From Singulisphaera sp. (GTDB lineage: Bacteria; Planctomycetota; Planctomycetia; Isosphaerales; Isosphaeraceae): a DNA stretch of 45,890 nucleotides. This document shows, piece after piece, positions 1 to 45,890 of this stretch. The notes under the pieces were generated by a model. The model was not told where the DNA came from. It worked only from the letters and a program-made list of their open reading frames with translations, and made no database searches. Position 1 is the first letter of the stretch; the number at the start of each line of letters is the position of its first letter. Location of the stretch: contig DAIDJG010000048.1 in the NCBI GenBank assembly GCA_027451445.1, forward strand, positions 1-45,890, in the 5' to 3' direction. The position numbers and the translations under genes are program-made.

Positions 1-534
1 AAGATCCGTCAGTACGACAATTGGACCAATCTCAGAACCCTCTGGGGAGCGATCAAGAAGAAGGATACACCTGGCTGGCCGGCTGGGAAGGCGTTCGAGT
101 ACCTGGTCCTTCAGGCGTTTCTATTGGACGGTGGATCGGTCCGCTGGCCGTATATGGTCGAGATCGAGAACGAGGTGGTCGAGCAAATCGACGGCTTTGT
201 CCATATCGGTCGGTTTTCTTGCATCGTGGAGAGCAAGCATACCGAGAAGCCAATTGCCATCGCGCCGATCGCCAAGATGCGGAACCAATTGCTGCGCCGG
301 CATTCAGGAGCGATCGGCTTGATTTTCAGCTTCGCCGGCTTCACGGAGGCAGCCGTCATTCTGGCCAAGTACATTGCCCCCCAATCGATCCTTCTCTGGA
401 CTGGCCTTGAGATTGAACAGGCAATTGCTGATAATAAAATCTTAGATTACCTGGAATACAAGTACCGAACGTGTTTGGAGACAGGGATACCCGACGCCGG
501 TATCCTGCATTCGAGCACGCCGCCGGCGCCATAG
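1..534 (+). CDS. Mrr-like restriction endonuclease, 5'-truncated by window edge
   Basis: The frame is open from base 1 to the TAG at 532-534, giving 177 visible residues; the true start lies upstream of the window. The visible part has the layout of a Mrr/PD-(D/E)xK nuclease core: a GKAFEYLVLQAF helix near residues 29-40, then an acidic residue in EQIDGF, a short beta turn, and CIVESKHT, which gives D-x(n)-E-x-K. These would be the metal-binding and catalytic residues for DNA cleavage. A hydrophobic strand (SGAIGLIFSFAGFT) follows, as in Mrr-type domains. The next gene starts 27 bases downstream on the same strand, so the two are probably cotranscribed. The family call comes from motif reading only. 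Specificity, and whether it is a stand-alone type IV enzyme or part of a larger system, cannot be seen. Confidence 0.6.
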   Translation, partial: KIRQYDNWTNLRTLWGAIKKKDTPGWPAGKAFEYLVLQAFLLDGGSVRWPYMVEIENEVVEQIDGFVHIGRFSCIVESKHTEKPIAIAPIAKMRNQLLRRHSGAIGLIFSFAGFTEAAVILAKYIAPQSILLWTGLEIEQAIADNKILDYLEYKYRTCLETGIPDAGILHSSTPPAP

Positions 535-561
535 CGTCGAGATACGGTAAGGGTCGAGCCG

Positions 562-1128
562 ATGTGCATCCACGTTCTGGCCAAGTCGAATTTCGATGGA
601 GCCTTCCTCGCCACGCTGCTCGCGGAAGAGCAAAAACGCGGCAGCGTCGAGGTCGGCGTTATCAACGATCTCCCTTCGGCCTATTCCGTTGCGCGAACAA
701 TGCTCGCCGTGAAACGGACGCCCGTCGCGATGGTGATCGACGCGAATTCACCCGAACCGGAAGTTGCCTCGGAACGGAAACTCCGCGCCGAGGAATTGCT
801 CGGTGACGCCGCCGGTGGCGTACCCTTCCGAGTCCTTGTCGCCGTTCCCGAGTTGGCCGTGTTGTTCTTTGGTAGGCCGGAACTGCTCCGCCGCGTGTTT
901 GACACGGTCGACGATCATCTGATCGAATTGGCTCAGTTGAGTCCGCGCCGCGCTCTCCAGAAGTTGGCTCCGCGCGAACCCCACGAACAGGCCGTCTTTC
1001 GAATCCTGCGCGCCATGGAATCGAACGACGTCGACGCGCTGCGCGAGACTGAACTTATCCGCGATCTCCGAGGCTTCATTGACGAAGCGGCCGAATCCTC
1101 GATGCGCTTCGCCGGCGCGAGGGTTTGA
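562..1128 (+). CDS. Hypothetical protein, possibly TOPRIM-like, paired with the nuclease
   Basis: A 188-residue soluble protein starting at ATG 562, 27 bases after the Mrr-like gene. I do not recognise the family with certainty. The N-terminus (IHVLAKSNFDGAFLATLL) is spaced like the first TOPRIM motif (VLVEGxTDxxFL), but Lys sits where the catalytic Glu would be. A hydrophobic strand ending in VIDAN at about residue 54 resembles the TOPRIM DxD strand, and AVPELAVLFF recalls the PELE-W segment of RloB/DUF4276-like proteins. Inference: a degenerate TOPRIM-fold partner of the upstream nuclease, perhaps in a defence operon. It could also be an unrelated alpha/beta protein. There are no membrane segments or signal peptide. 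Confidence 0.55.
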   Translation: MCIHVLAKSNFDGAFLATLLAEEQKRGSVEVGVINDLPSAYSVARTMLAVKRTPVAMVIDANSPEPEVASERKLRAEELLGDAAGGVPFRVLVAVPELAVLFFGRPELLRRVFDTVDDHLIELAQLSPRRALQKLAPREPHEQAVFRILRAMESNDVDALRETELIRDLRGFIDEAAESSMRFAGARV

Positions 1129-1240
1129 TCCCACGAGCGAAGGGCTGCGCTGGCCCTGTGGCCCTGTGTTCGTAGATTGATTGATTCTCGCCATGACCTG
1201 CATAGGCCCGGTATCATCGACGGATCCCGGGAGATGAGCC

Positions 1241-1706
1241 ATGGTCAGAACCGCAATCCTGATTGTCGCTGCGGTGACGGTAGCGTGGACGAGGGGAACG
1301 ACCGCTTTACGGAAAGCCTCGAACGCCCCTATTTCGAGGCCGATCTTGCGCTCGTCCGCCTCTACGTAGTCGTCGCCAGCCGCGACCTGCTTTTGCCAAA
1401 ACGCGTCGCAGAAGGAAAGGAGAGCAGAGCAGAGCAGAGGAGATCGCAGGCAAGGTTCCCGACGACGGTCGCTTCCCCCATCTCAAAACACCGCAGCACA
1501 TTTCTGTGATCATCAGTCCATGGCTCGACCTCCACGTAAGCCACAAGGATGCCGTCGGCGTTCTTCATCAAATGCCTCCGTCGGCAACGCCAGGTCCGTC
1601 CTGGAGTGTCGCGTCCCTTGCACGGAAGCTCGGCCTGAGCGTTCGATTCGACCCCTGGGACTCTTCCAGGATCGTAAAGGATCGTTCCGCAAGATTGCAG
1701 GAATGA
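1241..1706 (+). pseudogene. Decayed secreted-protein gene with a 5-bp repeat frameshift
   Basis: No intact frame fits 1129-1944, but three segments read as one broken gene. ATG 1241 encodes a signal-peptide-like start (MVRTAILIVAAVTVAWT). The protein-like reading then moves to the frame carrying FTESLERPYFEADLALVRLY (about 1291-1410), and finally to the frame carrying GKVPDDGRFPHLKTPQHIS, which runs to a TGA near 1706. The second shift lies at three perfect AGAGC units plus one imperfect unit (1421-1440); gain of one 5-bp unit gives exactly this change of frame. The minus strand also has a short protein-like frame here (1362-1571), so the coding strand is uncertain. I recognise no family. I see nothing in 1707-1944. 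Confidence 0.3.
1421..1440. repeat. AGAGC pentanucleotide tandem repeat
   Basis: Three perfect AGAGC units (1421-1435) followed by AGAGG. The unit length is not a multiple of three, so gain or loss of a unit switches the reading frame. It sits at the junction of two frames that together read as one protein. Confidence 0.7.
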
Positions 1707-1944
1707 TCACGAGCGCCCACTCATTCAATCGTGAGGCTGGGAATTGCTCCAGATCCGCGCCCTCGGATGATTGAGACGATCGCGCCCGACATCAACAAAC
1801 ATACCAACGAACGTAACAAATAAACTTTTAACGATCCAACCCACACGCAAGGCGGCCATGCCGGCGTGCGGACGCTTTGGCTCCAGACGCTGGCTCGCTT
1901 GCGCACGGAGCTGGGACAGCGAAGCTTCCCTGACGGTGCGAGGC

Positions 1945-4605
1945 TCAATGATCCACGAGATTCCAAACGTGCACGGTTGACGGTTGATCGCGGGTCACCA
2001 ACACGACGCGCCGGCCGTTTGCCGCGACAACAAGTTGGGTGATGTCCTTCGTCAGTTTCACGTCCCGAACGCGCCACGCGGGAAAAGGATCATCCCCAAC
2101 CGCATTGGAATCGAGATCCACGACGACCAGGCTCCGCCAGCCGACGATCATGAAGTGGCGCCCGTCGGCCGTGAACCGGGTCTCCTGGGGGAGCAGAACC
2201 GGCTCGAACGTGGCCTGGCCAACCGGCTCCCACGCCGGGGCGCGTCGGAAGATCACGCGGCCGGACCGGGGGTTTTGCCGAGGGTTCAGTCCCGACGGGC
2301 TATCGTGCGCGAGCAGGGTCCCATCGGGGGAAAAAGCTGCCCAGAGTACAGGCCGATCCAGGGATCGGGTCGCATCGGCGGTCCTCAAGGGGACGAGCGC
2401 GAGGGGGCTGTCGTTGTGCTTCATGACGGCAAGGCTCAACCCCGCGGGCTCAATCGCCGCGAGTGATCGGCCCGAGAAGACGGTTGCCGGCAAGTAGGTT
2501 GCGACGCGGTGCGCGTCCATGTTCAGGATCCGCAGGCCGCGGAACGCGACGAGGCGGCCGTCGCTCGTCGCGGCGGCCACATCCCCGAAGTACAGCCCGT
2601 CGTCGAACGCATTGTCGCCCAGCGCGACGCCGTCGGCATCGTAGACGCGCAGCGAGCGGCCGTGATCGACGAGCAAGAAGCGGCCATCGGGCGTAAACAT
2701 CAGCGCGCGTACCGGCGGATGCCTGGGGAACCCCGGCCGCTTCGGCGGAAGAGTCAAATCACGCAACAGCGACCACTCGGGCACGCGAAACAGACGGACC
2801 GTGGCGCTCATCGAAACCGCGGCAAAGCGGGAGCCGTCGGGAGAGAACGCGCCGACGGTCGTTGGACCCAACACGTAAGAGGGGTCGCCGACGAAGCTAT
2901 CAAACTCGGCGAGGACCTCACCACTGGGCAGGGCGATCGCGCGGTCCATGTTCCGCGCGCGAAACACCACCAACTGTGTGCCGTCGGGCGAGAGGGCCAT
3001 GGCGGGAAGTTTGGCGCCCTGGTCGAGCGCGGCAATCGGTTCGCCGAGCGGCTCGGAGGCCGACTCGCGGGTATCGGCGGCGGCGGGAAGCCGGGGAGGC
3101 CCCGGCCTGCGTTCGAGCTCACGAAAACGCCGGTGGCGGACCCGAGCGGCGAGCGGCGCGTCCGAGCCCGGCGCGGGAAAATGGGACGCGACCGATTCCC
3201 GCAGACGCGCCATCTGCGGGGCGCGGACGGGGTACGTGAACAGCACCTCCAGCCGGTCGAGGACGGCATCCGGTTGGCCGTCGGCGACAAGTCTCGCGAC
3301 CTCCTGGTCGAAGGGGGCGATGAGCTGGTCGCCCAGGGCGCGGCGGTAATCGCGGTAGGCGTCGATCGCAGCGCTCAGGTCCTTGGGATCGACCGACCAG
3401 TGGCCCTTGGGCGAGTTGATCGATTTGAACGCATTGATCAACGCGGCGCGATCGCCCTTGTGGACGCGTTGAGCTTCGAGCGCCGCGGCGTCCTGGCGTT
3501 CCTTCACGATACGGGCCGAGACGTCTTCAGGCGTAGGGCCGTGGAGCGGGCCGAGCCGTTGGTCGACCTCTTCGTATGCGTAGAGGAAAGCTTCGAGGAC
3601 CTCACCCCTTCGGAACCGGAACCCCTGGTCCAGTCCAAAAGCGCGATCGTATTCGTCATATGTCATCACGCGATTGGTCCGCCAGTGGGCCACGACGTGG
3701 CTGCCGGGCCATTCGAGCCGCGACATGACCGACGGCCACGGCCACGAAGGCCAAACGAGCGGGTGAAGCACCTTCGCGTCCGGCAGCGGGGGGAGCGTAA
3801 TGCTGCTGTTTCCCAGGTAGGGCCGGAACGCCCGCAAGTCCGCGCGGACCGAATCCCAGAACGCTCGCAAGGCCTTGCGCTCGGAGCCACCCCAGTCGCC
3901 CGGCCGGAGCATGAACTCGCGCGTGTAGGCTTCGGCCGCTTCCGGACTCAACGCCTGCGGCGCATCATCCTCGGCCGCTTCCAGGGTGTGCTCGAGGACC
4001 GCGATGGCCGCCGCAAGATCCCGACGGTGGCCGGGGAGATAGGCACGCCGGACCTCCGCGTCGATCGACAGCAGAGCGGGGTCGGTCTCCCGATCGATGA
4101 CCCAGGGGGGGCCCGGCTCCTTCGAGGAGCGACGGGGGTTCTGGCCCAAGGGGTCGGTTGCGTCGCTTCGGTTCAGCCATTCGTAGGGAAACGTCGGCTT
4201 CGGGTCGCGAACGGGCAGGTCCGGGATCTTGTCGGGAGGGATGTCCTTCTGGAGAACGAGCGAGATGAACGCGTTGCGATAACGTGCCGCCTCGTACTCG
4301 GCCGTCTCGAGCGCGGCGTCGGCGATGGGGAGGGCGGCGGTGAGCTTGGCAAGTTGTGCTCGCAGTTGCGCTTTGTTGGCTTCGATAGGACCAACGGCGG
4401 CGACCCGCGCAGGCGACGGTTCATCAAGATCCGCAGGAGGCGGCATCACCGCCGGTCGCTGTCCCGGCGGCGGGGTAATGGTCGTGGTTCTGGGGACGGG
4501 GACACGTACCGACGGCGGAGGCTGGGGCTGAGGTTGGCCGGCGGGTCCTTCCGAACCGCAGCCGGCGACGACAACAATCAGCGCGATCCAAAACTCGGAG
4601 CGCAT
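1945..4605 (-). CDS. Large lipoprotein with C-terminal WD40/TolB-like beta-propeller
   Basis: 886 residues. The N-terminus is a lipoprotein signal peptide with the lipobox VVVAGC (lipidated Cys16), then a Pro-rich linker to about residue 65 and a helical segment at about 70-115 (QLRAQLAKLTAAL). Residues 120-500 are a largely helical domain I do not recognise, with tryptophan-rich stretches (VWPSWPWP at about 284). From about residue 515 to the end there are at least five propeller-blade signatures: ALSPDGTQLVVF, AFSPDGSRFAAV, MFTPDGRFLLV, AFSPDGTLLAHD and RFTADGRHFMIV. Such xFSPDGxxL repeats are typical of WD40/TolB-like propellers that bind proteins. It is likely anchored at a membrane facing the periplasm. 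The MFS gene ends 51 bases upstream on the same strand. There is no obvious Shine-Dalgarno before ATG 4605. Function unknown. Confidence 0.85.
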   Translation of the reverse strand: MRSEFWIALIVVVAGCGSEGPAGQPQPQPPPSVRVPVPRTTTITPPPGQRPAVMPPPADLDEPSPARVAAVGPIEANKAQLRAQLAKLTAALPIADAALETAEYEAARYRNAFISLVLQKDIPPDKIPDLPVRDPKPTFPYEWLNRSDATDPLGQNPRRSSKEPGPPWVIDRETDPALLSIDAEVRRAYLPGHRRDLAAAIAVLEHTLEAAEDDAPQALSPEAAEAYTREFMLRPGDWGGSERKALRAFWDSVRADLRAFRPYLGNSSITLPPLPDAKVLHPLVWPSWPWPSVMSRLEWPGSHVVAHWRTNRVMTYDEYDRAFGLDQGFRFRRGEVLEAFLYAYEEVDQRLGPLHGPTPEDVSARIVKERQDAAALEAQRVHKGDRAALINAFKSINSPKGHWSVDPKDLSAAIDAYRDYRRALGDQLIAPFDQEVARLVADGQPDAVLDRLEVLFTYPVRAPQMARLRESVASHFPAPGSDAPLAARVRHRRFRELERRPGPPRLPAAADTRESASEPLGEPIAALDQGAKLPAMALSPDGTQLVVFRARNMDRAIALPSGEVLAEFDSFVGDPSYVLGPTTVGAFSPDGSRFAAVSMSATVRLFRVPEWSLLRDLTLPPKRPGFPRHPPVRALMFTPDGRFLLVDHGRSLRVYDADGVALGDNAFDDGLYFGDVAAATSDGRLVAFRGLRILNMDAHRVATYLPATVFSGRSLAAIEPAGLSLAVMKHNDSPLALVPLRTADATRSLDRPVLWAAFSPDGTLLAHDSPSGLNPRQNPRSGRVIFRRAPAWEPVGQATFEPVLLPQETRFTADGRHFMIVGWRSLVVVDLDSNAVGDDPFPAWRVRDVKLTKDITQLVVAANGRRVVLVTRDQPSTVHVWNLVDH

Positions 4606-4656
4606 CGCATTAACACTCGAGCAGACGAAGCTGGGGCATCTCGCGAGCGGAATGGC

Positions 4657-5931
4657 TCAAACCTCCACCGGCTCGCCGACGGGCTTGGCGATCTTCTCTT
4701 CTTCGCGGAACAGAAGGGCGAAGAGCGCCATGCAGATCAGCGTCATCACGAACGGGCCGGCCCAGACGGCGGTCCAGTTCGTGACTTTATCGGTGGTCGT
4801 GAACGTGTCCTTGATAAAGCCCGCGAGCAGGTTACCCGCGATCGTGCCGATGCCGTAGACGATGAACACAAACAGGTTCTGTGCCGAGGCCTTGATGTCT
4901 CCCGAGGCGGCTCGGTCAACGAACATCTGGGCCACGACGAAAAAGAACCCGAAGCAGAAGCCGTGGAAGCCGATCGTCGCGATCATGAGCCACCAGGGCT
5001 GGCCGATCATCGAGAGCAGGAACCGCAACGCCCAACCGCCCGCTCCGATGAGCATGGTCCGCTTCACGCCGAAGGTCGCCACGGCGAGAGGAACCAACGG
5101 CATCACGGCCCATTCGGCGATCTGCCCGATCGTCATATAACCGCCCGTATCGGCCGCTGGGGTGCCAATGGCTTCGAGGAAGGGGTTCTCGAGCTGGAAG
5201 TAAAAGGCGAGCATGATGCCGATCAGCCCGGAGACGAAAATGAGGATCGCGAACGAGCGGTGCCTCAACAGCTCCAGGCTCTCGAGCACGGCCGACTTCT
5301 TGTCGATCGGGTCCGTCTCCTTCGCGGGGACGGGCGGCGTGTGAGGAAGCAGGAAGCAGTAGACACCGTAGATCAAGGAGACGATGCCGGCGATCCGCAG
5401 GCAGTCGCGGCTCGAAGGCTGGCCGACCATGTCGAACAGCGGTTTCAAGGCGGGCAGATCCGCGCTGCGGCGATAGGCGGTAAAGAAGAGACCCGCCGCG
5501 ATCCAGCCGATCGTGCCGAACATCCGGATAATCGCGAACTGGTCTTGCCGCTCGTCGCCGAGGCTGCGGAACGTGATCGAGTTCGAGAGCGCCATCGTCG
5601 GCATGTAGAGATTGCAGTACACGAAAAGCAGTACAAAGATCGGCCAGAAGGTGCTCATCTGGGTCGTCGCCAGCAGCAGCACGCCGCCGATCAGGTGTGC
5701 GACGGCCATGACCTTTTCGGTGGCGAAGTAGCGGTCGGCAAGCTGTCCGATGACGAACGGTCCGAGGATTGCGCCGAACCCGTAGACCATGAAGATGTAC
5801 GCGATCTGCATGTTGCTGAGGTTCAGACCATTCGGGCCAATCCACTGATAGAGGACCGGAAGCCAGAGCCCCCAGACGAAATACTGAAGAAACATCATCA
5901 CGAACAGCCGCAGGCGCAGGCCGAAACTCAT
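4657..5931 (-). CDS. MFS transporter, nucleoside:H+ symporter-like (NupG/YegT type)
   Basis: 424 residues, about 12 hydrophobic helices, no signal peptide. The N-terminus (LRLFVMMFLQYFVWGLWLP) and the following GPNGLNLSN, QIAYIFMVYGFGAILGPF and GQLADRYFATEKVMA are characteristic of the nucleoside:H+ symporter branch of the major facilitator superfamily. RYFATEKVMA corresponds to the cytoplasmic loop between helices 2 and 3. The length matches the family (about 400-430). The substrate is probably a nucleoside or small sugar, but planctomycetes carry many uncharacterised members, so the substrate is inferred from fold only. The start at 5931 is backed by GGGAG about 8 bases upstream. It may be cotranscribed with the downstream lipoprotein gene. 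Confidence 0.85.
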   Translation of the reverse strand: MSFGLRLRLFVMMFLQYFVWGLWLPVLYQWIGPNGLNLSNMQIAYIFMVYGFGAILGPFVIGQLADRYFATEKVMAVAHLIGGVLLLATTQMSTFWPIFVLLFVYCNLYMPTMALSNSITFRSLGDERQDQFAIIRMFGTIGWIAAGLFFTAYRRSADLPALKPLFDMVGQPSSRDCLRIAGIVSLIYGVYCFLLPHTPPVPAKETDPIDKKSAVLESLELLRHRSFAILIFVSGLIGIMLAFYFQLENPFLEAIGTPAADTGGYMTIGQIAEWAVMPLVPLAVATFGVKRTMLIGAGGWALRFLLSMIGQPWWLMIATIGFHGFCFGFFFVVAQMFVDRAASGDIKASAQNLFVFIVYGIGTIAGNLLAGFIKDTFTTTDKVTNWTAVWAGPFVMTLICMALFALLFREEEKIAKPVGEPVEV

Positions 5932-6088
5932 CGATTCCGCTCCCGATCAGAAAAAGCGTGGGGCGCTGTGGTAGCAAACTCAACGAAATCTACCCGCTTC
6001 GCGAGCGCAAAGCTACCGGCTACCTGGCGCTTCAACCGTCGGGACGGGGGGCGCCTTGGAGCGTCTCGCAATAGCGTCGCGCACAGCC

Positions 6089-6253
6089 GGGAGGGCGAGG
6101 CTCCGTCCGAGCCAGCCTTGTTCGGAGGACGAGTCTTCGAGTCCTACGAACATCGCGTGTGACGGGCCCTCCCGCGTGGCGGCTCGCGATGATCCACCGG
6201 CTCGAAGACTCTCCGGCGGATCAAGGCTGGCTCGGACGGAGCCTCGCCCTCCC
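6089..6253. repeat. Cloverleaf-like palindromic repeat, copy 1
   Basis: Perfect 32-bp inverted arms at 6089-6120 and 6222-6253 (GGGAGGGCGAGGCTCCGTCC... and its complement). Inside are hairpin A (6120-6151: 11-bp stem with one mismatch, loop GAGTCTTCGA), a spacer hairpin (6152-6190: ATCGCG pairing with CGCGAT) and hairpin B (6191-6222: 11-bp stem with two mismatches, loop TCGAAGACTC, the exact reverse complement of loop A). The whole folds as an outer stem with three arms. A second copy lies at 45409-45567. The rest of the 5932-6286 gap shows no gene. The element lies between two minus-strand genes. Confidence 0.9.
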
Positions 6254-6286
6254 GAATTGCGTCCACCGCTCAATGGTTCAACGCTG

Positions 6287-7486
6287 TTAGCCGATCGGCA
6301 GCCAGTCGAGCAGGCGGTCGGCCACACGCCGGCATGTGTTGAGCCGGGCCCAATCGACGCGCTGGGCAGCGCGGCCGTCATCGGAGTGCAGATCGAGAAC
6401 GGCACGCACGGCGTCGAGGAAATCGTCCTCGGTGGCGGCCACGTGAAAGAGGTGGTCGTAGAGCAGGCATTCCGGCAGCGCGGTCGACACGATGGGCCGG
6501 CCGGTGCCCATGTAGTCCATGATCTTTGTGGGACTGCACGCGCGGTTGAACGGATGGTCGACCCGATAAGGGATCAAGCAGACATCGAACGATCGGTTAT
6601 ATTCGTGGATCACATTTTGAGGACGCCAGCCGAGGGCGTGGACGTTTGGCCTCGCCAGGAAGCGCTGGGCTTCCGCGTACCACGCTCCGTCCTGTTTCGG
6701 GGCGAGCTTGCCGACGATCACGATCGAGGCATGCGGGAACGACGTGCTCAGGCGGTCGAGGAGATTCCAGTCGAGCCGGTCTTCGAGCGTGCCGACGTAG
6801 CCGATCAGCGGACGTGGCAAGGACGCGATGTCCGGCGGCGGAGGGGCGGGTTGGTCCCAGGGCTCTTCGGCGAGAGTGTTCGACGCGGAGCCGTGGGGCA
6901 GATGCCGGATTCTGGCCGCAGCCTCGGGCACGGCGGCGCACAGTTCCTCGGCGCGGAGGCGGGAGACACAGACGGTCAGGTCCGCCTCGCGGACGGCCTG
7001 CTGCTCGAGCAAGCTCACGCTCTGAGCCCAGCGCGGCCAGTACTGGGTGTAATCATCAACATTGAAGTAGATCTGATAGTCGGGCCGGACGATATCGCGC
7101 AGGTAGAGGTAGTGCGGGTAGGTCATGACGAGGGCGAGTTGGCCCCCCTCAACGTGCTGGCGGCACCACTCGCGAATCGACCGTCCAATCGGCCGCATCC
7201 CCAGGGCGGGGAACGACTTCATCCAGCCGCTCGGCAAGACCAAGTCGCGCTGCCAGAGGTCGGGCCCGCATTGCGTCAGGGCTCGGCCCCAGGCCCAGGG
7301 GGGCAACCCTCGCATCCAGGCGTTGTAGTAATCGATGCACTTCAGCAGGAGGGTCGAGACATTGGCTCGCTGCACCTCGCGGAACAGGTTCTCGGTCGTG
7401 TACCAGTTCGCGTCGGCCACCGCCAGCGCCAGTCGGAGCGCGGTCCCCTCGGTGACGTCCTTGCGCCGGGTGGAAATCGTGGCCAT
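6287..7486 (-). CDS. Glycosyltransferase, GT-B fold (family 4-like)
   Basis: 399 residues, no signal peptide. The C-terminal half has the group 1/GT4 Rossmann domain: RPLIGYVGTLEDRLDWNLLD (about residue 225), IVIVGKLAPKQ, VHALGWRPQNVIHEYNRSFDVCLIPY and SPTKIMDYMGTGRPIVST. The last carries the usual K-x-x-(D/E)-Y-x-x-x-G-x-P-(I/V)-V donor-binding loop near residue 335. The N-terminal half (WQRDLVLPSGWM, LALVMTYPHYLYLRDI, YFNVDDYTQYWP) resembles the acceptor domain of UDP-galactopyranose-mutase-associated or teichuronic-type GT4 enzymes. It probably transfers a sugar to a surface polysaccharide or lipid; donor and acceptor are unknown. The start at 7486 has AGGAA about 6-10 bases upstream. No other sugar genes adjoin it; the EPS operon is 28 kb away. 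Confidence 0.85.
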   Translation of the reverse strand: MATISTRRKDVTEGTALRLALAVADANWYTTENLFREVQRANVSTLLLKCIDYYNAWMRGLPPWAWGRALTQCGPDLWQRDLVLPSGWMKSFPALGMRPIGRSIREWCRQHVEGGQLALVMTYPHYLYLRDIVRPDYQIYFNVDDYTQYWPRWAQSVSLLEQQAVREADLTVCVSRLRAEELCAAVPEAAARIRHLPHGSASNTLAEEPWDQPAPPPPDIASLPRPLIGYVGTLEDRLDWNLLDRLSTSFPHASIVIVGKLAPKQDGAWYAEAQRFLARPNVHALGWRPQNVIHEYNRSFDVCLIPYRVDHPFNRACSPTKIMDYMGTGRPIVSTALPECLLYDHLFHVAATEDDFLDAVRAVLDLHSDDGRAAQRVDWARLNTCRRVADRLLDWLPIG

Positions 7487-8218
7487 TGGGGTTCCTGACG
7501 CTCAGGCTCCGAGCCTACAGCCCTGCCGCACAGAGCGCTCTCTCGGAAGCGCTGAGCGCGAAGGACCAGCACCGCCGGGCCGCAGTCCACGGATGCGGGG
7601 GCATCGTGACCCACCGCGGCACCCGTCCATGCGGCGCACAGCTTAAGGAAGGCTCGCAAGTGTGTCAACCAGAGGAGTCGCATCCGCGGACCGGCTCGAC
7701 CGGGTTTTGCATGCACGGTTCAACACCCGATGTCACATCATCGCTCGATTCATTGCAGAACCCGCAGTCTCTCTGTCTTATGGGGATCAAGTCTATCCGG
7801 CCACCCTATTTGATACAAAATGTCCAGACGAATGTACCTCCAGGGGTTCTAACATCTTACGCATCGTTCGCAGATTTATTTTCTGGGCAATTTACGCACT
7901 ATGGGCAGGTAAAAAACTCGTCGAATTCCTCAAAATCGGTGCAAAACACGAAATCCGAGGTAGGCGCGCTGGGAGCGCTCTCCTAGAATCGTCCCCCGAC
8001 TTGGTGGCAGCGGCCGGCCCCCTGGGGTCGGGTGTTGTGTCGCCGAGCGGCAGCCTGCGTCTGGGAGAGACGGGGGTAGAGCCATGGGCTTCCGGTCAGG
8101 GGGCTGATGGACTTGCCAACACGCCTGTAGCCCGAGCCCTGCCAGGGGCGAAGGGCACCCGATGCGGAGCCACTCCGCATTCACCACTCGATCTTGCAAT
8201 TTGAAAGGGGTTCTGTCG
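7487..8218. other. Intergenic region, no supported gene
   Basis: About 730 bases. Roughly 7740-7930 is visibly more AT-rich than its surroundings and may hold regulatory DNA for the plus-strand gene at 8219. 8000-8190 is GC-rich with several short hairpins, the clearest being ATGCGGAG-CCA-CTCCGCAT at 8162-8180, just upstream of the Shine-Dalgarno (GAAAGGGG, about 8203). Open frames here have no protein-like features. Confidence 0.5.
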
Positions 8219-8563
8219 ATGCATTCGATCGTTCTGCTCACTGCGCTGACGGCGACGTCAGGCCTGTTCGGCGGCCGCCACTGCGGCACAAACCAGTGCG
8301 GCCGCCCGGCTTGGGGCCAGCACTGCGGCGCCCGCCAGGTTTGCCAGGCGCCCGTCTATTACTATGCTCCGCAGCAATGCGCTCCGTGTGCCGCCCAGCG
8401 CCCGGTCGTCGTTCCGGCCCCGCAGGCCGCTCCGGCCCCCCAGAAGACCACCCCGGCTCCGCAGGCTGCCTTCGTTCCCATGGCCCGGCCGGTTTACTAC
8501 ACCGCCGGCTACTACTACAACGCGGCGCCGACCTGCGCGACGGGCACATGCCCGAATCGTTGA
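8219..8563 (+). CDS. Small secreted Cys/Pro/Tyr-rich protein
   Basis: 114 residues. The ATG at 8219 is chosen because it follows GAAAGGGG by about 9 bases and opens with a short hydrophobic stretch (MHSIVLLTALTATSGLF); the upstream in-frame ATG (8162) lies in a hairpin. The mature part has cysteine pairs (GGRHCGTNQC, QCAPC, TCATGTC) around a low-complexity core rich in Pro, Ala and Gln (VVVPAPQAAPAPQKTTPAPQ) and YYY clusters (VYYYAPQQ, GYYYNAAP). Short cysteine-rich Pro/Ala/Gln proteins of this kind are common in planctomycetes and are probably exported; the role is unknown. The strong coding bias and the following gene on the same strand support expression. Confidence 0.7.
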   Translation: MHSIVLLTALTATSGLFGGRHCGTNQCGRPAWGQHCGARQVCQAPVYYYAPQQCAPCAAQRPVVVPAPQAAPAPQKTTPAPQAAFVPMARPVYYTAGYYYNAAPTCATGTCPNR

Positions 8564-8775
8564 TCGCTTGAATGGGCTCGCCCGGCGAGCCCAGATTCGC
8601 TCCTTGGCGGCCGTCTCGGAGGCACCGGTTAAACACCGATGCCGTCGGGGCGGCCGCTCGCAATATCGACCTTGTTCATCGAATCGGCGGGGAAACCGAA
8701 GAATCCAGAGGTCAAAACCTTCGCAAAAGCCGATGATAAGACGGGTTGCCCGTCAGGCTCACGGCTTTGGGAGGT

Positions 8776-9360
8776 ATGACGGTGAGAAAGCCAGTCTATC
8801 GTCCGCTGCTCGACTCGCTCGAACCTTTGGCCCTGCTGTCCGTCACCCCGGCAGCACTCTATGTCCCGCCCAACACACCCGTGACGTCCGCGACGGCCCA
8901 CTCGATCACCCTCACCGAGTCAATGAAGGGAAGCTATCGCGCGAAGGAGATCCCCGACGCTGGTAAGACTTACACGTTTTCGGGGGCGGGCAAGCTATCG
9001 TCGATTGGTGAAACCTCGGTTGCAGGAACCGTCCACTTGCCCGGTCTTTTGATTTCGCCGTCCGCCAATCCCTCGGCGCCCCAGGCCCAGGGTCAACTCA
9101 TTCTCTCGAATCGACATGGGCGCTTGACCCTGGCCCTCACGGCACCGTCAACGGACAACGCCTCGGCCCTGCCGCCGTATTTCAACTTCACGATCCAGAC
9201 CGGCACCGGCTCCTACGCCCATGATTCGGGGTCCGGCTACGCCACGATCGAGGTCACCCCATCGTCGACCAGGCTGGCGCCGGGGGGATTGGAGCACGGT
9301 CACTTCACGGTCTCATTCTCGACCGCCCCCCCGCCCGTCCCCGGCCCGGTCCTGACTTGA
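8776..9360 (+). CDS. Surface/exported protein with LEPR-XLL-like N-terminal motif
   Basis: 194 residues from ATG 8776, which follows GGGAGG by two bases; the weaker in-frame ATG at 8746 would add ten residues. The N-terminus (RPLLDSLEPLALLSVTP) matches the planctomycete LEPR-XLL sorting motif pattern (LEPRxLLSA), with Leu in place of Arg. The rest is a Ser/Thr/Gly-rich beta-type sequence: residues about 45-70 (LTESMKGSYRAKEIP), AGKTYTFSGAGKLS, QGQLILSNRHGRLTLALT and TGTGSYAHDSGSGYATIEV, resembling a single extracellular beta-barrel or jelly-roll domain. There is no C-terminal anchor. It ends three bases before the convergent DUF1573 gene. Likely exported; no enzymatic motif. Confidence 0.75.
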   Translation: MTVRKPVYRPLLDSLEPLALLSVTPAALYVPPNTPVTSATAHSITLTESMKGSYRAKEIPDAGKTYTFSGAGKLSSIGETSVAGTVHLPGLLISPSANPSAPQAQGQLILSNRHGRLTLALTAPSTDNASALPPYFNFTIQTGTGSYAHDSGSGYATIEVTPSSTRLAPGGLEHGHFTVSFSTAPPPVPGPVLT

Positions 9361-9363
9361 GGT

Positions 9364-10353
9364 TCACGGCGTAACGGTCGCGAAGGCCGAGAGCTTCGTG
9401 GCCGGCTCGTTCGCGAGGTCGGTGCCGATCTCGAACACGGCGTTGAACGGGCCCGGCTGGCTCGGTGCCTTGAAGGTGAGTTTCACCAGGTGGCTCGGCT
9501 TGGACTCCTCCGAATCCGACGTACCGGTGAGCTCGGATTTCGTCCCCTTGAGGGACGTGAGCTTGAACCCGTGATTCGACCGCACCAACACCTGCTTCAC
9601 GACCTGCTGTCCCGGCTTGACGTGTCCCAGCACGAGGATGCTGGGCGAGACCGTGACGGCGGTTTGCACGTTGGCGCTGACGGAGATCGGAATCGTGGGG
9701 CTGGACGGATCGTTCGTCACCAGGGTGATCTCGTCCTTGAAGTAGCCGGTCGGGACCGTGGGTTTGAGGACGGCGGTCAAAAGGTAATGGACCTGCCCAT
9801 CGGACCGGCTTTGCTCCTGGAGCCGCGCGGAGACGTGGGCGGTCTGGGTCTGCATCTTGCTGACGCCCCAGTTGGGAATCCCCCCCGCGTAGCTCAAGTT
9901 CATTGAGACGGTGGGGTTGGAGGAGCGCTGAACGACCCCGAAATCGGCCTGGCCCGGGTTCAGCGTGAGGTCGGTGCGAATGAAACACGACAGGTTCAGG
10001 TCGATCCGTGTGTATTCCGGCCGGTCGATGATCAGGGTCAATCCCGAGGGTTTGAACCCCTGAAACCGGGTTGTATCGATCGCGGCGTCAATCACGGTCT
10101 GCGTCCCCGGCGGGATGTCCTGCGCGCCAACCTTGATCGAGGTGCAACCGCACTTGGCCTCCCAGCTCAGGATGTGGATATCCTGGGTGGTGCGGTTAAT
10201 CAACTTGAACGAGTGCTGTACCTTGGAGCCGCGCGCCACGGTCCCGAAGTCGTAGGAGCGCTCGGGGAAGGCCGACTCGAGCCAATGTTGCGCGAAGGCG
10301 GGTCGAACTGCCAGAAGCGCCCAGGCTGTCAGAAGATACGTAATTGCGCGCAT
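9364..10353 (-). CDS. DUF1573 domain protein, exported
   Basis: 329 residues. The start at 10353 gives a clear signal peptide (MRAITYLLTAWALLAVRPAFA-QH) and has AAGAAGGG about 12 bases upstream; the longer open frame to 10500 adds a non-protein-like Arg-rich extension. The mature N-terminus has the DUF1573 signature: YDFGTVARGSKVQHSFKL followed by EAKCGCTSI at about 75-83, the hallmark Cys-Gly-Cys. Two further immunoglobulin-like segments follow (TLNPGQADFGVVQ, ITLVTNDPSSPTIPISV, ILVLGHVKPGQQVVKQVLV), so it is probably a row of three ASH/Ig-like beta-sandwiches. Such proteins are periplasmic or surface proteins of unknown function in Planctomycetes and Bacteroidetes. It converges with the LEPR-like gene with a 3-base gap. 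Confidence 0.9.
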   Translation of the reverse strand: MRAITYLLTAWALLAVRPAFAQHWLESAFPERSYDFGTVARGSKVQHSFKLINRTTQDIHILSWEAKCGCTSIKVGAQDIPPGTQTVIDAAIDTTRFQGFKPSGLTLIIDRPEYTRIDLNLSCFIRTDLTLNPGQADFGVVQRSSNPTVSMNLSYAGGIPNWGVSKMQTQTAHVSARLQEQSRSDGQVHYLLTAVLKPTVPTGYFKDEITLVTNDPSSPTIPISVSANVQTAVTVSPSILVLGHVKPGQQVVKQVLVRSNHGFKLTSLKGTKSELTGTSDSEESKPSHLVKLTFKAPSQPGPFNAVFEIGTDLANEPATKLSAFATVTP

Positions 10354-10821
10354 GGGAGTAAAATCCCTTCTTCCGGCGATCCCTCGGAACGGACGGCCCG
10401 CCGCTGCCCTGAGGTCCGTTCGCCAGCGGCCCAGCCTCGCCTCGTTCTGCCGTGAGCCTCGCGAGGTACGACCGCCCGTGCACTGCTGACAAGATATCAT
10501 ACGGTCTCCTCGGCGGCAGAAGGACCCTCTCCCGAGATTTTGAAAGAATCTCGGACGTTCGCTTCAACCCACACAACCGATCGCGGATTCACATAACTTT
10601 GTCCGCAAGGGTCTGGTGATCGGCCTGAACCTGTGTTACCATACATAGCCGAACCCACCAAAATGGGATGAAGCGGCGCTGAAAGTCGTATCACGACTGA
10701 CGGGGTTGCATTCTCTCACCCCCCTTTCTTCGCCTCACTCCGGCTCGCACTCTTCCCTAGTGCTGTCCTGGGCCTTAGATCGCCCTCATTTTTGATCGGC
10801 CATTCGCGGACATCTTCTTCT
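10354..10821. other. Divergent intergenic region with a stem-loop
   Basis: About 470 bases between the divergent DUF1573 and STAS genes, so it must hold promoters for both. A perfect 8-bp stem-loop (CCGAGATT, 7-base loop, AATCTCGG) lies at 10532-10554. I could not assign promoter boxes with confidence. Confidence 0.45.
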
Positions 10822-11217
10822 ATGCTGAATCCCAAGGTTGAGACCACGGTCGTCGACGGAATGCTGGTCGCGGAGTTCTGGGACTGCCTGCGCCTGGTCC
10901 CGGGTCCAATTCAGGATCTCAGCGCCAAATACGATTCACACGTGCAGGCCAAAGGACGTCCCGAGCTCATCGTCGACTTTCTCGGAGTTGGCATCGCAGG
11001 ATCGGCCGCCCTCGGCCACTTTGTTCGCCTGCAAAAAACGGTCCGCCAGCGCGGGGGCCGCATCGTTTTTTGCAACATCGATCCCCACGTTCAAGAGGCG
11101 TTTCGGGTTAGCAAGCTCGAGACCCTCTTCACATTCGTCGCCGATCGCGACGCCGCGCTCGTGTTTTTCAAACCCGACCCCGGCGCTAACGGCTCGAGCG
11201 TCCCACCCGCCTCGTAG
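10822..11217 (+). CDS. STAS-domain protein (anti-sigma antagonist-like)
   Basis: 131 residues from ATG 10822; a TTG 30 bases upstream is less likely. The sequence follows the STAS fold: VVDGMLVAEFWDCL (strands 1 and 2), ELIVDFLGVGIAGSAALGHFVRL (central strand plus helix, where antagonists of the SpoIIAA type have the regulatory Ser near DxSGxG), QRGGRIVFCNIDPHVQEAFRVSKLE and LFTFVADRDAALVFF. Ser in IAGSAALG occupies the expected phosphorylation position. Such proteins bind anti-sigma or other switch kinases and are released by dephosphorylation. A second STAS gene follows 169 bases downstream, but no HATPase anti-sigma kinase or PP2C phosphatase is nearby, so its partner must be elsewhere. 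Confidence 0.85.
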   Translation: MLNPKVETTVVDGMLVAEFWDCLRLVPGPIQDLSAKYDSHVQAKGRPELIVDFLGVGIAGSAALGHFVRLQKTVRQRGGRIVFCNIDPHVQEAFRVSKLETLFTFVADRDAALVFFKPDPGANGSSVPPAS

Positions 11218-11386
11218 CGCATTCCCTGGCGGACTTCTCAACGGTTTGCGGTTCTCTTCTTCTAAAGGAGAGTTCCTCCTTCGCCCACGTCTCGAATTCG
11301 CCCCACAAGCAGGAAGGGCCTTGTCTGCCGGGCACCTTCGCTGGAAACTGTCGTGATTCCACGATATCAAGACTTGGAGCGCCCCC

Positions 11387-11746
11387 ATGGCCAATGCGCC
11401 TCGGATCACGGTTCGAGAGACCGATGGAGTCATCGTGATCCGGTTTCAGGAGCAGCACGTTTTCGACGAACGGACCGTCCGCGAAGTCTCCGACCAGATC
11501 GCCGCCGTCCTTCCCAACGACGGCAGCCCGATCCGGCTCGTCCTCGATTTCACGGGGGTGAACCTCATCTCCAGCTCCCTCCTGAGCAAGCTGATCCTCC
11601 TCCAGCGCCGGGTCGACGGCACTGGGGGCAAACTCCGCCTCTGCGAGATCTCGCCGCTGCTCCAGCAGGTGTTCCGCACGTCGAACCTCGATCGCCTCTT
11701 CAGCCTCGACCGCGACCAACGCGCCGCACTCTCCGCTTTTGAGTAA
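11387..11746 (+). CDS. STAS-domain protein, second copy
   Basis: 119 residues from ATG 11387. STAS layout: TVRETDGVIVIRFQEQHVFD, IRLVLDFTGVNLISSSLLSKL (Ser-Ser-Ser at the SpoIIAA phospho-site), VDGTGGKLRLCEISPLLQQVF and SNLDRLFSLDRDQRAAL. Compared with its upstream neighbour it keeps the same length and order, yet the sequences are well diverged, so this is an old duplication or two independent members. It may be cotranscribed with 10822-11217. The MATE gene converges on it with a 39-base gap. It is probably a switch protein in a partner-switching or stressosome-like pathway; no partner is visible in the window. Confidence 0.88.
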   Translation: MANAPRITVRETDGVIVIRFQEQHVFDERTVREVSDQIAAVLPNDGSPIRLVLDFTGVNLISSSLLSKLILLQRRVDGTGGKLRLCEISPLLQQVFRTSNLDRLFSLDRDQRAALSAFE

Positions 11747-11785
11747 TCGCGAAACGCCCACCTTTCTCGACGCGCGCAGCGACGA

Positions 11786-13165
11786 TCACACCTCTACCCT
11801 CCGCCATCCCCCTTGCAAGAAACGCCCGGCCACGAGGATCGCCCGGGCGTGCAAGTCGGCAAACATGGCGATCCAGGCCCCGATCAGGCCCCAGCCCCAT
11901 CCCCCTCCGGCAACCGGCGTCGTGAGTCCGTACGTCAACGGGATCCGGACGAGCAGATAGCCCAACAGCACGAACACCCAAGGCCAGCGCGTGTCGCCAG
12001 CGCCCCGCAAGGCCCCGGTCAGCACGTTGATCGTCGCCAATGCCGGCAAGGCGAACGCCACCACGCGCAGCACGGGGACCCCCTCATAAACGACCGACGG
12101 CTTGTTGTCCCCCAGGAACATACGGAACATCGGCTCCGCCTGGGTGTAGACCACCACCCCGATCGCCGCCAGGACCCCGGCGCCGATCGCCCACGCCGTG
12201 AACGCCGCCCGGCGCGCCAGGTCGGGCCTCCCCGCGCCGAGATACTGGCCCGTCAGCGTGCTCGCCGCCACGGCGAACGCCGTCACCGGCAAATACGCGA
12301 TCGCCTCGCAACGGATCGCCACCCCATGCGCCGCCGTCGCCGTCGGCCCCAGAAGGTTGATCAGGCCGAGGAACCAAAGCTGGCAGCAACTACTCGTCAG
12401 GTTCTCCCCCGCCGCCGGCACGCTGATCCGCAAGATCCGCCGAATCTGCGGCCAGACGGGGACCAACCCCCTCCGGTCCAACCCCAGCCCCGACCGCCCC
12501 TTCGCCAGGAGCATCAAAACGACGATTCCCCCGGCCCCCTCACCGCACGCTGTCCCCGCCGCGATCCCCGCGAACCCCAGCTTTGGAAAGGGCCCCAACC
12601 CCTGCGCGAGCGACCAACTCAGCCCCACGTTGATCAGGTTGACGAGGATCATGACCCACATCCCCGTCCTCGTATCCCCCGAGCCTCGCAGACATGCCAC
12701 ACCGACCGTGGTACAGGCCAGCAGGGGCGTCACCGGCAACACAATCCTCAAAAACAGCGCCGCCTGATCTGCCGGCTCCGCCGACAACCCCAGCCCTCTC
12801 ACAACCCAAGGCACGCTCGGCCAGCCGACGAGGACGACCCCCGCGCCGAGCAGCACCACCATCACGATCGCCTGCTGGGTGATCTGCCGCGCTTCCTCGC
12901 GCCGATTGGACCCGATGAGGCGCGCGACCAGCGCCGTTCCGCCCACGGAGACCAGCGTCAACAGGCTACCGAGGAACCACAGCAGATAGGTCGCCACCGA
13001 CACCGCCGCGAGGTGCTCAACCTTGAAGAACCGCCCCGTCAGCAAGGTGTCGGAGAACAGCACGAGGTAGAGCAACACCTGCTCGACCAGCACGGGACCG
13101 GCGAGCCAGAGCACCTGGCGGGGGATCGTCGCGCCGGGCACCGCCAGCGGCAAGTTGGCCTGCAT
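11786..13165 (-). CDS. MATE family efflux transporter
   Basis: 459 residues, 12 predicted hydrophobic helices in two repeats, matching the usual 440-480 of the family. The ATG at 13165 starts MQANLPLAVPG; the frame runs further upstream but into folD on the other strand. Family features: IPRQVLWLAGPVLVEQVLLY in helix 1, VEHLAAVSVATYLLWFL, SVGGTALVARLIGSNRREEA (the loop after helix 3), and in the second half ISVPAAGENLTSSCCQLWFL with GQYLGAGRPDLARRAA. It should export cationic compounds or metabolites using a Na+ or H+ gradient; the substrate cannot be read from sequence. It diverges from folD. Confidence 0.92.
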   Translation of the reverse strand: MQANLPLAVPGATIPRQVLWLAGPVLVEQVLLYLVLFSDTLLTGRFFKVEHLAAVSVATYLLWFLGSLLTLVSVGGTALVARLIGSNRREEARQITQQAIVMVVLLGAGVVLVGWPSVPWVVRGLGLSAEPADQAALFLRIVLPVTPLLACTTVGVACLRGSGDTRTGMWVMILVNLINVGLSWSLAQGLGPFPKLGFAGIAAGTACGEGAGGIVVLMLLAKGRSGLGLDRRGLVPVWPQIRRILRISVPAAGENLTSSCCQLWFLGLINLLGPTATAAHGVAIRCEAIAYLPVTAFAVAASTLTGQYLGAGRPDLARRAAFTAWAIGAGVLAAIGVVVYTQAEPMFRMFLGDNKPSVVYEGVPVLRVVAFALPALATINVLTGALRGAGDTRWPWVFVLLGYLLVRIPLTYGLTTPVAGGGWGWGLIGAWIAMFADLHARAILVAGRFLQGGWRRVEV

Positions 13166-13189
13166 CCGGTTTCCTGCAAGGGGAAGAGC

Positions 13190-13219
13190 TTGGGAATCGC
13201 CCCCGACCGGGGCTATGAT
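13190..13219 (+). promoter_or_regulatory. Candidate sigma70-type promoter for folD
   Basis: TTGGGA (13190-13195) and TATGAT (13214-13219) are separated by 18 bases, matching 4/6 and 5/6 of the consensus. The GTG start of folD is 39 bases downstream. It lies in the short divergent gap with the MATE gene. Confidence 0.4.
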
Positions 13220-13258
13220 AGCGACCTGGACAATCCCAATGTCGCCGGAGTTCACGCC

Positions 13259-14119
13259 GTGACCGCCCGTATCCTCGACGGTAAAGCACTCGCTCAACAG
13301 GTTCGCCAGGAGATTACCGCCGAGGTCGCCCTCCTGAAAGCCCAGCGCCACGTGACCCCCGGCCTCACCGTGGTCCTCGTCGGCGACAATCCCGCGAGCC
13401 ACGTCTACGTCCGCAACAAGCAAAACGCCTGCAACGCCGCCGGCATGTCCGGCCAGACCCTGCGACTCCCCGCCGACGTCACCCCGGCGAGCCTGATCGA
13501 GACCGTCGAGTCACTGAACGCTGACCCCTCGGTCCACGGCATCCTCGTCCAGTTGCCCCTGCCTTCTCACATCGACGAACGCGCCGTGCTGACCCGGATC
13601 GACCCGCTCAAGGACGTCGACGGCTTCCACCCCGCCAACGTCGGCCTCCTCGCCAGCGGCTCCCCGCGCTTCGTCCCCTGTACGCCCTTGGGCGTTCGCG
13701 AACTGTTGCTGAACGGCGGGGTCGAGACCCGAGGCGCCCACGTCGTCGTCCTCGGCCGCTCCCAGATCGTCGGCAAACCCATGGCCCTGCTTCTTCTCCA
13801 GCGCGGACCCGGCGGCGACGCCACCGTCACCGTCTGCCACACCGGTACCCGCGACCCTGCCAGCTTCGCGCGACAGGCCGACATCCTCATCGCCGCGATG
13901 GGGCAGCCCGAAAAGGTCAACGCCGACTGGATCAAGCCGGGCGCCGTGGTCATCGACGTCGGCATGCACAAACGCGCCGACGGCACACTCTGCGGCGACG
14001 TCCATTACCCTAGCGTCGCCGAGGTCGCCTCCGCCATCACCCCGGTCCCCGGCGGCGTTGGTCCGATGACCGTCGCCATGCTCCTGCGCAACACGCTCCA
14101 GGCCGCCCAACGCTCTTGA
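13259..14119 (+). CDS. folD: Bifunctional methylenetetrahydrofolate dehydrogenase/cyclohydrolase
   Basis: 286 residues, the normal FolD length, starting at GTG 13259 with GGAG about 10 bases upstream. FolD interconverts 5,10-methylene-, 5,10-methenyl- and 10-formyl-tetrahydrofolate in the cytoplasm, feeding purine and formyl-Met synthesis. Visible signatures: HVYVRNKQNACNAAG with the catalytic Tyr50 and Lys54, GILVQLPLPSHID, DPLKDVDGFHPANVG, the PCTPLGV loop, the Rossmann-domain VVLGRSQIVGKPMALLL for NADP binding, CHTGTRD, and the C-terminal PVPGGVGPMTVAMLL. All expected motifs are present. A sugar-isomerase-like gene follows 72 bases later on the same strand, but the functions are not obviously linked. 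Confidence 0.97.
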   Translation: MTARILDGKALAQQVRQEITAEVALLKAQRHVTPGLTVVLVGDNPASHVYVRNKQNACNAAGMSGQTLRLPADVTPASLIETVESLNADPSVHGILVQLPLPSHIDERAVLTRIDPLKDVDGFHPANVGLLASGSPRFVPCTPLGVRELLLNGGVETRGAHVVVLGRSQIVGKPMALLLLQRGPGGDATVTVCHTGTRDPASFARQADILIAAMGQPEKVNADWIKPGAVVIDVGMHKRADGTLCGDVHYPSVAEVASAITPVPGGVGPMTVAMLLRNTLQAAQRS

Positions 14120-14191
14120 ACCCCCCTGCTCCGCCCGGTTAAAACGACGGGCGACTTTGAACGAGCCGTGCCGAACCAAGGAGCAACCGCG

Positions 14192-15025
14192 ATGATCAAG
14201 CTGGGCATCTGCAACGAGCTATTCGAAGGCTGGGATTTCGCGGACGTCTGCCGCACCGTCAAGTCGCTCGGCTACGACGGCCTGGAGATCGCCCCCTTCA
14301 CCCTCGCCCCGCTGATCACCGACGTCTCCCCAGCCCAAAGGCGTACCCTGCGCGCCCAGGTCGAGGACGCCGGCCTGGAAACCATCGGCCTGCACTGGCT
14401 CCTGGCCAAGACGGAAGGGTTTTACCTGACCACTCGCGACACGTCTGTGCGGCAGCGCACGGCTGATTACTTCATCGCCCTGGCCCAGGCCACGCACGAC
14501 CTGGGGGGCACCCTCATGGTCCTCGGCTCTCCCAAACAGCGCGACCTCCTCCCCGGCGTCTCTTATGATGAGGCGTGCGACCTCGCCCTCGACGTCTTCC
14601 AGCGCGCCATGCCCGCGATCGGCAACCTGGGCGTCGACCTCTGCCTCGAGCCTCTGGCTCCCAACGACACCAATTTCCTCAACACCTGCGACCAGGCCAA
14701 CGCGATGATCGCCCGCGTCAACCATCCTCACTTCAAGCTCCACATGGACGTGAAAGCCCAGAGCGCCGAGCCCTCCACGACCGTCCCTGAGCTGATCGCC
14801 CGCCACGCCCGTGTCGCCGGCCACTTCCACGCCCAGGACGTCAACCTCCGCGGCCCCGGTATGGGTGCCGTCGACTTCGGCCCCATCATGAAGGCCCTCG
14901 TCGCCTCCGGCTACGATCGCTGGGTCTCCGTCGAAGTCTTCGACTACACCCCCGGCGCCGAGGAAACCGCCCGCCAAAGCATCGCCTGCCTCCGCGGTGC
15001 GCTCAACGCCGCCACGTGCTCATAA
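14192..15025 (+). CDS. Sugar phosphate isomerase/epimerase (xylose isomerase-like TIM barrel)
   Basis: 277 residues from ATG 14192, which has AAGGAG 8 bases upstream; the GTG/ATG-type start at 14168 is less likely. The order of motifs matches the AP_endonuc_2/xylose-isomerase-like TIM barrel: MIKLGICNELFEGW, SLGYDGLEIAPF (strand 2 Glu), ETIGLHWLL (metal-ligand His), TLMVLGSPKQR, VDLCLEPLAPNDTNFL (metal Glu), FKLHMDVKAQ (Asp), AGHFHAQDVN (His) and WVSVEVFDYTPGAEE (final metal Glu). These would bind one or two divalent metals and catalyse aldose-ketose isomerisation or epimerisation. The substrate is unknown; planctomycetes have large expansions of this family. It may be cotranscribed with folD. 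Confidence 0.9.
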   Translation: MIKLGICNELFEGWDFADVCRTVKSLGYDGLEIAPFTLAPLITDVSPAQRRTLRAQVEDAGLETIGLHWLLAKTEGFYLTTRDTSVRQRTADYFIALAQATHDLGGTLMVLGSPKQRDLLPGVSYDEACDLALDVFQRAMPAIGNLGVDLCLEPLAPNDTNFLNTCDQANAMIARVNHPHFKLHMDVKAQSAEPSTTVPELIARHARVAGHFHAQDVNLRGPGMGAVDFGPIMKALVASGYDRWVSVEVFDYTPGAEETARQSIACLRGALNAATCS

Positions 15026-15652
15026 CACGACCCCAACGATACAAGGAGGCTGGGGTCGGGAGATGGCGTGCGACGTACCTCGGGACTAACCATAGAGCGT
15101 CGCAGACACCAGGTGGACGCTCAAACAGAAGCCGCTCACGTGTCCTCACGTCTGGCTTGCATGTGCCATTTTGCGCCCATTGCGTCGCCAATCGCCATAA
15201 CCCCTTATCCACCTTGCTCTTCCGAATAACGGTCCAAATCGATCATTCGGTAATTCGGAACCCCTTGTTAGCCTTGGGGTTCCGAATTACCGAATGGGAG
15301 CGCGCACATGCGCACGCTCGTAGCCGGCACGACCTTGCCGTGATTGAAGCACGTCCGAGCGCGCTGTAGCTGTACCTCGAAGTTGCACTGTATGCATCCC
15401 CTTCGTGTTCGTGTCCGCCTCATGAGCCACCGACGATTCGGAACGTCGCTGGGATCCGTTGCCCGGGACAACGCGGAGAGTCGAGACTTGCGCATCTCCC
15501 TACTCTATATACTCCGGGTAACGTGTTAGCTTTTGCCAGCCCAGAGGGTGCTTCGACGCGGTGTTTTTCGGGGTTTCGTGCGATTTTTGTGTGGCAAGTT
15601 TTTCGTCATCGAATACGGTTGATCGCTCTCAGGGCGCACGATCCGCTTCGGC
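15026..15652. other. Intergenic region, no supported gene
   Basis: No protein-like frame. It holds the perfect inverted repeat at 15244-15296 and a related half-site (TTCCGAATAACGG, about 15223-15235) just before it. The base composition is less GC-rich than the flanking genes. Confidence 0.5.
15244..15296. repeat. Perfect 21-bp inverted repeat with 11-base loop
   Basis: Arms 15244-15264 (CATTCGGTAATTCGGAACCC + C) and 15276-15296 are exact complements, with loop TTGTTAGCCTT. There is no following T-run, so it is not a typical intrinsic terminator. It could be a short transposon-derived palindrome or a protein-binding site. Confidence 0.85.
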
Positions 15653-15958
15653 ATGTTGATCGCCCTCGTCACGGGCGTAACGTACATTCCGCCCTTCGTC
15701 CGGGAGCCCGCCGTGTTGGGCGAATCGATTCGATCTGTGAATTATGTTCTGACCATTCCGGCCTACGGAGTGCCGATCGTCAGTGTGTTGCACGTTTCTT
15801 CCCTACATCAGCTTTTCTCGTGCAGTGCGAGCTCGACAAAGAACGGCGAGCAGAGGACGCGCAGCGCGGCCGATTCGTCAATTCACGGCAGCAGTTCTGG
15901 AGCCCCTTCACTCGGCCTCGTCTTCGACGAGAGCCCTTCATTTGACGCACGGGTCTGA
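15653..15958 (+). CDS. Uncertain short open frame with hydrophobic start
   Basis: 101 residues from ATG 15653. The first 50 (LIALVTGVTYIPPFVREPAV, then NYVLTIPAYGVPIVSVLH) look like part of a membrane protein; the remainder is Ser-rich and not protein-like. It lacks a good ribosome binding site and has stops directly upstream in frame. It may be a remnant of a membrane protein gene or a chance frame. No family recognised. Confidence 0.2.
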   Translation: MLIALVTGVTYIPPFVREPAVLGESIRSVNYVLTIPAYGVPIVSVLHVSSLHQLFSCSASSTKNGEQRTRSAADSSIHGSSSGAPSLGLVFDESPSFDARV

Positions 15959-15971
15959 AAGATCGTAACGA

Positions 15972-16014
15972 AAGGGGGGCTGGCTCAGAGTCTTCGAAGG
16001 TGCCAGTCCCCCTT
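15972..16014. repeat. GC-rich hairpin repeat carrying the GAGTCTTCGA loop core
   Basis: Stem AAGGGGGGCTGGC with GCCAGTCCCCCTT (13 bp, one G-T pair) around a 17-base loop containing GAGTCTTCGA, the same 10-mer found in the loops of the cloverleaf repeats. It lies 25 bases past the stop of the minus-strand gene 16040-17146 and is followed by TTTC in that direction, so it may also act as its terminator. Confidence 0.75.
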
Positions 16015-16039
16015 GTGTTCGGCGGTACTCGCTTCCGGA

Positions 16040-17146
16040 TCAGCGTAACGTCCGGAATCTCGGTGCTCCGATCGTGCCCGGGGGCGGGCCAGCCCATTCG
16101 CGGAACGTTTGGTATTCCGAAAGTGGACCCAGGCTCGGTGAGGTCAGATCGAATAGCTTGATATTCGTCGCGCCGCAGACCATCCCCTTATTCTTGTCCA
16201 GGTCAACGATGAAGTAGATCCCGAATTGTTGCGCATCAGTGGCCGTGTTCGGAACCAGGCCCGTGACCGGCGCAAGCGCCAGGCGTTCACCATGGGGAGG
16301 CATCGGGATAAAGGCGTGGAAGGGGAAGACAAACCGCTCCTGGAGCCAGCCTTGCCATTCACGCTGCGCCCAGCGTTGAAGGTAGGTATGTCGGGCCGAT
16401 CGGTTCGCGGTCCAGGGCCAGGGGCGGGCAGCGATGTCGGGATGGCGGAGGCCGAGATGGCTGGCAAGCCGAATGCGGTCGGAATGCGGAAGTATCGCGC
16501 TGTAACCCATCTCACAGACGATGTTCTGCTCAGGTGCCCACGGCGCGACGTAGGACGCGATAAACCGGCCCTCTCGACCCCGAAATGCATTTACACCGCC
16601 GATGCACAGGGAAATCGCGCGGAGCGTCGGGCCAACGGCCCCGTCGGCGATCGGGTCCCACTCCTGGAGTTCCAGCGTGTCGTCGTGGATGCCGCCAAGC
16701 CGATAAAGCCCGACGCGCGCGTCTTTCCAGCGGCGAAGCTGGACCTGCCCGGCCGGCGTGAACCGTTCGCCGTGACGCTCGAGATAGGCGTCGATGGGGT
16801 GCCACGAATCGCCGGGAATGCCATGATAGAAGAACTCTTCCATGGCCCAGTGTTCGATCGAGTTGACATAGCCGATCGGTCCCTGGACCATGGCGTTTTC
16901 CAGTTGCTGCATCTTTGACTTGCCCGGCTCGCGCCGGCTGAGCCAGTCGCCATAGTGTGCCTTGATATGATCCGGACGTTCCAGTTCCGGCGTGCTGGCG
17001 CCCGGCCAACGGGCGGGTTCGGGAATCGCGATCGCTTCCTTCAAATTCGTCAATACGCGGCGTAGCGAGGGCTCGACCTCGCGGCGGGCGCTGTGGGCGG
17101 CTCGCTTTTGCCGGCGCTTCCGTTTTGCCTCATCACGGCGCGACAT
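16040..17146 (-). CDS. Conserved-looking hypothetical cytoplasmic protein
   Basis: 368 residues from ATG 17146, with AAGGAT about 10 bases upstream. The N-terminus is strongly basic (RRDEAKRKRRQKRAAHSARR), as in proteins that bind nucleic acid or as an unstructured tail. The remainder is a mixed alpha/beta globular sequence with many aromatic residues (SIEHWAMEEFFYHGIPGDSW, VGLYRLGGIHDD, LQRWAQREWQGWLQERFVFP, FGIYFIVDLDKN). There is no signal peptide, membrane helix or catalytic motif I recognise. The even codon bias and lack of internal stops support a real gene. It stands alone, with the 15972-16014 hairpin at its end. Function unknown. Confidence 0.75.
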   Translation of the reverse strand: MSRRDEAKRKRRQKRAAHSARREVEPSLRRVLTNLKEAIAIPEPARWPGASTPELERPDHIKAHYGDWLSRREPGKSKMQQLENAMVQGPIGYVNSIEHWAMEEFFYHGIPGDSWHPIDAYLERHGERFTPAGQVQLRRWKDARVGLYRLGGIHDDTLELQEWDPIADGAVGPTLRAISLCIGGVNAFRGREGRFIASYVAPWAPEQNIVCEMGYSAILPHSDRIRLASHLGLRHPDIAARPWPWTANRSARHTYLQRWAQREWQGWLQERFVFPFHAFIPMPPHGERLALAPVTGLVPNTATDAQQFGIYFIVDLDKNKGMVCGATNIKLFDLTSPSLGPLSEYQTFREWAGPPPGTIGAPRFRTLR

Positions 17147-17574
17147 CGGTCCAAGATCCTTCGACGGTCAACGTGTACGACGCTCGGAGGCCACATCCTG
17201 GCTCCGGAATCTCGCTGAGGGTCAGCATAGCGTTCGACCGGATGCGTGAACAGGCGCCAAAAAGACGAGCTCCATGGAACACCCTGTTGGTGTCCGTTCA
17301 CTTTACCCCCGGATGAATCGAGCCGGTACCGGTTCGGGTAGAACCGGGGAGAATGCACGACGTTGCGAGCTGAGTGTCCTCGTGAGCCAACGTGAGCGGC
17401 TCGGACAGCCCGCGAAACATCGCAATCATCTCAGCGTCCCTGTAAAACGGAAACCGAAGTCATACCAATTCCGGTCCGAAGCGGACTGGGGCTCCCAGAC
17501 ATTGGCGGCTCCGGACCTGACGCAGTACAATCGTGTTGGGTGACTGCACATTCCGGTTTTATCGAGATCGAACG
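17147..17574. other. Divergent intergenic region
   Basis: About 430 bases between divergent genes 16040-17146 and 17575-18630. I see no gene, repeat or clear promoter box. Confidence 0.4.
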
Positions 17575-18630
17575 ATGACTCGTGCGTGCCCATCGATCGG
17601 ACTTCTGCTGCTGCTTTGCCTGTCATCGTCGGTCCTCGCGGGCGAATCCATCCTGGTGCCACGTGCCACGACGGCACAGGTGCACGGCTCGGTCGAACGT
17701 GCCATCGAGTATCTGCAAACGGAAAGCGAAACGTGGCTCAGCGCCCGCCGTTGCGCCGCGTGTCATCACGTCCCGATGCCTTCATGGGCACTCACGGAAG
17801 CCGGACTCCGGGGATATGCCATCGACAAGGAGTTCGTCGCGACGACCGCGGAGTCGCTACTGGGCGGCAAGGAAGCGTTGCTGGCCTCGAAGATCTTCCC
17901 CGATCCGGCGGCCGTGTCCGATCCGCGCCCTCAGGGTCGAGGCTTGAACATGGGGCTGCCGATGCTGGCCGTCGCTGCGCGGGCGTTGCCCTCTCTGACA
18001 GCGGGGCAAGAACAAAGCCTCAAGCGGATCGCGGAGGAGATCGTCAAGAAGCAGCAGCCCGACGGCTCCTGGGAGTTCTTCGCCACCCTCCGGCGGCCGC
18101 CGATCAACGAATGCCAGACGACGGACGCCGCCTGGATCGTCATGGCACTCCAGGCGACCTCGGGGCCGGATGCCCCCGATTCGCAGCGGGATGCGTTAAC
18201 GAAAGCCCTGACATGGCTCGACCGGGCCGAGAACGCCCACACCCATCAGGACAAGGCCCTGAGGGTCATACTCGGTGTGCGCTTTGGTAAGTCGTCCGAA
18301 GCACTCCAAACGACAATCGACGAACTGCGGGCGTTGCAACGCGACGACGGCGGTTGGAGCCAGACCGTACCGGAATCGAAGAGCGACGCCTTTGCAACCG
18401 GCCAGACGCTCTACGCACTCTCGCTCGCACGTCTTACGGCCGAGCGGCCGGAAATCCAGCGCGGAATCGACTTTCTGATCGCCACGCAACAACCCGATGG
18501 CAGTTGGCCGATGACCTCGCGAGCGACCCCCAACGGCGAACCCGGCAGCGCAAAACTCTTGACGCCGATTACGTGCGCCGCGAGCTCCTGGGCGACGCTC
18601 GGCCTGGCGCGAGTGGTGCCAAAGGAATGA
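17575..18630 (+). CDS. Exported squalene-cyclase-fold protein with CxxCH motif
   Basis: 351 residues from ATG 17575. Signal peptide MTRACPSIGLLLLLCLSSSV with cleavage near LAG-E (about residue 22). A CAACH motif (Cys60, Cys63, His64) is a c-type haem attachment signature, followed by HVPMPSWAL. The rest is an alpha/alpha-barrel of the terpene cyclase/prenyltransferase type: repeated QQPDGSWEF, LQRDDGGWSQT and QQPDGSWPM, QW-like repeats (Q-x-x-D-G-x-W) seen in squalene-hopene cyclases, alternating with helices such as TDAAWIVMALQAT and ATGQTLYALSLARL. It is shorter than true cyclases (about 630) and the DxDD catalytic motif is not visible, so it is probably not a cyclase. The haem, if attached, would be periplasmic. 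Confidence 0.85.
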   Translation: MTRACPSIGLLLLLCLSSSVLAGESILVPRATTAQVHGSVERAIEYLQTESETWLSARRCAACHHVPMPSWALTEAGLRGYAIDKEFVATTAESLLGGKEALLASKIFPDPAAVSDPRPQGRGLNMGLPMLAVAARALPSLTAGQEQSLKRIAEEIVKKQQPDGSWEFFATLRRPPINECQTTDAAWIVMALQATSGPDAPDSQRDALTKALTWLDRAENAHTHQDKALRVILGVRFGKSSEALQTTIDELRALQRDDGGWSQTVPESKSDAFATGQTLYALSLARLTAERPEIQRGIDFLIATQQPDGSWPMTSRATPNGEPGSAKLLTPITCAASSWATLGLARVVPKE

Positions 18631-19348
18631 TCCACGGAGAACAGGGGACATCGCTAACGTTGACTACCAAAGATCCATGAAATCGTGCCACTCCAATCGG
18701 GGGATCCCGCTCTTCGTGGGCAAGTTAATTGTTGGGGAACAGGGGGTATCTGAGCGGCGTCGGTGAAGCCGGTGCCAGACCAGAGAAGAGGCCACCGGTA
18801 GTTTCCAAGCCCGCCCACGGGCCTGTGAGGTCCCCTCACTAAGCTCGACCCCGAATCCGTTGATTATCGTGACGACTCTCACTCCGCGGAATCTCGTTTC
18901 CGAAATCATGACTGTCCTGGGGGGTGAGCGTCTCAAACGTAGGCGGAGAACCCCTGACGACGGTGCCTTCCGAGGCGTTGCGCAGGTGTGATCGCGCATC
19001 CGTTCCGGAGAGCATCCTGACTTAACCCGGTATCCACCAAGCGAGCTACTCGACCGCGAAGGACGCGGTTTGATCGCCCACAAGGCGCGCGATCCGGGGT
19101 CACTCTCGACACTCAGAGTGCCTGGAAAGATCAACAACGGCCGATTGCGTTGGTGTGCCGCGTGAGAGTGGCCGTGGAGTGGCGCAGTCCGCGCCGGCTA
19201 CGCCGATTTCATGCGTGGCCGTTATCCTCGGTCCCGATCAACGACGTTACTCACATTTCTGCCGGCGCTTTGAACTTTTCTGACCTCTGCCGCGACCTCC
19301 TTATGTGTCGAGAATCCGAGTCGTGTGACTTGCTTGCGGAGGTAGACC
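18631..19348. other. Intergenic region, no supported gene
   Basis: About 720 bases. Open frames on both strands are Arg/Ser-rich and not protein-like. The only clear signal is the GGAGG Shine-Dalgarno at 19338-19342 serving the next gene. Confidence 0.45.
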
Positions 19349-19783
19349 GTGAAAACGCTCTTGGTCCTGGCGGTGGGCCTGCTGATTGCCGCCGACGGTG
19401 GTAACGTGGCAACCAAGGAGAGGGAAAGACTCGAGGGAACGTGGACGATCACATCGGTCGTGCGCAACCGCAACCCTCTCCCTGAGGGCAGGCTGAAGGA
19501 CGCCAAGTTCATTTTCCAGGGCGAGCGGTTCGCCCAGGAACTGGGAGACAAGAACCTGGCCAAGGGGACATTCCGCCTTGACCGGGGATCGAAACCTCAG
19601 ACGATCGACCTAATGGTGAACGAGGGTGGAGAAAAGGGGAAAACGATCCTCGGCATTTATCAACTGGAAGACGACGTGCTCACGATCTGTGGCGCTGCTG
19701 CCGGTGGCGAACGGCCCACGGAGTTTGCCGCGAAGGACGGGAGTGGTTGCACTCTGATCACTTGCCAACGCGTGAAGCCGTGA
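19349..19783 (+). CDS. TIGR03067-type secreted protein
   Basis: 144 residues from GTG 19349, chosen for GGAGG 7 bases upstream and the signal peptide it opens (MKTLLVLAVGLLIAADG). The mature part matches the planctomycete TIGR03067 family, a lipocalin-like beta-barrel: RERLEGTWTITSVVRNRNP, DAKFIFQGERFAQEL, KGTFRLDRGSKPQTIDLMV, TILGIYQLEDDVLTICGA and the C-terminal GSGCTLITCQRVKP. The family is large in Planctomycetes, often in many copies per genome, and is of unknown function; members sometimes sit beside ECF sigma factors, as here (sigma gene 71 bases downstream). Probably periplasmic ligand binding, by fold only. Confidence 0.88.
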   Translation: MKTLLVLAVGLLIAADGGNVATKERERLEGTWTITSVVRNRNPLPEGRLKDAKFIFQGERFAQELGDKNLAKGTFRLDRGSKPQTIDLMVNEGGEKGKTILGIYQLEDDVLTICGAAAGGERPTEFAAKDGSGCTLITCQRVKP

Positions 19784-19854
19784 GTCGACGGGGCCGACGC
19801 CAGGCGGGTAACCCGTCGCTGCGCCCGATCTTCCCTTGATGGGCAGGACCTGGA

Positions 19855-20400
19855 TTGACCAACTCAGCGAATCGGCTGTACGAGCGCGTCTTGCTGTTGC
19901 GGTGCCAGGCCGGTGACCAGGCCGCGCTCGAAGAACTGGTCGGGGTTTACACTCCGCGCCTGCGCTACTACCTGCGGAAGCTACTCCGGGAAGTGGATTG
20001 GACCGAAGACGTTCTCCAGGACGTCTGGCTTCAGGTGCTCCGGGGACTGCCCAAGCTGGCGGACCCCGGGGCCTTTCCTGCGTGGCTGTACCGGATCGCA
20101 CGAAACCGTGCCTGCGGCGCGTTCCGGGAACGGCGACCGGTCTGTGCCCTGGAAGAGTTCGACCTCGCGGAAGAAACCGGCGACGAGCTCCGACTGGAAG
20201 ACGCCGATGCCATTCACCGGGCGCTGGATGGACTGGCCCCGGAACACCGGGAAGTGCTGGTGCTCCGTTTCCTGGAAGGCATGACGTACGAGAACATCGC
20301 CCGAGTGACCGGCTGCCCGGTCGGCACCGTGCGTTCCCGCATCCATTATGCGCGACGGGCGCTGCACGGCGCCTTGGAAAGGACAAGTGGTCATGAATGA
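19855..20400 (+). CDS. ECF-family RNA polymerase sigma factor
   Basis: 181 residues from TTG 19855. Region 2 lies at about residues 28-95 (VYTPRLRYYLRKLLREVDWT, EDVLQDVWLQVLRGLPKL, FPAWLYRIARNRACGAFRER) and contacts core RNA polymerase and the -10 element. Region 4 lies at about 120-175 (LAPEHREVLVLRFLEGMTYE, IARVTGCPVGTVRSRIHYAR), a helix-turn-helix for the -35 element. Region 3 is absent, as in ECF sigmas. The stop overlaps the start of the next gene by eight bases, the usual arrangement for a sigma/anti-sigma pair. No obvious target promoter motif could be derived from a single locus. Confidence 0.95.
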   Translation: MTNSANRLYERVLLLRCQAGDQAALEELVGVYTPRLRYYLRKLLREVDWTEDVLQDVWLQVLRGLPKLADPGAFPAWLYRIARNRACGAFRERRPVCALEEFDLAEETGDELRLEDADAIHRALDGLAPEHREVLVLRFLEGMTYENIARVTGCPVGTVRSRIHYARRALHGALERTSGHE

Positions 20401-20884
20401 CGAAGAAATCGGCAAGGCGCTCCTCAACCTGAATTCCGGAACGTCCGCGGGTGCTCCTGATCCTCGGCAACTTCCCGCGAAAATGTTGCAACACGAGCGA
20501 GGTCGCATCCAGCTCCTCACGGGGCTGACGATTCTGCTCTGGCTGGTCGCGGCCGCAGGAGTGTTCTTCGTCGTCTACGTGGCCATTTGGCACATGTATC
20601 CGAAGCAGCATAAACTGATGCGCGACGCCGCGCTCGGCAACGTTCCGGTGGAAGAAATCGTCGCGCTCCAGGCGATTCATTTTCAGGTACTGGATCTCTG
20701 CACGCGCGTGGTTGCAGCGGCTTTTGTCGCCCTCACCCTGGCCGCGCTCTGCACCGTGCTCCTCGTCCTGGTCTCGCGCCGGATCACCCTTCGGCAAATC
20801 AATACGCAGTTGGCGGAGATCTCGGAGCAACTGAGACAATTACAACATCCCGCACCGGACCAATCCCATCGACCTCCGTTCTGA
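20393..20884 (+). CDS. Two-helix membrane protein, probable anti-sigma partner
   Basis: 163 residues. ATG 20393 lies inside the sigma gene's end (8-base overlap), implying translational coupling. The cytoplasmic N-terminus (about 1-42, MNDEEIGKALLNLNSGTSAG...) is followed by helix 1 (LLTGLTILLWLVAAAGVFFV), a periplasmic loop, helix 2 (VVAAAFVALTLAALCTVLLV) and a C-terminal amphipathic/coiled-coil helix (QINTQLAEISEQLRQLQ). There is no HxxxCxxC zinc anti-sigma motif, so it is not a ZAS-type factor. Position and topology suggest it holds or senses for the sigma factor. Planctomycetes often have such sigma-membrane-protein pairs. The function is inferred from context. Confidence 0.75.
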   Translation: MNDEEIGKALLNLNSGTSAGAPDPRQLPAKMLQHERGRIQLLTGLTILLWLVAAAGVFFVVYVAIWHMYPKQHKLMRDAALGNVPVEEIVALQAIHFQVLDLCTRVVAAAFVALTLAALCTVLLVLVSRRITLRQINTQLAEISEQLRQLQHPAPDQSHRPPF

Positions 20885-21051
20885 CCACGCGGCAGTCGAT
20901 GACGGGGCGTTCCGGTTGTTCCCGATTCCGAGCTCGTGCAGTCCCGGGGTTGCGGAGCTGCTGGGTTCGGGAATCCATCATGATTTTCGAATCCAGGCGC
21001 GGCGGTGAACGGGCAACCGCAGAACCTCTTCCTCGTCACATTGATGGACAC

Positions 21052-23817
21052 TCACGCCGATTGGGCCGAGATCCCGGCCACGAGTCGCTCCAGCGACTCG
21101 GGTTCGACGGGTTTGACCAGGTGGAAGTCGAAACCGGCTTCTTCCGACCTGCGCTGATCCTCCGCCTGTCCCCAGCCGGTCAAGGCCGCGAGCGTGATGG
21201 ACTGTCCCCAGGGTTGGGCGCGGATGGACCGCGCGACGTCGTATCCATTCAGTTTCGGCATGCCGATGTCCAGCAGGATCAGGGCCGGCTGGAACTCGAT
21301 CGCCGCCTCGAGCCCCGATTTTCCGTCGTAGGCCGTGCGGACTTCGTGGCCCATGAGATTCAAGACCTTCGCCAGGGTCGTGGCGGAGTCGACGTTGTCG
21401 TCCACGACCAGGATCCGGCAGCCGGTCGCCGCCTGGGTCGGGGCTTTGACAGTCTCCCGCGACGGCGCCTCCACGGGCGCTGCGATGGTGGGCAAGCGGA
21501 TGATGAACTCGCTCCCCTTGTCCTCGCCTTCGCTCCGCGCTTCCACGCGGCCACCGTGCATCTCGCTGAGCCGCTTCACGATGGCCAGTCCGACCCCCAG
21601 GCCTCCCTGCGACTTTTCCAGCGATCGATCCACCTGCATGAACATGTCGAACACCCGCGGCAGCATCTCGGGCGGGATGCCGATCCCCTCATCCTTCACT
21701 CGGATGACGGCCTCTTGGCCTTCCCGCGCGACGGTGAGCCAGATCCGGCTCCCCTTATCGCTGTATTTCGATGCGTTGCTCAAAAGGTTACACACCGCCT
21801 GCGCCAACCGCGTCTTGTCGGCATCGAGATACATCGGCTCGTCCGGCTGGCTGATAATGAGCTCCTGCTCCTGTTCGTTGATGATCGGCGCACACACATC
21901 AAGCGCGTGGCTCACCGCCACTGACAGCAGCAACGTCTCCCTGCGGAGCTCGAGCTTGCCCCGGCTGATGCGGCTCACGTCGAGCAGGTCGTCCACGAGG
22001 CGGACCATGTGTTCCAACTGACGCTCCATCAAGGCGCGGGCTTTCTCAACCGCGTCCGGGTGCTTGGCAGCGAGGCGGATGACTTGCAGGCCGTTGCGGA
22101 GTGGGGCCAGCGGGTTGCGCAGCTCGTGGGCGAGCAGCGCGAGGAACTCCGTCTTGCGGCGGTCCTCCTCCTTCTGGGCCGTGATGTCGCGGGCGATCTT
22201 CGAGGCGCCGATGAACTTGCCTTCGGCGTCTTTGACCGGTGAGATGGTCAGGGACACGTCGACACGGCTGCCGTCCTTGCGCAGGCGCTGGGTTTCGAAG
22301 TGCTCGATGGATTCTCCTCGCCTGAGCCGGTCCAGGATCATTGGCAGTTCGTCGGGGTGGTCGGGGGGAACCAGGAGCGCGAGGGGTTGGCCGATGATCT
22401 CCGAGGCTTTGTAGCCGTACAGCCGTTCGGCGCCTCGGTTCCAGGCGGCGATTTCGCCGTCGAGGGTGTGGCCGATGATGGCATCGTCGGACGACTCGAC
22501 GATGGCGGCCAGGTAAAGGCTCGCCTCCATCGCCCGGCGGGCTGCGGTCACATCGCGGAAGACCAGCACGGCGCCGCCGATCGTGCCGTCCTTGCCGCGG
22601 ATCGGCGCGGCGGAGTCCTCGATCGGGATCTCCCGGCCGTCCCTGGTGACGAGGGCCGTGTGGTTCGCCATTTCGACCACCCGGTTCTCCCGGAACACGA
22701 TGCTGACGGGGTTCTCGACATCCTGTCGCGTTTCCTCGTTGATGACGCGGAGCACTCGCTCCAGGGGCTGACCCGTCGCCTCGTGCGGCTCCCACCCGGT
22801 CAGGGCGGCGGCCACCGGGTTCACAAAGTTGATGATACCCTTCTCATCGGTGACAACGACGGCGTCGCCGATGCTGGACAGGGTGACGTGAAGTTGCTCG
22901 CGCTGGCGCTCGATCGCCTCGGCGGCTTCCTCCGCTGCCTTGCGGGCCGCCTCCTCTTGCAACAGGAGCCGGTTGCTCTCCTCCGCCTGCCGGCGCTCGG
23001 TCAGATCACGAGTGAGTTCCGCGAAGCCCTGGAGTGTACCGGTCTCGTCCCGAAGTGCGGTAATGACGACGCCGGCCCAGAACTGCGACCCGTCCTTGCG
23101 GATCCGCCATCCCTCGTCCTCGGTCCGGCCCTCCACGGTTGCCCCTCGCAACAGCTCTTCGGGCCAGTCGCGCGCGACGGCTTCCGGCGGATAGAAGCGG
23201 GAAAAATGCGCACCCACGATTTCCGAGGCCTGATAGCCCTTGAGGTGCTCAGCCCCGGCGTTCCAGGTGACGACAAATCCCTTCGGGTCGAGCATGTAGA
23301 TGGCGTAGTCCTTCACCCCCTCGACCAGGAGCCGGAACCGCTCCTCGCTGAGCCGGAGCTTCTCCTCAGCCTGCTTTCGGTCGGTCACGTCGCGCGTGAT
23401 CTTGAGGAAGCCCTGGACCTCGCCCGACGCGTCCCGGATCGCCGTGATGACGACGCTGGCCCAGAACCGCGACCCATCTTTGCGGACCCGCCACCCCTCG
23501 TCCTCGAATCGGCCCGTCAGCGAGGCGACCCTGAGCTCGTGGGCCGGCCATCCGGAGTACAGAGCTTCGCTCGGGTAGAAACGCGAGAAATGCTGGCCTA
23601 CAATCTCATCGGCACGGTAGCCCTTGATGCGCTCGGCGCCGGCGTTCCAGGTCAGAATGTGGCCGTTCCTATCGAGCAGGAACACGGCGTAATCGCGTAC
23701 ACCAGATACCAAATTCGCGAATTGTTCCGCATTGTCCAACAAGCCGGACCCGGTCGGAGACTGGTTGACGACGCCGCTCGACCGCCGGCCGAGCCGCTTC
23801 CTGAGAAACCCGAACAT
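21052..23817 (-). CDS. Hybrid sensor histidine kinase, 4 PAS + HisKA + HATPase + receiver
   Basis: 921 residues, no membrane helices, so a cytoplasmic sensor. PAS domains at about 30-150 and 160-280 are close paralogues of each other (HILTWNAGAERIKGY and FVVTWNAGAEHLKGY, both followed by EDEGWR). A coiled coil follows (about 275-312), then PAS 3 (about 310-428) and PAS 4 (about 435-550). HisKA has the phospho-acceptor His564 in LLAHELRNPLAP. HATPase has the N box at LLSNASKYS (Asn681), G1 at DEGIGIP and G2 at GGLGVGLAIVK. The C-terminal receiver (about 800-915) keeps Asp806/Asp807, phospho-Asp850 in LILLDIGMP and Lys902. The start has GAGGAA upstream. No separate response regulator adjoins it, so the output goes through an unlinked partner. 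Confidence 0.96.
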   Translation of the reverse strand: MFGFLRKRLGRRSSGVVNQSPTGSGLLDNAEQFANLVSGVRDYAVFLLDRNGHILTWNAGAERIKGYRADEIVGQHFSRFYPSEALYSGWPAHELRVASLTGRFEDEGWRVRKDGSRFWASVVITAIRDASGEVQGFLKITRDVTDRKQAEEKLRLSEERFRLLVEGVKDYAIYMLDPKGFVVTWNAGAEHLKGYQASEIVGAHFSRFYPPEAVARDWPEELLRGATVEGRTEDEGWRIRKDGSQFWAGVVITALRDETGTLQGFAELTRDLTERRQAEESNRLLLQEEAARKAAEEAAEAIERQREQLHVTLSSIGDAVVVTDEKGIINFVNPVAAALTGWEPHEATGQPLERVLRVINEETRQDVENPVSIVFRENRVVEMANHTALVTRDGREIPIEDSAAPIRGKDGTIGGAVLVFRDVTAARRAMEASLYLAAIVESSDDAIIGHTLDGEIAAWNRGAERLYGYKASEIIGQPLALLVPPDHPDELPMILDRLRRGESIEHFETQRLRKDGSRVDVSLTISPVKDAEGKFIGASKIARDITAQKEEDRRKTEFLALLAHELRNPLAPLRNGLQVIRLAAKHPDAVEKARALMERQLEHMVRLVDDLLDVSRISRGKLELRRETLLLSVAVSHALDVCAPIINEQEQELIISQPDEPMYLDADKTRLAQAVCNLLSNASKYSDKGSRIWLTVAREGQEAVIRVKDEGIGIPPEMLPRVFDMFMQVDRSLEKSQGGLGVGLAIVKRLSEMHGGRVEARSEGEDKGSEFIIRLPTIAAPVEAPSRETVKAPTQAATGCRILVVDDNVDSATTLAKVLNLMGHEVRTAYDGKSGLEAAIEFQPALILLDIGMPKLNGYDVARSIRAQPWGQSITLAALTGWGQAEDQRRSEEAGFDFHLVKPVEPESLERLVAGISAQSA

Positions 23818-24501
23818 CGTTCCTCACTTCCAATCATCGCTGCCAGTTCGTCCACGTGGTTTGGGAGCACTGAACCGCCATCGATGCGTCGCGCGACATC
23901 GTGCAAGCATCGTTCCTTCGTCAGTCAAGCTCCACCGCCGCCAATCGAGCAACAGCTTTCCCAACAAAACGCAGCCAGGGACACAATATTGGAACCAAGA
24001 GAGCACGCAAGTGAAAGACAAGGACGCAACGGACCTTCCGGGGTCAAGTTATCGTCGCCGGGTTGTCAGAAATAGCCTGGGAGTCGTTAGGGGAAACCTC
24101 TAACAGGACCGTGCAAAAACTGGTCCACTCCGAAGCTGGCGCCAACTGGGTTGGCTCGGCTCAGGCCGTCGACGTTCGGCGCAGACTTTCGAAGCGCTTG
24201 TGCCAGGTTGTGGACGCGAAGACGCTCGGCGACACCTGGGTCAATCGACGACAGCCACTTGCCGAATCCGGCGTGGCGAGGCTTGCTGGGGTTGCGGTCA
24301 AATCCCGTGGTCCGACGTCTTTCACTCTGATAACCTGAAGCGCTCACTCAGGGTCTGGATCCCGAGCACGCGCGGTCGAAGCCGACGGACGCGATGGGGC
24401 GGCTTTGATTCCGGCGCAAGTTCCTGGACACCCCGACGTCTGTTCTAAGGCACGTGGGAAAAACCATATCTCAGCCAAACGGAGCAGAACGGAGAATCGC
24501 C
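23818..24501. other. Divergent intergenic region
   Basis: About 680 bases between the histidine kinase and the paralogous secreted proteins. No protein-like frame or strong repeat. It must contain the promoters of both flanking genes. Confidence 0.4.
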
Positions 24502-25578
24502 ATGTGCGCAGAGCGGTTCTTAAACCCGATTCGGCTCATGCGAATCGCCCTGGCGTGCGCGCTGACCGTGGGTCCGGTGCTGAGCAAAGCCGCGCGGGGA
24601 CAGTACGTCGGGCGTTCGGGGGTTACGGCTCAAGGGGATGCGTTTCGCGCCCAGGGGCGTTTCCTGCGCGGGATGGCGTGGTACGAGCTCGGGACCGCGC
24701 GGGCGGGGGCGATTGAGGCCGATGCCCTGTTCGCGTGGAACCGCGCGGTTCAGGCCGACTACAACGCATACCTGCTCGAGCGCGCCCAGCGGCTGGCCGC
24801 CAGAAAGGCGGTTCGCAACGAGCGCGAGCAGGACGCGGCGCTGCGACTCGAGGCGTTGCGGCGACGCTGGCGCGAGCAGCCTACGGTGGATGACATTCGT
24901 TCGGGGCTCGCGCAAAACGCGCTGGTCAGCGACCTCGCCGACCCCAAGTTCCCGGCGTCGCTTTGGGTGTCGGCCCCGGTTGCGTTGCCACCGGAGGTGA
25001 CGTTGGAGTCGCTCGCATTCCGGTTCGCCGACGCACCGAAGGCGAAGCTTCCCGCTCCGTTCGCGATGGGGACCGTGGCGGTCGGTCGGATGAAGGGGGA
25101 GCACTGGCCCGTTTCCCTCCGGCGCTCCGAGCTGGAAGCTGGCCGTGCGGCGTACCGGCGTGCCGTCGCCAGGGTCGTCTCCGCGTGCGAACGACAAACG
25201 CCGCTTCAGGCGTCGGACGTTGACGCGGTCCGCGAAGCCCTGTTCGCATTGAGGGATCGAGCCACCGAGTCGGTACCGGCCGAAGGGGGCCGGCGCAAGC
25301 AGGCGCTGGCGTATCTCGACCGGCTCGACGAGGCCACGAAGATCTTCCTCGATCGTGATTTCGCCGAAGAGCTCATCCGCGACGTGGAAAGGCACAAGGC
25401 AGCAACGGTCGCGCAACTGCTCGGCTTCATGCGGAAGTACCGCCTCCTCTTCGCCGAGGCCGACGACGATCCCGATTGCTGGGCGACGTACCAGACCCTC
25501 CAAGACTTGCTGAAACAACAGAAAGGAGCGCTCGACTTCGCGGTCGTTGAGCCTGAGAAGAAAGACGAAAACCCTTGA
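24502..25578 (+). CDS. Secreted helical hypothetical protein, paralogue 1
   Basis: 358 residues. ATG 24502 has GGAGA 8 bases upstream; the GTG at 24454 would add 16 residues before the export signal. The N-terminus carries an export signal (LMRIALACALTVGPVLSKAA). The mature protein is mostly helical and aligns along its length with the next gene: QGDAFRAQGRFLRGMAWYEL matches QGDILRGEGRYLEGAGWYNF, then TARAG, WREQPTVDDIRSG, SDLADP, LRRSELE, and FAEELIRDVERHKAATVAQL with FMRKYRLLFAE. No catalytic motif seen. It ends at EPEKKDENP and lacks the C-terminal beta domain of its paralogue. Probably periplasmic; function unknown. Confidence 0.8.
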   Translation: MCAERFLNPIRLMRIALACALTVGPVLSKAARGQYVGRSGVTAQGDAFRAQGRFLRGMAWYELGTARAGAIEADALFAWNRAVQADYNAYLLERAQRLAARKAVRNEREQDAALRLEALRRRWREQPTVDDIRSGLAQNALVSDLADPKFPASLWVSAPVALPPEVTLESLAFRFADAPKAKLPAPFAMGTVAVGRMKGEHWPVSLRRSELEAGRAAYRRAVARVVSACERQTPLQASDVDAVREALFALRDRATESVPAEGGRRKQALAYLDRLDEATKIFLDRDFAEELIRDVERHKAATVAQLLGFMRKYRLLFAEADDDPDCWATYQTLQDLLKQQKGALDFAVVEPEKKDENP

Positions 25579-25724
25579 CCTTTGAGCAAAACAGATCGAC
25601 GCGTGACCCGACCTACCAAGGTGCGCGGTTCTGACCGTGTATCGAAAGTCTCTAGCGCGATGCCACTGGAGTCCGCGGGCAAGACGGCCCGTGATCACCC
25701 CCCCTGACAACGGTGCGGCCAACC

Positions 25725-27059
25725 ATGCATAGAATGCTGATCGTAACGATCGTCCTGTCGTTCGCCTTGAATGCTGCGACCCATTCCCGAGCCCAAACCG
25801 CTCAGGGAGATATCCTCCGAGGCGAGGGCCGGTATCTCGAGGGCGCTGGCTGGTACAATTTCAACACGGCCCGCGCCGGCCGGATCAATGTTGAGACGTG
25901 GAAGGCATACAATCGGGAAGTTCAGCGCCTGTACCGCGACTACATGATCGACCGTGCGCGTCGCATCCGGTACAAGAAGGATCTGACCAACAAGGTCCAG
26001 GCCGACATCGAGCGCCGCTTTGAGGAAGACCAGCGGCGCTGGCGCGAGAACCCCACGCCGGGCGACATATCCTCGGGCGACGCCCTCAACGCCATCGCGG
26101 GAGACCTCGCGGACCCATCGATCGACCCGTCCAATTGGCGATTGAAGAATGTGGAGTTGCCGACGGGCATGACGCTCACCGCCCTGGCGTTCAAAGTTGC
26201 CGATCCCCGGAAGTCCCGGCTGCTTCAGAGCACCGTTGCAATCGAACGAATGCTGGTGAAGGACGGCTGGCCCCTCGCGTTCCGCCGGCCGGAGATTCAG
26301 CGGGAGTGTGCCGATTACGAGAAGGCCGTCAACGCCATCATCGAAAAGTGTCGCAAAGGGATTGAGATCCAGGCGGCCGACTACGACCGGCTGCGCGACT
26401 CGGTCGCCGTGCTTCAGAAGGCGGTCGAAACCGCCGTGCCCACGCGTGACAACCAGCGTGCCCAGGCGCGCGAGTACGTGCGCCGGCTCGACGAAACGTC
26501 CCGGATCTTCGCCGAGCAGGACTATGCCGAACAACTGATTCGAGATGTGAGCGAACACAAGGCCACGAACATCGCCGAGCTGCTCGCGTTCATGCGCGAC
26601 TATCGTTTGATGTTCGCGGATCCCGGCAGCGCTCCCGAAGTCACCTCGCTCTACGAGGGACTTTACGGACTCCTTCGCCAGCAGAAAGAGGCTCTGGGAA
26701 TCCGCGATCCCGCTCGCGCGAGCGACGTGTTCCGTGCCGGTACGGTCTGGGTCACCACCGAACCGAATCATCACATGCGCCTGCGCGTGGTCGAGCGGGA
26801 CGGAAGCCGGTTCACCGCGATGTTTCACGTCGGTAAGCAGGGCGACCTTGTTCGGGAAATCCATGGCGAGGTTGGCAACAACACCGTCTCGTGGCGCGCG
26901 GCGGACGTGCGCGTGATCAAGGGCCCGCAGGTGAAGGCGAAAGCCCAAGCCAAGGCCCAAGGACACGATAACCGCGGTACCATCAAGGGTGATGAAATCA
27001 ACTTCACCTTTAGCGGCTTTGGCCAGCAGGGCTCATACACACTCCGCAAAGTCCCGTAA
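25725..27059 (+). CDS. Secreted helical hypothetical protein with C-terminal beta domain, paralogue 2
   Basis: 444 residues from ATG 25725 (another ATG at 25734 is possible). Signal peptide MHRMLIVTIVLSFALNAATH, cleavage near SRA-Q. Residues 25-340 are the helical domain shared with the upstream gene (ARAGRINVETWKAYNREVQR, WRENPTPGDISSGDALN, YAEQLIRDVSEHKATNIAEL, FMRDYRLMFAD). After about residue 340 there is an added beta-rich domain (GTVWVTTEPNHHMRLRVVER, FTAMFHVGKQGDLVREIHGE, GDEINFTFSGFGQQGSYTLR) resembling the single small beta-barrels that are widespread in planctomycete exported proteins. It looks like a tandem duplication followed by gain or loss of that domain. Function unknown. Confidence 0.82.
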   Translation: MHRMLIVTIVLSFALNAATHSRAQTAQGDILRGEGRYLEGAGWYNFNTARAGRINVETWKAYNREVQRLYRDYMIDRARRIRYKKDLTNKVQADIERRFEEDQRRWRENPTPGDISSGDALNAIAGDLADPSIDPSNWRLKNVELPTGMTLTALAFKVADPRKSRLLQSTVAIERMLVKDGWPLAFRRPEIQRECADYEKAVNAIIEKCRKGIEIQAADYDRLRDSVAVLQKAVETAVPTRDNQRAQAREYVRRLDETSRIFAEQDYAEQLIRDVSEHKATNIAELLAFMRDYRLMFADPGSAPEVTSLYEGLYGLLRQQKEALGIRDPARASDVFRAGTVWVTTEPNHHMRLRVVERDGSRFTAMFHVGKQGDLVREIHGEVGNNTVSWRAADVRVIKGPQVKAKAQAKAQGHDNRGTIKGDEINFTFSGFGQQGSYTLRKVP

Positions 27060-27171
27060 CGGGCTTCGGCGAGTCGGATATGATTTCAGAACGGGTGCGT
27101 GGCGCGTTTGACAATTCGCCCTTCAAAAAAGGCCTGGCGCCCAACAGTTCGTGCGCCCCAACGAGCCGGAT

Positions 27172-27273
27172 GGGTGGCCGGGGCAAAGGGGAGCGCAGCT
27201 CCACGTGCCCCGGTGGGCCGCGAGACGCTTCCGGGGCACGTCGGCCTTCCGGCCTCCTCTGCCCCGGCCACCC
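27172..27273. repeat. Multi-hairpin palindromic element, cloverleaf-like
   Basis: Perfect outer arms GGGTGGCCGGGGCA (27172-27185) and TGCCCCGGCCACCC (27260-27273). Inside are three hairpins: GGAGC-GCA-GCTCC (27190-27202), ACGTGCCCCGG with CCGGGGCACGT (27203-27241) and GGCC-TTCC-GGCC (27243-27254). It has the same outer-stem-plus-three-arms plan as 6089-6253, with unrelated sequence. It lies between the convergent ends of 25725-27059 and 27321-28910. Confidence 0.85.
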
Positions 27274-27320
27274 CAGGTCTCCCACATTCACGAACAATCT
27301 CTTGGGCGCCAGGAAAAAAG

Positions 27321-28910
27321 TTACGTTCCCGTTTTCCCGGGCGCTACGTCCCCGCTTTTGCCGGTCTCGGAATGGTTCTGGCCGTCGGACGGGTCGCGAA
27401 GCGGGCTCGCGGCGGGGTGTGGGGCGCGCACGCGCACGGCGCGGCCCTGGGCCCAGGCTTCGAGGTTCTTCAGTCGCTGGACTCCCTTGACGTAGTAGAA
27501 TTCGTCGAGCGAGGCGAGTTGCCGGGCATAGAGGCGGTCGCGCTCGGCCTCCCAGCCTTTCTCGGGAGGGCGGGCCCAGCCCTGGCGCACCATCTCATCA
27601 AGCACGGCACGCGCAATCAGCTTGTGGCCCGTGATCGAGGGATGGACGTGGTCGACCAGCCACGCGTTGCCGGTGATTTTCCCGGGGCTTCGGGCGGCGA
27701 TCAGCGCCTGGACGTCGACCAGGGGCGTGTGGGTTTCGGTTGCGATCCTGGCGATCAGGTCGTTCATCGGGCTGAGGATGCGGAGCGGGCAGATATCGAG
27801 GTCTCGGGCGCGGTTTAGCGATGCACGGGCGGCGTCGAGGCGGTCGAGACGCTGCTGACAGACGCCGAGCGTATACCAGATCCCGGCGTGCTCATCGTCG
27901 AGGCGAACGGCCTGCTCGAGCGCGGCGGCCGCAGCGGGGAGCGAGCGTGTGTACAACGAACGCGCCTCCTCCCACGACGCGTCGAAGCGAGCAAGCCGGC
28001 GCTCGCCCAGACCTGGCCGGTGGGCAGTCTTGAACGGCGGCGTTTCGAGGTTCGCGACCGGGTTCAAGAGCAGGACCGGCACTCCGCGAGCGCGGGCCAT
28101 CGCGATCATCCGCCGGAGGTTGAACCCGAAATGGGCCATGACCCCCTCGCGCCAGCCGTCGTCGCGGTGGTAGGCTTCGAGTCCTCCCTTGTAGTCGAGC
28201 AGGGCTTCGACCTCAGTCGGCAGGATCGGCCGGTCCTGGTCGATCTGGTCGGCCGATCGGCCGACAACCGCCTCGACCCCCCGATGGAGGAGCGCAAACG
28301 CCCGCAGCCGTGCCGCTGCGCTCAGCGCAGAGCGCACTGGGGCAGGCAGATTGGCGAGCCCAGGATACGTCCGCGCTTCGAGGAATTCGTTGTGCCCGGA
28401 GTAGAGCACGATCAGGTCGGGCTCGTAGTCGAGGACCTCTTCCACAATCGGGGCGAGGCGGTAACTCGCGTAGGAGACGCCGCCGCAGTTGATCACCTCC
28501 CACGTCCGCGACGGATCCGCGGCCCGGAGGCTCAAGGCGAGCCAGGACGTGAACGACGTCTCGACGGCGAACGGCCGGCCCTGGACCGTCGACCCTCCCA
28601 GACAGAAGATGCGGAACGTCCCCGGCGCCTTCTGCGCCGCGAACGTCTGCGGTCGGAAGCACTTCAACCGCGTCGTCGCGGTCTTGTAGCGCCCGGCTCG
28701 CTTGTCGAGCACGAACAGCGGCTCGCGGCCCGCGAACCCCACGAAGGGGTCATTCGCGCTTGCCTCCGGTGCCCCAAGGTCCAGCACGCGGAGGGCACAC
28801 TCAACCACGAACAGCGGCGATAGACCGAGCATGACCGCGATGACGCGGAACAGGAGACGCTTCCGCGGACCGTGGCGGTTCCGGTATCGTTCGCCTCCGA
28901 GCTCGTCCAC
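27321..28910 (-). CDS. SGNH/GDSL-type hydrolase with TPR segment, membrane anchored
   Basis: 529 residues from GTG 28910, which has GGGAGGAGG 10 bases upstream; a GTG at 28949 would add 13 residues. An N-terminal anchor helix follows a basic stretch (LLFRVIAVMLGLSPLFVVEC). The SGNH blocks are in order: FCLGGSTVQG with the nucleophile Ser, INCGGVSYASY (Gly), LYSGHNEF (Asn) and, near the C-terminus, WLVDHVHPSITGH with the Asp-x-x-His pair. Between blocks III and V is a TPR pair (ALEQAVRLDDEHAGIWYTLG, RLDAARASLNRARDLD). Such enzymes remove acyl or acetyl groups, often from polysaccharides; the substrate is not known here. The Pro/Ser-rich tail after residue about 500 looks disordered. Confidence 0.87.
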   Translation of the reverse strand: MDELGGERYRNRHGPRKRLLFRVIAVMLGLSPLFVVECALRVLDLGAPEASANDPFVGFAGREPLFVLDKRAGRYKTATTRLKCFRPQTFAAQKAPGTFRIFCLGGSTVQGRPFAVETSFTSWLALSLRAADPSRTWEVINCGGVSYASYRLAPIVEEVLDYEPDLIVLYSGHNEFLEARTYPGLANLPAPVRSALSAAARLRAFALLHRGVEAVVGRSADQIDQDRPILPTEVEALLDYKGGLEAYHRDDGWREGVMAHFGFNLRRMIAMARARGVPVLLLNPVANLETPPFKTAHRPGLGERRLARFDASWEEARSLYTRSLPAAAAALEQAVRLDDEHAGIWYTLGVCQQRLDRLDAARASLNRARDLDICPLRILSPMNDLIARIATETHTPLVDVQALIAARSPGKITGNAWLVDHVHPSITGHKLIARAVLDEMVRQGWARPPEKGWEAERDRLYARQLASLDEFYYVKGVQRLKNLEAWAQGRAVRVRAPHPAASPLRDPSDGQNHSETGKSGDVAPGKTGT

Positions 28911-29050
28911 GACCGATCGATCCTCCTCCCGACTCCGGCGCCCAACCACTCAATCATACGCAACACCCGCGTTGCGAGCGACCGGTTGATCGACGTCGGC
29001 CGGCTTGCCCGGCTGGTGAAGGAGGTCGGTGGCTCGACAAGCCGTTGCCG

Positions 29051-29947
29051 TCAGGGCTTGGCTTCGGAATCGGGCGGCGGGTTCGGATCCTGGCCAGGCT
29101 TAAACGCGAATTCGGTGTACGTCTCCGTGTGGCCCCGGACGGCCGTGGCATAGACCAACCGGGGCGCGGTCCAGACGAGCTGACCCCGGTGGCTAATGCG
29201 GATCTCCAGGTGAGTCATCCGCGCGAGCGCATACTCCCAACGCGGCTCTCGGTCCGAAAGCCGCGACTCGATCAGCAAGACGCCATCAGGGTCGGTCCCT
29301 AGCACGAATACGAACAGGCCGCCGTCGATGGGATGATCGCCGGTCGTCTCGTAGCGATAGAGGGGTTGGTTGAGCAGTCGCATGTCACGCTCGGTCTTAT
29401 CTTCGTCAACGTGCCGGGCGGTGAAGTCCTTGGCCAGCTCGCGCATCTGCCGGAGCCGCTGTGGCGAGGTCGAGGCGGGTGCCGGAGCGCCGGGGATCGG
29501 CTGGAAGCTCACCCCTGGCCCGCGGGTCGTCCACACGCGTTGCCCCAGGCGGTCCGTCTCGACGGGCGTGGCGGCGAGCGACGTGAATTCGTTCGCACGA
29601 TGGCGGAATGGCGAGAACCACCGGTAGAACGAGCCCAGCACCTCCGGCCGGCCGTTCTCGGTCCAGACGAACGTCTCGCCGCAAATCGATCCCGATACCG
29701 GGTTCGACCAATGGAGAAGCGACTCGGGACTTCTCGTAAACGCCTTCCCGGTCGCGCCCGCACGTCGGAACGTGTAACGATCGGCTTCCTGGAACGCAAA
29801 CGCCCGGAATGTGGAGGCGCGCGCTTTCTCGTCCACGGCCTCTTCGGTTTCTGCCACCGACGGGTGGAATAGGATCGCTGCAGAGAGCAGGGCGTAAGGC
29901 CACGCCGTCACCCGGCGAGGGGCGAGGCCCGATCGGGAATCGATCAT
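29051..29947 (-). CDS. Exported hypothetical protein
   Basis: 298 residues from ATG 29947, with AGGAGA 8 bases upstream. Signal peptide at about residues 10-32 (VTAWPYALLSAAILFHPSVA), then a beta-rich globular domain: FRAFAFQEADRYTFRRAG, LLHWSNPVSGSICGETFVWT, RPEVLGSFYRWFSPFRHRAN, PIDGGLFVFVLGTDPDGVLL and YALARMTHLEIRISHRGQLV. The family appears planctomycete-specific in style (multi-copy secreted proteins), but I cannot name it. No catalytic residues stand out. It is preceded by a divergent gap to 30232 and followed by the SGNH hydrolase on the same strand, with which it may be cotranscribed. Confidence 0.75.
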   Translation of the reverse strand: MIDSRSGLAPRRVTAWPYALLSAAILFHPSVAETEEAVDEKARASTFRAFAFQEADRYTFRRAGATGKAFTRSPESLLHWSNPVSGSICGETFVWTENGRPEVLGSFYRWFSPFRHRANEFTSLAATPVETDRLGQRVWTTRGPGVSFQPIPGAPAPASTSPQRLRQMRELAKDFTARHVDEDKTERDMRLLNQPLYRYETTGDHPIDGGLFVFVLGTDPDGVLLIESRLSDREPRWEYALARMTHLEIRISHRGQLVWTAPRLVYATAVRGHTETYTEFAFKPGQDPNPPPDSEAKP

Positions 29948-30231
29948 GACGTTCTCCTAAGCCCATCAGCGGTTCGTCGACGAATCCGAGCGATTACGGA
30001 CTCGACAGTACCTTGTCCGGCGAGAGTCAGGCAAGTTCTTTGACCGACAGCCAGCAGAAACCACGATTCATCCGAATGGCGATGCTCCCGAGAATTGCGG
30101 CTGGCCAAACGATTCGGGGCCTCACGAGTCAGTTTCCTTACGAGCGACGGCCTCGTTGCGGGGCCTGTGTTTTGGTACATTGGCGATTGGCAGCGCCGCA
30201 CTCGGATGAACCGGATCGGGAGGGCCAAGCG

Positions 30232-30474
30232 ATGACCGACACCACGACGAAAGAGCCTCTTTACGTTTCCACGGACGGGACCGCCGGACCGTATATCATG
30301 GTGCCGGTCAGCCAGCTCGAGCAGCTTCGTCAAGTCCTTGACCAACAGAGAGTCCCCTACTCGGTGGAAGAGGATGTGATCTCCCTGGACGGCGCACCAG
30401 AGGTCGCGGTTGTTGACCTGGGTCGAGGAGCAAACGCTCATGCAATCCAGGCGCTCCTCGATCGTGTCCGTTGA
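30232..30474 (+). CDS. Small protein partnered with HEPN gene (putative antitoxin-like)
   Basis: 80 residues from ATG 30232, with GGGAGG 7 bases upstream. Acidic and soluble: LYVSTDGTAGPYIMVPVSQL, then LEQLRQVLDQQRVPYSVEED, and a C-terminal beta-alpha element (EVAVVDLGRGANAHAIQALL). The C-terminal pattern (hydrophobic strand, DLGRGAN, helix ending LLDRVR) recurs in small uncharacterised bacterial proteins. It ends 15 bases before the HEPN gene on the same strand, so the two are very likely cotranscribed. Small-gene-first order next to a HEPN protein is typical of toxin-antitoxin or abortive-infection pairs. The neutralising role is inferred, not shown. Confidence 0.75.
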   Translation: MTDTTTKEPLYVSTDGTAGPYIMVPVSQLEQLRQVLDQQRVPYSVEEDVISLDGAPEVAVVDLGRGANAHAIQALLDRVR

Positions 30475-30489
30475 CCGGAGCCGACGGAC

Positions 30490-31185
30490 ATGGCCCTATC
30501 GAACGATATCCTGACTCTTCGTGACGAAGTGCTCGGGAATCTCATTACGGCTCATGATTATTATGTAGATACAAAGGCCGCTTGGCGCATCGTTCACAAA
30601 GTCATCGCGACCGGCCACACGTTTACCATCCGAAATACGACAACCGGAACGGTGACGACGCAGGTGGAGCTTGGAGCAAGGGCACGCGGATATGTCAGCG
30701 CGCAGCTTGCCGAAGCAACATTTCAACAGTTCGTCTCGTTATTCGAGAATTTCTTCTTCGATTTGCTCCGCCTTTGGCTGACGGCCTATCCACAAAGTCT
30801 GGGCAGGAAAACCGTGGATCTCAAAACGATTCTGGAACTGCCGGACCGAGACGCCATTACGCAACTCGTCATCGGAAAAGAGTTGAACGAAGTCGTTTAC
30901 GGCCGACCAGCAGAGTGGTTCGCGTATCTCGAGGAGAAGGTGAAACTCGGTTGCCCAACTCCAAATGAGATCGAGTGGATCGCAGAGGCCAAAGCGTCGC
31001 GCGACGTGCTTGTCCACAGCAAGGGAATTGCGAACAAGCTCTACGTATCAAAGGCGGGACGTCTCGCTCGTTTCCATGAGGGCGACCTGATCAACATCCC
31101 CGAACATTACCACCGGGAGATTTGGGAACTGCTTCGCAAGGTTGTCAGTGACGTCTCGAACGCGGCGAGCGCGAAGGCGCTTTGA
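30490..31185 (+). CDS. HEPN-domain protein (possible RNase toxin)
   Basis: 231 residues from ATG 30490. All-helical after a short beta insert (TFTIRNTTTGTVTTQVELGA, about 44-63). The C-terminal half carries the HEPN signature Rx4H as ASRDVLVHSKG (Arg171, His176), preceded by a long helix with FFFDLLRLWL (about 88-97) and EIEWIAEAKASRD. In HEPN ribonucleases Arg and His of Rx4-6H line the RNA-cleaving cleft of a dimer. The architecture resembles the RiboL-PSP-HEPN / MAE_28990-like group. It is preceded by the 80-residue gene at 15 bases spacing. It could be a toxin, a defence effector or a non-catalytic HEPN; the intact motif favours activity. Confidence 0.82.
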   Translation: MALSNDILTLRDEVLGNLITAHDYYVDTKAAWRIVHKVIATGHTFTIRNTTTGTVTTQVELGARARGYVSAQLAEATFQQFVSLFENFFFDLLRLWLTAYPQSLGRKTVDLKTILELPDRDAITQLVIGKELNEVVYGRPAEWFAYLEEKVKLGCPTPNEIEWIAEAKASRDVLVHSKGIANKLYVSKAGRLARFHEGDLINIPEHYHREIWELLRKVVSDVSNAASAKAL

Positions 31186-31670
31186 GGATGCAACGGCCGC
31201 CGTAGCTCCGACGCAGTTCCGTAATCAAGTCCCTTCGCCCCCCCGTTGGGACTGTAGCTTGGCCGGCAACTTGGAGCATTTCCTGCGCATCGGCCACTCG
31301 CTGTTTGCGCTGGTCACCGCGTGAATTGGCGGCCAGATCTCTCGCCGGCTCGATGCCCAGAACCGGTGCGCGGCGTAGGCGGTCAACGCGCGAAACGGAG
31401 CCGCCGCCGAATACGCCGGGCGTGCGCAATGGTACGGCTTGGCGACCGCCGCGCCCGGCTGCGAAGACCAAACCGTAACGCGGCCGAATTTTTTCGGGCC
31501 CACCGCACCGAAAACGACGCATTTCTTAAGAGACAGCGTTCTTCCCCCCTTTGCGATAACCGCACACCCGGGCTGCTCCGGTCTCCGAGGATGAACTGCG
31601 TCGTGGCTCTAAACGACGTGGGGGGAAGTCCTTGCGCGCCGGCTGCCTCTTCTGCGAGAGCTCGGCGTTG
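31186..31670. other. Intergenic region with possible gene remnant
   Basis: About 485 bases. A short plus-strand stretch at about 31255-31322 reads LEHFLRIGHSLFALVTA and stops; it resembles a membrane segment and may be a fragment of a lost gene. Nothing else is supported. Confidence 0.35.
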
Positions 31671-32354
31671 ATGAATCACAACCGTCACACCGGACGCGTT
31701 CTGGCCAGGTTGGCCTCGCGTCGTCGAAAAGCAGCCGCGGTGCTGCTCCTGGTGGTCGCGATCCCGGCGGCGGTCGCACTGGTCGGTCTTGGTCGCAACA
31801 CAACGGTTGCGAGCGGAACGGAGCCGGGACGGACCGTGTGGCCGGAGCATGTGACGATCGGCCGAGGCGTCATGCGGATGGACAATGGCGTGTTGGTGTA
31901 CGATGCTCCAGGAATCCACGATCCGTGCATGCGCCCCGCCTCGGAGGTGGAACTCGCCGACACAGCGGAGGTGCTCGGTGTCTCGATCGGAAACGAGCAT
32001 CGTGCCTACCGCGTGGAGGGGCTCTCGCATTCGCCCGACCGGCACGTGGTCAACGACGTGATCGCGGGCAAGGCGGTCAGTGTGACCTATTGCGACCTGA
32101 GCCGCTGTGCCCGCGCATTCATCGACGATGAATCGGCGTCCCCGCTCCCGATTGGCATCGCAGGGCTGGAGACGAAGGGTCAGCGGCTCGTGCTCTCGAT
32201 CGACGGTAAGCGGTATCTTCAGGAGACCGGCGAACCGTTGGAGCCCAACGCCGACGCCAAGCCCTTGCCGTACCGTTCCCAAACGCTCGTCCCGACGACC
32301 TGGGGAAAGTGGCGCGCGGCACATCCCGATAGCCTGGTGTACATGGGCGGCTAA
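31671..32354 (+). CDS. DUF3179-like membrane-anchored protein
   Basis: 227 residues from ATG 31671. Basic N-terminus then one membrane helix (AAAVLLLVVAIPAAVALVGL, about 21-40), the rest outside the membrane. The core matches DUF3179: ADTAEVLGVSIGNEHRAYRV, HVVNDVIAGKAVSVTYCDLS, RCARAF, and VPTTWGKWRAAHPDSLVY near the end. The last corresponds to the W-x-x-W-x-x-x-H/F-P-x-T motif of the family. In typical members the central segment reads VTYCPLCGSA with two Cys; here the second Cys is shifted (TYCDLSRCARAF). The family is of unknown function, probably a beta-barrel. It is slightly shorter than usual. Confidence 0.75.
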   Translation: MNHNRHTGRVLARLASRRRKAAAVLLLVVAIPAAVALVGLGRNTTVASGTEPGRTVWPEHVTIGRGVMRMDNGVLVYDAPGIHDPCMRPASEVELADTAEVLGVSIGNEHRAYRVEGLSHSPDRHVVNDVIAGKAVSVTYCDLSRCARAFIDDESASPLPIGIAGLETKGQRLVLSIDGKRYLQETGEPLEPNADAKPLPYRSQTLVPTTWGKWRAAHPDSLVYMGG

Positions 32355-32419
32355 GAAACAGGCGGGGAATAACGACTTTCCTCGCCCAACACCGCCGATG
32401 CACATACCGGTCGGCCGAG

Positions 32420-32605
32420 TCACCGAATGCTCGAGCCGACACGGTCGACCACGTCGCGAATCGCCCGAATCACGAGCTCTGGCTCTTCGAAGACGACGCC
32501 ATGTCCGCTTCGATCCGTGACGATGTGACGGCTTCCTGGAATGCCGGCAAGCCAGTCGTTGTGAGCGGCGAGCCAGGCCGGCGTCGTTTCGCGGGCAAGC
32601 GCACT
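32420..32605 (-). pseudogene. C-terminal fragment of an alpha/beta hydrolase
   Basis: About 60 residues ending at 32420 read as the tail of an alpha/beta hydrolase: PAWLAAHNDWLAGIPGSRHI, then VTDRSGHGVVFEEPELVIRA with the catalytic His in SGHG, and the final helix IRDVVDRVGSS. Upstream of about 32605 the frame becomes non-protein-like and no nucleophile or acid region is present. The 5' part is therefore missing. It lies beside the truncated RDD gene, in a zone disturbed by an insertion element. Confidence 0.6.
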
Positions 32606-32681
32606 CCTACAACTACGTTTACAGATTATCAAACTCACAGGGATCCCGCTCGGTGAGCCCGCAGGGGCTCCGACTCGTTCC

Positions 32682-33197
32682 TCATCCCAGGCTGCGGTGC
32701 TGCCTGCGGTATTCAGCGGCGAGCAGGTCGTTGAGGAACTGCAACCGCTGATCGTAGGGCGGAGATTCGACGTGGAGGCGTGCGACGAGCGGAGGAACAA
32801 GCTGGCCGAGAAACGTCTCCTGCTGGATTGCGTTCAACTGGTCCCAGCGCTCCAGGATCTTTTCCACCGCGTTGAAGTCCTCGGGACGCGCACGCTTGAG
32901 CGTCGGAGCGTCGAAAACGAACTGAGCCTCGACCGCGGGTCGCTGTGCCAGGGACAGCCGCAGGTTGCTGATCGACTCGGGCTTGTTGGAAACGACCACT
33001 GTGCCCGCGACCATGTCCCCCAGACGCTGCGATTGCCTGGAGAGGAGCGGGACGAGCCAGAGCGGTGGCAAGTGGTCGATGATGCGAAAGAGGTTTCGCA
33101 CGAAGATGCCCGGCGGGTCGAGCGCGAAACCGTCGAGCCGGACGACGCGGATGCTCGACATGCGTTTGCCCAAGGTCTGCCCGCGCAACAAGAGCTC
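32682..33197 (-). pseudogene. RDD-family membrane protein, N-terminus lost at IS boundary
   Basis: The C-terminal 170 or so residues of an RDD protein: LLRGQTLGKRMSSIRVVRLD is the family's G-x-T-x-G-K-R segment, followed by FVRNLFRIIDHLPPLWLVP and LLSRQSQRLGDMVAGTVVVS, then a soluble helical tail (ILERWDQLNAIQQETFLGQL). A complete RDD protein has one or two more helices before LLRGQT; here the frame runs directly into the terminal repeat of the insertion element at 33199. The missing 5' part is not found on the far side (after 34137), so insertion was accompanied by deletion or rearrangement. Confidence 0.7.
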
Positions 33198-33198
33198 G

Positions 33199-34137
33199 CT
33201 CAGAAAGGGCGCGGAAACTTAGGCAATTCCAGTTCCCGCCTTCTTGGTGAGGCGACGCAGCATCAAGTGGATCATCGCTAGATGAATCATCGCCTCACCG
33301 GTCTCGTTCCAATATTCATAGTGCTTGCTCAGGCGTCGATAGTTTGACAGCCATGAGAAGGTCCGTTCGACGACCCAACGTTTCGGCAGCAGCTTGAACC
33401 CTTTCACATCATCGTTGCGTTTGACGATCTCCAGGATCCACTGACACAGTGAAGAGACCCAACCGATCAACTTCCCTGCGTAGCCACCATCGGCCCAGAC
33501 ACGAACCATGCGGAGCCATTTCCCCTTGGCTTGGGCTTTGGCAAAGACCAGTTTGGCGCCGTCACGGTCTTGGATGTTCGCCGAGTGGACGACGACCACG
33601 AGAATGAGACCGAGCGTGTCCACCAGGATATGTCGCTTGATGCCGTTGATTTTTTTTTCCCGCGTCGTAACCCCGCGTGCCGCTGGTTCGAGTTCCCTTG
33701 GTGATCTGGCTGTCGATGCTGCCGGCACTGGGCTCGGGCTCTTTGCCAGCTTGTACCCGCACTTGACGTCGTAAGGCGTCGTGAATCTCCTCCCACAAGC
33801 CACTCCGGCGCCACTGATGGAAGTAATCTCGCACGGTTCCTTCGGGAGGAAAATCATGCGGTAAGGCGTGCCACGCACAGCCGCTGGTCAAGACATAAAA
33901 GATGGCGTTGAGCACCTCCCGGAGGTCGGTGGTCCGTGGTTTCCCCGCTGGGACTGGAGGCGGCAACAAGGGCTCCAAAATGGCCCACTGTGCATCGTTC
34001 AGGTCACTGGAGTAGGGCTTACGAGAGGGCGCACCCATGCCGAGGACTCCGTTCTGTGTGATGTCGATCCTTGCCGCAGTTAACCTAAACGCTCAGGCCA
34101 TGTCTAGATGAACTACATTTCCGCGCCCTTTCTGAGA
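33199..34137 (-). mobile_element. IS5-family (IS427-like) insertion sequence
   Basis: 939 bp bounded by 19-bp perfect terminal inverted repeats CTCAGAAAGGGCGCGGAAA at 33199-33217 and its complement at 34119-34137. It carries one transposase in two overlapping frames on the minus strand. No clean target duplication is visible at the ends, in line with rearranged flanks: a truncated RDD gene on the left and a palindromic repeat on the right. Confidence 0.85.
33219..34038 (-). CDS. IS5-family transposase in two frames, joined at an A9 slippage site
   Basis: The first frame (34038 to about 33655) starts [20 protein letters not shown] and has the N-terminal DUF4096-type domain ([37 protein letters not shown]) and the first catalytic Asp in GSIDSQ. 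The second frame (about 33655 to 33219) gives [15 protein letters not shown], the second Asp in [10 protein letters not shown] and the Glu in [20 protein letters not shown], completing the DDE triad. The frames meet at nine consecutive A on the coding strand (33650-33658). Loss of one A in the transcript fuses them, so transcriptional slippage or a frameshift is the likely mode of expression. Both halves are undamaged, so it may still be active. Confidence 0.88.
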
Positions 34138-34138
34138 G

Positions 34139-34203
34139 CTTGTTCCCGCTTCCGCATCACAACCATCCAGAGGTCCGCCCAGGAACGAAAGCGGGAGCAA
34201 GCC
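34139..34203. repeat. Palindromic repeat abutting the IS right end
   Basis: Inverted arms GCTTGTTCCCGCTT (34139-34152) and AAGCGGGAGCAAGC (34190-34203), with one mismatch in 14, starting one base beyond the IS terminal repeat. The IS may have inserted into or next to a dispersed palindrome. Confidence 0.7.
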
Positions 34204-35009
34204 CCCGCACTCCAAAGCCTGCGGCAAACGCTGGTGGAGCACAAAACAGCCCCGCGTCGCGGCCGAGTTCATACGCGGAGACTCGCGCATCGATGCAAGC
34301 CCGTCCGAATCTGGCGCGAGACTTGCACGTATGGCGACCGTCCTTCACGTGCCCGCGCGTCAATGCCGACGTCGGCCATTCCATCAAAACCTCACGAACT
34401 TTCTCACGCGATGACCTGATAAGCCTCGCAAGAGTTTCCATGTAAGGAGGATAGAGCCTTGTTGCGTTCCAGGATCGCGCAGGGAATCGAGGCGACAACC
34501 GGCGGATTCCGGCTTGACCGGGATGGCGTGAAGACCGATACTGCTGCCGCCGGTGCCAGGGAGAAGGTGCCGGGACGTTTGGACGAGGTGAACCCTCGCG
34601 CGATCGAGTCAAGGAAGACGGCCTCTTCACGGTGGCAGGTGCGACGGCGCAGGCACACCGAGACGGATTCGGCTCACTCTTCCCCTCACACCTCCGGGTC
34701 TCGAGTCGAACCGCGCGTTTTCGCCCCGTCCCCCGCCAGGCCAGGCCGTCAAGGCTCCTACCGGCCCACACAATGGGTCACTCGTGATACGGGTCTGATT
34801 TCACCTAGACGTTCAAACACTCGCGAACCAAGACCATGGACGAGCTTCAACCCCTTATCCACAATCCCTTTCCGATGCGATCCGCCAAGTTAGAACTTTG
34901 GCCGGGCCGTGTCGTAGATTAATGGATAGAGACGCCGCGGGGCTCGCGCCAGGGATGGACTTCAGGGTCCTCGACGTTTGACCGAGGTTGGTGAGGGTGG
35001 TTCAATTCA
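34204..35009. other. Intergenic region upstream of the EPS operon
   Basis: About 800 bases without a protein-like frame. It should contain the operon promoter. A GGTGAGGGTGG stretch at about 34990-35000 can serve as ribosome binding site for the 35010 gene. I could not fix promoter boxes. Confidence 0.4.
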
Positions 35010-36731
35010 ATGATGATCTCCAACTCGTTCGGGCTGATTTTCGCCGTCGCGTTCATGGGCTGCGTGCTCGTCACGCCACTCGTGACCCGGGTCGCCGTCT
35101 GGGCAGGCGCGATCGACCGGCCGGATCAATTTCGGCGCATTCACAAGGGAGCCACCCCGCGCCTCGGCGGCCTCGGACTGGCCGCGGGCCTACTCGCAGG
35201 CCTGCTCCTGGTGGCGTTCGGCGGGATCGTCGACTACGGCCTGGAGCTCAGCGTTTGGTGGGCCAAGCAGTGGTCGATCCTGCTCGCTGGGCTCATGGTC
35301 CTGGGCGTTGGGTTCGTCGATGACACCCGCGGACTCGGCCCGCGCGTCAAGCTGCTGGGACAGGCCGCAGCCGTCCTGGTGCTTTACGTCGGCGGGATCC
35401 GCATCGATGGCGTCGATATCCTCGGCTATAGCCTGAACTTCACTCACCCGAGCTTCGAGGCCCAGTTCCTCGGCTGGTCGATTCACCTGGCCCCGGTCAG
35501 CCTCATGTGCACGATGTTCTGGTTCCTGGGCTGCATGAACGTCTGGAACCTGATCGACGGCATGGATGGACTCGCCTCGGGCGTCGGGCTGCTGGTTTGC
35601 GGCACATTGACCCTGGTCGCAATCCATAACAACAACACCGGCGCGGCGGTGATGGCCTCGGCCCTGGCCGGAAGCCTGGCGGGGTTCCTGCTTTATAACT
35701 GGCACCCGGCATGTATCTTCCTGGGCGATAGCGGCAGCCTGCTCATCGGGCTCTTGATCGGGGTAATCGGGGTGCAGGGGTGCCTGAAGGGGCCGTCGGC
35801 CATCTCGATCCTGTTCCCGATCCTGGCGATGGGCCTGCCGATCTCGGACACGGCCATGGCCATCTTCCGGCGCTGGGTGCGCAACCTGCCGCTCAGCTCG
35901 GCGGATCGTAAGCACGTTCACCACTTGCTGATCGGTTTCGGGCTCAACCCCCGCCAGGCGGCCCTGCTGCTCTACTGCTTCACCGGGTTCTTCTGCGGTG
36001 TGGTGCTGCTGGGCGTGCGTTTGCGGAGTCAAGGGCTGGCCCTGATCCTGGGGCTCTCGGGGTGCCTGGCGTTCCTGATCATCTTGATGAGCCGCCGGGA
36101 CGAGCTGGCGAACCTCCGGGGCGACCTGGCGGCCCGCATGGTCCGGAAACGCCAGGAGCGATTCGCGGCGAAGGTCACGTGGGAGGCTATCCAGCGGGTC
36201 GAACTCTGTGACAAGGTTGAGTCAATCTACGCGATTCTGCTGGAGACGAGCGTCAAGCTGGGGTGTGATCGTATCCGGTTGGAATACACGCTGGGCGAAC
36301 AGGTTAGGGAGCAGTGGGACTCCCGGGGCGATGCGCCGGAAGGGGCTGTGTCGGGGGCGTCGGCCGTTTTTCGACTCTCCAGTGGACAGAGCCTGTCGCT
36401 GACGGTTTCAGTCCACCAGGCCAAAGATTCGAACCTGGCGGCTGATATCGCGTTCCGGTTCCTCCAACGGCTCTCCTTGACAACGGTCGAGTGCCTGGAC
36501 CGGCTCTTGACCGAGGCCGCGGTAGAGACGGTCGTGGCCGGAACCGGGGGCGAACTTGCCGACGACGCGGGGCCCGAGGGTCACGACGCGCGGTCGGAGG
36601 CCGTCCCAGCGACGGTGCTGGCTCCGTCCTTGCTGAGCTGCGCCCGAGGGGCGATCCACGGTGTCCGCATCCTGCTCGGATGGCAAACACGGCCCGTGGC
36701 ACCTCGACCGTCGCTGATCAGCAAGGAGTAA
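35010..36731 (+). CDS. WecA/MraY-like polyprenyl-phosphate glycosyl-1-phosphate transferase
   Basis: 573 residues. Residues 1-360 are the multi-helix enzyme: RRIHKGATPRLGG (about 42), the Mg-binding VGFVDDTRGLGPRVK (Asp104/Asp105), NVWNLIDGMDGLASG (177-190), the YNWHPACIFLGDSGSLLIG loop (Asp240) and the HxHH-type motif DRKHVHHLLIGFG (His302, 304, 305). These define the WecA branch, which moves a sugar-1-phosphate from a UDP-sugar to undecaprenyl phosphate, the first step of EPS or O-antigen synthesis at the inner membrane. Beyond residue 360 is an added cytoplasmic region of about 200 residues (MVRKRQERFAAKVTWEAIQR onward) that is not part of the family core; it may be regulatory. First gene of the EPS/exosortase operon. 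Confidence 0.93.
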   Translation: MMISNSFGLIFAVAFMGCVLVTPLVTRVAVWAGAIDRPDQFRRIHKGATPRLGGLGLAAGLLAGLLLVAFGGIVDYGLELSVWWAKQWSILLAGLMVLGVGFVDDTRGLGPRVKLLGQAAAVLVLYVGGIRIDGVDILGYSLNFTHPSFEAQFLGWSIHLAPVSLMCTMFWFLGCMNVWNLIDGMDGLASGVGLLVCGTLTLVAIHNNNTGAAVMASALAGSLAGFLLYNWHPACIFLGDSGSLLIGLLIGVIGVQGCLKGPSAISILFPILAMGLPISDTAMAIFRRWVRNLPLSSADRKHVHHLLIGFGLNPRQAALLLYCFTGFFCGVVLLGVRLRSQGLALILGLSGCLAFLIILMSRRDELANLRGDLAARMVRKRQERFAAKVTWEAIQRVELCDKVESIYAILLETSVKLGCDRIRLEYTLGEQVREQWDSRGDAPEGAVSGASAVFRLSSGQSLSLTVSVHQAKDSNLAADIAFRFLQRLSLTTVECLDRLLTEAAVETVVAGTGGELADDAGPEGHDARSEAVPATVLAPSLLSCARGAIHGVRILLGWQTRPVAPRPSLISKE

Positions 36732-36787
36732 CAAGCCGTCGATTCCGTTTAAACCGTCTTACACCTTGAGGACAGAGGAACATAAGT

Positions 36788-36891
36788 ACTCCCTCCCCCC
36801 TTGTGGGGGAGGGCCGGGGTGGGGGGTGTCGTACCACCCGTGGCCGTTCGCCCCCCCACCCCAACCCTCCCCCACAAAGGGGGGAGGGAGT
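36788..36891. repeat. C/G-rich double-hairpin palindrome, intergenic copy
   Basis: Arms ACTCCCTCCCCCCTTGTGGG... and their near-complement flank a short spacer; each arm is itself a hairpin (CCTCCCCC with GGGGGAGG). It lies between the first two EPS genes and is homologous to the copy inside 40833-44339 at 41867-41968. Confidence 0.85.
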
Positions 36892-36985
36892 TAAATTCCT
36901 CGTCCGCAACGGTTTAGGGTGGGTTGAACGGGGTTGTGACGAGCCGCACACACCCCCAACGGATTGCCTTGGAGCGGAGCTATCC

Positions 36986-39220
36986 ATGGACGGAATTCAG
37001 CCTTACGGGGGGTCGGCCCGTCCTCCCGCGACCGCCCAACCGCATCAGCATCAGCCAACAAGCTTCCACGTCACCCCGACGCTGACCAAGACGCCCAGTG
37101 ACTACCTCCGCGCTCTGCGCAGGCGGATCTGGCTGGTCCTGGCCGTGAGTGTTCCGCTCGCGACAACGCTGGCGATCCTCGCACTCAAACAGCCGGCGAT
37201 CTACCGGGCGGTCGCCCAGATCCAGATCCAGCAGCCGCAGTACGACCCGGTGCTATCGACCCTCGTGTCACACGACGTCGGCCACCGCGAAGCCGAACCG
37301 CTCGAACGCTATATCCCCAATCGCCTGGCCCTGCTCAAGAGCAAGGTGCTGGTCGACCAGGTGCTGAACAGCCCCGAGCTCGTTCAGGGGGGCTCCAGCG
37401 ACGACCAGGCCGACGAGATCCTCGCGAACCTCCAGGCGCGGCCGATCCCTCTCTCGAATTATGTGCTCGTGACCCTGGAAGGAACCGACCCGGCACGTAC
37501 GACAAAACAGCTCGAATTGCTGCTCAAGACCTTCCACGACAAGAGCCGCGATGAGAACCAGGGCTCGATCGACGAATCGAAAAGGCAGGCCGAGACTAGC
37601 CTCAAGAAGCTTCAGAAAGACCTGGAGGAGGTCGAGCTACTGCGGCGCGACACCCTCAGGATGTCCAAAACGATCGGGCCGGGCGGCCGGAACCTGCTGG
37701 AAGAGCAGTGGGTGAGCATGGGTTCGATGCTCGCGGCGAAGCGCGCCCGCATGGACGAAATGCGGCAGCAGGCACTCGTCGCTCAGCTCTTTCCCAACGC
37801 CAAGGCGCAGGCGAGCCCTGAGCTCGCCGAGCGCCGCACGGCCCTCTCGGAACTCGAAGGGCAAAGGCGCAAGCTCGCACGCGACCTCAAGATGGTCATG
37901 AAGAAGGCCCGCAACCCCGAGTCCGACCATGCCGCGCGCTTCAAGGCCCAGCAATTGGAAGATGTCCTCGACGAAATCAAGCGTCTGAAGGCAACCCCGC
38001 TGGACTCGGGCCTGGAATCCGCGTCCGTTGCGGAGCCGCTGGAAGCCATGGTCCGGCAGATGGGGGATGAGATCCAGGGACTCGAGGACAGGACCCGTGA
38101 GATGCTGGGCGGAGTCCAGGAGTCGGCGCCGGAGCACCAGAAGTACCTCGATTACGAGGAGGATCGCAAGGCGCTCAAAGAGCGAATCGCCGACATGCAG
38201 ACGAAGCTCTCCGAGTTCGACATCCTGGCGAAGTCGCAGAAAGACCCGGTCGTCCTCCCGCCGAGCATCGCCGAGCCGCTCGTCCCGGTCCGGCCCAAGC
38301 GGGCCCTCATGATCGCGCTCAGTCTGTTCTTCAGCCTCGCGGTGGGGATTGGCCTCGTCTGCCTGCTGGAGTTCCTCGACCACTCGGTGAAGGTGCCCGA
38401 GCATCTGTCGATCGGTCTGACGCTGCCGCTCTTCGGCGTGATCCCCCGCATCCGCCGCACCGCCCTGACCCACCGCGCGGGCCACCTCTGGACCCCCGGC
38501 GCACCCGACTCGGTCGAGGCCGACGCCTACCGCAACCTCCGCGCCAGCCTCCTCGGCGCCAGCGACAAGCGCGGGCCGATCACGACCCTCCTCGTCACCA
38601 GCGCCAAGGCCGGCGAAGGAAAGAGCACGACCTCCCTCAACCTCGCCGCCACCTGTGCTCGAGCGGGCGAGCGTACGCTGCTGGTCGACATCGACCTTCG
38701 GCGCCCGAGCCTCAACGACGTGTTTGTCCGCGACGGGCACGAGCTCGGCCTGGTCGACGCCCTGCGCGGCGAGATCCCCTGGCAGCGTGGGCTTGTGTCG
38801 ACCGACCTGCCGAACCTCGACTTCCTGCCCACCGGCGACACCCGCAACGTCCCCATCGAGATCCTGGGGACGCTCGAGCTCCGCCAATTGCTGATCGCCC
38901 TCTCGAACCATTACGACCGCGTGATCCTCGACGGACCCGCAGTGCTCGGCCTGGCCGATTGCCGCATGCTGGGCCGGATCGTCGACGCCGCGCTCATGGT
39001 GGTCCGCTCGGGCTCGCACGGTTTGCAACCCTTGATGCGGGCCAAGACGATGCTCGAGCAGTCGCACGTCGTGATCGCCGGGGTCGTGTTCAACGGTCTG
39101 TACGAAGACCTGAAGAACTGGTCGAGCTACGGCCCCTATCAGCCCTACGGCGACGGCTACGGCGGGCGATCGGGCCCGGTGGGCGCCCTCGCGGACGACC
39201 GTGCGACGCTTTCGGTTTGA
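36986..39220 (+). CDS. Wzc-like polysaccharide co-polymerase with BY-kinase domain
   Basis: 744 residues from ATG 36986 (GGAGCGGAGC about 6-15 bases upstream). The frame is also open through the palindrome to 36803, but that part is repeat DNA. Wzz-type domain: helix 1 at about 48-68 (IWLVLAVSVPLATTLAILAL), a long coiled-coil periplasmic part (195-415, including LEEVELLRRDTLRMS and LEGQRRKLARDLKMVMKKA), the Pro-rich PVVLPPSIAEPLVPVRPKR and helix 2 at 439-462. BY-kinase: Walker A SAKAGEGKST (Lys546), Walker A' LLVDIDLRRP (Asp568, Asp570), Walker B VILDG (Asp649). The Tyr-rich tail (Tyr715, 718, 721, 725) is the autophosphorylation cluster. It controls chain length and export of the polysaccharide. 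Confidence 0.95.
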   Translation: MDGIQPYGGSARPPATAQPHQHQPTSFHVTPTLTKTPSDYLRALRRRIWLVLAVSVPLATTLAILALKQPAIYRAVAQIQIQQPQYDPVLSTLVSHDVGHREAEPLERYIPNRLALLKSKVLVDQVLNSPELVQGGSSDDQADEILANLQARPIPLSNYVLVTLEGTDPARTTKQLELLLKTFHDKSRDENQGSIDESKRQAETSLKKLQKDLEEVELLRRDTLRMSKTIGPGGRNLLEEQWVSMGSMLAAKRARMDEMRQQALVAQLFPNAKAQASPELAERRTALSELEGQRRKLARDLKMVMKKARNPESDHAARFKAQQLEDVLDEIKRLKATPLDSGLESASVAEPLEAMVRQMGDEIQGLEDRTREMLGGVQESAPEHQKYLDYEEDRKALKERIADMQTKLSEFDILAKSQKDPVVLPPSIAEPLVPVRPKRALMIALSLFFSLAVGIGLVCLLEFLDHSVKVPEHLSIGLTLPLFGVIPRIRRTALTHRAGHLWTPGAPDSVEADAYRNLRASLLGASDKRGPITTLLVTSAKAGEGKSTTSLNLAATCARAGERTLLVDIDLRRPSLNDVFVRDGHELGLVDALRGEIPWQRGLVSTDLPNLDFLPTGDTRNVPIEILGTLELRQLLIALSNHYDRVILDGPAVLGLADCRMLGRIVDAALMVVRSGSHGLQPLMRAKTMLEQSHVVIAGVVFNGLYEDLKNWSSYGPYQPYGDGYGGRSGPVGALADDRATLSV

Positions 39221-39238
39221 GCCTGAAGGGAACGCTTC

Positions 39239-40795
39239 ATGAGTCTGCGACTTCGTCTCCTTTATGGCACCGACCGCCTCCTCGCCGTGGCCCTGGCGAG
39301 CGTTCTCGTGGGCACGACGCTCGCCTTCGGGGGCGCTGTCTGGTGGGCACGGCCGGTATTGGCCTTGCTCACGGCGGTGTTCGTCGTGCTGGGGATGGTG
39401 CGTACGCTGCTCGAAGGAAAACTACGCATCCTGAAGAGCCCCCTGGCGTTCTTCGGCCTGCTGGCGCTCGGTCTGGCCGCGGTTCAGCTCGCACCCTTGC
39501 CGGCCAAGGCAGCACGCGTCCTCTCGCCCCGGTCGCGAGAGGTCTACACCATGGGCACCCTGCCCAAGCTCGCACTCGCGGACAACCCCGCGCTCGAATT
39601 GCCCGAGACGCCGCAGAACCGCTCGCCGGTGACACTCGACCGAGCGGCCACCTTGCGCTGGCTGGCGGGCGGCCTGGTCTGCCTCGCCCTGTTCTGGGGC
39701 GTCTCCCACTTCGCCGACCGCCTCGGGCGGCTCTACCTGGTGTGGGGCTGTATTGTCGCGGCGTTCGCGCTGAACACGGTTTTTGCCCTGGTACAGATCC
39801 TCTGCCGGGCCAATGGTCTCTTCGGATTCATCGAGCCGGGCAACGGACCGATCTGGGCCCCTTCGTATGAGGATTTGCTGAACACACCGAACTCGGTCGT
39901 CCTGCGAGGCGCCGGCGGTGAGACGCTCCCCGACTGGGCCACGTACGTGCCGGAGCGGACGTTCCAGCTCGGCAGCATGCTCGGCGGCCCCGCGGCGTAC
40001 CTGGCGCTGGGGTCGATCGGACTGCCACTGACACTGGCGCTCATGCTTCAGATCATGGCGCCGAGGGGGAGTCGCGAAGGGCTGTCGGCGAGGCTCGGCG
40101 AGTCGGGCCAGGGGAGCCTGGTGCTCTTGCTGGCCGGTTTGCTCGTGGCCTCGGGGGTGCTCGTGGGGCTGATCGCCGGCCCCTGGTTGAGTCTGCCGTT
40201 CCTCATTGCGTTGCTGATTGCGGGGATCCCCTGTGCCCGGCCGACCGGCCTGCGCTGGACGGCCGTGGCGATGACATTCCTGGGGGTGTCGGCCGTGGGA
40301 TTGGGGATTGGTTGGGGCGTGCTGGCGGACCGGACGCCCAACCTGGTGCCCGAGGTTCGGGTCGAAGCCCCGAGCTCGCTGGCACGAACCTGGTCGGATA
40401 CGTGGAAGATCGTCCGCGACTTCCCAGTGCTCGGGACAGGGCTGGGGAGCTTCGCGACGGTCCACCCGTACTACAAGGCGCAGGACCAGGCCCAGACCAC
40501 CGCGCTCAGCAGCGTGGCGCAGTGGGTTTCGGAAACCGGGCTGATGGGCCTGGCGCTGCTGTTAACGGCCGGGCTCTGGTCACTCTCGCGGCTGCGGGTG
40601 TCCGTGCTGCGGGTCGGGTCGGCCGACCGGGCGCTCGTGTTCGGCTTGATTGGAGCAGCGCTGGGCTTTAGTCTGTACTCGACGGTTTACTGGACCGTCG
40701 AGCTCGCCGCGGTTGCCGTGTCCGTCAGCGCCCTGGGTGGAACCTGGAACCGCTGGCTGGCGGGGGGCACCGACCTGTTCATCGAGCGTGCATAA
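39239..40795 (+). CDS. Wzy/O-antigen-ligase-like membrane protein
   Basis: 518 residues, about 10-12 membrane helices (LLAVALASVLVGTTLAFGGA, LVLLLAGLLVASGVLVGLIA, WTAVAMTFLGVSAVGLGIGW). The Wzy_C signature is in the second half: TWSDTWKIVRDFPVLGTGLG, SFATVHPYYK and the following WVSETGLMGLALLLTAGLWS. The large extracytoplasmic loop (about 220-250) with EPGNGPIWAPSYEDLL is where such enzymes hold catalytic residues. It probably polymerises repeat units or ligates the chain to its acceptor in the periplasmic leaflet. It starts 18 bases after the Wzc-like gene and ends 37 bases before the FHA-like gene, clearly in one operon. Whether it is polymerase or ligase cannot be told from sequence. Confidence 0.88.
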   Translation: MSLRLRLLYGTDRLLAVALASVLVGTTLAFGGAVWWARPVLALLTAVFVVLGMVRTLLEGKLRILKSPLAFFGLLALGLAAVQLAPLPAKAARVLSPRSREVYTMGTLPKLALADNPALELPETPQNRSPVTLDRAATLRWLAGGLVCLALFWGVSHFADRLGRLYLVWGCIVAAFALNTVFALVQILCRANGLFGFIEPGNGPIWAPSYEDLLNTPNSVVLRGAGGETLPDWATYVPERTFQLGSMLGGPAAYLALGSIGLPLTLALMLQIMAPRGSREGLSARLGESGQGSLVLLLAGLLVASGVLVGLIAGPWLSLPFLIALLIAGIPCARPTGLRWTAVAMTFLGVSAVGLGIGWGVLADRTPNLVPEVRVEAPSSLARTWSDTWKIVRDFPVLGTGLGSFATVHPYYKAQDQAQTTALSSVAQWVSETGLMGLALLLTAGLWSLSRLRVSVLRVGSADRALVFGLIGAALGFSLYSTVYWTVELAAVAVSVSALGGTWNRWLAGGTDLFIERA

Positions 40796-40832
40796 CCTCA
40801 GGACGTGCCTCAAGGAGGAGACCGTCGCTACG

Positions 40833-43800
40833 ATGCCGGAAACCGCCTGCCTCCATATCCAGGCTTCCGAGACCGACCCGATCCGGGTTGTGCCGTTGCC
40901 TGGCCTCTCCGTACGCATCGGCCGGGCCCCGTTCTGCGAGGTCCGGCTGACCGAGCCCACCGTGGCGGAGGAAGAATTCCAGTTGCGCCGACGAGGCGCA
41001 TCGTGGCACTTGGTTCCCGTCGCATCGCCGGGATCGGTGACAGTCGACGGGCGCGTGGTCGATCGGCCTCGTCCCATCGCTTACGGTGTGCCCCTGCGGG
41101 TGGGCAACCTTTCGTTGACCTTGAGGCCGGTGGGCGCATCGCCTCCGGAATGGACCGCGACGGCGTCGGCGGCCTCAACGGTATCGAAGGCCATCCCCGC
41201 GCATGCCGTCGAGAGTGCCGTTCCGCGGCTCCCGCTCCGCCACGAGCGTGACGCGAGGAAGCACCGGTCGCGCCCGACGGTGGAGGAACGTGAGAAGCAA
41301 TGGGGAGCACGCTGGAAGGCCGCTGGCGAGCGTTTGCGAACCAGCGCGGCGACTGTCGCACCGCCGCCCCCTGCACCGGAGCGGCCGCGGGCTGCGGAGC
41401 CTCTGGCGGGTTGGAGGGCGGCGGAGCTTCCTCAACGCGATCAACCCAGGGCGCGGAAGGCCGCCCGGCCGCTGGACTCGGCCGCGTTTCCATCGGTCCG
41501 AGCTGTGGACGTTCCGCCCGCGTATCCTCCGGTCTCCAAAGTCACGCGGCCGGCCCAGGCGCCGAAGGCGGGGCGCGTGCGGGCTGCCGAGGAGGCGAAA
41601 GGGCGGGTGCCGGTTGTCGAGGCGATCGCGCCTGTAACGCCCGAAGCAGCGAATGGCATCCACGACGCTGCTGCAACTTTGGAACTGCTGTCTACGGACC
41701 ACGACGGTACGGAGGGCACTGCGTCTCTGGAACTGGCCAATAATGAGCCGGCCTCGCTGATGCAACCTTTCGCACCCGGAGATGTCGAGAGCACGGTGTC
41801 AGAATACGCCGAGCTTGCATCCGATTCGGGTCCGCAGTCTTCACTGTACGTGACCAGCCCTCTGCCTCCCTCCCCCCTCGTGGGGGAGGGCTGGGGTGGG
41901 GGGGCTGGGACTGGCGCAGCGTCACGGGGAACCCCCCACCCTAACCCTCCCCCACAAGGGGGGAGGGAACCGGAAGACGCGGCGACGGGCGCATCGGGAC
42001 TGCTTTCCGATCTTCGGGCCGCCTCACCGGAAATCGCTCCACCGCTCGACCTGCCTCCCGCACCCCTCACCCCGCCGCTGTGCGGCGACCCTCTCCCACA
42101 AGGGGAGAGGGGTGATTTTGCATTGGCGACGGGCAAAGACGAATTCCACACCTCTCCCCTTGTGGGAGAGGTCGGCCCTCAACGAGGGCCGGGTGAGGGG
42201 TGCGGGCAAGACGATCCGGAGACGTCTTCTGTCGGCAACGATGTTTCCGAAGTAAGTCCTCGGGGAAATCAAGCCCAGAAGCTCGCCAACGGTTTTCGAA
42301 GGGTCCTGGGGCTTTTCGTTCAGTTTTCGGACGAGGCGAATCCGTCGAACCCCGAGAATGGCGAAGCGATCGAACCTGCGCGGGCCAAGCGACGCTCCCT
42401 CTTCGGTCGCAGACGGGCCGAGTCAGATAGAGCGCAACATGTCTCCGAGCTCGACGCAAGTCCTCAGACCGCGGAGACTGCGAGCGATTCGAGCCGGGCC
42501 AGTCTCCAAGACAACCTCTCGTCAAGGGATCCCGCATCGGGGTCTGAAGTCGCACCCCCGCCCCAACCAGCCGCCAAACCCAATAACTCCCCCCCTTGGG
42601 AAGGGGGGGTTGGGGGGGTGGGGAGTGAGCGCACGCATACGGCTGGTCCCGTTACGCCGCAACCGTTAAGCGCAGGAGATCGGCTCACGGCTGAATCGCC
42701 CACAGCGGACGGCCAATGCCCACCCCCCCTACCCCCCCTTCCCAAGGGGGGGAGTTATGAGGTTCCTCCGCTTCCGACGGGCGTGCCGTCAAGCGATACC
42801 GTGCGCGATCCAGGCGTCAGCCCGCCTCAGACCGCCCCAATCGAGATCTCGAATCCTCCCACACCCACCGCCGACATCCCCACCACTCCAATCGTCGAGG
42901 CCCTTTCCCCCGACACCGCCCCTCCCGAGCCGGCCCCCTCGCACGACCTCTTCAGCCCCCAAACGTGGCAGGCGCATACCGGCGGCTGGGCCCACGAGGG
43001 CCTCGCAGTCTCCTCCGGAACCTGGGAGCACGTCGTCGTCCGCCATTCGCCCCGGACCATCGACGACCCAACCAACGCCCGGCCCACCCCGACCGAACAC
43101 TGGCCGTCCGCGCGTGATATCCTGGCCGCCTGCGCTGCGGCGAAACCCGCAGAGCCGCCGAGAGCCGCGCCCACCGCCCGCAAGCCGCGGCCGAAACGCC
43201 CTGCGCCGACGGTCGGCCTGGAGCCGAATGCCTGGACTGTGCCGCTCTGGCTCGGTTGGCTCCCCATGACACTCTCAGCACTGGCGGCGGGCATCTTCGG
43301 CGTCGCCCTGGCCTGGACGTGGGCGCAAGAGGCCAAGACGACGGCCATCCTCGCCAACCACCTGGCACGCAGTACACCGGGAGCCAAGTTCCCCCTCGAA
43401 CCCGAAGAACTCAGCGCACCCTCCTGGTGGCGCGGAACCGCAGGCGGCCTGACCCGCCGGGCCATCGCGCTGGCGTCGTCCGACCGCCCGGACATGCAGG
43501 AAGCCCAGACCGTGTTGCGAACCGCACTCCAGGCTTCGCCCCTGGAGCCCGCCGCACGGCTTGCCTGGGTCCACCTCAATCCGGGGGGTGACGAGAAAGC
43601 AGCGCTCGTGCTCAGCGCGGGGCTCAGCCGCGACGTGCTCTCGCTGGCCTGGACCGGCCGGCAGTTGCTCAAGAATGGGCAGAAGGACGCGGCACTCCGG
43701 GCCTATCAGGCCGCCCTCGAACTCGCCGCTACGGCCGACGTGGCGCGGTTCGCCGACCCCGTCTACAACGAAGACGACCCGCAAGCTCGCCGCTACTTCC

Positions 43801-44339
43801 TGCCCGGTGAAGACCTCATCGGCCAGGTCGTACGCGACATGGCCGCGCAGACCGCCTGGACGTTCAACGACTGGTCCGAGGCCCTGCCCCGCTACGCAGT
43901 GCCGTCCCTGGTGGCCGCCCGTCTGCTGCGCGATGGCGACCGCCTCGCCTCCGACACCGCCCTCGAACGGATCACCGGCAGCGACGAGAGCCAGCTTCCG
44001 CCGCCAGGCGTCTCCCCAGCCGTCCACATGGCCGCGAGGGCCGAGGCACACGCCCTCAAGGGCGACTGGGGACAGGCCCAGACGCTCTACCAGCAGGCGA
44101 TCGATCTCACGACCCTGGACCGCGTCAAGCGCTCCTGGCAGGTCAATCTCGCGGATGTCGCCCTCCGGCTCCACGACGATTCCGCCCGGCAGAAGGCACT
44201 CGACGCGGCGAACAATCACGACCCCAACGACCCGATCACCCTGCGCGTCGTCGAACTCCAGAAATCCGGCGGCGAACGCACCGTGAATCGGGACCGCGAC
44301 GCGGGCGTCGCACGCACCAGCCTGGAAAAGCAACGCTGA
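40833..44339 (+). CDS. Large FHA-like/transmembrane/TPR protein of the EPS operon
   Basis: 1168 residues from ATG 40833, with AAGGAGGAG about 12 bases upstream; the frame is open further upstream but overlaps the Wzy-like gene. Residues about 5-99 resemble an FHA domain (VRIGRAPFCEVRL with Gly30-Arg31, SVTVDGRVV, PLRVGNLSLTL), but the usual Ser and His of the phosphothreonine pocket are replaced (TVAEEEFQLRR). Residues 100-800 are low-complexity Pro/Ala/Glu linker containing three inserted palindromes (41867-41968, 42057-42206, 42583-42758). One membrane helix lies at about 805-832 (PMTLSALAAGIFGVALAWTW), then a TPR-like helical domain to the end (LRTALQASPLEPAARLAWVH, AALRAYQAALELAATADVAR). 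A scaffold or regulator of the EPS machinery seems likely. I know no named family. Confidence 0.75.
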   Translation: MPETACLHIQASETDPIRVVPLPGLSVRIGRAPFCEVRLTEPTVAEEEFQLRRRGASWHLVPVASPGSVTVDGRVVDRPRPIAYGVPLRVGNLSLTLRPVGASPPEWTATASAASTVSKAIPAHAVESAVPRLPLRHERDARKHRSRPTVEEREKQWGARWKAAGERLRTSAATVAPPPPAPERPRAAEPLAGWRAAELPQRDQPRARKAARPLDSAAFPSVRAVDVPPAYPPVSKVTRPAQAPKAGRVRAAEEAKGRVPVVEAIAPVTPEAANGIHDAAATLELLSTDHDGTEGTASLELANNEPASLMQPFAPGDVESTVSEYAELASDSGPQSSLYVTSPLPPSPLVGEGWGGGAGTGAASRGTPHPNPPPQGGREPEDAATGASGLLSDLRAASPEIAPPLDLPPAPLTPPLCGDPLPQGERGDFALATGKDEFHTSPLVGEVGPQRGPGEGCGQDDPETSSVGNDVSEVSPRGNQAQKLANGFRRVLGLFVQFSDEANPSNPENGEAIEPARAKRRSLFGRRRAESDRAQHVSELDASPQTAETASDSSRASLQDNLSSRDPASGSEVAPPPQPAAKPNNSPPWEGGVGGVGSERTHTAGPVTPQPLSAGDRLTAESPTADGQCPPPLPPLPKGGSYEVPPLPTGVPSSDTVRDPGVSPPQTAPIEISNPPTPTADIPTTPIVEALSPDTAPPEPAPSHDLFSPQTWQAHTGGWAHEGLAVSSGTWEHVVVRHSPRTIDDPTNARPTPTEHWPSARDILAACAAAKPAEPPRAAPTARKPRPKRPAPTVGLEPNAWTVPLWLGWLPMTLSALAAGIFGVALAWTWAQEAKTTAILANHLARSTPGAKFPLEPEELSAPSWWRGTAGGLTRRAIALASSDRPDMQEAQTVLRTALQASPLEPAARLAWVHLNPGGDEKAALVLSAGLSRDVLSLAWTGRQLLKNGQKDAALRAYQAALELAATADVARFADPVYNEDDPQARRYFLPGEDLIGQVVRDMAAQTAWTFNDWSEALPRYAVPSLVAARLLRDGDRLASDTALERITGSDESQLPPPGVSPAVHMAARAEAHALKGDWGQAQTLYQQAIDLTTLDRVKRSWQVNLADVALRLHDDSARQKALDAANNHDPNDPITLRVVELQKSGGERTVNRDRDAGVARTSLEKQR
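41867..41968. repeat. In-frame palindromic element 1 inside the FHA-like gene
   Basis: 102 bp (34 codons). Arms TCCCTCCCCCCTCGTGGGGG... and their near-complement, same family as the intergenic 36788-36891 copy. Translated as PLVGEGWGGG and HPNPPPQGGR. Confidence 0.85.
42057..42206. repeat. In-frame palindromic element 2 inside the FHA-like gene
   Basis: 150 bp (50 codons). Perfect 16-bp outer stem CCCGCACCCCTCACCC with GGGTGAGGGGTGCGGG; inner stems CCTCTCCCACAAGGGGAGAG with its near-complement, plus small side hairpins (GCCGCTGTGCGGC; CGGCCCTCAACGAGGGCCG). A different family from element 1. Confidence 0.85.
42583..42758. repeat. In-frame palindromic element 3 inside the FHA-like gene
   Basis: Arms ATAACTCCCCCCCTTGGGAA... 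(from 42583) and their near-complement ending at 42758, separated by about 100 bases of spacer. A third family, by its arm sequence. The visible span (176 bp) is not a multiple of three, yet the frame stays open. Confidence 0.8.
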
Positions 44340-44380
44340 CGATGACCCGGCCCGCCGGATCCCCTCAAGGACGAACCGAC

Positions 44381-45346
44381 ATGGCGACCACCTCGGAGAC
44401 TTCGCGAAACCCCGCCTTGCTCGACCTCCTGCGCGAGGCGTGGCGCCGCCCCGACCAGCGCGTCACCCTCCTCGGTGCGCTCGCCGGAGGGCTCCTGCTC
44501 GGCCTGATGTACCTCGCGAACCTGCGCCATTTCGTCTACGCCTGGACGACCGACGACAACTACAGTCACGGCTTCCTCGTCCCGTTGATCAGCCTCTATT
44601 TCGCCAACCTCGCCGCCCAGCGCGGCCCTGTCGAAGTGCGCTCGGGAGTCGGACTCGGTGTGAGCCTGCTGGGCGTGTCGATCGCCGGCCGGCTGCTCAC
44701 GGTTCTGGTGCCGGTGCCGTTCCTGGGCGACCTTACGCTCCTGCTGGGCATCGCGGGGCTGTGCTCTCTAGTCGCGGGCACAGCCGTCCTGCGCCGGTAC
44801 TGGTTCGCGATCTTCTTCCTGATTTTCATGGTCCCCTTGCCCATCGCCCTTTACACCGAGATCGCCTCACCGCTGCAAATGAAAGTCAGCGAGGTCGCCT
44901 CGCACGTGCTGAACCTCACCGGGCTGCCTGTGCTGCGCGAGGGCAACAAGATGACTCTCCCGGGCGGCACCCAGATGTTCGTGGCCGAAGCGTGCAGCGG
45001 AATGCGGCAACTCACCGGCTTCATCGCCCTCACGGCCGCCATCGCCTACGTGACGTGCCGCCCCGTCTGGTACCGCTCGATCGTCATCGCCTCGTCGATC
45101 CCCATCGCCATGACCGCCAACATCGCGCGCGTGGTCCTGACCGGCTACATCATGCACGCCAACCCTGCCTATGCGTCGGGCACGTTCCACACGGCGGAGG
45201 GCCTGATCATGATGGGCTTCGGGCTTGCGCTGCTGCGAGTTGAGTGCTGGGTGCTGGACCAGGTTGTCGCACTGTTTGAACCGGTGGAAGGCAATACGGT
45301 GAGTGAGCCATCATTCCCACGGTCCTCCGTGGGAATGCCGTCTTGA
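44381..45346 (+). CDS. Exosortase (EpsH/Xrt family)
   Basis: 321 residues from ATG 44381, with AAGGACG 8 bases upstream; ATG 44342 is an alternative that begins right after the previous stop. About eight membrane helices. The exosortase catalytic triad is intact: Cys205 in VAEACSGMRQL, Arg250 in MTANIARVV and His270 in GTFHTAEG. Exosortases are transpeptidase-like enzymes that cleave the PEP-CTERM or similar tail of exported proteins and are known to co-occur with EPS operons, as here. The N-terminal DDNYSHGFLVPLISLYF segment is also typical. No C-terminally sorted substrate lies in the window. The last codons (SFPRSSVGMPS) are encoded by a perfect hairpin (45314-45339), so the original C-terminus may have been altered. 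Confidence 0.95.
   Translation: MATTSETSRNPALLDLLREAWRRPDQRVTLLGALAGGLLLGLMYLANLRHFVYAWTTDDNYSHGFLVPLISLYFANLAAQRGPVEVRSGVGLGVSLLGVSIAGRLLTVLVPVPFLGDLTLLLGIAGLCSLVAGTAVLRRYWFAIFFLIFMVPLPIALYTEIASPLQMKVSEVASHVLNLTGLPVLREGNKMTLPGGTQMFVAEACSGMRQLTGFIALTAAIAYVTCRPVWYRSIVIASSIPIAMTANIARVVLTGYIMHANPAYASGTFHTAEGLIMMGFGLALLRVECWVLDQVVALFEPVEGNTVSEPSFPRSSVGMPS
45314..45339. repeat. Perfect 11-bp hairpin at the exosortase 3' end
   Basis: CATTCCCACGG, loop TCCT, CCGTGGGAATG. It overlaps the last codons and lies 7 bases before the end of the gene. It may act in termination or be a dispersed repeat that extended the reading frame. Confidence 0.8.
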
Positions 45347-45408
45347 TCGCACGACGGTTCGCGGGAAAGTGCCGGCGATGAAGGGGGAGTGATCGCTTGA
45401 ATGCATTT

Positions 45409-45567
45409 GGGAGGGCGAGGCTCCGTCCGAGCCAGCTTTGATCCCGCGGCGAGTCTTCGAGCCGCGGAATCACCGCGAGCCGTCAGCCGCTCCGCCCACG
45501 CGATGTTCCGATGACTCGAAGACTCGTCATCGGAACAAGGCTGGCTCGGACGGAGCCTCGCCCTCCC
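45409..45567. repeat. Cloverleaf-like palindromic repeat, copy 2
   Basis: 32-bp arms 45409-45440 and 45536-45567, equal to copy 1 (6089-6253) except one C-to-T change that leaves a G-T pair. Hairpin A at 45440-45471 (loop GAGTCTTCGA, 11-bp stem, one mismatch) and hairpin B at 45505-45536 (loop TCGAAGACTC, perfect 11-bp stem). The stems differ in sequence from copy 1 but pair. The rest of the 45347-45716 gap holds no gene. Confidence 0.92.
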
Positions 45568-45716
45568 GATATCTTCGAGCCCGAATAAACATTGTCGACA
45601 CGATGACTGCCCAGGCCCTAAGTGGTCCGTTTCACAAATAACGTCGTAGTTTCGACGGTCTCTTGGTAGAAGGAGGCGGGATCCAAGAAAATGCCGGCTA
45701 AGGAAAGGATGCCGCT

Positions 45717-45890
45717 ATGCCAGGACCGAGACCCGCTGTCTGTACCTTTCCCGACGGATTCTTGCAAGAGGCCATCGACACCGTATCTCGTCGAACCGTG
45801 GCGGTCCAAACTGTCCAACGCTTTCGGCTCGTGCTTCTGTTTCATCGTCAGCCTTCCCTGGCGACCGCTGAGGCGGCCAGGGTGGTCGGC
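45717..45890 (+). CDS. IS630-like transposase N-terminus, 3'-truncated by window edge
   Basis: 58 residues from ATG 45717 to the window end, open throughout. The sequence (AIDTVSRRTVAVQTVQRFRL, VLLFHRQPSLATAEAARVVG) follows the N-terminal helix-turn-helix pattern of IS630/Tc1-type transposases (a basic R-R-T stretch, then Q-R-x-R-x-V-L-L and A-E-x-A-R-x-V-G). The catalytic DDE part would be downstream. The upstream CTAAGTGGTCCGTTTCAC (about 45617-45634) may be the element's left end but cannot be confirmed without the other end. AGGAAAGG upstream can serve as ribosome binding site. Confidence 0.6.
   Translation, partial: MPGPRPAVCTFPDGFLQEAIDTVSRRTVAVQTVQRFRLVLLFHRQPSLATAEAARVVG

Follow-up and report, generated by a model that had tools for sequence, protein, structure and literature searches.

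Among DDE insertion sequences, the IS5 and IS630 superfamilies have MITEs that duplicate TA or TNA at the target. Repeats also accompany genes for Y1 transposases: TIRYT genes are flanked by a GGGGWSAS motif (Di Nocera et al. 2013, PMC3733652; also PMC6006769). A 2018 survey reported no REP-like sequence beside the genes of TnpA_REP subclass 2.1, and class 3 TnpA_Y1 with a CnGA foot has been reported in Planctomycetes (PMC6006769). The locus described here carries a ten-letter word at the apex of hairpins that belong to two families, both of which are MITE-like, gene-less elements of known kinds.

The window, a stretch of 45,890 nucleotides from Singulisphaera sp., contains five exact copies of GAGTCTTCGA when both strands are counted, at positions 6131 (+), 6202 (−), 15988 (+), 45451 (+) and 45516 (−). 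By contrast, 0.15 copies were expected from shuffled sequences and none of 100 shuffles reached five. All five copies lie at a predicted hairpin apex, with DNA fold z-scores of −2.9 to −5.6, which bears out the original prediction that the 10-mer occupies hairpin loops. Its assignment of strands was also correct, with the word on the plus strand in the A hairpins (6131 and 45451) and its reverse complement in the B hairpins (6202 and 45516). The prediction had further counted five different hairpins. There are indeed five, but four of them come from a single inverted-dimer element, present as two copies at 6119-6152/6190-6223 and 45439-45472/45504-45537; the window therefore holds three independent elements. 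Finally, the stem at 15972-16014, which had been called unrelated, proved to be that of a degenerate copy of a genome-wide family, annotated family II. Written in full, this hairpin is AAGGGGGGCTGGCTCA-GAGTCTTCGA-AGGTGCCAGTCCCCCTT; no TIR2 frame, the terminal repeat of family II described below, was recognised around it. All three elements are intergenic. The features of the window are:

6060..6270, no strand: family I element 1, a degenerate TIR1-type MITE, with a left TIR remnant at 6060-6084 and a right end at about 6254-6270
6060-6084: left TIR remnant AGCGTCTCGCAATAGCGTCGCGCAC, aligned by eye to the consensus TIR AGCGGTTTACGG.CGCGTTGCGCAC
6089..6253, no strand: inverted arms GGGAGGGCGAGGCTCCGTCCGAGCCAGCCTTG ... 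CAAGGCTGGCTCGGACGGAGCCTCGCCCTCCC around two hairpins (repeat search), a module widespread in relatives
6119..6152, plus strand: hairpin A, tip GAGTCTTCGA at 6131-6140 (word search, fold)
6190..6223, minus strand: hairpin B, whose tip (6202-6211) reads GAGTCTTCGA on this strand (word search, fold)
15972..16014, plus strand: degenerate family II hairpin GGGGGGCTGGCTCA-GAGTCTTCGA-AGGTGCCAGTCCCCC, tip at 15988-15997 (fold, family pattern)
45409..45568, no strand: family I element 2, of the 157-bp interior type (repeat search, extended alignments)
45439..45472, plus strand: hairpin, tip GAGTCTTCGA at 45451-45460 (word search, fold)
45504..45537, minus strand: hairpin, whose tip (45516-45525) reads GAGTCTTCGA on this strand (word search, fold)

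Directly upstream of family I element 2 is an ORF (44342-45346, plus strand) that by eye resembles an exosortase-type membrane protein. The window also holds another inverted repeat family, CTCCCTCCCCCCTTGTGGGGGAGGG, at 36789-36891, 41866-41968 and 42577-42764; the latter two copies lie inside the ORF at 40650-44339.

Counted across the whole genome (10.9 Mb in 622 contigs), GAGTCTTCGA occurs 356 times (171 + 185), versus 17 occurrences (12 + 5) of the reversed control word. Among 103 distinct contexts of the word examined in this genome, 101 lie in two hairpin families, 77 in family I and 24 in family II. The remaining two are the degenerate family II copy of the window and a single context in ordinary sequence. 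GAGTCTTCGA is therefore not common outside hairpins, the one pattern that the original prediction had named as contrary to it, and the claim survives. Overall, the observation of the 10-mer is sound and is stronger genome-wide than from the window alone. Literature searches with the GAGTCTTCGA string returned matches that, among those listed, were unrelated by title and abstract, and a search with the arm sequence returned no paper with a match.

The ten bases need not form an open loop. Read with its neighbours as C-GA-G-TCTT-C-GA-G, the apex may close through tandem G.A mismatches and a G-C pair around a TCTT tetraloop; the apex pairings proposed by the folding program partly differ from this closure. 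In CGAG-TCTT-CGAG, the CGAG to either side of the tetraloop fits the known YGAR motif.

To define family I, we used a pattern in which the flanks are fixed and the 30 central bases are free. This pattern matched 222 hairpins in the window genome and one in the control. The family is built of inverted hairpin pairs, with co-varying stems around a near-fixed tip. Among the matches listed, 94 of 100 family I hairpins had exactly GAGTCTTCGA at the apex. In these 100, which were picked by exact flanks and not by tip or stem, although many of the loci had originally been retrieved via GAGTCTTCGA, the mean minor-letter fraction was 0.6% in the tip and 29% in the stem, the latter falling to 9-11% inside one half-type. 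In a looser set of 74 half-units that included a few broken units, variation was 7% in the tip, 32-35% in the stems and 3% in the arms. Over 54 distinct sequences, 93% of the pair cells of the stem were paired and nine of ten pairs showed double changes. The covariation score was 0.571; shuffled sequences scored 0.200 and slid partners no more than 0.129. Half-types A and B supply part of the double changes, so these counts do not represent independent events. Pairing in the family I stem is preserved although its letters drift, and the apex hardly drifts. A loop-loop constraint between the left and right tips, which are mutually complementary, was considered; in the few copies with a changed tip, too few to decide on such a constraint, the partner lacked a matching change.

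Family I is present at high copy only in the window genome: in a survey of 40 relatives, none carried it at high copy. A search of plasmids with the family I element gave no match. The arm module, GGGAGGGCGAGGCTCC-NNN-CGAGCC, is widespread in Isosphaeraceae relatives as a short inverted dimer without tip hairpins. In one example (genome G042, locus L289), the module lies inside a TGTCCC...GGGACA frame. The window genome shares its family with genome G040, which matches Aquisphaera insulae in sequence, 48 of 50 60-mers tested from L317 being present in L208; A. insulae belongs to Isosphaeraceae (Planctomycetota).

Extended alignments revealed further conserved sequence outside the family I arms. 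Many family I copies have a 163-bp interior and form an element of ~265 bp with the terminal repeat AGCGGTTTACGG..GCGTTGCGCAC and a TA target duplication. This repeat, TIR1, reads (TA)SAGCGGTTTACGG.CGCGTTGCGCAC, with the TA duplication at YTAR. The ends AGCGGTTTACGG.CGCGTTGCGCAC occurred 144 times in the genome and once in the control. Among 24 TIR1 elements, TA flanked the left end in 18, the right end in 17 and both ends in 14, the left TA being absent from six; the base before the flanking TA was mostly a pyrimidine and the base after it mostly a purine. The 163-bp interior type thus has the terminal inverted repeats and the target duplication of a DDE-type MITE. Other family I copies occur in a different frame, and the 157-bp interior type has other flanks. 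Conversely, TIR1 ends also flank an interior of 207-225 bp with a different hairpin, ACACTAACCCGAAGCGCGAGCGAGG... (L356, L357, L361, L365, L371, L373 and L378). Frame and hairpin are therefore separable, one frame having at least two cargoes. Nested insertions, in which palindromic elements lie inside other copies of these elements, were also observed (L385, L386 and L380).

Family II in the window genome has a frame of its own. The pattern GGACTGGCTCC-N10-GGTGCCTGTCC, in which the tip is free, matched 148 hairpins in this genome and none in the control. The hairpin, GGGGACTGGCTCC-tip-GGTGCCTGTCCCC, lies mostly within elements of ~175 bp, of which the full form comprises the TIR GAGTCTGTCCC, the hairpin with tip GAGTCTTCGA, a second hairpin whose tip is around CGTCTTCGG, and then the TIR in inverted orientation. 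As in a MITE, terminal inverted repeats (TIR2; GAGTCTGTCCC ... GGGACAGACTC) were present; of 24 non-edge copies, 17 could be read at both ends. The flanking 3-mers were identical in 13 of these 17 TIR2 elements, 12 of them being TNA; 200,000 shuffles gave at most 11. Family II thus also has the target duplication of a DDE-type MITE, with TNA inside CTNAG. One family II copy has inserted into a TIR1 element of 220 bp, where TTA is duplicated, and a further copy of that TIR1 element shows the site empty (L380 versus L378).

The family II core is not confined to the window genome. Among the matches listed, it was found in other Planctomycetes (Schlesneria, Aquisphaera and uncultured members) as well as in Nitrospirota, including Nitrospira lenta, Acidobacteria and Aminicenantes; several of these hosts are metagenome-assembled genomes, such that single contigs could be misbinned. 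No family II hairpin was found in viral contigs. Across genomes, the arms are constant, in part by construction since the search pattern demanded them, while the tips differ: GAGTCTTCGA, GAGTCCGCGA, AGGTCTTCCT, ATTTCCGAAT, GCCGTCTGGC or a loop of 4-6 nt. In genome G012, the family II tip is mostly GAGTCCGCGA. Counts of this word there were 18 + 14 versus 12 + 19, representing no excess, and a second family with that tip is therefore absent from G012. In nine relatives, the sampled contexts of CGAGTCTTCGAG were family II or unrelated sequence only. Overall, neither G012 nor, in the contexts sampled, eight other relatives showed a tip common to two families and, as far as tested, the occurrence of one tip in two families is limited to the window genome. 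In a separate set of loci (L246-L264, from clean336 and YP3.bin26), the outer stem around the constant family II core varied by copy and was often perfectly palindromic, as in cctcgaacaaaatg/cattttgttcgagg and gctctgccaaaacg/cgttttggcagagc. This variation may reflect drift with compensation, correction of palindromes, or insertion into palindromes that were already there.

The G012 genome also contains a Y1 gene directly downstream of two family II hairpins. Using its protein as a query, related genes were found in 103 of 248 Planctomycetia genomes, and 29 of the best 30 loci (L325-L354) were included in an analysis of flanks. A family II hairpin was present within 600 bp of the RAYT gene at six of the 29 loci, and on both sides at one, although one of the six is the G012 query gene, which had been chosen for its hairpins. 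Hairpin density was eight in 32.8 kb of flank versus two in 173 kb of other planctomycete loci, with three further out at the same loci. Similarly, GGGGACA occurred 66 times in the 32.8 kb of flank versus nine times in 45.3 kb further out, and most loci of this one RAYT clade have the tag in their flanks. In many genomes, the boundaries of the genes of this clade are marked by AAAAGGGGACATTCTACTTTTT ~50 bp before the start codon and an inverted copy just after the stop codon. The family II core, GGGGAC[A/T]GGC[A/T]CC..., lies beside some genes of this RAYT/TIRYT-like Y1 clade in other Planctomycetes, and the family II arm, GGGGACAG, fits the GGGGWSAS motif. Proteins of the clade contain the Y1_Tnp domain and scored 82.8 bits (cut-off 80) and 77.7 bits against NF047646. 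The 218-aa clade has no C-terminal domain; a sub-threshold Bac_DnaA_C match was detected in a longer gene (L038).

The window genome itself has nine Y1 genes, one of which has an internal stop codon. None of the nine has a family II hairpin beside it, and GGGGACG, GGGGACA or GGGGTCA occurs near the gene at six of the loci. The original prediction had proposed to look for a transposase gene whose copy number tracks the word; with nine Y1 genes versus 356 words, no Y1 gene does so. No Y1 partner was found for family I. One Y1 gene that adjoins a family I element (L033:563-1093) has a YIxxQ signature, CGCCCCAAAGGGGC-type inverted repeats and, by eye, a Cas4-like ORF alongside; it was set aside as a driver because the CGCCCCAAAGGGGC repeats are its own. 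Class 3 TnpA_Y1 was also considered, and the CnGA foot was not noticed in the listed copies.

On balance, we consider it likely that GAGTCTTCGA is the apex of hairpins that are carried as cargo by two non-autonomous MITE-like families moved by DDE transposases, that the family II hairpin was once RAYT-associated and that its tip was transferred to family I. Terminal inverted repeats with TA or TNA duplications are the mark of DDE cut-and-paste and not of Y1 transposition, and we therefore read the elements as DDE-moved. According to this model, DDE transposases would act in trans on the terminal repeats and the hairpin apex would not be needed for cutting. The hairpins would be cargo, kept because they fold or amplified along with the frame. 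The family II hairpin would originally have been a RAYT-associated repeat that was then captured by a MITE frame in the window lineage. In this lineage, family I probably acquired the tip from family II in a single transfer. The tip would have passed from the widespread family before family I expanded, through gene conversion or a hairpin chimera; no intermediate of the transfer was seen. Thereafter, the stems would have drifted with compensation and the apex hardly changed. Recent shared origin alone does not explain stems that vary far more than the tip. We propose that the apex is near-constant either because the cap CGAG-TCTT-CGAG favours the folded hairpin or because the burst was recent. 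A search of part of the 622-contig assembly, the surroundings of TIR1 singletons included, turned up no autonomous element in which TIR1 or TIR2 ends accompany a DDE transposase. The window does contain an IS5-type transposase (33219-34038, minus strand), apparently frameshifted, with two overlapping frames (DUF4096 and DDE_Tnp_1) and ends GAGCT..CAGAAAGGGCGCGGAAA. It was discounted as the driver, since its ends differ.

Among the alternatives, CGAG-TCTT-CGAG could be an unusually stable DNA cap that both families reached independently and that favours a hairpin or cruciform. A TCTT with a closing G-C pair is also found in the second family II hairpin and in those of Schlesneria, and the fit of CGAG to the YGAR motif is in keeping with such a cap. 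However, identity over 12 bases is much to attribute to convergence, other hairpins in the window genome have unrelated tips, and this cap does not stand out in the Vienna DNA folds. We consider independent arrival unlikely.

It is similarly doubtful that the constant apex is the binding site of a single-strand-acting protein, Y1 (RAYT-like) or other, which would mobilise or process in trans any hairpin that has it, such that both families keep it. Such binding would account for a near-constant tip on co-varying stems, for an exact tip common to two families and for the family II hairpins that adjoin RAYT genes in other genomes. Against this, the tip changes between genomes while the arms stay, the target duplications are typical of DDE movement, family II hairpins adjoin none of the Y1 genes of the window genome, and tip sharing was not found in the relatives sampled. 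The behaviour of the family II arms and tips likewise fails to support the original suggestion that the constant loop is a protein recognition core. The proposed likeness to a REP/RAYT system was half right: the RAYT association is real for family II and the repeats are mobile, but the constant word does not appear to be a general recognition core and its carriers in the window genome look like MITEs.

We give little credence to a further possibility, that the apex is a transferable recognition tag on which a host or element factor acts in single-stranded or cruciform DNA, amplifying or maintaining unrelated MITEs that acquire it. If true, this would account for a single tip on two stems, in two frames, with a copy number in the hundreds. 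Finally, an RNA-level element, in which the hairpins would end or stabilise transcripts and the tip would be read at the RNA level, would suit the intergenic positions and the covariation but is very unlikely, as an Rfam search of the window matched no family, family I has the word on both strands, and mobility features already account for the copy number.

In the preferred reading, of hairpins carried as cargo in DDE-moved frames, RAYT/TIRYT palindromes and DDE-type MITEs, two kinds of bacterial repeat that are usually separate, come together in a modular system whose hairpin modules sit in exchangeable mobile frames. Should the RAYT clade fall within subclass 2.1, the system would also provide hairpin repeats for a Y1 group reported to be without REP-like neighbours (PMC6006769). 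With a constant tip on stems that drift and compensate, it can be tested whether anything acts on the hairpin, and what. If the tip was transferred only once, the two families offer an uncomplicated instance of mobile elements exchanging a module.

Of the known systems, canonical GTAG-tagged REPs and BIMEs resemble family I in being intergenic palindromes and inverted dimers with co-varying stems. Family I differs from them in that no GTAG or GTGG foot was noticed in the listed copies, the loop is constant and the stem variable, contrary to usual REPs, and target duplications are present. The TIRYT/RAYT repeats (PMC3733652; TnpA_REP subclass 2.1, PMC6006769) resemble family II: in both, Y1 genes are flanked by inverted repeats starting GGGGAC(A/T), a tag shared by the family II hairpins that adjoin six of 29 such loci, and in both the repeats reach moderate to high copy number and some are self-complementary. 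By contrast, the element that encloses the hairpin in the window genome has a TIR and a TNA duplication of its own, and the DnaA-like domain described at the C terminus in subclass 2.1 is missing from the 218-aa RAYT clade. The elements of the window genome also resemble DDE MITEs, being short and gene-less, with terminal inverted repeats, short target duplications, more than 100 copies of the TIR1 end and nested insertions. They differ from such MITEs in that the cognate transposase was not found in the part of the assembly searched and, in their structure, in that the interiors are modular hairpins common to frames, with two frames having one hairpin tip.
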